From Brachyhypopomus gauderio (lineage: Eukaryota > Chordata > Actinopteri > Gymnotiformes > Hypopomidae), in assembly GCF_052324685.1 (NCBI RefSeq), contig NW_027506919.1, positions 336,314 through 400,313 of the forward strand: 64,000 nt of DNA, written 5' to 3'. The number at the start of each line of letters is the position of its first letter. Position 1 is the first letter of the stretch. The notes below the pieces were generated by a model. It saw nothing but the letters and a program-made list of their open reading frames with translations. It did not search any database and was not told the DNA's origin. Positions 1 to 64,000 of the stretch are shown piece after piece. A program made the translations under genes and the position numbers.

Positions 1-22
1 TGACCAGCTAAGCCACGGCGCC
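1..22 (-). tRNA. tRNA-Thr, 5' part only (window edge)
   Basis: 5' acceptor and D-arm start of a Thr copy; the rest lies left of the window. Confidence 0.8.
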
Positions 23-89
23 ACGCCATGGCTTTTTACTGTGGATTGGTGTCATTAGTGAGGAGCGATGAATTTTGTTGTTTTCAAAG

Positions 90-95
90 AAAAAA
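90..95 (-). terminator. Pol III oligo-T terminator after tRNA-Arg
   Basis: On the minus strand six T follow the Arg discriminator base directly. The same T5-T6 run follows nearly all Arg copies of the array, but it is interrupted in the copies at 4746, 7599 and 9501. No equivalent run follows the Thr genes, where only TTTC or TTTCC is seen. Confidence 0.8.
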
Positions 96-185
96 CGACT
101 CTGGTGGGACTCGAACCCACAACCTTTGAATGGCCACACACCTGCGTCTAGAAGTCCAATGCGCTATCCATTGCGCCACAGAGCC
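96..185 (-). tRNA. tRNA-Arg(TCT) with intron
   Basis: Decodes AGA. On the minus strand: acceptor strand GGCTCTG pairing with CAGAGTC, discriminator G, D-arm GCGC/GCGC, anticodon stem TTGGA/TTCAA, anticodon loop with U33 and TCT at 34-36, A37. A 17-nt intron (GACGC...GGCC) sits after position 37, the usual eukaryotic place, and the T-arm has GGTTCGAGTCC. Removing the intron gives 73 nt. This is the consensus form of the array and should be spliced by the tRNA splicing endonuclease. A T6 terminator follows. Confidence 0.96.
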
Positions 186-266
186 CAGTATGTGTTAAAG
201 TTTTGACAGTTGCTCTTCAGCAGGAGGCTAAATGTCATGACCTAAAAACTGCTTACATAAAGGAAA

Positions 267-339
267 GGCACCGCTGGGATTTGAACCCAGGACTTCCTGT
301 TTACTAGACAGGCGCTATGACCAGCTAAGCCACGGCGCC
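267..339 (-). tRNA. tRNA-Thr(AGT)
   Basis: Decodes ACN after A34-to-inosine editing. Minus-strand acceptor strand GGCGCCG pairs with CGGTGCC with one G.U. The D-arm has GCTTAGCTGGTCATAGC, the anticodon stem is CCTGT/ACAGG with loop CTAGTAA, and the T-arm has GGTTCAAATCC. It has 73 nt and no intron. This is the consensus Thr form of the array. There is no oligo-T terminator downstream; the next gene in transcription direction is Arg at 185-96, 81 bp away. Confidence 0.96.
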
Positions 340-412
340 GCGCCATGGCTTTTTACTGTGCATTGGTGTCATTAGTGAGGAGCGATGAATTTTGTTGTTT
401 TCAAAGAAAAAA

Positions 413-502
413 CGACTCTGGTGGGACTTGAACCCACAACCTTTGAATGGCCACACACCTGCATCTAGATGTCCAATGCTCTATCCATTGCGCCACAGAG
501 CC
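413..502 (-). tRNA. tRNA-Arg(TCT), U33A variant
   Basis: Anticodon TCT kept, but loop residue 33 is A instead of the universal U and the D-stem 3' strand is GAGC. Probably not functional. Confidence 0.7.
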
Positions 503-583
503 CAGTATGTGTTAAAGTTTTGACAGTTGCTCTTCAGCATGAGGCTGAATGTCATGACCTAACAACTGCTTACATAATAGAAA

Positions 584-656
584 GGCACCGCTGGGATTTG
601 AACCCAGGACTTCCTGTTTACTAGACAGGCGCTATGACCAGCTAAGCCACGGCGCC
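584..656 (-). tRNA. tRNA-Thr(AGT)
   Basis: Consensus copy. Confidence 0.95.
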
Positions 657-729
657 ACGCCATGGCTTTTTACTGTGGATTGGTGTCATTAGTGAGGAGC
701 GATGAATTTTGTTGTTTTCAAAGAAAAAA

Positions 730-819
730 CGACTCTGGTGGGACTTGAACCCACAACCTTTGAATGGCCACACACCTGCATCTAGATGTCCAATGCTCTA
801 TTCATTGCGCCACAGAGCC
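730..819 (-). tRNA. tRNA-Arg(TCT), U33A variant
   Basis: U33A and D-stem changes as in the copy at 413, plus one more D-loop change. Confidence 0.65.
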
Positions 820-900
820 CAGTATGTGTTAAAGTTTTGACAGTTGCTCTTCAGCATGAGGCTGAATGTCATGACCTAACAACTGCTTACATAATAGAAA

Positions 901-989
901 GGCACCGCTGGGATTTGAACCCACAACCTTCAAATGGCCACACACCTGCGTCTAGAAGTCCAATGCGCTATCCATTACGCCACAGAGCC
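901..989 (-). pseudogene. Thr/Arg chimeric tRNA
   Basis: 3' acceptor strand of Thr (GGTGCC) joined to the T-arm, intron, anticodon TCT and 5' half of Arg. The two acceptor strands no longer pair. Confidence 0.85.
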
Positions 990-1070
990 CAGTATGTGTT
1001 AAAGTTTTGACAGTTGCTCTTCAGCATGAGGCTGAATGTCATGACCTAACAACTGCTTACATAATAGAAA

Positions 1071-1143
1071 GGCACCGCTGGGATTTGAACCCAGGACTTC
1101 CTGTTTACTAGACAGGCGCTATGACCAGCTAAGCCACGGCGCC
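1071..1143 (-). tRNA. tRNA-Thr(AGT)
   Basis: Consensus copy. Confidence 0.95.
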
Positions 1144-1216
1144 ACGCCATGGCTTTTAACTGTGGATTGGTGTCATTAGTGAGGAGCGATGAATTTTGTT
1201 GTTTTCAAAGAAAAAA

Positions 1217-1306
1217 CGACTCTGGTGGGACTCGAACCCACAACCTTTGAATGGCCACACACCTGCGTCTAGAAGTCTAATGCGCTATCCATTGCGCCAC
1301 AGAGCC
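1217..1306 (-). tRNA. tRNA-Arg(TCT), TTAGA stem variant
   Basis: Anticodon stem TTAGA instead of TTGGA gives an A-C mismatch at 29-41. Confidence 0.8.
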
Positions 1307-1387
1307 CAGTATGTGTTAAAGTTTTGACAGTTGCTCTTCAGCAGGAGGCTAAATGTCATGACCTAACAACTGCTTACATAAAGGAAA

Positions 1388-1460
1388 GGCACCGCTGGGA
1401 TTTGAACTCAGGACTTCCTGTTTACTAGACAGGCGCTATGGCCAGCTAAGCCACGGTGAC
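1388..1460 (-). tRNA. tRNA-Thr(AGT), acceptor variant
   Basis: 5' acceptor GTCACCG (U2-C71 mismatch) and one T-stem mismatch. Confidence 0.7.
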
Positions 1461-1533
1461 ACGCCATGGCTTTTTACTGTGCATTGGTGTCATTAGTGAG
1501 GAGCGATGAATTTTGTTGTTTTCAAAGAAAAAA

Positions 1534-1580
1534 CGACTCTGGTGGGACTTCCAATGCGCTATCCATTGCACCACAGAGCC
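1534..1580 (-). pseudogene. tRNA-Arg with internal deletion
   Basis: 47 bp: 43 bp covering T-arm, intron and anticodon are missing; acceptor strands and D-arm remain. Confidence 0.9.
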
Positions 1581-1661
1581 CAGTTTGTGTTAAAGTTTTG
1601 ACAGTTGCTCTTCAGCAGGAGGCTAAATGTCATGACCTAACAACTGCTTACATAAAGGAAA

Positions 1662-1734
1662 GGCACCGCTGGGATTTGAACCCAGGACTTCCTGTTTACT
1701 AGACAGGCACTATGACCAGCTAAGCCACGGCGCC
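1662..1734 (-). tRNA. tRNA-Thr(AGT), C25U variant
   Basis: Near consensus; D-stem 10-25 pair becomes G.U. Confidence 0.88.
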
Positions 1735-1740
1735 GCGCCA

Positions 1741-1815
1741 TGGGCCTCGAACCCACGACCTTACCACACACCTGCGTCTAGAAGTCCAATGCGCTATCCA
1801 TTGCACCACAGAGCT
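1741..1815 (-). pseudogene. tRNA-Arg lacking 3' acceptor strand
   Basis: T-arm joined directly to the spacer next to Thr; 3' acceptor lost and anticodon 3' region shortened. Same junction at 13152 and 13978. Confidence 0.8.
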
Positions 1816-1896
1816 CAGTATGTGTTAAAGTTTTGTCAGTTGCTCTTCAGCATGAGGCTGAATGTCATGACCTAACAACTGCTTACATAATAGAAA

Positions 1897-1969
1897 GGCA
1901 CAGCTGGGATTTGAACCCAGGACTTCCTGTTTACTAGACAGGGGCTATGATCAGCTAAGCCACGGCGCC
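1897..1969 (-). tRNA. tRNA-Thr(AGT), variant
   Basis: Acceptor mismatch (GTGCC preceded by CT), D-loop G to A, base 26 changed. Confidence 0.7.
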
Positions 1970-2043
1970 GTACCATGGCTTTTTACTGTGGATTGGTGTC
2001 ATTAGTGAGGAGCGATAAATTTTTTTGTTTTCAAAGAAAAAAT

Positions 2044-2130
2044 GACTGGTGGGACTCGAACCCACAACCTTTGAATGGCCACACACCTGCGTCTAGAAGT
2101 CCAATGCGCTAGCCATTGCGCCACACAGCT
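2044..2130 (-). pseudogene. tRNA-Arg with 2-nt acceptor deletion
   Basis: CT lost from the 3' acceptor strand and 5' strand altered (CACACAGCT on plus); anticodon TCT and intron intact. Confidence 0.75.
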
Positions 2131-2211
2131 CAGTATGTGTTAAAGTTTTGAGAGTTGCTCTTCAGCATGAGGCTGAATGTCATGACCTAACAACTGCTTA
2201 CATAATAGAAA

Positions 2212-2300
2212 GGCACCACTGGGATTTGAACCCACAACCTTCAAATGGCCACACACCTGCGTCTAGAAGTCCAATGCGCTATCCATTACGCCACAGAGCC
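2212..2300 (-). pseudogene. Thr/Arg chimeric tRNA
   Basis: Same fusion as at 901. Confidence 0.82.
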
Positions 2301-2381
2301 CAGTATCTGTTAAAGTTTTGACAGTTGCTCTTCAGCAGGAGGCTAAATGTCATGACCTAACAACTGCTTACATAAAGGAAA

Positions 2382-2454
2382 GGCACCGCTGGGACTTGAA
2401 CCCAGGACTTCCTGTTTACTAGACAGGCGCTATGACCAGCTAAGCCACGGCGCC
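2382..2454 (-). tRNA. tRNA-Thr(AGT)
   Basis: Consensus except one T-loop change. Confidence 0.92.
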
Positions 2455-2527
2455 ACGCCATGGCTTTTTACTGTGAATTGGTGTCATTAGTGAGGAGCGA
2501 TGAATTTTGTTGTTTTCAAAGAAAAAA

Positions 2528-2617
2528 TGACTCTGGTGGGACTCGAACCCACAACCTTTGAATGGCCACACACCTGCGTCTAGAAGTCCAATGCGCTATC
2601 CATTGCGCCACAGAGCC
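2528..2617 (-). tRNA. tRNA-Arg(TCT)
   Basis: Consensus body; discriminator A instead of G. Confidence 0.93.
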
Positions 2618-2698
2618 CAGCATGTGTTAAAGTTTTGACAGTTGCTCTTCAGCAGGAGGCTAAATGTCATGACCTAACAACTGCTTACATAAAGGAAA

Positions 2699-2771
2699 GG
2701 CACCGCTGGGACTTGAACCCAGGACTTCCTGTTTACTAGACAGGCGCTATGACCAGCTAAGCCACGGCGCC
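2699..2771 (-). tRNA. tRNA-Thr(AGT)
   Basis: Same T-loop change as at 2382. Confidence 0.92.
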
Positions 2772-2843
2772 ACGCCATGGCTTTTTACTGTGGATTGGTG
2801 TCATTAGTGAGGAGCGATGAATTTTGTTGTTTTCAAAGAAAAA

Positions 2844-2933
2844 TGACTCTGGTGGGACTCAAACCCACAACCTTTGAATGGCCACACACCTGCGTCTAGA
2901 AGTCCAATGCGCTATCCATTGCGCCACAGAGCC
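2844..2933 (-). tRNA. tRNA-Arg(TCT)
   Basis: T-loop C to T (plus-strand CTCAAACCC). Confidence 0.87.
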
Positions 2934-3014
2934 CAGCATGTGTTAAAGTTTTGACAGTTGCTCTTCAGCAGGAGGCTAAATGTCATGACCTAACAACTGC
3001 TTACATAATGGAAA

Positions 3015-3087
3015 GGCACCGCTGGGATTTGAACCCAGGATTTCCTGTTTACTAGACAGGCGCTATGACCAGCTAAGCCACGGCGCC
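3015..3087 (-). tRNA. tRNA-Thr(AGT)
   Basis: One change in the variable region. Confidence 0.92.
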
Positions 3088-3160
3088 ACGCCATGCCTGT
3101 TTACTGTGGATTGGTGTCATTAGTGAGGAGCGATGAATTTTGTTGTTTTCAAAGAAAAAA

Positions 3161-3250
3161 CGACTCTGGTGGGACTCGAACCCACAACCTTTGAATGGCC
3201 ACACACCTGCGTCTAGAAGTCCAATGCGCTATCCATTGCGCCACAGAGCC
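3161..3250 (-). tRNA. tRNA-Arg(TCT)
   Basis: Consensus copy with T6 terminator. Confidence 0.95.
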
Positions 3251-3331
3251 CAGTATGTGTTAAAGTTTTGACAGTTGCTCTTCAGCATGAGGCTGAATGT
3301 CATGACCTAACAACTGCTTACATAATAGAAA

Positions 3332-3404
3332 GGCACCGCTGGGATTTGAACCCAGGACTTCCTGTTTACTAGACAGGCGCTATGACCAGCAAAGCCACGG
3401 CGCC
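3332..3404 (-). tRNA. tRNA-Thr(AGT)
   Basis: One D-arm change (plus-strand AGCAAAGCC). Confidence 0.87.
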
Positions 3405-3477
3405 ATGCCATGGCTTTTTACTGTGGATTGGTGTCATTAGTGAGGAGCGATGAATTTTGTTGTTTTGAAAGAAAAAA

Positions 3478-3567
3478 AGACTCTGGTGGGACTCGAACCC
3501 ACAACCTTTGAATAGCCACACACCTGCGTCTAGAAGTCCAATGCGCTATCCATTGCGCCACAGAGCC
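3478..3567 (-). tRNA. tRNA-Arg(TCT)
   Basis: Discriminator U; one intron change. Confidence 0.9.
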
Positions 3568-3648
3568 CAGTATGTGTTAAAGTTTTGACAGTTGCTCTTC
3601 AGCATGAGGCTGAATGTCATGACCTAACAACTGCTTACATAATAGAAA

Positions 3649-3721
3649 GGCACCGCTGGGATTTGAACCCAGGACTTCCTGTTTACTAGACAGGCGCTAT
3701 GAGCAGCTAAGCCACAGCGCC
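3649..3721 (-). tRNA. tRNA-Thr(AGT)
   Basis: D-loop and acceptor substitutions (GAGCAGC, CACAGCGCC on plus). Confidence 0.78.
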
Positions 3722-3794
3722 ACGCCATGGCTTTTTACTGTGGATTGGTGTCATTAGTGAGGAGCGATGAATTTTGTTGTTTTCATAGAAAAAA

Positions 3795-3884
3795 CGACTC
3801 TGGGGGGACTCGAACCCACAACCTTTGAATGGCCACACACCTGCGTCTAGAAGTCCAATGCGCTATCCATTGCGCCACAGAGCA
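3795..3884 (-). tRNA. tRNA-Arg(TCT), variant
   Basis: First acceptor base changed (AGCA on plus) and a C in the T-stem edge. Confidence 0.75.
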
Positions 3885-3965
3885 CAGTATGTGTTAAAGT
3901 TTTGACAGTTGCTCTTCAGCAGGAGGCTAAATGTCATGACCTAACAACTGCTTACATAAAGGAAA

Positions 3966-4038
3966 GGCACCGCTGGGATTTGAACCCAGGACTTCCTGTT
4001 TACTAGACAGGCGCTATGACCAGCTAAGCCACGGAGCC
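3966..4038 (-). tRNA. tRNA-Thr(AGT), GGCTCCG acceptor
   Basis: 5' acceptor GGCTCCG gives U-U at pair 4-69. Confidence 0.85.
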
Positions 4039-4111
4039 ACGCCATGGCTTTTTACTGTGGATTGGTGTCATTAGTGAGGAGCGATGAATTTTGTTGTTTT
4101 CAAAGAAAAAA

Positions 4112-4201
4112 TGACTCTGGTGGGACTTGAACCCACAACCTTTGAATGGCCACACACCTGCGTCTAGAAGTCCAATGTGCTATCCATTGCGCCACAGAGC
4201 C
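4112..4201 (-). tRNA. tRNA-Arg(TCT)
   Basis: T-loop TTCAAG and one D-stem substitution. Confidence 0.87.
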
Positions 4202-4282
4202 CAGTATGTGTTAAAGTTTTGACAGTTGCTCTTCAGCATGAGGCTGAATGTCATGACCTAACAACTGCTTACATAATAGAAA

Positions 4283-4355
4283 GGCACCGCTGGGATTTGA
4301 ACCCAGGACTTCCTGTTTACTAGACCGGCGCTATGACCAGCAAAGCCACGGCGCC
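4283..4355 (-). tRNA. tRNA-Thr(AGT)
   Basis: One anticodon-stem and one D-arm change. Confidence 0.8.
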
Positions 4356-4428
4356 ACGCCATGGCTTTTTACTGTGGATTGGTGTCATTAGTGAGGAGCG
4401 ATGAATTTTGTTGTTTTCAAAGAAAAAA

Positions 4429-4518
4429 AGACTCTGGTGGGACTCGAACCCACAACCTTTGAATGGCCACACACCTGCGTCTAGAAGTCCAATGCGCTAT
4501 CCATTGCGCCACAGAGCC
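4429..4518 (-). tRNA. tRNA-Arg(TCT)
   Basis: Consensus body, discriminator U. Confidence 0.93.
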
Positions 4519-4599
4519 CAGTATGTGTTAAAGTTTTGACAGTTGCTCTTCAGCATGAGGCTGAATGTCATGACCTAACAACTGCTTACATAATAGAAA

Positions 4600-4672
4600 G
4601 GCACCGCTGGGATTTGAACCCAGGACTTCCTGTTTACTAGACAGGCGCTATGACCAGCTAAGCCACGGCGCC
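4600..4672 (-). tRNA. tRNA-Thr(AGT)
   Basis: Consensus copy; first gene of the A-E block that recurs at 7453 and 9355. Confidence 0.95.
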
Positions 4673-4745
4673 ACGCCATGGCTTTTTACTGTGGATTGGT
4701 GTCATTAGTGAGGAGCGATGAATTTTGTTGTTTTCAAAGAATAAA

Positions 4746-4835
4746 CGACTCTGGGGGGACTCGAACCCACAACCTTTGAATGGCCACACACCTGAGTCTA
4801 GAAGTCCAATGCGCTATCCATTTTGCCACAGAGCA
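4746..4835 (-). tRNA. tRNA-Arg(TCT), terminator-poor variant
   Basis: Acceptor base 1 and D-stem altered, and the downstream T run is broken to TTTATT. Confidence 0.68.
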
Positions 4836-4916
4836 CAGTATGTGTTAAAGTTTTGACAGTTGCTCTTCAGCAGGAGGCTAAATGTCATGACCTAATAACT
4901 GCTTACATAAAGGAAA

Positions 4917-4989
4917 GGCACCGCTGGGATTTGAACCCAGGACTTCCTGTTTACTAGACAGGCGCTATGACCAGCTAAGCCACGGAGCC
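4917..4989 (-). tRNA. tRNA-Thr(AGT), GGCTCCG acceptor
   Basis: As at 3966. Confidence 0.86.
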
Positions 4990-5062
4990 GCACCATGGCT
5001 TTTTACTGTGGATTGGTGTCATTAGTGAGGAGCGATGAATTTTGTTGTTTTCAAAGAAAAAA

Positions 5063-5152
5063 TGACTCTGGTGGGACTTGAACCCACAACCTTTGAATGG
5101 CCACACACCTGCGTCTAGAAGTCCAATGCACTATCCATTGCGCCACAGAGCC
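5063..5152 (-). tRNA. tRNA-Arg(TCT)
   Basis: T-loop TTCAAG; D-stem G to U. Confidence 0.87.
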
Positions 5153-5233
5153 CAGTATGTGTTAAAGTTTTGACAGTTGCTCTTCAGCAGGAGGCTAAAT
5201 GTCATGACCTAACAACTGCTTACATAAAGGAAA

Positions 5234-5306
5234 GGCACCGCTGGGATTTGAACCCAGGACTTCCTGTTTACTAGACAGGCGCTATGACCAGCTAAGCCAC
5301 GGAGCC
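5234..5306 (-). tRNA. tRNA-Thr(AGT), GGCTCCG acceptor
   Basis: As at 3966. Confidence 0.86.
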
Positions 5307-5379
5307 GCGCCATGGCTTTTTACTGTGGATTGGTGTCATTAGTGAGGAGCGATGAATTTTGTTGTTTTCAAAGAAAAAA

Positions 5380-5469
5380 TTACTCTGGTGGGACTTAAGC
5401 CCACAACCTTTGAATGGCCACACACCTGCGTCTAGAAGTCCAATGCGCTATCCATTGCGCCACAGAGCC
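5380..5469 (-). tRNA. tRNA-Arg(TCT), T-loop variant
   Basis: T-arm reads GGGCTTAAGTCCC, which damages the B box; acceptor end also changed. Confidence 0.7.
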
Positions 5470-5550
5470 CAGTATGTGTTAAAGTTTTGACAGTTGCTCT
5501 TCAGCAGGAGGCTAAATGTCATGACCTAAAAACTGCTTATATAAAGGAAA

Positions 5551-5623
5551 GGCACCGCTGGGATTTGAACCCAGGACTTCCTGTTTACTAGACAGGCACT
5601 ATGACCAGCTAAGCCACGGCGCC
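5551..5623 (-). tRNA. tRNA-Thr(AGT), C25U variant
   Basis: Near consensus. Confidence 0.88.
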
Positions 5624-5696
5624 ACGCCATGGCTTTTTACTGTGGATTGGTGTCATTAGTGAGGAGCGATGAATTTTGTTGTTTTCAAAGAAAAAA

Positions 5697-5786
5697 CGAC
5701 TCTGGGGGGACTCGAACCCACAACCTTTGAATGGCCACACACCTGCGTCTAGAAGTCCAATGCGCTATCCATTGCACCACAGAGCC
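5697..5786 (-). tRNA. tRNA-Arg(TCT)
   Basis: One T-stem edge and one D-arm change. Confidence 0.87.
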
Positions 5787-5867
5787 CAGTATGTATTAAA
5801 GTTTTGACAGTTGCTCTTCAGCAGGAGGCTAAATGTCATGACCTAACAACTGCTTACATAATAGAAA

Positions 5868-5940
5868 GGCACCGCTGGGATTTGAACCCAGGACTTCCTG
5901 TTTACTAGACAGGCGCTATGACCAGCTAAGCCACGGCGCC
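5868..5940 (-). tRNA. tRNA-Thr(AGT)
   Basis: Consensus copy. Confidence 0.95.
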
Positions 5941-6013
5941 ACACAATGGCTTTTTACTGTGGATTGGTGTCATTAGTGAGGAGCAATGAATTTTGTTGTT
6001 TTCAAAGAAAAAA

Positions 6014-6103
6014 CGACTCTGGTGGGACTCGAACCCACAACCTTTGAATGGCCACACACCTGCGTCTAGAAGTCCAATGCGCTATCCATTGCGCCACAGA
6101 GCC
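6014..6103 (-). tRNA. tRNA-Arg(TCT)
   Basis: Consensus copy. Confidence 0.95.
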
Positions 6104-6184
6104 CAGTATGTGTTAAAGTTTTGACAGTTGCTCTTCAGCAGGAGGCTAAATGTCATGACCTAACAACTGCTTACATAAAGGAAA

Positions 6185-6257
6185 GGCACCGCTGGGATTT
6201 GAACCCAGGACTTCCTGTTTACTAGACAGGCGCTATGACCAGCTAAGCCACGGCGCC
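6185..6257 (-). tRNA. tRNA-Thr(AGT)
   Basis: Consensus copy. Confidence 0.95.
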
Positions 6258-6330
6258 ACGCCATGGCTTTTTACTGTGCATTGGTGTCATTAGTGAGGAG
6301 CGATGAATTTTGTTGTTTTCAAAGAAAAAA

Positions 6331-6420
6331 TGACTCTGGTGGGACTTAAGCCCACAACCTTTGAATGGCCACACACCTGCGTCTAGAAGTCCAATGCGCT
6401 ATCCATTGCGCCACAGAGCC
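6331..6420 (-). tRNA. tRNA-Arg(TCT), T-loop variant
   Basis: CTTAAGT T-loop as at 5380. Confidence 0.72.
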
Positions 6421-6501
6421 CAGTATGTGTTAAAGTTTTGACAGTTGCTCTTCAGCAGGAGGCTAAATGTCATGACCTAACAACTGCTTACATAAAGGAA
6501 A

Positions 6502-6574
6502 GGCACCGCTGGGATTTGAACCCAGGACTTCCTGTTTACTAGAAAGGCGCTATGACCAGGTAAGCCACGGCGCC
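6502..6574 (-). tRNA. tRNA-Thr(AGT), variant
   Basis: One anticodon-stem mismatch (plus AGAAAGG) and one D-arm change. Confidence 0.78.
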
Positions 6575-6647
6575 ACGCCATGGCTTTTTACTGTGCATTG
6601 GTGTCATTAGTGAGGAGCGATGAATTTTGTGGTTTTCAAAGAAAAAA

Positions 6648-6737
6648 CGACTCTGGTGGGATTTGAACCCACAACCTTTGAATGGCCACACACCTGCATC
6701 TAGATGTCCAATGCTCTATCCATTGCGCCACAGAGCC
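6648..6737 (-). tRNA. tRNA-Arg(TCT), U33A variant
   Basis: Same U33A form as at 413. Confidence 0.68.
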
Positions 6738-6818
6738 CAGTATGTGTTAAAGTTTTGACAGTTGCTCTTCAGCATGAGGCTGAATGTCATGACCTAACAA
6801 CTGCTTACATAATAGAAA

Positions 6819-6891
6819 GGCACCGCTGGGATTTGAACCCAGGACTTCCTGTTTACTAGACAGGCGCTATGACCAGCTAAGCCACGGCGCC
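6819..6891 (-). tRNA. tRNA-Thr(AGT)
   Basis: Consensus copy. Confidence 0.95.
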
Positions 6892-6964
6892 ACGCCATGG
6901 CTTTTAACTGTGGATTGGTGTCATTAGTGAGGAGCGATGAATTTTGTTGTTTTCAAAGAAAAAA

Positions 6965-7054
6965 CGACTCTGGTGGGACTCGAACACACAACCTTTGAAT
7001 GGCCACACACCTGCGTCTAGAAGTCTAATGCGCTATCCATTGCGCCACAGAGCC
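6965..7054 (-). tRNA. tRNA-Arg(TCT), TTAGA stem variant
   Basis: TTAGA anticodon stem plus a T-stem mismatch (plus CGAACACAC). Confidence 0.72.
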
Positions 7055-7135
7055 CAGTATGTGTTAAAGTTTTGACAGTTGCTCTTCAGCAGGAGGCTAA
7101 ATGTCATGACCTAACAACTGCTTACATAAAGGAAA

Positions 7136-7208
7136 GGCACCGCTGTTATTTGAACCCAGGACTTCCTGTTTACTAGACAGGCGCTATGACCAGGTAAGCC
7201 ACGGCGCC
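7136..7208 (-). tRNA. tRNA-Thr(AGT), variant
   Basis: Two T-stem substitutions (plus CGCTGTTATT) and one D-arm change. Confidence 0.7.
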
Positions 7209-7281
7209 ACGCCATGGCTTTTTACTGTGCATTGGTGTCATTAGTGGGGAGCGATGAATTTTGTGGTTTTCAAAGAAAAAA

Positions 7282-7371
7282 AGACTCTGGTGGGACTCGA
7301 ACCCACAACCTTTGAATGGCCACACACCTGCGTCTAGAAGTCCAATGCGCTATCCATTGCGCCACAGAGCC
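7282..7371 (-). tRNA. tRNA-Arg(TCT)
   Basis: Consensus body, discriminator U. Confidence 0.93.
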
Positions 7372-7452
7372 CAGTATGTGTTAAAGTTTTGACAGTTGCT
7401 CTTCAGCATGAGGCTGAATGTCATGACCTAACAACTGCTTACATAATAGAAA

Positions 7453-7525
7453 GGCACCGCTGGGATTTGAACCCAGGACTTCCTGTTTACTAGACAGGCG
7501 CTATGACCAGCTAAGCCACGGCGCC
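7453..7525 (-). tRNA. tRNA-Thr(AGT)
   Basis: Consensus copy; start of second A-E block. Confidence 0.95.
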
Positions 7526-7598
7526 ACGCCATGGCTTTTTACTGTGGATTGGTGTCATTAGTGAGGAGCGATGAATTTTGTTGTTTTCAAAGAATAAA

Positions 7599-7688
7599 CG
7601 ACTCTGGGGGGACTCGAACCCACAACCTTTGAATGGCCACACACCTGAGTCTAGAAGTCCAATGCGCTATCCATTTTGCCACAGAGCA
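7599..7688 (-). tRNA. tRNA-Arg(TCT), terminator-poor variant
   Basis: Same diagnostic changes as 4746. Confidence 0.68.
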
Positions 7689-7769
7689 CAGTATGTGTTA
7701 AAGTTTTGACAGTTGCTCTTCAGCAGGAGGCTAAATGTCATGACCTAACAACTGCTTACATAAAGGAAA

Positions 7770-7842
7770 GGCACCGCTGGGATTTGAACCCAGGACTTCC
7801 TGTTTACTAGACAGGCGCTATGACCAGCTAAGCCACGGAGCC
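7770..7842 (-). tRNA. tRNA-Thr(AGT), GGCTCCG acceptor
   Basis: Matches 4917. Confidence 0.86.
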
Positions 7843-7915
7843 GCACCATGGCTTTTTACTGTGGATTGGTGTCATTAGTGAGGAGCGATGAATTTTGTTG
7901 TTTTCAAAGAAAAAA

Positions 7916-8005
7916 TGACTCTGGTGGGACTTGAACCCACAACCTTTGAATGGCCACACACCTGCGTCTAGAAGTCCAATGCACTATCCATTGCGCCACA
8001 GAGCC
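7916..8005 (-). tRNA. tRNA-Arg(TCT)
   Basis: Matches 5063. Confidence 0.87.
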
Positions 8006-8086
8006 CAGTATGTGTTAAAGTTTTGACAGTTGCTCTTCAGCAGGAGGCTAAATGTCATGACCTAACAACTGCTTACATAAAGGAAA

Positions 8087-8159
8087 GGCACCGCTGGGAT
8101 TTGAACCCAGGACTTCCTGTTTACTAGACAGGCGCTATGACCAGCTAAGCCACGGAGCC
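8087..8159 (-). tRNA. tRNA-Thr(AGT), GGCTCCG acceptor
   Basis: Matches 5234. Confidence 0.86.
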
Positions 8160-8232
8160 GCGCCATGGCTTTTTACTGTGGATTGGTGTCATTAGTGAGG
8201 AGCGATGAATTTTGTTGTTTTCAAAGAAAAAA

Positions 8233-8322
8233 TTACTCTGGTGGGACTTAAGCCCACAACCTTTGAATGGCCACACACCTGCGTCTAGAAGTCCAATGCG
8301 CTATCCATTGCGCCACAGAGCC
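8233..8322 (-). tRNA. tRNA-Arg(TCT), T-loop variant
   Basis: Matches 5380. Confidence 0.7.
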
Positions 8323-8403
8323 CAGTATGTGTTAAAGTTTTGACAGTTGCTCTTCAGCAGGAGGCTAAATGTCATGACCTAAAAACTGCTTATATAAAGG
8401 AAA

Positions 8404-8476
8404 GGCACCGCTGGGATTTGAACCCAGGACTTCCTGTTTACTAGACAGGCACTATGACCAGCTAAGCCACGGCGCC
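8404..8476 (-). tRNA. tRNA-Thr(AGT), C25U variant
   Basis: Matches 5551. Confidence 0.88.
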
Positions 8477-8549
8477 ACGCCATGGCTTTTTACTGTGGAT
8501 TGGTGTCATTAGTGAGGAGCGATGAATTTTGTTGTTTTCAAAGAAAAAA

Positions 8550-8639
8550 CGACTCTGGGGGGACTCGAACCCACAACCTTTGAATGGCCACACACCTGCG
8601 TCTAGAAGTCCAATGCGCTATCCATTGCACCACAGAGCC
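8550..8639 (-). tRNA. tRNA-Arg(TCT)
   Basis: Matches 5697. Confidence 0.87.
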
Positions 8640-8720
8640 CAGTATGTATTAAAGTTTTGACAGTTGCTCTTCAGCAGGAGGCTAAATGTCATGACCTAAC
8701 AACTGCTTACATAATAGAAA

Positions 8721-8793
8721 GGCACCGCTGGGATTTGAACCCAGGACTTCCTGTTTACTAGACAGGCGCTATGACCAGCTAAGCCACGGCGCC
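8721..8793 (-). tRNA. tRNA-Thr(AGT)
   Basis: Consensus copy. Confidence 0.95.
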
Positions 8794-8866
8794 ACACAAT
8801 GGCTTTTTACTGTGGATTGGTGTCATTAGTGAGGAGCAATGAATTTTGTTGTTTTCAAAGAAAAAA

Positions 8867-8956
8867 CGACTCTGGTGGGACTCGAACCCACAACCTTTGA
8901 ATGGCCACACACCTGCGTCTAGAAGTCCAATGCGCTATCCATTGCGCCACAGAGCC
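8867..8956 (-). tRNA. tRNA-Arg(TCT)
   Basis: Consensus copy. Confidence 0.95.
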
Positions 8957-9037
8957 CAGTATGTGTTAAAGTTTTGACAGTTGCTCTTCAGCAGGAGGCT
9001 AAATGTCATGACCTAACAACTGCTTACATAAAGGAAA

Positions 9038-9110
9038 GGCACCGCTGGGATTTGAACCCAGGACTTCCTGTTTACTAGACAGGCGCTATGACCAGCTAAG
9101 CCACGGCGCC
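9038..9110 (-). tRNA. tRNA-Thr(AGT)
   Basis: Consensus copy. Confidence 0.95.
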
Positions 9111-9183
9111 ACGCCATGGCTTTTAACTGTGGATTGGTGTCATTAGTGAGGAGCGATGAATTTTGTTGTTTTCAAAGAAAAAA

Positions 9184-9273
9184 CGACTCTGGTGGGACTC
9201 GAACACACAACCTTTGAATGGCCACACACCTGCGTCTAGAAGTCTAATGCGCTATCCATTGCGCCACAGAGCC
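9184..9273 (-). tRNA. tRNA-Arg(TCT), TTAGA stem variant
   Basis: Matches 6965 and 11720. Confidence 0.72.
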
Positions 9274-9354
9274 CAGTATGTGTTAAAGTTTTGACAGTTG
9301 CTCTTCAGCATGAGGCTGAATGTCATGACCTAACAACTGCTTACATAATAGAAA

Positions 9355-9427
9355 GGCACCGCTGGGATTTGAACCCAGGACTTCCTGTTTACTAGACAGG
9401 CGCTATGACCAGCTAAGCCACGGCGCC
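9355..9427 (-). tRNA. tRNA-Thr(AGT)
   Basis: Consensus copy; start of third A-E block. Confidence 0.95.
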
Positions 9428-9500
9428 ACGCCATGGCTTTTTACTGTGGATTGGTGTCATTAGTGAGGAGCGATGAATTTTGTTGTTTTCAAAGAATAAA

Positions 9501-9590
9501 CGACTCTGGGGGGACTCGAACCCACAACCTTTGAATGGCCACACACCTGAGTCTAGAAGTCCAATGCGCTATCCATTTTGCCACAGAGCA
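9501..9590 (-). tRNA. tRNA-Arg(TCT), terminator-poor variant
   Basis: Same diagnostic changes as 4746. Confidence 0.68.
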
Positions 9591-9671
9591 CAGTATGTGT
9601 TAAAGTTTTGACAGTTGCTCTTCAGCAGGAGGCTAAATGTCATGACCTAACAACTGCTTACATAAAGGAAA

Positions 9672-9744
9672 GGCACCGCTGGGATTTGAACCCAGGACTT
9701 CCTGTTTACTAGACAGGCGCTATGACCAGCTAAGCCACGGAGCC
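9672..9744 (-). tRNA. tRNA-Thr(AGT), GGCTCCG acceptor
   Basis: Matches 4917. Confidence 0.86.
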
Positions 9745-9817
9745 GCACCATGGCTTTTTACTGTGGATTGGTGTCATTAGTGAGGAGCGATGAATTTTGT
9801 TGTTTTCAAAGAAAAAA

Positions 9818-9907
9818 TGACTCTGGTGGGACTTGAACCCACAACCTTTGAATGGCCACACACCTGCGTCTAGAAGTCCAATGCACTATCCATTGCGCCA
9901 CAGAGCC
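9818..9907 (-). tRNA. tRNA-Arg(TCT)
   Basis: Matches 5063. Confidence 0.87.
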
Positions 9908-9988
9908 CAGTATGTGTTAAAGTTTTGACAGTTGCTCTTCAGCAGGAGGCTAAATGTCATGACCTAACAACTGCTTACATAAAGGAAA

Positions 9989-10061
9989 GGCACCGCTGGG
10001 ATTTGAACCCAGGACTTCCTGTTTACTAGACAGGCGCTATGACCAGCTAAGCCACGGAGCC
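9989..10061 (-). tRNA. tRNA-Thr(AGT), GGCTCCG acceptor
   Basis: Matches 5234. Confidence 0.86.
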
Positions 10062-10134
10062 GCGCCATGGCTTTTTACTGTGGATTGGTGTCATTAGTGA
10101 GGAGCGATGAATTTTGTTGTTTTCAAAGAAAAAA

Positions 10135-10224
10135 TTACTCTGGTGGGACTTAAGCCCACAACCTTTGAATGGCCACACACCTGCGTCTAGAAGTCCAATG
10201 CGCTATCCATTGCGCCACAGAGCC
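10135..10224 (-). tRNA. tRNA-Arg(TCT), T-loop variant
   Basis: Matches 5380. Confidence 0.7.
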
Positions 10225-10305
10225 CAGTATGTGTTAAAGTTTTGACAGTTGCTCTTCAGCAGGAGGCTAAATGTCATGACCTAAAAACTGCTTATATAAA
10301 GGAAA

Positions 10306-10378
10306 GGCACCGCTGGGATTTGAACCCAGGACTTCCTGTTTACTAGACAGGCACTATGACCAGCTAAGCCACGGCGCC
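10306..10378 (-). tRNA. tRNA-Thr(AGT), C25U variant
   Basis: Matches 5551. Confidence 0.88.
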
Positions 10379-10451
10379 ACGCCATGGCTTTTTACTGTGG
10401 ATTGGTGTCATTAGTGAGGAGCGATGAATTTTGTTGTTTTCAAAGAAAAAA

Positions 10452-10541
10452 CGACTCTGGGGGGACTCGAACCCACAACCTTTGAATGGCCACACACCTG
10501 CGTCTAGAAGTCCAATGCGCTATCCATTGCACCACAGAGCC
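10452..10541 (-). tRNA. tRNA-Arg(TCT)
   Basis: Matches 5697. Confidence 0.87.
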
Positions 10542-10622
10542 CAGTATGTATTAAAGTTTTGACAGTTGCTCTTCAGCAGGAGGCTAAATGTCATGACCTA
10601 ACAACTGCTTACATAATAGAAA

Positions 10623-10695
10623 GGCACCGCTGGGATTTGAACCCAGGACTTCCTGTTTACTAGACAGGCGCTATGACCAGCTAAGCCACGGCGCC
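10623..10695 (-). tRNA. tRNA-Thr(AGT)
   Basis: Consensus copy. Confidence 0.95.
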
Positions 10696-10768
10696 ACACA
10701 ATGGCTTTTTACTGTGGATTGGTGTCATTAGTGAGGAGCAATGAATTTTGTTGTTTTCAAAGAAAAAA

Positions 10769-10858
10769 CGACTCTGGTGGGACTCGAACCCACAACCTTT
10801 GAATGGCCACACACCTGCGTCTAGAAGTCCAATGCGCTATCCATTGCGCCACAGAGCC
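10769..10858 (-). tRNA. tRNA-Arg(TCT)
   Basis: Consensus copy. Confidence 0.95.
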
Positions 10859-10939
10859 CAGTATGTGTTAAAGTTTTGACAGTTGCTCTTCAGCAGGAGG
10901 CTAAATGTCATGACCTAACAACTGCTTACATAAAGGAAA

Positions 10940-11012
10940 GGCACCGCTGGGATTTGAACCCAGGACTTCCTGTTTACTAGACAGGCGCTATGACCAGCTA
11001 AGCCACGGCGCC
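10940..11012 (-). tRNA. tRNA-Thr(AGT)
   Basis: Consensus copy. Confidence 0.95.
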
Positions 11013-11085
11013 ACGCCATGGCTTTTTACTGTGCATTGGTGTCATTAGTGAGGAGCGATGAATTTTGTTGTTTTCAAAGAAAAAA

Positions 11086-11175
11086 TGACTCTGGTGGGAC
11101 TTAAGCCCACAACCTTTGAATGGCCACACACCTGCGTCTAGAAGTCCAATGCGCTATCCATTGCGCCACAGAGCC
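11086..11175 (-). tRNA. tRNA-Arg(TCT), T-loop variant
   Basis: Matches 6331. Confidence 0.72.
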
Positions 11176-11256
11176 CAGTATGTGTTAAAGTTTTGACAGT
11201 TGCTCTTCAGCAGGAGGCTAAATGTCATGACCTAACAACTGCTTACATAAAGGAAA

Positions 11257-11329
11257 GGCACCGCTGGGATTTGAACCCAGGACTTCCTGTTTACTAGAAA
11301 GGCGCTATGACCAGGTAAGCCACGGCGCC
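11257..11329 (-). tRNA. tRNA-Thr(AGT), variant
   Basis: Matches 6502. Confidence 0.78.
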
Positions 11330-11402
11330 ACGCCATGGCTTTTTACTGTGCATTGGTGTCATTAGTGAGGAGCGATGAATTTTGTGGTTTTCAAAGAAAA
11401 AA

Positions 11403-11492
11403 CGACTCTGGTGGGATTTGAACCCACAACCTTTGAATGGCCACACACCTGCATCTAGATGTCCAATGCTCTATCCATTGCGCCACAGAGCC
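11403..11492 (-). tRNA. tRNA-Arg(TCT), U33A variant
   Basis: Matches 6648. Confidence 0.68.
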
Positions 11493-11573
11493 CAGTATGT
11501 GTTAAAGTTTTGACAGTTGCTCTTCAGCATGAGGCTGAATGTCATGACCTAACAACTGCTTACATAATAGAAA

Positions 11574-11646
11574 GGCACCGCTGGGATTTGAACCCAGGAC
11601 TTCCTGTTTACTAGACAGGCGCTATGACCAGCTAAGCCACGGCGCC
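11574..11646 (-). tRNA. tRNA-Thr(AGT)
   Basis: Consensus copy. Confidence 0.95.
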
Positions 11647-11719
11647 ACGCCATGGCTTTTAACTGTGGATTGGTGTCATTAGTGAGGAGCGATGAATTTT
11701 GTTGTTTTCAAGGAAAAAA

Positions 11720-11809
11720 CGACTCTGGTGGGACTCGAACACACAACCTTTGAATGGCCACACACCTGCGTCTAGAAGTCTAATGCGCTATCCATTGCGC
11801 CACAGAGCC
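11720..11809 (-). tRNA. tRNA-Arg(TCT), TTAGA stem variant
   Basis: Matches 6965. Confidence 0.72.
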
Positions 11810-11890
11810 CAGTATGTGTTAAAGTTTTGACAGTTGCTCTTCAGCAGGAGGCTAAATGTCATGACCTAACAACTGCTTACATAAAGGAAA

Positions 11891-11963
11891 GGCACCGCTG
11901 GGATTTGAACCCAGGACTTCCTGTTTACTAGACAGGCGCTATGACCAGCTAAGCCACGGCGAC
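11891..11963 (-). tRNA. tRNA-Thr(AGT), GTCGCCG acceptor
   Basis: U2-C71 mismatch in the acceptor stem. Confidence 0.78.
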
Positions 11964-12036
11964 ACGCCATGGCTTTTTACTGTGCATTGGTGTCATTAGT
12001 GAGGAGCGATGAATTTTGTTGTTTTCAAAGAAAAAA

Positions 12037-12083
12037 CGACTCTGGTGGGACTTCCAATGCGCTATCCATTGCACCACAGAGCC
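12037..12083 (-). pseudogene. tRNA-Arg with internal deletion
   Basis: Same 43-bp deletion as at 1534. Confidence 0.9.
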
Positions 12084-12164
12084 CAGTATGTGTTAAAGTT
12101 TTGACAGTTGCTCTTCAGCATGAGGCTGAATGTGATGACCTAACAACTGCTTACATAATAGAAA

Positions 12165-12237
12165 GGCACCGCTGGGATTTGAACCCAGGACTTCCTGTTT
12201 ACTAGACAGGCGCTATGACCAGCTAAGCCACGGCGCC
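12165..12237 (-). tRNA. tRNA-Thr(AGT)
   Basis: Consensus copy. Confidence 0.95.
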
Positions 12238-12310
12238 ACGCCATGGCTTTTTACTGTGGATTGGTGTCATTAGTGAGGAGCGATGAATTTTGTTGTTTTC
12301 AAAGAAAAAA

Positions 12311-12400
12311 CGACTCTGGTGGGACTTGAACCCACAACCTTTGAATGGCCACACACCTGCATCTAGATGTCCAATGCTCTATCCATTGCGCCACAGAGCC
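12311..12400 (-). tRNA. tRNA-Arg(TCT), U33A variant
   Basis: Matches 413. Confidence 0.68.
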
Positions 12401-12481
12401 CAGTATGTGTTAAAGTTTTGACAGTTGCTCTTCAGCATGAGGCTGAATGTCATGACCTAACAACTGCTTACATAATAGAAA

Positions 12482-12554
12482 GGCACCACTGGGATTTGAA
12501 CCCAGGACTTCCTGTTTACTAGACAGGCGCTATGACCAGCTAAGCCACGGCGCC
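12482..12554 (-). tRNA. tRNA-Thr(AGT)
   Basis: One acceptor-strand change (plus GCACCACTGG). Confidence 0.86.
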
Positions 12555-12627
12555 ACGCCATGGCTTTTAACTGTGGATTGGTGTCATTAGTGAGGAGCGA
12601 TGAATTTTGTTGTTTTCAAAGAAAAAA

Positions 12628-12717
12628 TGACTCTGGTGGGACTCGAACCCACAACCTTTGAATGGCCACACACCTGCGTCTAGAAGTCTAATGCGCTGTC
12701 CATTGCGCCACAGAGCC
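12628..12717 (-). tRNA. tRNA-Arg(TCT), TTAGA stem variant
   Basis: TTAGA stem plus a D-loop change (plus GCGCTGTCC). Confidence 0.75.
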
Positions 12718-12798
12718 CAGTATGTGTTAAAGTTTTGACAGTTGCTCTTCAGCAGGAGGCTAAATGTCATGACCTAACAACTGCTTACATAAAGGAAA

Positions 12799-12871
12799 GG
12801 CACCGCTGGGATTTGAACTCAGGACTTCCTGTTTACTAGACAGGCGCTATGGCCAGCTAAGCCACGGCGAC
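12799..12871 (-). tRNA. tRNA-Thr(AGT), GTCGCCG acceptor
   Basis: Acceptor and T-stem mismatches. Confidence 0.72.
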
Positions 12872-12944
12872 ACGCCATGGCTTTTTACTGTGCATTGGTG
12901 TCATTAGTGAGGAGCGATGAATTTTGTTGTTTTCAAAGAAAAAA

Positions 12945-12991
12945 CGACTCTGGTGGGACTTCCAATGCGCTATCCATTGCACCACAGAGCC
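12945..12991 (-). pseudogene. tRNA-Arg with internal deletion
   Basis: Same deletion as at 1534. Confidence 0.9.
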
Positions 12992-13072
12992 CAGTTTGTG
13001 TTAAAGTTTTGACAGTTGCTCTTCAGCAGGAGGCTAAATGTCATGACCTAACAACTGCTTACATAAAGGAAA

Positions 13073-13145
13073 GGCACCGCTGGGATTTGAACCCAGGACT
13101 TCCTGTTTACTAGACAGGCACTATGACCAGCTAAGCCACGGCGCC
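13073..13145 (-). tRNA. tRNA-Thr(AGT), C25U variant
   Basis: Matches 1662. Confidence 0.88.
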
Positions 13146-13151
13146 GCGCCA

Positions 13152-13226
13152 TGGGCCTCGAACCCACGACCTTACCACACACCTGCGTCTAGAAGTCCAA
13201 TGCGCTATCCATTGCACCACAGAGCT
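13152..13226 (-). pseudogene. tRNA-Arg lacking 3' acceptor strand
   Basis: Same junction as at 1741. Confidence 0.8.
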
Positions 13227-13307
13227 CAGTATGTGTTAAAGTTTTGTCAGTTGCTCTTCAGCATGAGGCTGAATGTCATGACCTAACAACTGCTTACATA
13301 ATAGAAA

Positions 13308-13380
13308 GGCACAGCTGGGATTTGAACCCAGGACTTCCTGTTTACTAGACACGGGCTATGATCAGCTAAGCCACGGCGCC
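13308..13380 (-). tRNA. tRNA-Thr(AGT), variant
   Basis: As 1897 plus one anticodon-stem change. Confidence 0.65.
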
Positions 13381-13453
13381 GTACCATGGCTTTTTACTGT
13401 GGATTGGTGTCATTAGTGAGGAGCGATGAATTTTTTTGTTTTCAAAGAAAAAA

Positions 13454-13543
13454 CGACTCTGGTGGGACTCGAACCCACAACCTTTGAATGGCCACACACC
13501 TGCGTCTAGAAGTCTAATGCGCTATCCATTGCGCCACAGAGCC
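13454..13543 (-). tRNA. tRNA-Arg(TCT), TTAGA stem variant
   Basis: As at 1217. Confidence 0.8.
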
Positions 13544-13624
13544 CAGTATGTGTTAAAGTTTTGACAGTTGCTCTTCAGCAGGAGGCTAAATGTCATGACC
13601 TAACAACTGCTTACATAAAGGAAA

Positions 13625-13697
13625 GGCACCGCTGGGATTTGAACTCAGGACTTCCTGTTTACTAGACAGGCGCTATGGCCAGCTAAGCCACGGCGAC
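13625..13697 (-). tRNA. tRNA-Thr(AGT), GTCGCCG acceptor
   Basis: Matches 12799. Confidence 0.72.
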
Positions 13698-13770
13698 ACG
13701 CCATGGCTTTTTACTGTGCATTGGTGTCATTAGTGAGGCGCGATGAATTTTGTTGTTTTCAAAGAAAAAA

Positions 13771-13817
13771 CGACTCTGGTGGGACTTCCAATGCGCTATC
13801 CATTGCACCACAGAGCC
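13771..13817 (-). pseudogene. tRNA-Arg with internal deletion
   Basis: Same deletion as at 1534. Confidence 0.9.
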
Positions 13818-13898
13818 CAGTTTGTGTTAAAGTTTTGACAGTTGCTCTTCAGCAGGAGGCTAAATGTCATGACCTAACAACTGCTTACATAAAGGAAA

Positions 13899-13971
13899 GG
13901 CACCGCTGGGATTTGAACCCAGGACTTCCTGTTTACTAGACAGGCACTATGACCAGCTAAGCCACGGCGCC
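13899..13971 (-). tRNA. tRNA-Thr(AGT), C25U variant
   Basis: Matches 1662. Confidence 0.88.
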
Positions 13972-13977
13972 GCGCAA

Positions 13978-14052
13978 TGGGCCTCGAACCCACGACCTTA
14001 CCACACACCTGCGTCTAGAAGTCCAATGCGCTATCCATTGCACCACAGAGCT
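13978..14052 (-). pseudogene. tRNA-Arg lacking 3' acceptor strand
   Basis: Same junction as at 1741. Confidence 0.8.
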
Positions 14053-14133
14053 CAGTATGTGTTAAAGTTTTGTCAGTTGCTCTTCAGCACGAGGCTGAAT
14101 GTCATGACCTAACAACTGCTTACATAATAGAAA

Positions 14134-14206
14134 GGCACAGCTGGGATTTGAACCCAGGACTTCCTGTTTACTAGACAGGGGCTATGATCAGCTAAGCCAC
14201 GGCGCC
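14134..14206 (-). tRNA. tRNA-Thr(AGT), variant
   Basis: Matches 1897. Confidence 0.7.
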
Positions 14207-14280
14207 GTACCATGGCTTTTTACTGTGGATTGGTGTCATTAGTGAGGAGCGATGAATTTTTTTGTTTTCAAAGAAAAATT

Positions 14281-14367
14281 GACTGGTGGGACTCGAACCC
14301 ACAACCTTTGAATGGCCACACACCTGCGTCTAGAAGTCCAATGCGCTAGCCATTGCGCCACACAGCT
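14281..14367 (-). pseudogene. tRNA-Arg with 2-nt acceptor deletion
   Basis: Matches 2044. Confidence 0.75.
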
Positions 14368-14448
14368 CAGTATGTGTTAAAGTTTTGAGAGTTGCTCTTC
14401 AGCATGAGGCTGAATGTCATGACCTAACAACTGCTTACATAATAGAAA

Positions 14449-14537
14449 GGCACCGCTGGGATTTGAACCCACAACCTTCAAATGGCCACACACCTGCGTC
14501 TAGAAGTCCAATGCGCTATCCATTACGCCACAGAGCC
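14449..14537 (-). pseudogene. Thr/Arg chimeric tRNA
   Basis: Same fusion as at 901 and 2212. Confidence 0.83.
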
Positions 14538-14618
14538 CAGTATCTGTTAAAGTTTTGACAGTTGCTCTTCAGCATGAGGCTGAATGTCATGACCTAACAA
14601 CTGCTTACATAATAGAAA

Positions 14619-14691
14619 GGCACCGCTGGGATTTGAACCCAGGACTTCCTGTTTACTAGACTGGCGCTATGAAAAGCTAAGACACGGCGCC
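14619..14691 (-). tRNA. tRNA-Thr(AGT), decayed D-arm
   Basis: Several D-arm substitutions (plus GAAAAGCTAAGACAC) and one anticodon-stem mismatch. Confidence 0.62.
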
Positions 14692-14764
14692 ACGCCCTGG
14701 CTTTTTACTGTGGATTGGTGTCATTAGTGAGGAGCGATGAATTTTGTTGTTTTCAAAGAAAAGA

Positions 14765-14854
14765 CAACTCTGGTGGGACTCGAACCCACAACCTTTAAAT
14801 GGCCACACACCTGCGTCTAGAAGTCCAACGCGCTATCCATTGCACCACAGAGCT
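14765..14854 (-). tRNA. tRNA-Arg(TCT)
   Basis: 3' acceptor GAGTTG with G.U pairs; anticodon-stem and position-1 changes. Confidence 0.72.
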
Positions 14855-14935
14855 CAGTATGTGTTAAAGTTTTGACAGTTGCTCTTCAGCATGAGGCTGA
14901 ATGTCATGACCTAACAACTGCTCACATAATAGAAA

Positions 14936-15008
14936 GGCACCGCTGGGATTTGAACCCAGGACTTCCTGTTTACTAGACAGGCGCTATAACCAGCTAAGCC
15001 ACGGCGCC
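14936..15008 (-). tRNA. tRNA-Thr(AGT)
   Basis: One D-loop change. Confidence 0.9.
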
Positions 15009-15081
15009 GTACCATAGATTTTTACTGTGGATTGGTGTCATTAGTGAGGAGCGATGAATTTTGTTGTTTTCAAAGAAAAAA

Positions 15082-15171
15082 CAACTCTGGTGGGACTCGA
15101 ACCCACAACCTTTGAATGGCCACACACCTGCGTCTAGAAGTCCAATGCGCTATCCATTGCGCCACAGAGCC
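15082..15171 (-). tRNA. tRNA-Arg(TCT)
   Basis: Consensus except GAGTT 3' acceptor (G.U). Confidence 0.92.
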
Positions 15172-15252
15172 CAGTATGTGTTAAAGTTTTGACAGTTGCT
15201 CTTCAGCAGGAGGCTAAATGTCATGACCTAACAACTGCTTACATAAAGGAAA

Positions 15253-15325
15253 GGCACCGCTGGGATTTGAACCCAGGACTTCCTGTTTACTAGACAGGCG
15301 CTATGACCAGCTAAACCACGGCGCC
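15253..15325 (-). tRNA. tRNA-Thr(AGT)
   Basis: One D-stem change (plus CTAAACC). Confidence 0.87.
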
Positions 15326-15398
15326 GCACCATGGCTTTTTACTGTGCATTGGTGTCATTAGTGAGGAGCGATGAATTTTGTTGTTTTCAAAGAAAAAA

Positions 15399-15488
15399 CA
15401 ACTCTGGTGGGACTTGAACCCACAACCTTTAAATGGCCACACACCTGCGTCTAGAAGTCCAATGCGCTAGCCATTGCGCCACAGAGCC
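15399..15488 (-). tRNA. tRNA-Arg(TCT)
   Basis: Two arm substitutions (T-loop, D-loop) and one near the intron border. Confidence 0.82.
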
Positions 15489-15569
15489 CAGTATGTGTTA
15501 AAGTTTTGACAGTTGCTCTTCAGCAGGAGGCTAAATGTCATGACCTAACAACTGCTTACATAAAGGAAA

Positions 15570-15642
15570 GGCACCGCTGGGATTTGAACCCAGGACTTCC
15601 TGTTTACTAGACAGGCGCTATGATCAGCTAAGCCACGGCGCC
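15570..15642 (-). tRNA. tRNA-Thr(AGT)
   Basis: D-loop G to A (plus GATCAGC). Confidence 0.87.
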
Positions 15643-15715
15643 GCGCCATGGCTTTTTACTGTGCATTGGTGTCATTAGTGAGGAGCGATGAATTTTGTTG
15701 TTTTCAAAGAAAAAA

Positions 15716-15805
15716 CAACTCTGGTGGGACTTGAACCCACAACCTTTAAATGGCCACACACCTGCGTCTAGAAGTCCAATGCGCTAGCCATTGCGCCACA
15801 GAGCC
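15716..15805 (-). tRNA. tRNA-Arg(TCT)
   Basis: Identical changes to 15399; recent 317-bp duplicate. Confidence 0.82.
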
Positions 15806-15886
15806 CAGTATGTGTTAAAGTTTTGACAGTTGCTCTTCAGCAGGAGGCTAAATGTCATGACCTAACAACTGCTTACATAAAGGAAA

Positions 15887-15959
15887 GGCACCGCTGGGAT
15901 TTGAACCCAGGACTTCCTGTTTACTAGACAGGCGCTATGATCAGCTAAGCCACGGCGCC
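15887..15959 (-). tRNA. tRNA-Thr(AGT)
   Basis: Identical change to 15570. Confidence 0.87.
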
Positions 15960-16032
15960 GCGCCATGGCTTTTTACTGTGCATTGGTGTCATTAGTGAGG
16001 AGCGATGAATTTTGTTGTTTTCAAAGAAAAAA

Positions 16033-16122
16033 CAACTCTGGTGGGACTCGAACCCACAACCTTTGAATAGCCACACACCTGCGTCTAGAAGTCCAATGCG
16101 CTATCCATTGCGCCACACAGCT
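16033..16122 (-). tRNA. tRNA-Arg(TCT), acceptor variant
   Basis: 5' acceptor altered (plus CACACAGCT). Confidence 0.72.
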
Positions 16123-16203
16123 CAGTATGTGTTAAAGTTTTGACAGTTGCTCTTCAGCATGAGGCTGAATGTCATGACCTAACAACTGCTTACATAATAG
16201 AAA

Positions 16204-16292
16204 GGCACCGCTGGGATTTGAACACACAACCTTCGAATGGTCACACACCTGCTTCTAGATGACCAATGCGCAATCCATTGTGCACCAGAGCC
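16204..16292 (-). pseudogene. Thr/Arg chimeric tRNA, decayed
   Basis: Fusion as at 901 but with further arm changes and A at loop position 33. Confidence 0.8.
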
Positions 16293-16373
16293 CACTATGT
16301 GTTAAAGTTTTGACAGTTGCTCTTCAGCAGGAGGCTTAATGTCATGACCTAACAACTGCTTACATAAAGGAAA

Positions 16374-16446
16374 GGCACCGCTGGGATTTGAACCCAGGAC
16401 TTCCTGTTTACTAGACAGGCGCTATGACCAGCTAAGCCACGACGCC
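16374..16446 (-). tRNA. tRNA-Thr(AGT)
   Basis: Acceptor 5' strand GGCGTCG, one mismatch. Confidence 0.82.
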
Positions 16447-16519
16447 ACGCCATAGCTTTTTACTGTGGATTGGTGTCATTAGTGAGGAGCGATGAATTTT
16501 GTTGTTTTCAAAGAAAAAA

Positions 16520-16609
16520 CAACTCTGGTGGGACTCGAACCCACAACCTTTGAATGGCCACACACCTGCGTCTAGAAGTCCAATGCGCTATCCATTACGC
16601 CACAGAGCC
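16520..16609 (-). tRNA. tRNA-Arg(TCT)
   Basis: One D-stem change (plus ATTACGCC). Confidence 0.87.
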
Positions 16610-16690
16610 CAGTATGTGTTAAAGTTTTGACAGTTGCTCTTCAGCATGAGGCTGAATGTCATGACCTAACAACTGCTTACATAATAGAAA

Positions 16691-16763
16691 GGCACCGCTG
16701 GGATTTGAACCCAGGACTTCCTGTTTGCTAGACAGGCGCTATGACAAGCTAAGACACGGCACC
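16691..16763 (-). tRNA. tRNA-Thr body with AGC (Ala) anticodon
   Basis: Loop reads CTAGCAA, so the anticodon is AGC (Ala) in a Thr-type body. The D-arm is also altered (plus GACAAGCTAAGACAC) and acceptor 5' is GGTGCCG. Likely a decaying copy; a predictor would call Ala. Confidence 0.75.
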
Positions 16764-16836
16764 ACGCCCTGGCTTTTTACTGTGGATTGGTGTCATTAGT
16801 GAGGAGCGATGAATTTTGTTGTTTTCAAAGAAAAGA

Positions 16837-16926
16837 CGACTCTGGTGGGACTCGAACCCACAACCTTTAAATGGCCACACACCTGCGTCTAGAAGTCCAA
16901 TGCGCTATCCATTGCACCACAGAGCT
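16837..16926 (-). tRNA. tRNA-Arg(TCT)
   Basis: Position-1 change and one near the intron border; T4 then CTTT downstream. Confidence 0.8.
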
Positions 16927-17008
16927 CAGTATGTGTTAAAGTTTTGACAGTTGCTCTTCAGCATGAGGCTGAATGTCATGACCTAACAACTGCTTACATA
17001 ATACAAAA

Positions 17009-17081
17009 GGCACCGCTGGGATTTGAACCCAGGACTTCCTGTTTACTAGACAGGCGCTATAACCAGCTAAGCCACGGCGCC
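17009..17081 (-). tRNA. tRNA-Thr(AGT)
   Basis: Matches 14936; flanking spacer has one inserted A. Confidence 0.9.
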
Positions 17082-17154
17082 GTACCAAAGCTTTTTACTG
17101 TGGATTGGTGTCATTAGTGAGGAGCGATGAATTTTGTTGTTTTCAAAGAAAAAA

Positions 17155-17244
17155 TGACTCTGGTGGGACTCGAACCCACAACCTTCGAACGGCCACACAC
17201 CTGCAACTAGATGTCCAATGTGCTATCCATTGCGCCACATAGTC
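17155..17244 (-). tRNA. tRNA-Arg(TCT), U33A variant
   Basis: A33, altered intron start and acceptor changes (plus CATAGTCC). Confidence 0.6.
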
Positions 17245-17315
17245 CAGTACGTGTTAAAGTTTTGACAGTTGCTCTTCAGCAGGAGGCTTAATGTCATGAC
17301 CTAACATAACAGAAA

Positions 17316-17388
17316 GGCACCGCTGGGATTTGAACCCAGGACTTCCTGTTTACTAGACAGGCGCTATGACCAGCTAAGCCACGGCGCC
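17316..17388 (-). tRNA. tRNA-Thr(AGT)
   Basis: Consensus copy; the spacer downstream in transcription is shortened. Confidence 0.94.
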
Positions 17389-17461
17389 GTACCATGGCTT
17401 TTTACTGTGGATTGGTGTCATTAGTGAGGAGCGATGAATTTTGTTGTTTTCAAAGAAAAAA

Positions 17462-17551
17462 CAACTCTGGTGGGACTCGAACCCACAAACTTTGAATGGC
17501 CACGTAGCAGCGTCTAGAAGTCTAATGCGCTATCCATTGCGCCACAGAGCC
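17462..17551 (-). tRNA. tRNA-Arg(TCT), variant
   Basis: TTAGA stem and a diverged intron. Confidence 0.72.
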
Positions 17552-17632
17552 CACTATGTGTTAAAGTTTTGATAGTTGCTCTTCAGCATGAGGCTGAATG
17601 TCATGACCTAACAAATGCTTACATAATAGAAA

Positions 17633-17705
17633 GGCACCGCTGCGATTTGAACCCAGGACTTCCTGTTTACTAGACAGGCGCTATGACCAGCTAAGCCACG
17701 GCGCC
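17633..17705 (-). tRNA. tRNA-Thr(AGT)
   Basis: One T-stem change (plus CTGCGATTTG). Confidence 0.85.
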
Positions 17706-17778
17706 GTACCATGGCTTTTTACTGTGGATTGGTGTCATTAGTGAGGAGCGATGAATTTTGTTGTTTTCAAAGAAAAAA

Positions 17779-17868
17779 CAACTCTGGTGGGACTCGAACC
17801 CACAACCTTTGAATGGCCACACACCTGCGTATAGAAGTCCAATGCGCTATCCATTGCGCCACAGAGCC
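17779..17868 (-). tRNA. tRNA-Arg(TCT)
   Basis: One base changed at the first intron position. Confidence 0.9.
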
Positions 17869-17949
17869 CAGTATGTGTTAAAGTTTTGACAGTTGCTCTT
17901 CAGCATGAGGCTGAATGTCATGACCTAATAACTGCTTACATAATAGAAA

Positions 17950-18022
17950 GGCACCGCTGGGATTTGAACCCAGGACTTCCTGTTTACTAGACAGGCGCTA
18001 TGACCAGCTAAGCCACGGCGCC
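17950..18022 (-). tRNA. tRNA-Thr(AGT)
   Basis: Consensus copy. Confidence 0.95.
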
Positions 18023-18095
18023 GTACCATGGCTTTTTACTGTGGATTGGTGTCATTAGTGAGGAGCGATGAATTTTGTTGTTTTCAAAGAAAAAA

Positions 18096-18185
18096 CAACT
18101 CTGGTGGGACTCGAACCCACAACCTTTGAATGGCCACGTACCTGAGTCTAGAAGTCCAATGCGCTATCCATTGGACCACAGAGCC
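18096..18185 (-). tRNA. tRNA-Arg(TCT), D-arm variant
   Basis: D-stem changes (plus ATTGGACC) and intron substitutions. Confidence 0.78.
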
Positions 18186-18266
18186 CAATATTTGTTAAAG
18201 TTTTGACAGTTGCTCTTCAGCATGAGGCTGAATGTCATGACCTAATAACTGCTTACATAATAGAAA

Positions 18267-18339
18267 GGCACCGCTGGGATTTGAACCCAGGAATTTCTGT
18301 TTACTAGACAGGCGCTATGACCAGCTAAGCCACGGCGCC
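18267..18339 (-). tRNA. tRNA-Thr(AGT)
   Basis: Two changes in the variable region. Confidence 0.88.
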
Positions 18340-18412
18340 ACGCCATGGCATTTTACTGTGGATTGGTGTCATTAGTGAGGAGCGATGAATTTTGTTGTTT
18401 TCAAAGAAAAAA

Positions 18413-18502
18413 CAACTCTGGTGGGACTCGAACCCACAACCTTCAAATGGACACACACCCGCGTCTAGAAGACCAATGCGCTATCCATTGCGCCACATAG
18501 TC
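18413..18502 (-). tRNA. tRNA-Arg(TCT), variant
   Basis: A31U breaks the anticodon stem; acceptor 5' strand changed. Confidence 0.65.
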
Positions 18503-18583
18503 CAGTACGGGTTTAAGTTTTGACAGTTGCTCTTCAGCATGAGGCTGAATGTCATGACCTAACAACTGCTTACATAATAGAAA

Positions 18584-18656
18584 GGCACAGCTGGGATTTG
18601 AACCCAGGTCTTCCTGTTTACTAGACAGGGGCTATGACCAGCTAAGCCACGACGCC
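18584..18656 (-). tRNA. tRNA-Thr(AGT), variant
   Basis: Acceptor changes on both strands and one variable-region change. Confidence 0.65.
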
Positions 18657-18728
18657 ACTCTTGGCTTTTTACTGTGGATTGGTGTCATTAGTGAGGAGCG
18701 ATGAATTTTGTTGTTTTCAAAGAAAAAA

Positions 18729-18818
18729 TGACTCTGGTAGGACTCGAACACACAACCTTTGAATGGCCACACACCTGCGTCTAGAAGTCCAATGCGCTAT
18801 CCATTGCGCCACAGAGCC
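18729..18818 (-). tRNA. tRNA-Arg(TCT), T-arm variant
   Basis: Two T-stem changes (plus GGTAGGACTCGAACACAC). Confidence 0.72.
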
Positions 18819-18899
18819 CAGTATGTGCTAAAGTTTTGACAGTTGCTCTTCAGCATGAGGCTGAATGTCATGACCTAACAACTGCTTACATAATAGAAA

Positions 18900-18972
18900 G
18901 GCACCGCTGTGATTAGAATGCAGGACCTTCTGTTTACTAGACAGGCGCTATGACCTGCTAAGCCACAGCACC
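18900..18972 (-). pseudogene. tRNA-Thr, decayed
   Basis: T-arm lost its conserved residues (plus GTGATTAGAATGCAGG); anticodon AGT remains. Confidence 0.75.
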
Positions 18973-19045
18973 GCTCCATGGAGTTTTGTTGTGGACTGGA
19001 GTCTTTAGTGAGGAGCGATGAATTTTGTTGTTTTCAAAGAAAAGA

Positions 19046-19135
19046 CTACTCTGGTGGGACTCGAACCCACAACCTTTGAATGGCCACACACTTGAGCCTA
19101 GAAGTCTAATGCGCTATCCATTGTGCCACAGAGCC
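19046..19135 (-). tRNA. tRNA-Arg(TCT), TTAGA stem variant
   Basis: TTAGA stem, D-arm and intron changes. Confidence 0.7.
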
Positions 19136-19216
19136 CAGTATGTGTTAAAGTTTTGACAGTTGCTCTTCAGCATGAGGCTGAATGTCATGACCTAACAACT
19201 GCTTACATAATAGAAA

Positions 19217-19289
19217 GGCACCACTGGGATTTGAACCCAGGACTTTCTGTTTACTAGACAAGCGCTATGACCAGCTAAGCCACGGCGCC
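19217..19289 (-). tRNA. tRNA-Thr(AGT)
   Basis: Acceptor, variable-region and anticodon-stem single changes. Confidence 0.75.
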
Positions 19290-19362
19290 GCTCCATGGAG
19301 TTTTGTTGTGGACTGGAGTCTTTAGTGAGGAGCGATGAATTTTGTTGTTTTCAAAGTAAAAA

Positions 19363-19452
19363 CAACTCTGGTGGGACTCGAACCCACAACCTTTGAATGG
19401 CCACATACCTGCGTCTAGAAGTCCAATGCGCTATCCATTGCCCCACAGAGCT
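19363..19452 (-). tRNA. tRNA-Arg(TCT)
   Basis: D-arm C to G and position-1 change; T run downstream reads TTTTTAC. Confidence 0.78.
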
Positions 19453-19533
19453 CAGTATGTGTTAAAGTTTTGACAGTTGCTCTTCAGCATGATGCTGAAT
19501 GTCATGACCTAACAACTGCTTACATAATTGAAA

Positions 19534-19606
19534 GGCACTGCTGGGATTTGAACACAGGACTTCCTGCTTACTAGACAGGCGCTATGACCAGCTAAGCCAC
19601 GGCGCC
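19534..19606 (-). tRNA. tRNA-Thr(AGT), variant
   Basis: Acceptor, T-stem and anticodon-stem single changes. Confidence 0.7.
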
Positions 19607-19679
19607 GTACCATGGCTTTTTACTGTGGATTGGTGTCATTAGTGAGGAGCGATGAATTTTGTTGTTTTCAAAGAAAAAA

Positions 19680-19769
19680 CAACTCTGGTGGGACTCGAAC
19701 CCACAACCTTTGAATGGCCACACACCTGCGTATAGAAGTCCAATGCGCTATCCATTGCGCCACAGAGCC
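19680..19769 (-). tRNA. tRNA-Arg(TCT)
   Basis: Matches 17779. Confidence 0.9.
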
Positions 19770-19840
19770 CAGTATGTGTTAAAGTTTTGACAGTTGCTCT
19801 TCAGCATGAGGCTGAATGTCATGACCTAACATAACAGAAA

Positions 19841-19913
19841 GGCACCGCTGGGATTTGAACCCAGGACTTCCTGTTTACTAGACAGGGGCTATGACCAGCT
19901 AAGCCACGGCGCA
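19841..19913 (-). tRNA. tRNA-Thr(AGT), variant
   Basis: First acceptor base and base 26 changed. Confidence 0.75.
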
Positions 19914-19987
19914 GTACCAAGGGTTTTTTACTGTGGATTGGTGTCATTAGTGAGGAGCGATGAATTTTGTTGTTTTCAAAGAAAAAA

Positions 19988-20077
19988 CAACTCTGGTGGG
20001 ACTCGAACCCACAACCTTTGAATGGCCACGTACCTGAGTCTAGAAGTCCAATGCGCTATCCATTGGACCACAGAGCC
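19988..20077 (-). tRNA. tRNA-Arg(TCT), D-arm variant
   Basis: Matches 18096. Confidence 0.78.
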
Positions 20078-20158
20078 CAATATTTGTTAAGGTTTTGACA
20101 GTTGCTCTTCAGCATGAGGCTGAATGTCATGACCTAATAACTGCTTACATAATAGAAA

Positions 20159-20231
20159 GGCACCGCTGGGATTTGAACCCAGGACTTCCTGTTTACTAGA
20201 CAGGCGCTATGACCAGCTAAGCCACGGCGCC
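20159..20231 (-). tRNA. tRNA-Thr(AGT)
   Basis: Consensus copy. Confidence 0.95.
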
Positions 20232-20304
20232 GTACCATGGCTTTTTACTGTGGATTGGTGTCATTAGTGAGGAGCGATGAATTTTGTTGTTTTCAAAGAA
20301 AAAA

Positions 20305-20394
20305 CAACTCTCGTGGGACTCGAACCCACAACCTTTGAATGGCCACGTACCTGAGTCTAGAAGTCCAATGCGCTATCCATTGGACCACAGAGCC
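20305..20394 (-). tRNA. tRNA-Arg(TCT), D-arm variant
   Basis: As 18096 plus one acceptor/T-stem edge change (plus TCTCGTGGG). Confidence 0.75.
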
Positions 20395-20475
20395 CAATAT
20401 TTGTTAAAGTTTTGACAGTTGCTCTTCAGCATGAGGCTGAATGTCATGACCTAATAACTGCTTACATAATAGAAA

Positions 20476-20548
20476 GGCACCGCTGGGATTTGAACCCAGG
20501 ACTTTCTGTTTACTAGACAGGCGCTATGACCAGCTAAGCCACGGCGCC
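20476..20548 (-). tRNA. tRNA-Thr(AGT)
   Basis: One variable-region change. Confidence 0.92.
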
Positions 20549-20621
20549 ACGCCATGGCTTTTTACTGTGGATTGGTGTCATTAGTGAGGAGCGATGAATT
20601 TTGTTGTTTTCAAAGAAAAAA

Positions 20622-20711
20622 CAACTCTGGTGGGACTCGAACCCACAACCTTCAAATGGCCACACACCCGCGTCTAGAAGACCAATGCGCTATCCATTGC
20701 GCCACATAGTC
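20622..20711 (-). tRNA. tRNA-Arg(TCT), variant
   Basis: Matches 18413. Confidence 0.65.
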
Positions 20712-20792
20712 CAGTACGGGTTAAAGTTTTGACAGTTGCTCTTCAGCATGAGGCTGAATGTCATGACCTAACAACTGCTTACATAATAGAAA

Positions 20793-20865
20793 GGCACAGC
20801 TGGGATTTGAACCCAGGACTTCCTGTTTACTAGACAGGGGCTATGACCAGCTAAGCCACGACGCC
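20793..20865 (-). tRNA. tRNA-Thr(AGT), variant
   Basis: Near duplicate of 18584. Confidence 0.68.
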
Positions 20866-20937
20866 ACGCTTGGCTTTTTACTGTGGATTGGTGTCATTAG
20901 TGAGGAGCGATGAATTTTGTTGTTTTCAAAGAAAAAA

Positions 20938-21027
20938 TGACTCTGGTAGGACTCGAACACACAACCTTTGAATGGCCACACACCTGCGTCTAGAAGTCCA
21001 ATGCGCTATCCATTGCGCCACAGAGCC
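20938..21027 (-). tRNA. tRNA-Arg(TCT), T-arm variant
   Basis: Matches 18729. Confidence 0.72.
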
Positions 21028-21098
21028 CAGTATGTGCTAAAGTTTTGACAGTTGCTCTTCAGCATGAGGCTGAATGTCATGACCTAACATAACAGAAA

Positions 21099-21171
21099 GG
21101 CACCGCTGGGATTTGAACCCAGGACTTCCTGTTTACTAGACAGGGGCTATGACCAGCTAAGCCACGGCGCA
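21099..21171 (-). tRNA. tRNA-Thr(AGT), variant
   Basis: Matches 19841. Confidence 0.75.
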
Positions 21172-21245
21172 GTACCAAGGGTTTTTTACTGTGGATTGGT
21201 GTCATTAGTGAGGAGCGATGAATTTTGTTGTTTTCAAAGAAAAAG

Positions 21246-21335
21246 CAAGTCTGGTGGGACACGAACCCACAACCTTTGAATGGCCACGTACCTGCGTCTA
21301 GAAGTCCAATGCGCTATCCATTGCCCCAAAGAGCT
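21246..21335 (-). tRNA. tRNA-Arg(TCT), decayed
   Basis: Acceptor changes on both strands (plus CAAGTCTGG and AAAGAGCT), T-loop change. Confidence 0.55.
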
Positions 21336-21416
21336 CAATATGTGTTAAAGTTTTGACAGTTGCTCTTCAGCATGAGGCTGAATGTCATGACCTAACAACT
21401 GCTTACATAATAGAAA

Positions 21417-21489
21417 GGCACCGCTGGGATTTGAACCCAGGACTTCCTGTTTACTAGACAGGCGCTATGACTAGCTAAGCCACGGCGCC
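21417..21489 (-). tRNA. tRNA-Thr(AGT)
   Basis: One D-loop change. Confidence 0.9.
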
Positions 21490-21562
21490 GCTCCATGGAG
21501 TTTTGTTGTGGACTGGAGTCTTTAGTGAGGAGCGATGAATTTTGTTGTTTTCAAAGAAAAAA

Positions 21563-21652
21563 CAACTCTGGTGGGACTCGAACACACAACCTTCAAATGG
21601 CCACACACCTGCAACTAGATGTCCAATGTGCTATCCATTGCGCCACATAGTC
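21563..21652 (-). tRNA. tRNA-Arg(TCT), U33A variant
   Basis: Related to 17155; A33 and acceptor changes. Confidence 0.58.
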
Positions 21653-21723
21653 CAGTACGTGTTAAAGTTTTGACAGTTGCTCTTCAGCAGGAGGCTTAAT
21701 GTCATGACCTAACATAACAGAAA

Positions 21724-21796
21724 GGCACCGCTGGAATTTGAACTCAGGACTTCCTGTTTACTAGACAGGCGCAATGACCAGCTAAGCCACGGTGCC
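21724..21796 (-). tRNA. tRNA-Thr(AGT), variant
   Basis: T-stem, D-arm and acceptor single changes. Confidence 0.68.
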
Positions 21797-21870
21797 GTAC
21801 CATGGGTTTTTTACTGTGGATTGGTGTCATTAGTGAGGAGCGATGAATTTTGTTTTTTTCAAAGAAAAAG

Positions 21871-21960
21871 CAACTCTGGTGGGACTCGAACCCACAACCT
21901 TTGAATGGCCACGTACCTGCGTCTAGAAGTCCAATGCGCTATCCATTGCGCCACAGAGCC
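21871..21960 (-). tRNA. tRNA-Arg(TCT)
   Basis: Near consensus; downstream strand reads GCTTTTTC. Confidence 0.88.
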
Positions 21961-22041
21961 CACTATGTGTTAAAGTTTTGATAGTTGCTCTTCAGCATGA
22001 GGCTGAATGTCATGACCTAACAACTGCTTACATAATAGAAA

Positions 22042-22114
22042 GGCACCGCTGGGATTTGAACCCAGGACTTCCTGTTTACTAGACAGGCGCTATGACCAGC
22101 TAAGCCACGGCGCC
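22042..22114 (-). tRNA. tRNA-Thr(AGT)
   Basis: Consensus copy. Confidence 0.95.
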
Positions 22115-22187
22115 GCTCCATGGAGTTTTGTTGTGGACAGGAGTCTTTAGTGAGGAGCGATGAATTTTGTTGTTTTCAAAGAAAAAA

Positions 22188-22277
22188 CAACTCTGGTGGG
22201 ACTCGAACCCACAACCTTTGAATGGCCACATACCTGCGTCTAGAAGTCCAATGTGCTATCCATTGCCCCACAGAGCT
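22188..22277 (-). tRNA. tRNA-Arg(TCT)
   Basis: D-stem changes; last Arg copy of the array. Confidence 0.75.
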
Positions 22278-22358
22278 CAGTATGTGTTAAAGTTTTGACA
22301 GTTGCTCTTCAGCAGGAGGCTGAATGTCATGACCTAACAACTGCTTACATAATTGAAA

Positions 22359-22431
22359 GGCACTGCTGGGATTTGAACACAGGACTTCCTGTTTACTAGA
22401 CAGGCGCTATGACCAGCTAAGCCACGGCGCC
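22359..22431 (-). tRNA. tRNA-Thr(AGT), variant
   Basis: Acceptor and T-stem single changes; last full Thr copy. Confidence 0.75.
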
Positions 22432-22504
22432 GCTCCATGGAGTTTTGTTGTGGACTGGTGTCTTTAGTGAGGAGCGATGAATTTTGTTGTTTTCAAAGAA
22501 AACA

Positions 22505-22553
22505 GGCATAACTGGGATTTGAACCCAAGACTTCCTGTTTACTAGGCAGGTGC
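22505..22553 (-). pseudogene. tRNA-Thr 3' half, array edge
   Basis: Acceptor 3' strand, T-arm and anticodon loop of Thr remain; the 5' half is missing and unique sequence follows. Confidence 0.8.
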
Positions 22554-22612
22554 AACGCTTCATGGTTTGCTGAAAAAAAAAGTTTGCTGTGCTAATAAAA
22601 TTTCATCTTGTG

Positions 22613-22759
22613 CAGGGGCGCGGATGGCACTGGGGACGAGGGGGACATGTCCCCTCCAGATTTATATTATTATTTATATCTTATTATTATAAGATTTATA
22701 TTATATATATTTTGTACAGCTTGGTCCCCCTCACTTCAGAATTTCCATCTGCGCCCCTG
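22613..22759. mobile_element. hAT-like MITE with 8-bp target duplication
   Basis: 147 bp beginning CAGGGGCGC and ending GCGCCCCTG, flanked by a perfect 8-bp duplication ATCTTGTG (22605-22612 and 22760-22767). CAGGGG ends and 8-bp duplications are typical of hAT elements. No room for a transposase; the middle is AT-rich. Confidence 0.85.
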
Positions 22760-23006
22760 ATCTTGTGCGAATCTGGTTGATGAATTTTGCCCGATATACT
22801 CTTATTGCATTTTCCTCTCAGCAGTGCTTGATTAAGGGATCAGAACCCAGGTGTCAAGGTGTTGATGTAACAGCAGAACACAAAGAAATCAAGCAAAGTA
22901 TTTCTGCACAGATGTCAACAACTCACAATGAACTGGTAACTTCAAAACACGATGCGTTTCGTGTAGAACACATGCCATAAGAAACCCGTAGAAAAGAGTC
23001 AAATGC

Positions 23007-23178
23007 AGTTGTATAATCCAGGTTCAGAAAGTAAAAGTCCTCACCAGGATTTTGCTCAAGCTTCCTAGATTGTGTTGATTCCACTAATTTTACCTGGATT
23101 GCACTAATTAGAAAATCTAGCAAGCTTGAGCAAAATCCTGGTGAGGACTTTTACTTTCTGAACCTGGATTATACAACT
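23007..23178. mobile_element. Fold-back (hairpin) element
   Basis: Inverted repeat of about 64 bp (23007-23070 and 23115-23178) with one mismatch that I see, separated by about 44 bp. It would form a long stem on either strand. It looks like a fold-back MITE; I found no clear target duplication. Confidence 0.75.
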
Positions 23179-23321
23179 CTGGTCAAATGGGTGGAAACCG
23201 ATAGTTGGAACTCAACAAGCTCACTCGATGGCACTTGAATTCTCTACCTGACATGCTCCTCCTAATTAAACAGCGATATAGTTGGTGGCATGTGAGGCTT
23301 TTCGGAACTTCAGAAAAGATG

Positions 23322-23413
23322 CGACTCTGGCGGGATTGAAACCCACCAATTTTTGAACGGCCATAAAAATCTGATCAAAGCAGGCTAATGCGATAACCAT
23401 CGCGCCACACCAC
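23322..23413 (-). pseudogene. Isolated decayed tRNA-Arg
   Basis: GACTCTGG, a T-arm-like stretch, and CGCGCCACA at the other end align with the array Arg gene. The anticodon region is scrambled and acceptor ends no longer match. Confidence 0.7.
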
Positions 23414-23439
23414 CTACACCGGCGGCTGTGTTGGTGTTT

Positions 23440-23671
23440 AGCTTGAGCTTAAAGTGTTTCCTTTAATAATAACTTTCACGCTTGTCCCAACATGGCGTCC
23501 CCGTTTTCCTGCTCCCGAACAGCGCGCACGTCCGTTGGCGACGCTTCAAGGAGCTCCGCTCTGATTGGTCCCGCTCTCGTCGCGTCATTTTCCGCTATTT
23601 CCATTTTTAGAAAATCCAAAATGGCGGATTAATAATAAAACGCACGGTTCATTCTTTATGGCATCAACCAT
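23440..23671 (+). promoter_or_regulatory. u2surp: u2surp promoter and non-coding exon 1
   Basis: GC-rich, CpG-containing stretch just upstream of the gene. It holds an inverted CCAAT box (ATTGG, 23564-23568) and AAAATGGCGG at 23618-23627, a match to the YY1 site often found at housekeeping starts. A splice donor (GTAAGT) follows at 23672. The only upstream ATG (MAST...) would join exon 2 out of frame, so exon 1 is taken as untranslated. No TATA box seen. Confidence 0.6.
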
Positions 23672-24308
23672 GTAAGTCTCGCTGTTGATTCTTAACGCAC
23701 ACACAACAACTGGGCGCACGATAGCACCTCCCTGGTCTTCAGCTTGTTTCGTGAGGCTCGTTTGCTGACGACCGTCCTCAGAAGTTAACTTGAGGCTGGT
23801 GAATTGGGTACCTAGCTAGCCTGGCTAAGTAGCTGGTCGGCTATCTCTTTAGGGGGGTGGCGCCTTCCGTGACAATTAACCATTTTACCACCTTATCATG
23901 AACCTTTTATTAACGTTATATGCAGGTTTTAATGTGCCAAGCAAGCACAGAGTGTGCTAACGAGCACCTCTGGTGCTGTGGTTGTGAGCCCAAAGAACAT
24001 TAGCCTCGCTAGCCTCGCAGCTAGCCGCCCTAGCCAGGGTTTGGGTCCATCACGTCTGCGGAATCACACGCGTGTTGTGCGTGTGCGTGTGACATGGTGT
24101 GTGTGTGTGTGGTTGGGTTGCACAAACACGGCTTTGTGTTGTTGTTTCGGGGGGACTAGATGATGATTGGTGATGTTGTTAGAAGTGTGTCTTCAGTCGG
24201 GGGCCACTGCGTTCATCAAACGTTGTTCTGGGTCTCGAGTGAACTAAGTTTGATAAGAGGATGATGATGATGATGGTATTCCGTGTGTTGTCTCAAATTA
24301 TAGTCGAC

Positions 24309-35149
<10,841 letters not shown>

Positions 35150-35232
35150 ACTCTGACCTTTTGACCTCTGTGACCTTTATTCCTGTTTCTGAAGCATCTC
35201 AGTGGATGGCAGTCACAAACTGCATTTTCTTT

Positions 35233-35269
<37 letters not shown>

Positions 35270-35478
35270 TTTCTCCCACAGATCTTCAGGACTGGACTTG
35301 GCCAACTGCTGTCTTGTTTATTTTCTGTGACTGCTCCACTCACAAACAAATCCTCCGGCTGAATTTTTGTAAAATGAAGTTCAAACATTTATGTGTACAG
35401 TTCTCTTAATTTAGTTTTGTTTTTAAAAGTCCCTCTTTGAAGAAATCTACTGCAGGATTGGCACCCCAAAACCTTTCC

Positions 35479-35484
35479 AATAAA
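35479..35484 (+). terminator. u2surp: u2surp polyadenylation signal AATAAA
   Basis: First clear AATAAA after the stop codon at 35147-35149; predicts a 3' UTR of roughly 350 bp, which includes a (CA)n tract near 35237-35267. Confidence 0.7.
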
Positions 35485-35499
35485 CAGCTCTTGGCAGGA

Positions 35500-36250
35500 C
35501 TGGTGGGGAGGGGATGATGTGTGTCCTTTTGGTCAGGAACATGATCGGGCTGGAGGAAAACTGAAAGTGTGTATACACGCTCCTCAGTGTGCAGCCTCCT
35601 GCTCCTGCTCCTGGTCTTCTCTCACATCGCTGCAGGCCAGGGTTCCAGCTCATGGGCCTCGTTAGCTGAACGGGGTGGGGGACAGGTGGTGCTGGCGTTC
35701 TGATCTGCTGGGGTGTGATCCCTCAGCTGGCCACCATTTTATTGGGGCATCTGAACAAATCTGCACGGAAATCACCTGCTCAGAATCGGTTTGGTCCTCT
35801 TTTTTTTTTTGCCAGCAGGGAAAATGCAAATTTCTGAAATTATACGTACCTGACAATTTCTCACGTTCTAAGTCAATCTTGAACATGAGATTTTAAAATG
35901 TTCCTCAATTTAACATGTTCAGACATTTCTCTGGACTGGTCAAGCTCATGCAACACATTAAATAACTGTGCACAGATGTTATAAAAACGTAACTATTTAT
36001 GACCTCATGGGGACTGGTTTAGTCATGAAGTCTTATGGGGACAGGCGAGACACCTTACACACACCACTCCTGTTAATCTCATGTGTCTGGTCTCCACCCA
36101 TGTGTCTGTAGTCATTACTCGGGTCCTCTGTGCAGGACTGGAGCAGGTGGTGTGTAGTAAATGTGTCCTTGCTGTTACTATACGCTTGATGTTGATAACC
36201 TGACGCATACAAACATCACCCAACCCAGGCAGCTCTTTCATGGGAAAACC
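35500..36250. other. Intergenic stretch between converging genes
   Basis: No gene recognised. It lies between the u2surp poly(A) signal and the likely wdr44 poly(A) signal. Confidence 0.5.
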
Positions 36251-36257
36251 ATTAGAT

Positions 36258-36263
36258 TTTATT
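36258..36263 (-). terminator. wdr44: Candidate wdr44 polyadenylation signal
   Basis: First AATAAA on the minus strand downstream of the wdr44 stop; gives a 3' UTR of about 1.55 kb. Confidence 0.5.
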
Positions 36264-36387
36264 CTTTAGTGGATCAATCATTTAAAAATGTGGTTCAGTT
36301 ATTTTTTACAAGCAAACCGTAACTGAAATCGATACAGACACAAGAAATACAGAACCAAAGCGACCGTGAACTGACACTCCAGAAAGC

Positions 36388-36611
36388 ACAGGTGTGGGGT
36401 AGGTGGGGCTTAACACAGGTGTGGGGTAGGTGGGGCTTAACACAGGTGTGGGGTAGGTGGGGCTTAACACAGGTGTGGGGTAGGTGGGGCTTAACACAGG
36501 TGTGGGGTAGGTGGGGCTTAACACAGGTGTGGGGTAGGTGGGGCTTAATACAGGTGTGGGGTAGGTGGGGCTTAACACAGGTGTGGGGTAGGTGGGGCTT
36601 AACACAGGTGT
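36388..36611. repeat. 27-bp minisatellite, about 8 copies
   Basis: Unit ACAGGTGTGGGGTAGGTGGG plus GCTTAAC. It lies in the inferred wdr44 3' UTR. Confidence 0.92.
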
Positions 36612-37817
36612 AGAGCTAGGGGACATGGGTGAAGGGGCCCAGTTCAGTGCTCTCAGTCTACATTTTTCTTCGTAGTTTGTAACAAAATGTGAAGCAGGTA
36701 AGGTTCAGGTGTGGTGGGCCTTGGGTCCGCATGAACCGAATATGAATGCATGTGGAACGTCCGATGGGGGGGGGGGGAGGTACAATGCCAGTTGGGGTTG
36801 TGGGCGTGTGCTGGCAATTCCCCCAGCACAATTCACCATTCAACGTCACAGTGTTTCTTAACCATTGCGGTGGTGTAATTTTGACGGCCAGCTCTTTCCT
36901 AACGACAGCGCTTGGCTCAAAGGCAAAAGGGAATCCACGCCAGGCGAGAAGTGGTAAACCAACACCAAACGGCACGTGTGATAACTGCCAACGACGACTG
37001 CACATGACTGACATAGTTCAGGGCTCAGGAAAACACTGCACTTGGAAGGCACAGCCACGTCACGAGTCTGCTACACCACTTCTGCTGTTTGATCACTTTT
37101 AGAACGAACTAGCCAGACACCACAGCCATTAAAAGCATGATTTACTATTGGGGAAGAAGTGCACCATCACCGTACCAGGTGTGTGAGCCTGATTCTGTAG
37201 AAGGACTAAATATCTGGGCTTTCCGTTAAACTAAGGAATCCTTGCAGAGAGGAAACAGCTCTATTATCCAGCTCTCAGGCTTTGTAATTACAGACATTAT
37301 TCTGTGCTCTTTTGTCACACCATTGGTGGAGACACCACTTTGTGGGCACGATCAGTTTTGGCTGGAGTCTGCAGGCTGTCATGATCTGCGTTTCCTTCGG
37401 CGCACGTTAGCATGAGCTAACCACCTCACGGTGGAGTCCATCTACTTTACTTTTACACTGCGTCATTGAAATATATTACGACATTTGCAAATGTACAGCT
37501 TATAGCCGACTGTTAAACGGAACGAAAGGAAAGAGCAGATGGCAGAAGTGCATTGTGGGAATGGTTCCGCTTATCCCTTTCATGGAGGTCCTCCAACTTC
37601 CCATCAGAACCTACTTCCTGGGTCACTGTTCCCTGCAGAGGGTGGGGCTTAAGCACAGCCACTCCTCCCAGAGTACTCGCCAGCAGCTGATTGGTAGATG
37701 AGAGGTGGCTATAGGCAGTGTCCATGTCACTCCGCCGTGAAATGTGTCTCTGGGTCAGTTGTTAAATCAACCGTAATAAAGTTTTTTTTTTTTCTTCTTT
37801 TGCCACAATAAAAGCAC

Positions 37818-48611
<10,794 letters not shown>

Positions 48612-49220
48612 TTACAGCAGCACTAGCCTGTTAGCCGCTAGCCCTTTAGCCTGTTAGCCGCTATCCCGTTAGCCTGTTAGCCGCTATCCCGTTAGCCTGT
48701 TAGCCGCTATCCCGTTAGCCTGTTAGCCGCTAGCTTGTTAGCCTGTTAGCTAGCTGTGCGCGACGGCTTCAGCTGCAAGAGAGACGCGCCTCAGTTCACC
48801 AGTTTTTAACAAACAAAAAGGACCAGACCGTTTAAAACACATACAGTCTAGCGCGACAGTCCACTCGCTCCGCTCCGAGCCGCTCCGCCTCCGGTGGGCG
48901 GCGGCTGGGTAGGTGGTGACAGGCCGACTACAACTACACCCCAAACCCCTCAGAGACGGGAGAGGCCCCGGGTCACCCGCGCAGCCACAGCGGTGATAAC
49001 ACACACGAACACACGGCGCGACTCGCCAGCCGGCCCCCGCGGACCGACCCAGCCTTATCGGCTCAACGAGCGAGGCTGTCGGACGGCGTCGATAACGGCT
49101 GTCTGCACCGGGTCCGTCCGCTCCCCCGGGATTCACCACCGAACACACGGAGGGACGTCAAGTGATTTTCTCACGACCGCCGAAGTCTCGCACTGAGATC
49201 TCGCGATGTTTCGCGAGGCA
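48612..49220 (-). promoter_or_regulatory. wdr44: CpG-rich wdr44 promoter region
   Basis: High CpG density upstream of the wdr44 first exon. At 49196-49219 are two TCTCGCGA-like half sites (ATCTCGCGAT and TTTCGCGAGG), resembling the element bound by BANP at CpG-island promoters. Confidence 0.5.
48625..48755. repeat. 23-bp repeat in wdr44 5' leader
   Basis: About five copies of AGCCTGTTAGCCGCTATCCC-type units immediately upstream of the wdr44 start codon, so probably in its 5' UTR. Confidence 0.85.
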
Positions 49221-49324
49221 GCGTGAACACATGGCAGCTGATATGATGGTGGATGATTCAATCAGTGTGGACCAACAGCTTGGTCCTGTACCAATAACAC
49301 GGGGAAAATGCATTCTTTATACAA

Positions 49325-49401
<77 letters not shown>

Positions 49402-49565
49402 ATTTTGATGTTTAGATAGAGATTATTTTCATATTTAGATAGATAACATAGATATCATTTTCATGTTTTGATAGATACATGATTTTCATATTTAGACAGA
49501 TAGACAGGCAGATAGATAGGTAATTTTCACATTTAGATAGATAAATATAGATAATTTCACATTTT

Positions 49566-49643
<78 letters not shown>

Positions 49644-49713
49644 TTTCATATTTATGAGATAAATAGGTTTCATTTTCATATTTAGATAGATAAACATATA
49701 TATAATTTGATGT

Positions 49714-49784
<71 letters not shown>

Positions 49785-49795
49785 TTTTTAAATTT
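49325..49795. repeat. (GATA)n clusters
   Basis: Three long GATA/TAGA runs (about 49325-49400, 49565-49641, 49717-49784) joined by decayed GATA-rich sequence. Confidence 0.93.
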
Positions 49796-50209
49796 TGTAG
49801 TATGAAAAGCCCCGCTACTGCTAAAATACTAAAGCAGCGCTCTCCACAGCTTCAGACTGAGTCGGTGTGCCCACCAAGCCGATTGCCACCGAGCACCGCG
49901 GTTGTCCAACTCATCGGTGGGGCTTTCAGAGAGCTCACGTCCCAAAATATCTTCACTGTGGGAATATACGCTGGGATATACATATTACAGCCAGATCGAG
50001 CTCAGCGGAATTACACGCATACGAATTCGACCCAAGTGAAGTCATGTAAAATAATTATTCCATTGAAAGTGATTGAGTCGAGATGCATTTGCATGCAATG
50101 TAGTGATGTATTAATTTCCCAGGCTTTATGCCCCCAGGTATTACGACTACTTGGCGCTTGTTGAATCGACCAATCATCGAATCACATCACGGCTGCGCAG
50201 TGAACTTCT

Positions 50210-50398
50210 TTTGGCGACGGAAGTTTTGAGCGTCTGCTATTGACTGACAGCCACGCGGGCCATTCGCCGTTGTGCGCAGCGCGATTCCCGTGGGGCCGCG
50301 GCCAATGAGAATCGCGGAGGCGGGTCGAAGAGAGGTCCATGAGTGGAGTGGATTTGAGGGGTTTAAGAAGAAAATAAGGGCAAATCCCGCTGCTGCAG
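50210..50398 (+). promoter_or_regulatory. Candidate promoter and non-coding first exon of a plus-strand gene, perhaps klhl13
   Basis: GC-rich, CCAAT box at 50302-50306, then a short transcribed-looking segment ending at a donor (CTGCAG/GTAAAC, 50399). No frame continues into the next candidate exon, so it would be 5' UTR. Assignment to klhl13 rests on position and strand only. Confidence 0.35.
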
Positions 50399-53300
50399 GT
50401 AAACAAATTAAAAACGTTAAAGTTTATTTGTGTGGTGTGGAGGTTAACGGGCGCTTAGTCGCTCACCCAGCGTCATAAATCGCCTCCTCGGCAAACATTA
50501 CATGAAGCTAAGCGGCTATGTGGCTAAGCGGAGCCGGAGCGGCGGTGTGAGGGAGCGCAGCCGAGCCGAGTCTCTCCTCTCCGGGGTTCGGTCCGTCCGG
50601 CGAGTCCCGGTGGCCGCTGAAGTTAGTGGACTCGTCACTGGTCCTGTAACTGATCCTGACAGTCCCGACGCTTAAGAACCAGGGCGGGCAAACGCCGAGG
50701 CGGGGTGTTCGGGTCCGTGGAGGCTGCCGGTGTGTTTTCACCCTGTGGAGGAATTCTGGAGGTGTGAGACTGACACAACTGGACCGGGCGGACATGTGCA
50801 CCTACTTTATACCGCGTTACTGCCCGTCTCCTGCCCGCCTGTACCGGCTCTTAGTGGGGTGTGAGTGTTGAGTACAACCTGGGGTTGTTGAGTCCAAAAG
50901 AGGGAAGATACTGTCAGGCAAATGGGGGAGAAATCTTTATTCAAGACTATGTTTTCTCCACCATGAACTACCATTGTGCCAACACTATTGGTCCATGTGT
51001 ACCAGTAATCAGCTGAAGGCAAACGTGTGGTGTTATACCCACAGGACTAGTCTCATATCTTGGTATTAGTGGGACAGAACAGAATGGGGAACATTTGAAA
51101 CAGTTATTGGTAAATTACTAGAAGATCCAGTAGGCCAGCTGTAACGTGGTGGCTGTTTTTCTTTCTTTCTTTTAAAATTAAATGGGTGGTGAACTCTGTG
51201 TGTGTAGCAGCGGAGACTTACAGTACCCACATGTGTTGTTTTGGACATGACAACATGGTAACGCAACCCCAAAATCTAAAAACAAGCTATTCTACCCAGA
51301 GCCCTCGGGCCCAAAGGGGCTCTGAGAATAGGAGCTGTGTGTCTCCTTCTGCCTGCCATGTCACTCGATCCGTTTTAAAAGGATGGAGGGTGAGCTCATG
51401 ATCTCACATGACGGAAAGCGCTTTTTCATTACATTTTCTTCTTGCCCCCTGATGCAAGTCCTTCTGTCAAGAAATCTGTCTGTGTTTGAGAACTAACGTG
51501 TCTCCCTTCTGACAGGTCAGTTATGAATGAACTGTAAATTATAAGCAGCGTGGAGTTGGTTTGTCGCATTGGAATGCTAAAGACCAAGTCTTGTACATTA
51601 CGCAGGCCTTTGAAGTCTAGTCTTAGTCTGTAAGTTTTGTTTTGTTATATTGGCTACGTTGACTGGTGGTCCCGCACCAGTATTCAGAAGCATTAGGGTC
51701 ATTAGCAATCCAGTAGTCTCTGCATGCCACTCCAAAAGATCTCTTCCCCTCTTTCTTGTTGCCTAGTGGTTATATGTAATTGAGCCTGTTCTGTCATGAA
51801 GCGGGGTTGCTATTTGAGTAAAAGTACTTCCGAGTAAGACCCACTGTTAAATACAGGCCTTGTCACCTTGTCAGCTGCAGCTGAAATCTGGTGCCGTGAC
51901 CCGGCCCACGTGCCCTTGTCCATCAGCCTCCGTGTTGCTAGGGAAGAAGCGAGTGGCACTAGAGAGTGAATAGTGCATTTCTGCGGAGGCATTGTGCCGG
52001 ACACCCGGCTTCACACCGGCCTGCTTCACAGCCTCCTGGACTTGGAACGCACTTAAGAGAGAAAAAAAAGAACATAACACCTCTTTAATGGCTAATAATG
52101 ACGGTGATGTAATGTTATAGAATGACGTGTTGCTTCCACTGCTAGTGTTATTACGGTACACAGTAATGCAAAGTTTGCCCAGTATAAGAACGCCTGTGGT
52201 GAAGTTGACATTTTGAAAACAAACCAGGCTTTAACAGCCTATGGAACAATATCTGGCTTTTATTTGGCTGTGAGATGATCTGGCTCAAAGGATGGATGCT
52301 GAATTTTGGTAATGAAGTTGATTTAGGCCTAGAGGCTCTCGTCTAGGGGAGAGACACTGGGAGAGAGGGTGTCTGCCCCATCCCACTTAAGTGTCTGCAC
52401 CTTTCCCAGTTGGTGTGCTTACTGGGAGATATGACAAGCACCCAGGCTGGCTGCCATCCCGAGAATATTTTTTGATTTTTGGCATTCACGTTGGTGGTCA
52501 TTTAAACATCAATGCTGTAAAACGTTTGGCTACTACTAGAGTGTACTTGTACCTTGCATATAAAATGTCAGTTACATTGGATCTGATGAGTGAGCTGGTT
52601 TATGTTTCAAATAAACCAGCCCTTTCCAGCCCTGAATGTGTTATCTTATGACCTTTCACCATTAAGCTTTGGACAGAGCCCCACATTGCTAAATGGCTTA
52701 GGAATGCGATTCTTGTCCTGCATCCTGAAAGCGCCACTCTGATCCAATCACAGTAAGGCTTATTTCAGCCTGGTTGTCTACAATAGCCTTCTCTCTGTTT
52801 CAGTCTGTTCCTCTCCTTGATGAAATCTGGCTGTTTAGTTTGATGCAGGTGTGAGCTTCCTGAGAGTGCAGCTGCTAAGCATAGGGATTACCTCAGCACC
52901 AGGTGAGCTGTGTTATAGTTGCGGCTGAAGTAATTGTGTCTGTTGCTGGTGTCTCTTTTAGTGTTTATAGAGTCTCAGCTTTGATGGTGCCTACATGGTT
53001 ATTGCTGGAATGAAAAGGATGTGAGCCTGATGTAGAGGGTGGGAGTGAAAGAACTGTGTGTTGTCTTGCTTCTAAAAAGCAGACAGCTGAATTATTTAAG
53101 AGAGTGAGAGAGTAAGAGACAGAGAGAGAGAGAGAGTGTGTGTGTGTGTGTGTGTACACTTCTGTCTTAGGCTTAGTTCTCCAAGTCTAGTCTGCGTTTG
53201 GCACTGCAGTTAGAGCAGAGACAAGTTTTCGTGCCAGCTAGCACCCTTGTCAGCCTTCAGCTAGCTTAGCAAAGCTCATCCTCGCACCACTGTGACCTCT

Positions 53301-53484
53301 GCCCGTTGCCAAGGTACTGTGGTTGCCAAGGCAATGTGGCGGCCTCCCCGAGCTGTCAGGCCGGTTAACGTGCTCACATCCTGTTCCTAAGCGGGTCTGG
53401 CACTGTGGTTTGCTATGTGAAATGGTTTATGCCTGGACTTTATAACTGTCTTAACGGTGATGAGTTTGCACTGAACATGAACAC

Positions 53485-53630
53485 GCCGCTCTTGTAGCTG
53501 GTAGAGCAGGTCGGGCGCTAGCAACACCAAGGCCGTGGGTTGAACATCAGAGCACGTACCGATCTTGCTGATACGTGAGTTTCTTCTGTATAAGAGCGTT
53601 TGGTCAGATGCAGTAACTGTAGCTGCCTGC
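53485..53630 (+). mobile_element. tRNA-derived SINE (decayed)
   Basis: A-box region GTAGCTGGTAGAGCAGG, then GGCGCTAGCAACACCAAGGC, B-box-like GTGGGTTGAACAT, and a tail with ATAAGAGCGTTTGGTCAGA. This order is that of widespread fish tRNA-SINEs. Confidence 0.75.
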
Positions 53631-54196
53631 TGGTAAGGCAGTTCTGAGCGCCCCATTAAAGGTGTTAATGTGGATTATCTTAACTGCCCAATCCAGTATG
53701 CAGCTTCCTCCATGATACCAAACTAGAAGGACATAGTTTTCTTTCCCAGCTATAATCCTGTCCAGAGACACACATTATAAATAAAGCAGCTCATTATAAC
53801 CTCCCATAAACACACCTCTGGGCTGCACATAGCTGACAGACATCTGAAGTGGTCAGCAGAAGTGGTGGGCGTGGCAGTGGGTGTGCCATTGGGCAGTGGT
53901 GGTGGGTGTGTCATTGGGCGTGGCAGTGGGCGTGTCGTTCCACCCTCTTGGAGGACAGGTACTCGCAGGGTTCCTAAGTGAACGCTGGCAGCGGCTACCT
54001 TTGGTCCACCTGGCCACCTCTTCAGTGTTAAGACCTGAACTACTGCGGGCAGGTGTGTTTGGGGGGGGGGGGGAGTGTTTCTGGTTAGTAAATCTCACTC
54101 ACTTCCTGTGGGCTCCAAGAGAGTTGTGGATACTGTTTTGATTATCAAGCACCAGGGTTTCCCTCATATTCTCCTCTTGACCTAAAAATTATCTTA

Positions 54197-54199
<3 letters not shown>

Positions 54200-54259
<60 letters not shown>
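54200..54259. repeat. (CT)n microsatellite
   Basis: Uninterrupted CT run. Confidence 0.95.
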
Positions 54260-54262
<3 letters not shown>

Positions 54263-55099
54263 TCCTATTTCCTCTCTTCCTGTCTGTGTGTCTCTCTCTG
54301 CCCATGGTGAACCCCCGGTCGTGTAAATCAGTGGGGTGCCCTGTATCACAGATGGCAGACAACGCCCCCCCAAAATATGAGCAGTGCAATATTAATAGAA
54401 GTGCCATATGCTGTTTAGCCAACACCAGGGAAGAGGAAGGCGCGGGCACAGGGGTCAGGGGTCAGGGGTCAAGCACCATCGGGAGGCGTTGTCTGGTTGC
54501 TGTCCTGAAGTGAGCGTTTCCAACTCTTTGTTCGGTGAGGTACCGAGCGGCTGTGTACGGGTGGGTTCTGCGGAGCGGACATAGAGATGTGCTCTCTCCA
54601 TGCCCCTGGTCCAAACCCTGGTCCTGCCCCTGGCCCCGCCCCTAGTCCCACACACCTCCCTGCAGTTGTTCTTTTGCCCCCAGAGACCCCGGTTGAGCAG
54701 GGTAGGGCAAACTGAGAAGGTCACATTTGACCTCTGCTCGTCTGTTGAGGTCCAGGATCAGGGTTTAGCACTTTGTTGAAGATTCTTCTTCAGCACTTTC
54801 ACGTCACACTTATTTGAGCGATTATTTCACATTACGGTTTTTATCAGACTCATGCGGGCCACAGTATGATGCAGTGCGCGTGGGAATTCTTGAATTACTT
54901 CCAGCCCATTTCTTTCATTGTTAAACAGACTAATTGCCTGTAAAATCTCTGTGTGGTGACATTCTCATGTTGGCTTTGAGTGTTGTTCTTTGGAAGCGAA
55001 GGTTAGCCCACAGAGATGTATAACACACCCTCAAAGCAGTAAATGGCCTGTGGTTGGTGAGTTCCGCACATGCTCAGTAGCTGTTCCGCCCTGTTGCAG

Positions 55100-55179
55100 A
55101 GGTCTCCTGTGGTTGAGCGTGCGGGCATGGACTACCCTGTGCACCGAGGAGACACCTTGTCCATGGGACTGCACGACAG
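55100..55179 (+). CDS. Candidate alternative 5' exon of klhl13
   Basis: Bounded by an acceptor (CTGTTGCAG) and a donor (GACAG/GTACTG). An ATG at 55127 opens MDYPVHRGDTLSMGLHD and ends in phase 2. klhl13 is known to use alternative first exons, but I cannot confirm this one. It could instead be UTR of another transcript. Confidence 0.35.
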
Positions 55180-55290
55180 GTACTGTGCAATGTACGTCTC
55201 CTTCTCTACTCTCCTCTTCCTGTTTCATTCACAAGCAGACTATGCACATACTCACCACACCCTTTTCCCAGACATGGTGTGAGATTACTT

Positions 55291-55890
55291 GTTCTGGTCT
55301 TCCTCTTAGTGTCCCTCACTGTTCTGGCCTTTCAATATATGTTCCTCAGTGTTCTGGTCTTCCTCTAAATGTCCCCCAGTATTCAGGTCTACCTCTAAAT
55401 GTCCCTCAGTGTTCAGGTCTACCTCTAAATGTCCCTCACTGTTCAGGTCTACCTCTAAATGTTCCTCTGTGTTCAGGTCTTCCTCTAAATGTCCCTCACT
55501 GTTCAGGTCTTCCTCTAAATGTTCCTCACTGTTCTGGTCTTCCTCTAGATGTGCCTCTGTGTTCTGGTCTTCCTCTAAATGTTCCTCACTGTTCAGGTCT
55601 TCCTCTAAATGTCCCTCACTGTTCTGGTCTTCCTCTAAATGTTCCTCACTGTTCTGGTCTTCCTCTAGATGTCCCTCACTGTTCTGGTCTTCCTCTAGAT
55701 GTCCCTCACTGTTCAGGTCTTCCTCTAAATGTTCCTCACTGTTCTGGTCTTCCTCTAGATGTCCCTCACTGTTCAGGTCTTCCTCTAAAAGTTCCTCACT
55801 GTTCTGGTCTTCCTCTAGATGTCCCTCACTGTTCAGGTCTTCCTCTAGATGTTCCTCACTGTTCTGGTCTTCCTCTAGATGTCTCTCACT
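55291..55890. repeat. 30-bp minisatellite, 20 copies
   Basis: Exactly 600 bp of GTTCTGGTCTTCCTCTAGAT/GTCCCTCACT units. Because 30 is divisible by 3, long open frames run through it in two frames; they are artefacts. Confidence 0.95.
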
Positions 55891-56138
55891 GATTAGCTCT
55901 CTGATTTTCTACTTTTGGTTCTGTCATATTTCTCTTGCTGTTCTTTTTTGTTTGTCTGACTGGCTGTCTGACTGCATTTCTGTCTTGCATGCATGCCAGT
56001 GCATGAGTGCACTACTGTATCAGACCTATGACCACATGTTGACTGTATGCTTCCAGCCTTAACCAGTCACTGCACAAACTAAAACAACTGCAGTTAGGGT
56101 AATACCAAAAGGAGGCTTCTACTACATTTAGATTAATA

Positions 56139-57347
56139 CACTGTAAAATGTGATAAGTTGATCTTACTTAAAAAAAATTGAGGAAACCGGTTGCACTTAA
56201 AAAGTTAAGTAAATATAACTGTTATTTTCAAGTTATGTTTACTTAATGTCTACTACTACTTAAATGTACCAAACAGTTGTATTTCCTTAGTTTAGTTGAG
56301 TTGTACAGACTAAATAGCATAGTAACGCTAACTTGTCATTTATAAGTGGTGCTACTTATATTACCAAAGTTTATGTAACTTTATAAAAAAAAGTCCTGTT
56401 TAGGAAATTTAGGAAACCGATTGCCTTAGAAAAATAAAGTAAGCACAATTAAGAACTGTTAGTCCACAGTATTTCTTTTATTAATTTCTGATATAAAACC
56501 AGCATTAAAATGTTACATGCCGGTTTTATCAAAGCATTGTGCAACATTTTTTGAAGAAGCAAAAAAAATTGCTTCTTTTAATGCAGCAATAATAACACCA
56601 GCTCAAACAAGCAGTGCATCAATATCGCACGAGATAAAAACTTTTAACTCTTACGAACACCTATATAAGGCACAACCTCACTCACCTCTAAATTCTAGCT
56701 ACTAGACACGGTAACGGTGCCTTAGATTAACTCAAGTGGCATTCTGGGTAAATGAATGCCCCGCCCCCTACTAAACAACAATAACTTCAGCAGCTAAACT
56801 ACATAACTAAGACGTTAACACGGCGAAGCCTTTCCAAAAACACACTTGAATCTAAAGTGCATTCAAATTATTATATCTACACTGTTAATACTTTAATGGT
56901 GACCATCCGTATTTCTGAACGTAAAATTGCTAATCCCAGTTAGCATAAGTTACTTTGCTAATACTTCTGCCAGGCAGGTTAATAACCCAAACTGGAAATA
57001 AACATTGCCTCAGTTAAGCTAATCGGTTGGTTCATTAACATGGCAGTCTCATCTCACATTTTAGCATAACGTTTACTTAAAAAGTGAAACATGCCCATTA
57101 AACGGTACGTTAAATCTCCGCTGCGCTCCGCTGAAAAACGTTTGACTTGCTGACGTCACTGCGCATGCGTGGATCCTGCAACTTGAAGGTTTGCATTGAG
57201 TATACTCACCTGTATTTAGTTTCTGAGGTGTTTCATAAAAAAATAGGACTTTACTAAAATTATATGAGTTAAATCACTAGGTTATTATGAATTAAGTAAA
57301 GGTTACTAATGTTTTTTGATTAAGCAATGGTGTTATCTTTTACAGTG
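56139..57347. mobile_element. 1.2-kb non-autonomous TIR element
   Basis: Ends CACTGTAAAA and TTTTACAGTG with TA on both sides (56137-56138, 57348-57349). Flanking sequences on both sides match the same 34-bp minisatellite unit (TTCTACTACA...TTAG), so the element split the repeat. No transposase frame; only a 62-codon frame at 56517. The family is not identified (mariner-like or PIF-like). Confidence 0.7.
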
Positions 57348-57349
57348 TA

Positions 57350-57912
57350 CCATAAGGAGACTTCTACTACAGTTAGGTTAATAACAAAACAAGATTTCTG
57401 CTAGTTAGGTTAATAACAAAACAAGATTTCTGCTAGTTAGGTTAACAACAAAATGACACTTCTACTACAGTTAAGATTAATAACAAAACGAGAGTTCTAC
57501 TACAGTTAGGTTAGTAACAAAACGAGAGTTCTACTACAGTTAGGTTAATAACAAAACGAGAGTTCTACTACAGTTAGGTTAATAACAAAACGAGAGTTCT
57601 ACTACAGTTAGGTTAGTAACAAAACGAGAGTTCTACTACAGTTAGGTTAGTAACAAAACGAGAGTTCTACTACAGTTAGGTTAGTAACAAAACGAGAGTT
57701 CTACTACAGTTAGGTTAGTAACAAAACGAGAGTTCTACTACAGTTAGGTTAGTAACAAAACGAGAGTTCTACTACAGTTAGGTTAGTAACAAAACGAGAC
57801 TTCTGCTACTGTTAGGTTAATAACAAAACGAGAGTTCTACTACAGTTAGGTTAGTAACAAAACGAGACTTCTGCTACTGTTAGGTTAATAACAAAACGAG
57901 AGTTCTGCTACA
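57350..57912. repeat. 34-bp minisatellite, about 16 copies
   Basis: Unit GTTAGGTTAGTAACAAAACG plus AGAGTTCTACTACA. Confidence 0.93.
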
Positions 57913-59380
57913 GGTAAGTGTTTGTGTTAGCTTTGAGTGTTCTATGGAAGTGCAGATTAACCCATAGAGATGTATAATACACCCTCAAAGCAGTAAACAG
58001 CCATTAAGTGAGGACATTAAGTGCTCATAAGCTAGTCTACAAACCCAATACACACACACACACACACACACCATACAGACACCCCCCCCCACACACACAC
58101 ACACCATACACACACCCACACAAAAAGGAATCTGCACTCTTCACTTAACTGTTTTAAAGTCTACATGAACTTAGTGAATTAGTTTGAGTCTCTCTGTCTG
58201 TTCACCATTTATAAAGCACCACCAGTGACGTTTTACTTTATAGGTTGTTAATATTGAAAACTCAAGGTGTTGCGCTACTGTTGGAAGGCAGACTTCTCCA
58301 TGGCTGTCTTCAGCCCTCTGTCCCTGGCTCCCTCTCTCCCGTCTGCGGGGCCAGTGCTGCATTATGGTTCGTCTGGAGACTGACTGACTGACTGTGCAGT
58401 GACACTCTGAAAACATGGAGAACAGTGCAGAGCTGCTATCGGTGCCAGTCCCCACAGCCGGGTCTGACTGTCTCCGGGTGGAGCGGAGTCGCTCTGCGCG
58501 TCTGCGTCCGGCCGGGGAGAGAGGCGCGGGCGTTGACCTCAGCTCGCCGGGGCGGCCCGTGGACAGAACGCCACTCTGAGGCGTGAGGCCTGCTTTAGTG
58601 TTCGGAGGGAGAACTTCACTCCCTGGGATTATCGTGAGGCACAATAAAGGTGCTTCTTTGAACACGGCCCGGATGAAATAGAGAAATTGTTTATCATTTA
58701 CAGTGTCTTGAGATGCACTTGAGTGGGAACAGTGTGCTTGTGTATGGTACTGGGGTGTGTGTGTGTGTTTGTAGTGGTGACTCAGACCCTCGAAGGGGTG
58801 TGTGTGTGTTTGTCTTGGATTATTTATATCTGTGCATTAGGCAGCCTTTCTGAATGCCTTCTAGAATGTTCTATGTGAGTGGATTTATCTTAATGGTCAG
58901 TAAACTCTTTCTCCCAGAGGTCTACAGAGAGTACACACACACACAGACAAATGGTAATGTGCTGTCTGCGATGGACTGTGAGTGTGTGTGTGTGTGTCCT
59001 CTGTTGGTTTGCTGTTGTTTCAGCTGTTCTTTCTTCTTTTAGATCATTCTCTCATTTTCACTCCTCCTTTCCTCTCCCTCTCTCTCTTTTTGAGTACCAC
59101 GCACAAAGCCTCTAGCCATTGTTCAGATTACTTAAACGCATGTTTAAATCCCTGTGTGTGTGTATGTGTGTGTGTGCGCGCACGCTGGCTGTTGCTGTCA
59201 CTGTCCACATCGTTATTGTCGTGACAAGGCTTTGGTGGTTGTGTGCTAAACCTGTACGTGTTGGGTTGCTAAGCAATCCTTACCGTACTGTATTGTGTGC
59301 GTCTAACTGAGACGGCGACAGAAAGCTAAAGCAGAATAGAGAACATGCCTGAGGGATAGATGTGGATGTTGGTCTCTCTC

Positions 59381-59382
<2 letters not shown>

Positions 59383-59436
<54 letters not shown>
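59383..59436. repeat. (CT)n microsatellite
   Basis: Simple CT run; a (GA)n run follows at about 59590-59622. Confidence 0.93.
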
Positions 59437-59441
<5 letters not shown>

Positions 59442-59585
59442 TTCTCTCACTCGCTCACACACAAAGTAGCAAAGTAAAGTGCTGGTGGGTCGCTTTTCTC
59501 TGAAAGCTGTTTAATACTGGTATCCATCTGTGGCACGCTTGTTTGTATTCGCAGTGCCAGCAGCCAAGAGAGAGGGAGATGGAGG

Positions 59586-59627
<42 letters not shown>

Positions 59628-60263
59628 AGGGGCAAGGAGAGCTGGAGAGAGGGAGATGGAGTAGACAGAGAGAGAAAGAGAGAGTAAGAGAAAGGTAACT
59701 GAACCACCATCAGCCACTTTTTTGGGTTTAATGCCGATTAATTGCAAGACCTTGTACAGTTCTGTTCCTAGATCAGTGTCAAATAGACGGAGGTGAACAC
59801 TGATTACACTGCTTTAGAGTTCACATATTTCTTTTTCTTCCATTTCTCGATAACTTTTTCTTTTTTGTGTGTGTGGGGGAGGTGGTTTGGTTAGAAGCTT
59901 AGCTGTTATCTCTTGGGGAGGACAGGGCTGTTGTCAGGGGCAGGAGGCGAGAACAGCACCTGGGGCCTTGCTTTATTATAATCCCAACAAATGTGAACTT
60001 TTCCCCAAATCAAAGGTGACTTGCTTACTTCTTGAGGACGCTCGCCTGTTCTAGTGAGAACACTGTTTTTTTTTTACGTCTGAAAAAAATGGGTTGAGAA
60101 CGTTTGCTCACACCTGCGCTCTCACCCCTTCTCACTCTTTACCTCACACTCTATTCTACAACACACTCCCTGTCTTGCATTCTCTGTTAATCTCTCTAGT
60201 TCACATTTTCACACTCTCGTTCTTTATCACTCATGTTCTCACTCTCACTTGCTGGCTCACTCA

Positions 60264-60299
<36 letters not shown>

Positions 60300-61009
60300 T
60301 GTTCCTTTTCTCACTCTGCTGTTCTCTCACTCTCTCACTCTCTGCTGTTCACTCATTCTCTGCTGTTCTCTCACTCTTTCTCTCTCTGCTGTTGCCTCTC
60401 ACTCGCTCTTTCTCTCTCTCTTTTACCTCAGCCAGTCCAGGCTGCAGAATTTGCTTTGAAAATGATAAATGTCTATTACTTGTGGATTTTCTTTGAGCTC
60501 TGCCAAAAATACTCTGCAAGATAAGTCATCCAACATTGTGTGTGTGTCTGTCTGTCTGTGCATGTGTATGTCCACGTACACACCTTTTGAAGGGCTAGAC
60601 CGTTAAAAAATATTTTTTCAAACACCCATCTTGAATCCTTTGCCTCTTTCTTGTGTGAGTTGCCTGTGCAATACAGCTGGGGGAGATAAGAGTGGAGATG
60701 CTGACTTGTGTTTACACCCAGTGCTGGTGGAGTACAGGCCACGCCCACGGCCACGCCCACAGCCACGCTCTCCAGTTCTGTTCATACCAGTGTCTTTCCT
60801 TCTCTCTTTTGTCCTGTGTATGTGGGTAGTCCACCGTCCTGCCTTTGGTTCACAGAGTTTGTCAGCAAATGGTCCGTCTTCCATCTGTCGACGTGTATGA
60901 CACAGTTCAGCGTTATCGCCCACTCCAACACCCACGTTTGAAACCCACCAGGAGCTTGTTAATGAGTTAAGTTGAATCAGGTGAGATGAGAGCAGGACTG
61001 AGGTGCACG

Positions 61010-61095
61010 ACGGAGGAGCAGGACGGAGGAGCAGGACGGAGGAGCAGGACGGAGGAGCGGGACGGAGGAGCGGGACGGAGGTGCGGGACGGAGGA
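61010..61095. repeat. 13-bp minisatellite
   Basis: GACGGAGGAGCAG repeated about seven times. Confidence 0.88.
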
Positions 61096-61429
61096 GCGGA
61101 CGCTGGGGGACGCCCTCAGGGACACTGCTGTCTGCACCCATCTGATTGTCCTCAGTGTTTTATTCGAATGCCTCGCGAGGGGCCGTGGAGAGTGTTGGAG
61201 CACAGGGAGAACTTTCCTGGGCCCTTGACCAGATGTCTCCTGAAATCTAGAATCTGGCTGACAGTGATACGTCTCCCGTCATCTTACCTTTGATAAGAGC
61301 GAGCTGGGAAATAGCATGAAATGATATATGTAATTATATATTGGTATAACCCTTAAACGTGGTTGTCAGTGTTCAGGCGCACGCGATATTGGATCCTTGG
61401 TGCTAAGGTTCAGGTTCATTCAAAGCACC

Positions 61430-61795
61430 CGCACACCAGACAGAACACCCGCACACACCAGACAGAAACCCTCACACACCAGACGGAGCACCCTCACACA
61501 CCAGACGGAGCACCCTCACACACCAGACGGAGCACCCTCACACACCAGACAGAAACCCTCACACACCAGACAGAAACACCTCACACACCAGACAGAAACC
61601 CTCACACACCAGACAGAAACCCTCACACACCAGACAGAACACCTCACACACCAGACAGAAACCCCCACACACCAGACAGAAACCCCCACACACCAGACAG
61701 AAACCCGCACACACCAGACAGAAACCCGCACACACCAGACAGAAACCCCCACACACCAGACAGAAACCCGCACACACCAGACAGAACACCTCTGC
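61430..61795. repeat. 20-21-bp minisatellite, about 17 copies
   Basis: CACACACCAGACAGAAACCC-type units. Confidence 0.93.
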
Positions 61796-62399
61796 TTCCG
61801 TCCTCCAAGCAGTGTGTCTTATTCACCTCTAATAATAGAGTCCTATGAATAGACACGCACCTCTCCCACACTACACATTTAGCACTTAATTAAAACTGGA
61901 ATGGGTTGGGTGTGTGTGCGTGCGCACGCGTGTGTGTGTCTGACCGCTCTTAGTGCCTTGTATGTCCAGTTGAGAGTTTAAGCTCTATATTCACCTGTAT
62001 CCAGTGGATGTAATAGGTACTCCCTGAGACTCTTATAAGGACCTGACTCTAAATAGATCACACACACAAAGAGTACATACTGCCATAAATACACCAGCAG
62101 CTCACGTCTCCGCTCCCTGTGGCAGTAGTACGACTGCCTCCGCTCTGTTAGATGGGATTTGCCCACCTGGTTACGCCCCTGCACCACATACACCTCTGTG
62201 TTGGTTAATACATTCATTGGTTCATCTGGCCTCATCTGGATCCAGTGCAGAGTAGGAGACGGTACCTTCAGAATGGAGCAGGAATCCTTCTTTAATCACC
62301 AGATCTCTCTCGCTTTCACTGTCGCGCTCCCTCCCTCCCTCCCTCCCTCTCTCTCTCTCTCTGCTCTTTTTTCCCTTCTTACATCGTGTCGTCTATACG

Positions 62400-62542
62400 T
62401 GTGTGTGAGTGTGTGTGTGAGTGTGTGTGTGAGTGTGAGTGTGTGTGTGTGTGTGAGTGCGGTGTGCGGTGTGCGTGTGTGCGTGTGTATGTGGTGTGTG
62501 TATGAGTGTGTGTGTGCGTGCGTGCGTGTGCGTGCGTGCGTG

Positions 62543-62595
<53 letters not shown>
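62400..62595. repeat. Imperfect (GT)n tract
   Basis: GT with GTGAGT and GTGCGT interruptions. Confidence 0.92.
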
Positions 62596-62597
<2 letters not shown>

Positions 62598-63171
62598 CTG
62601 CGTGGGTTATGCGTGTCTCTGCTTTTGCCTTGAAGCTCCGTTTCGTGTGTGTGAAGTTTGTAAAAATCCTTTGTGACATTCTGACACGAGTTATAATAAT
62701 CTCTCAATTCCGTGAGGGCGCAGCGGGTAAATCTGACCGATGGGCTTCCCAAATCGGCTCGCGCGAAGGCGTGCAGCGTTAACCCGTGCGTGTGCACGCG
62801 GGAAGCAACCGTCGGCCCGTGTCACGGTGGCGGACCTAATCGTGGGAATGAGTGCTGCTCCCGGTGTGACTTCACCTCCTCTTCTGGAGGAACAGGGACC
62901 GCACCAGCCATGAATCCAAGAAGACGAGTGCGTCGGAGTTGATGGGAGAACTGTTTACGATTGAGCTGATCAAAATAATTGTCATCATAAGGAGTTTAGT
63001 GACTCGCCCTGATGTGTTGGACAGCACAGCAGATACGTTTATTTTATTCGCTAATTCCTAATTGGTTTTAGTCGCATCAAGTGATCGTGAGTGTTTATCC
63101 AGCAAACGTTTGTACTTTTCTCCGCATTCTTAGCTGCATTCAAAACCAGCATCTACACCATTGTGCGCTCT

Positions 63172-63239
63172 CTCTCTCTCTCTCTCCTCACTCTCTCTCT
63201 GGCTCTCCCTCTCTCTCTCTCCTCACTCTCTCTCTCTGG

Positions 63240-63286
<47 letters not shown>

Positions 63287-63298
63287 CTCGCTCTCTGG

Positions 63299-63375
<77 letters not shown>

Positions 63376-63387
63376 CTCTCTCTCTGG

Positions 63388-63426
<39 letters not shown>
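63172..63426. repeat. (CT)n tract near klhl13 exon
   Basis: About 250 bp of CT with a few GGCTCTC and CCCTC breaks, 0.5 kb upstream of the klhl13 start codon. Confidence 0.93.
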
Positions 63427-63428
<2 letters not shown>

Positions 63429-63639
63429 CTCCCCCTCCTCTCCAAACCTCCGTATAACAGCTCGCCACTGCAGTCGGCTTTCCTTCAGTCAAGGTGGCAC
63501 TATCCTCCATCTCGGCACCGCCTGCTCGGTGTGGATGTCCCCCCTCGTCTCCACCCGCGTCTTCCTCCCCTCATCTCTCCTTTCATCATCGTCATCATCA
63601 TCATCATCATCGCTTCCAGGAGCTGCCCTGCGCTTTGGG

Positions 63640-63923
63640 TGACTGCTAAAACCGGGTCGCCCCACCTCGCTCTCTCTGAAGTCGGCGATCGTTCGCGCTG
63701 GTTAACGTTTAGCTCCAGTTGCTAACCGACACGCAAGCCGCCTGCGAGCCGTTCGCCTCTTCCTCCTCCTCTCCCTCCTCCTCCGTCGCCGCTGGCCGAG
63801 CTCGGCGGTCCCGTGTCCCTCGCCTCGTTCTCCGCGCCCCGGTCCGGATGTGATGGACGCCCTGGCCGCTCGCCTGTCCCCGGGATCGCGCGTCGCTGTA
63901 GCCCGGAGCTGCTGACGGTAAAC
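63640..63923 (+). promoter_or_regulatory. klhl13: GC-rich 5' leader/promoter of klhl13
   Basis: CpG-rich stretch running into the klhl13 start codon; no splice acceptor precisely before the ATG, so it is probably 5' UTR of a first exon. Confidence 0.5.
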
Positions 63924-64000
63924 ATGCCTCTGAAATGGAAGAGCGGCTCCCCGGTCAGCTGGAAGTTCCCGGTGGCCGTGCTCAAAACGTCCCGCTCCTC
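63924..64000 (+). CDS. klhl13: Kelch-like protein 13, N-terminal exon (cut by window end)
   Basis: Encodes MPLKWKSGSPVSWKFPVAVL then KTSRSS. This matches the start of the vertebrate KLHL13 long isoform, substrate adaptor of a CUL3 ubiquitin ligase that acts on Aurora B in mitosis. Only 25 complete codons are inside the window; BTB, BACK and kelch domains lie beyond. Position head-to-head with wdr44 supports the call. Confidence 0.85.
   Translation, partial: MPLKWKSGSPVSWKFPVAVLKTSRS

Follow-up and report, generated by a model that had tools for sequence, protein, structure and literature searches.

The window, a 64,000-nt stretch of the Brachyhypopomus gauderio genome, contains a tandem array of tRNA-Thr(AGT) and tRNA-Arg(TCT) genes in units of about 317 bp. 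The array probably belongs to a known kind of tDNA array, in which the genes are promoted separately and read-through from Thr into Arg would be a plausible by-product. An obligate dicistronic organization of the Thr-Arg units is unsupported.

Organization of the Thr-Arg array

The array was delimited by Tandem Repeats Finder rows and Rfam hits; it runs past the left end of the window and so begins upstream of position 1. The features referred to below are as follows.

1–22502, minus strand: tandem Thr-Arg tRNA array, units of about 317 bp
266–339, minus strand: tRNA-Thr(AGT) of the pair 96–339, identical to the array consensus, with A and B boxes matched
186–265, minus strand: Thr-Arg spacer of the pair 96–339, 80 nt, with TTTTT on the minus strand (plus-strand positions 244–248)
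96–185, minus strand: tRNA-Arg(TCT) of the pair 96–339, identical to the array consensus
90–95, minus strand: T6 directly after Arg, a canonical Pol III terminator
413–656, minus strand: next pair along, its spacer free of T4 (Thr 583–656, Arg 413–502)
4429–4989, minus strand: 561-nt Thr-Arg-Thr-Arg run with no T4 between its genes

The 134 tRNA hits that reach the Rfam gathering score all lie on the minus strand; we classed 70 as Thr, 61 as Arg, including two partial hits of 79 nt, and 3 as Arg/Thr chimeras. In minus-strand order, the usual unit consists of tRNA-Thr(AGT), an 80-nt spacer, a tRNA-Arg(TCT) gene of 90 nt and a 73-nt spacer. The Arg gene contains an intron of about 17 nt, with putative bounds taken from the gene length and from vertebrate Arg-TCT genes. 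Of the 70 Thr genes, 58 are followed by Arg, 3 by a chimera and 9 by another Thr; the first two classes together make up the 61 pairs considered here, and the nine Thr-Thr gaps, which hold Arg remnants or deletions under the Rfam cut-off, were left out of the pair count. The spacer from Thr to the following Arg or chimera is 80 nt in 56 of the 61 pairs, 70 nt in three, 81 nt in one and 250 nt in one, so that the 81 nt given for it in the initial annotation has to be corrected to 80 nt for the usual unit. The alternation of Thr(AGT) and Arg(TCT) genes, parallel and less than 1000 nt apart, is that of a tandem tDNA cluster.

The three chimeric genes (900–989, 2211–2300 and 14448–14537) join an Arg(TCT) body to a Thr 3' end, each carries two mispairs in cloverleaf scoring, and they probably arose from recombination in the T arm. 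A Thr-type gene at 16690–16763 bears an AGC (Ala) anticodon. Outside the array, a decayed Thr-like tRNA remnant (22505–22560) and a decayed and diverged Arg-like one (23321–23412) were recognized by eye and are perhaps the remains of an older pair. Among seven reading frames flanking the array, the search against Pfam gave two matches, both under the cut-off and both on one frame.

T-runs downstream of the Thr and Arg genes

TTTT is absent between the Thr discriminator and the next gene in 56 of the 61 pairs (57 when the discriminator is not counted). The claim that nearly every unit lacks TTTT after Thr therefore mostly holds for the array, but not for the pair 96–339 that it cites; the neighbouring pair 413–656 is the kind of unit that had been described. 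The five pairs with T4 or longer after Thr are 96–339 and those of Thr 5550, 8403, 10305 and 17008. The first four carry TTTTT at spacer positions +18 to +22, and in Thr 17008, which has an insertion, the T4 starts at the discriminator. At least T3 is found within the discriminator and the following 40 nt of all 73 Thr and chimera ends, and 72 of the 73 start with TTTC.

Downstream of Arg, a T-run begins at the first base as T6 in 50 of the 61 genes, T5 in 2, T3 in 3 and T1 in 3, and is missing in 3; the 52 genes with T5 or T6 bear out the annotated terminator at once after Arg. Over the first 12 nt downstream of Arg, the longest run of Ts is T6 in 51, T5 in 4, T4 in 3 and T3 in 3 genes. A canonical terminator (T4 or more within 12 nt) thus follows 58 of the 61 Arg genes, as would be expected of the second gene in a dicistronic unit, and the asymmetry between the Thr and the Arg ends is real.

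When the array was cut at every T4 between genes, 69 groups were obtained: 47 Thr-Arg, 8 Thr, 5 Arg, 3 Thr-Arg-Arg, 3 Thr-Thr and 3 Thr-Arg-Thr-Arg; a T4 inside the Thr gene 14618–14691 was not used as a cut. The middle gene of all three Thr-Arg-Arg groups is a chimera. Near-identical copies of the 561-nt Thr-Arg-Thr-Arg run at 4429–4989 occur at 7282–7842 and 9184–9744. The T-run is broken as TTTATT after the Arg copies 4746–4835, 7599–7688 and 9501–9590, and it is because of this break after their first Arg that the 561-nt runs have no T4 between genes.

Chance, copying and selection in the missing T4

The lack of T4 in one 80-mer is expected by chance. TTTT was missing from 74% of 20000 80-mers taken at random from the remainder of the window and from 58% of 4083 that were T-matched, and shuffles of the consensus spacer lacked it in 71% (dinucleotide) and 59% (plain) of 5000 each. 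The 56 spacers of 80 nt comprise only 21 distinct sequences. Because the units are copies of one ancestor, the missing T4 comes close to one unremarkable observation repeated by amplification. Between 4429 and 11200, block shifts of 2853, 1902 or 4755 bp give 99.8–100% identity in the stretches compared, against about 96–97% for most other unit shifts in the array, and these higher-order copies appear to be a sign of recent block amplification. The T5-bearing spacers show the same copying: those of Thr 5550, 8403 and 10305, which are 2853 and 1902 bp apart, are identical and lie in blocks 99.9–100% identical over the 1500 bp compared. The T5 was therefore counted as having two probable origins, the pair 96–339 being the second.

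Selection against T4 in the spacer was considered and rejected as unsupported. When 57 units were aligned, the spacer showed 25 minor alleles, one of them a T4-creating substitution; the pair 96–339 and Thr 17008 with its insertion are further cases in which such a change has arisen. Of the 240 possible single changes in the spacer, 6 to 8 would create a T4; no depletion of such changes was visible, at numbers small enough that a weak effect could be missed. A terminator-free spacer kept by selection, as an obligate dicistronic unit would require, was thus not indicated, the lack of T4 being chance-like and T4-creating changes not visibly depleted.

Variation and folding of the Thr-Arg spacer

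The allele alignment covers 57 units of the 61 pairs; the three chimera pairs and the pair 96–339 were left out because no Thr directly follows their Arg in the window. Raw counts pointed to lower variation in the Thr-Arg spacer, which was partly a CpG effect. With 56 units (one of 487 bp was dropped), 18 of 78 non-CpG sites vary in the Thr-Arg spacer and 29 of 69 in the other spacer (Fisher p 0.02, uncorrected), and the tree-based comparison gave p 0.07. This lower variation is a weak hint, and the sole one, that the transcribed spacer might have a function at the RNA level.

The spacer was also considered as a structured RNA element on account of inverted repeats noticed by eye, and this was rejected since the folds were like those of shuffles. 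Four spacers (two of them identical) folded no better than their shuffles (z −0.98, −0.02, −0.98 and −0.55), as did the whole dimer of the pair 413–656 (z −0.71). No inverted repeats of at least 12 were found in one unit, and a spacer pattern gave no match in viral_contigs.

Promoter boxes and integrity of the genes

Of the 70 Thr genes, 56 match the A box and 67 the B box; among the 61 Arg genes the A box is matched in 56 and the B box in 53. The anticodon is kept in 69 of 70 Thr genes and, as TCT, in 59 of 61 Arg genes, the two partial Arg hits being scored as without A box, B box and anticodon. Most Arg copies thus retain A and B boxes of their own, so that a dimer would not be needed for Arg expression, and these putative boxes speak against a dependence of Arg on the Thr promoter.

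A strict test (no mispair, the right anticodon and both boxes) was passed by 33 of the 70 Thr genes and 20 of the 61 Arg genes, leaving at least one flaw in 37 and 41 genes, respectively; the test overstates decay because single mispairs count as flaws. With so few flawless copies, a good many of the units may yield no tRNA. When the chimeras are excluded, both genes pass and T4 is absent from the spacer in 10 of the 58 Thr-Arg pairs, and both pass with T4 present in one, the pair 96–339.

Known tDNA clusters and read-through systems

Arrays of this kind are already described in print. According to Bermudez-Santana et al, 2010 (PMC2888827), R-T is among the commonest adjacent tRNA gene pairs in Danio, where nearly all pairs are parallel, and teleosts have clusters of fifty and more. 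The legend of their Figure 4, in which the species is left unnamed, describes heterogeneous clusters of Arg(TCT) and Thr(AGT or TGT) genes. The same two tRNA families alternate there and in the present array, a likeness in gene arrangement. Beyond PMC2888827, no report of such arrays was found among the matches listed (in one case the best 10 of 107). The human 1q23.3 tandem repeat (PMC4041453) is likewise from a vertebrate and has several tRNA genes per unit, but its units are of 7.3 kb with five tRNA genes and CTCF sites, whereas those of the array are of 317 bp with two genes.

Terminator read-through, as described in yeast (PMC4937561) and human (PMC5356446), would be the mechanism of any Thr-Arg dimer. 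It reaches 50–200 nt at yeast tRNA genes, and terminators 50 nt or more downstream have been suggested for the human genome (PMC4937561). Human Pol III is stated to need no more than four Ts, and its read-through to be common in cells; extended transcripts are quickly processed or degraded (PMC5356446). Such transcripts are scarce in these systems, and in the array they are a prediction. Since T4 is missing in most units, read-through is a fair prediction for them, and dimers would be plausible in most units if Thr is transcribed. The predicted read-through into Arg is thus reasonable for units without T4, of which the pair 96–339, with T5 in its spacer, is not one.

Dimeric tRNA precursors are known in S. 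cerevisiae, where tRNA-Arg and tRNA-Asp share one, and the spacers of yeast dimers are short compared with the 80 nt of the array. The yeast dimers resemble the array in having two tRNA genes in one direction and an intron in one of the two tRNAs; they differ in that the dimeric RNA has been observed, whereas that of the array is a prediction and its second gene has both promoter boxes. The yeast precedent invoked in the initial annotation is confirmed by the Ser-Met pre-tRNA of S. pombe (PMC4234475). Judged by titles and abstract beginnings, no vertebrate nuclear tRNA-tRNA dimer was present among the matches listed, in which subscription journals are mostly uncovered, and the main text of a human Pol III nanopore study (PMC12775064) contains none of the terms read-through, dicistronic, polycistronic or terminator.

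Explanations for the array

In the reading that we favour, 317-bp Thr(AGT)-Arg(TCT) units would have been amplified by unequal exchange from an ancestral unit that lacked T4 after Thr by happenstance. Most Thr and Arg genes, having internal A and B boxes of their own, could be transcribed singly by Pol III. Of the polymerases coming from Thr, some would terminate at the T-rich TTTCTATT or TTTCCTTT sequence just after Thr, and others would run about 170 nt further to the T6 after Arg. RNase Z would then cleave the resulting dimer behind Thr, and RNase P in front of Arg; such a dimer would be a by-product, and Arg would not depend on it. The array, genes, boxes and T-runs are observed, and from them we infer every step of transcription and processing.

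True dicistronic units, with a regularly formed Thr-driven dimer as a main source of tRNA-Arg and the missing terminator kept by selection, were also weighed. The absence of T4 from most Thr-Arg spacers against T5-T6 after most Arg genes, the somewhat lower variation of that spacer and the S. pombe pre-tRNA Ser-Met (PMC4234475) would agree with such units. Against them are the boxes retained by most Arg copies, a T4 lack that is chance-like, T4-creating changes that are not visibly depleted, spacer folds that do not surpass those of shuffles, a variation difference that is not significant on the tree and the T5 in the spacer of the intact pair 96–339, which together make such units quite improbable. 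The proposal that the Thr-Arg pairs look dicistronic is thus upheld in part, for their layout of T-runs, and weakened by the Arg genes' own boxes and by a T4 absence expected by chance. If, on the contrary, hardly any dimer arose because termination were efficient at the non-canonical TTTCTATT or TTTCCTTT sites just after Thr, every Thr gene would be expressed as a monocistron. The T3 or longer run found at all 73 Thr and chimera ends and the many human tRNA genes without a close T-stretch (only 50–60% have one within 15 bp; PMC11346459) would fit, but three Ts fall short of the four that suffice for human Pol III (PMC5356446), and we regard exclusive monocistronic expression as very unlikely.

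The array could also be largely silent, a satellite-like block that is mostly untranscribed or heterochromatic, with copies decaying singly and terminators hardly mattering. The strict-test flaws in over half of both gene families, the three chimeras and the nine Thr-Thr gaps point that way, as does zebrafish, in which repeat-rich tRNA clusters sit in the heterochromatin-rich chromosome 4, and isodecoders from highly repetitive regions are present in eggs and not at later stages, although within its Thr cluster Thr-AGT rises late (PMC11417395). The anticodon is nevertheless kept in nearly all Thr and Arg genes and both boxes in most, and the strict test inflates decay by its treatment of single mispairs; a silent array is held to be unlikely.

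Implications

If no dimers form, the array would simply join the other amplified tRNA gene clusters, and would serve as a caution that a terminator missing from copied repeats counts as one observation, not sixty. It is doubtful, and rather improbable, that the array represents dozens of natural two-tRNA (locally three- or four-tRNA) Pol III transcripts that couple tRNA-Thr supply to that of the intron-containing tRNA-Arg and in whose processing the 80-nt spacer takes part; were it so, units with a T5 spacer such as 96–339 would be built-in monocistronic controls. If dimers do form, the array would offer a natural setting in a vertebrate for studying how Pol III reads through and how tRNAs separated by long spacers are processed, in which units differing by a single T5 would serve as internal controls.
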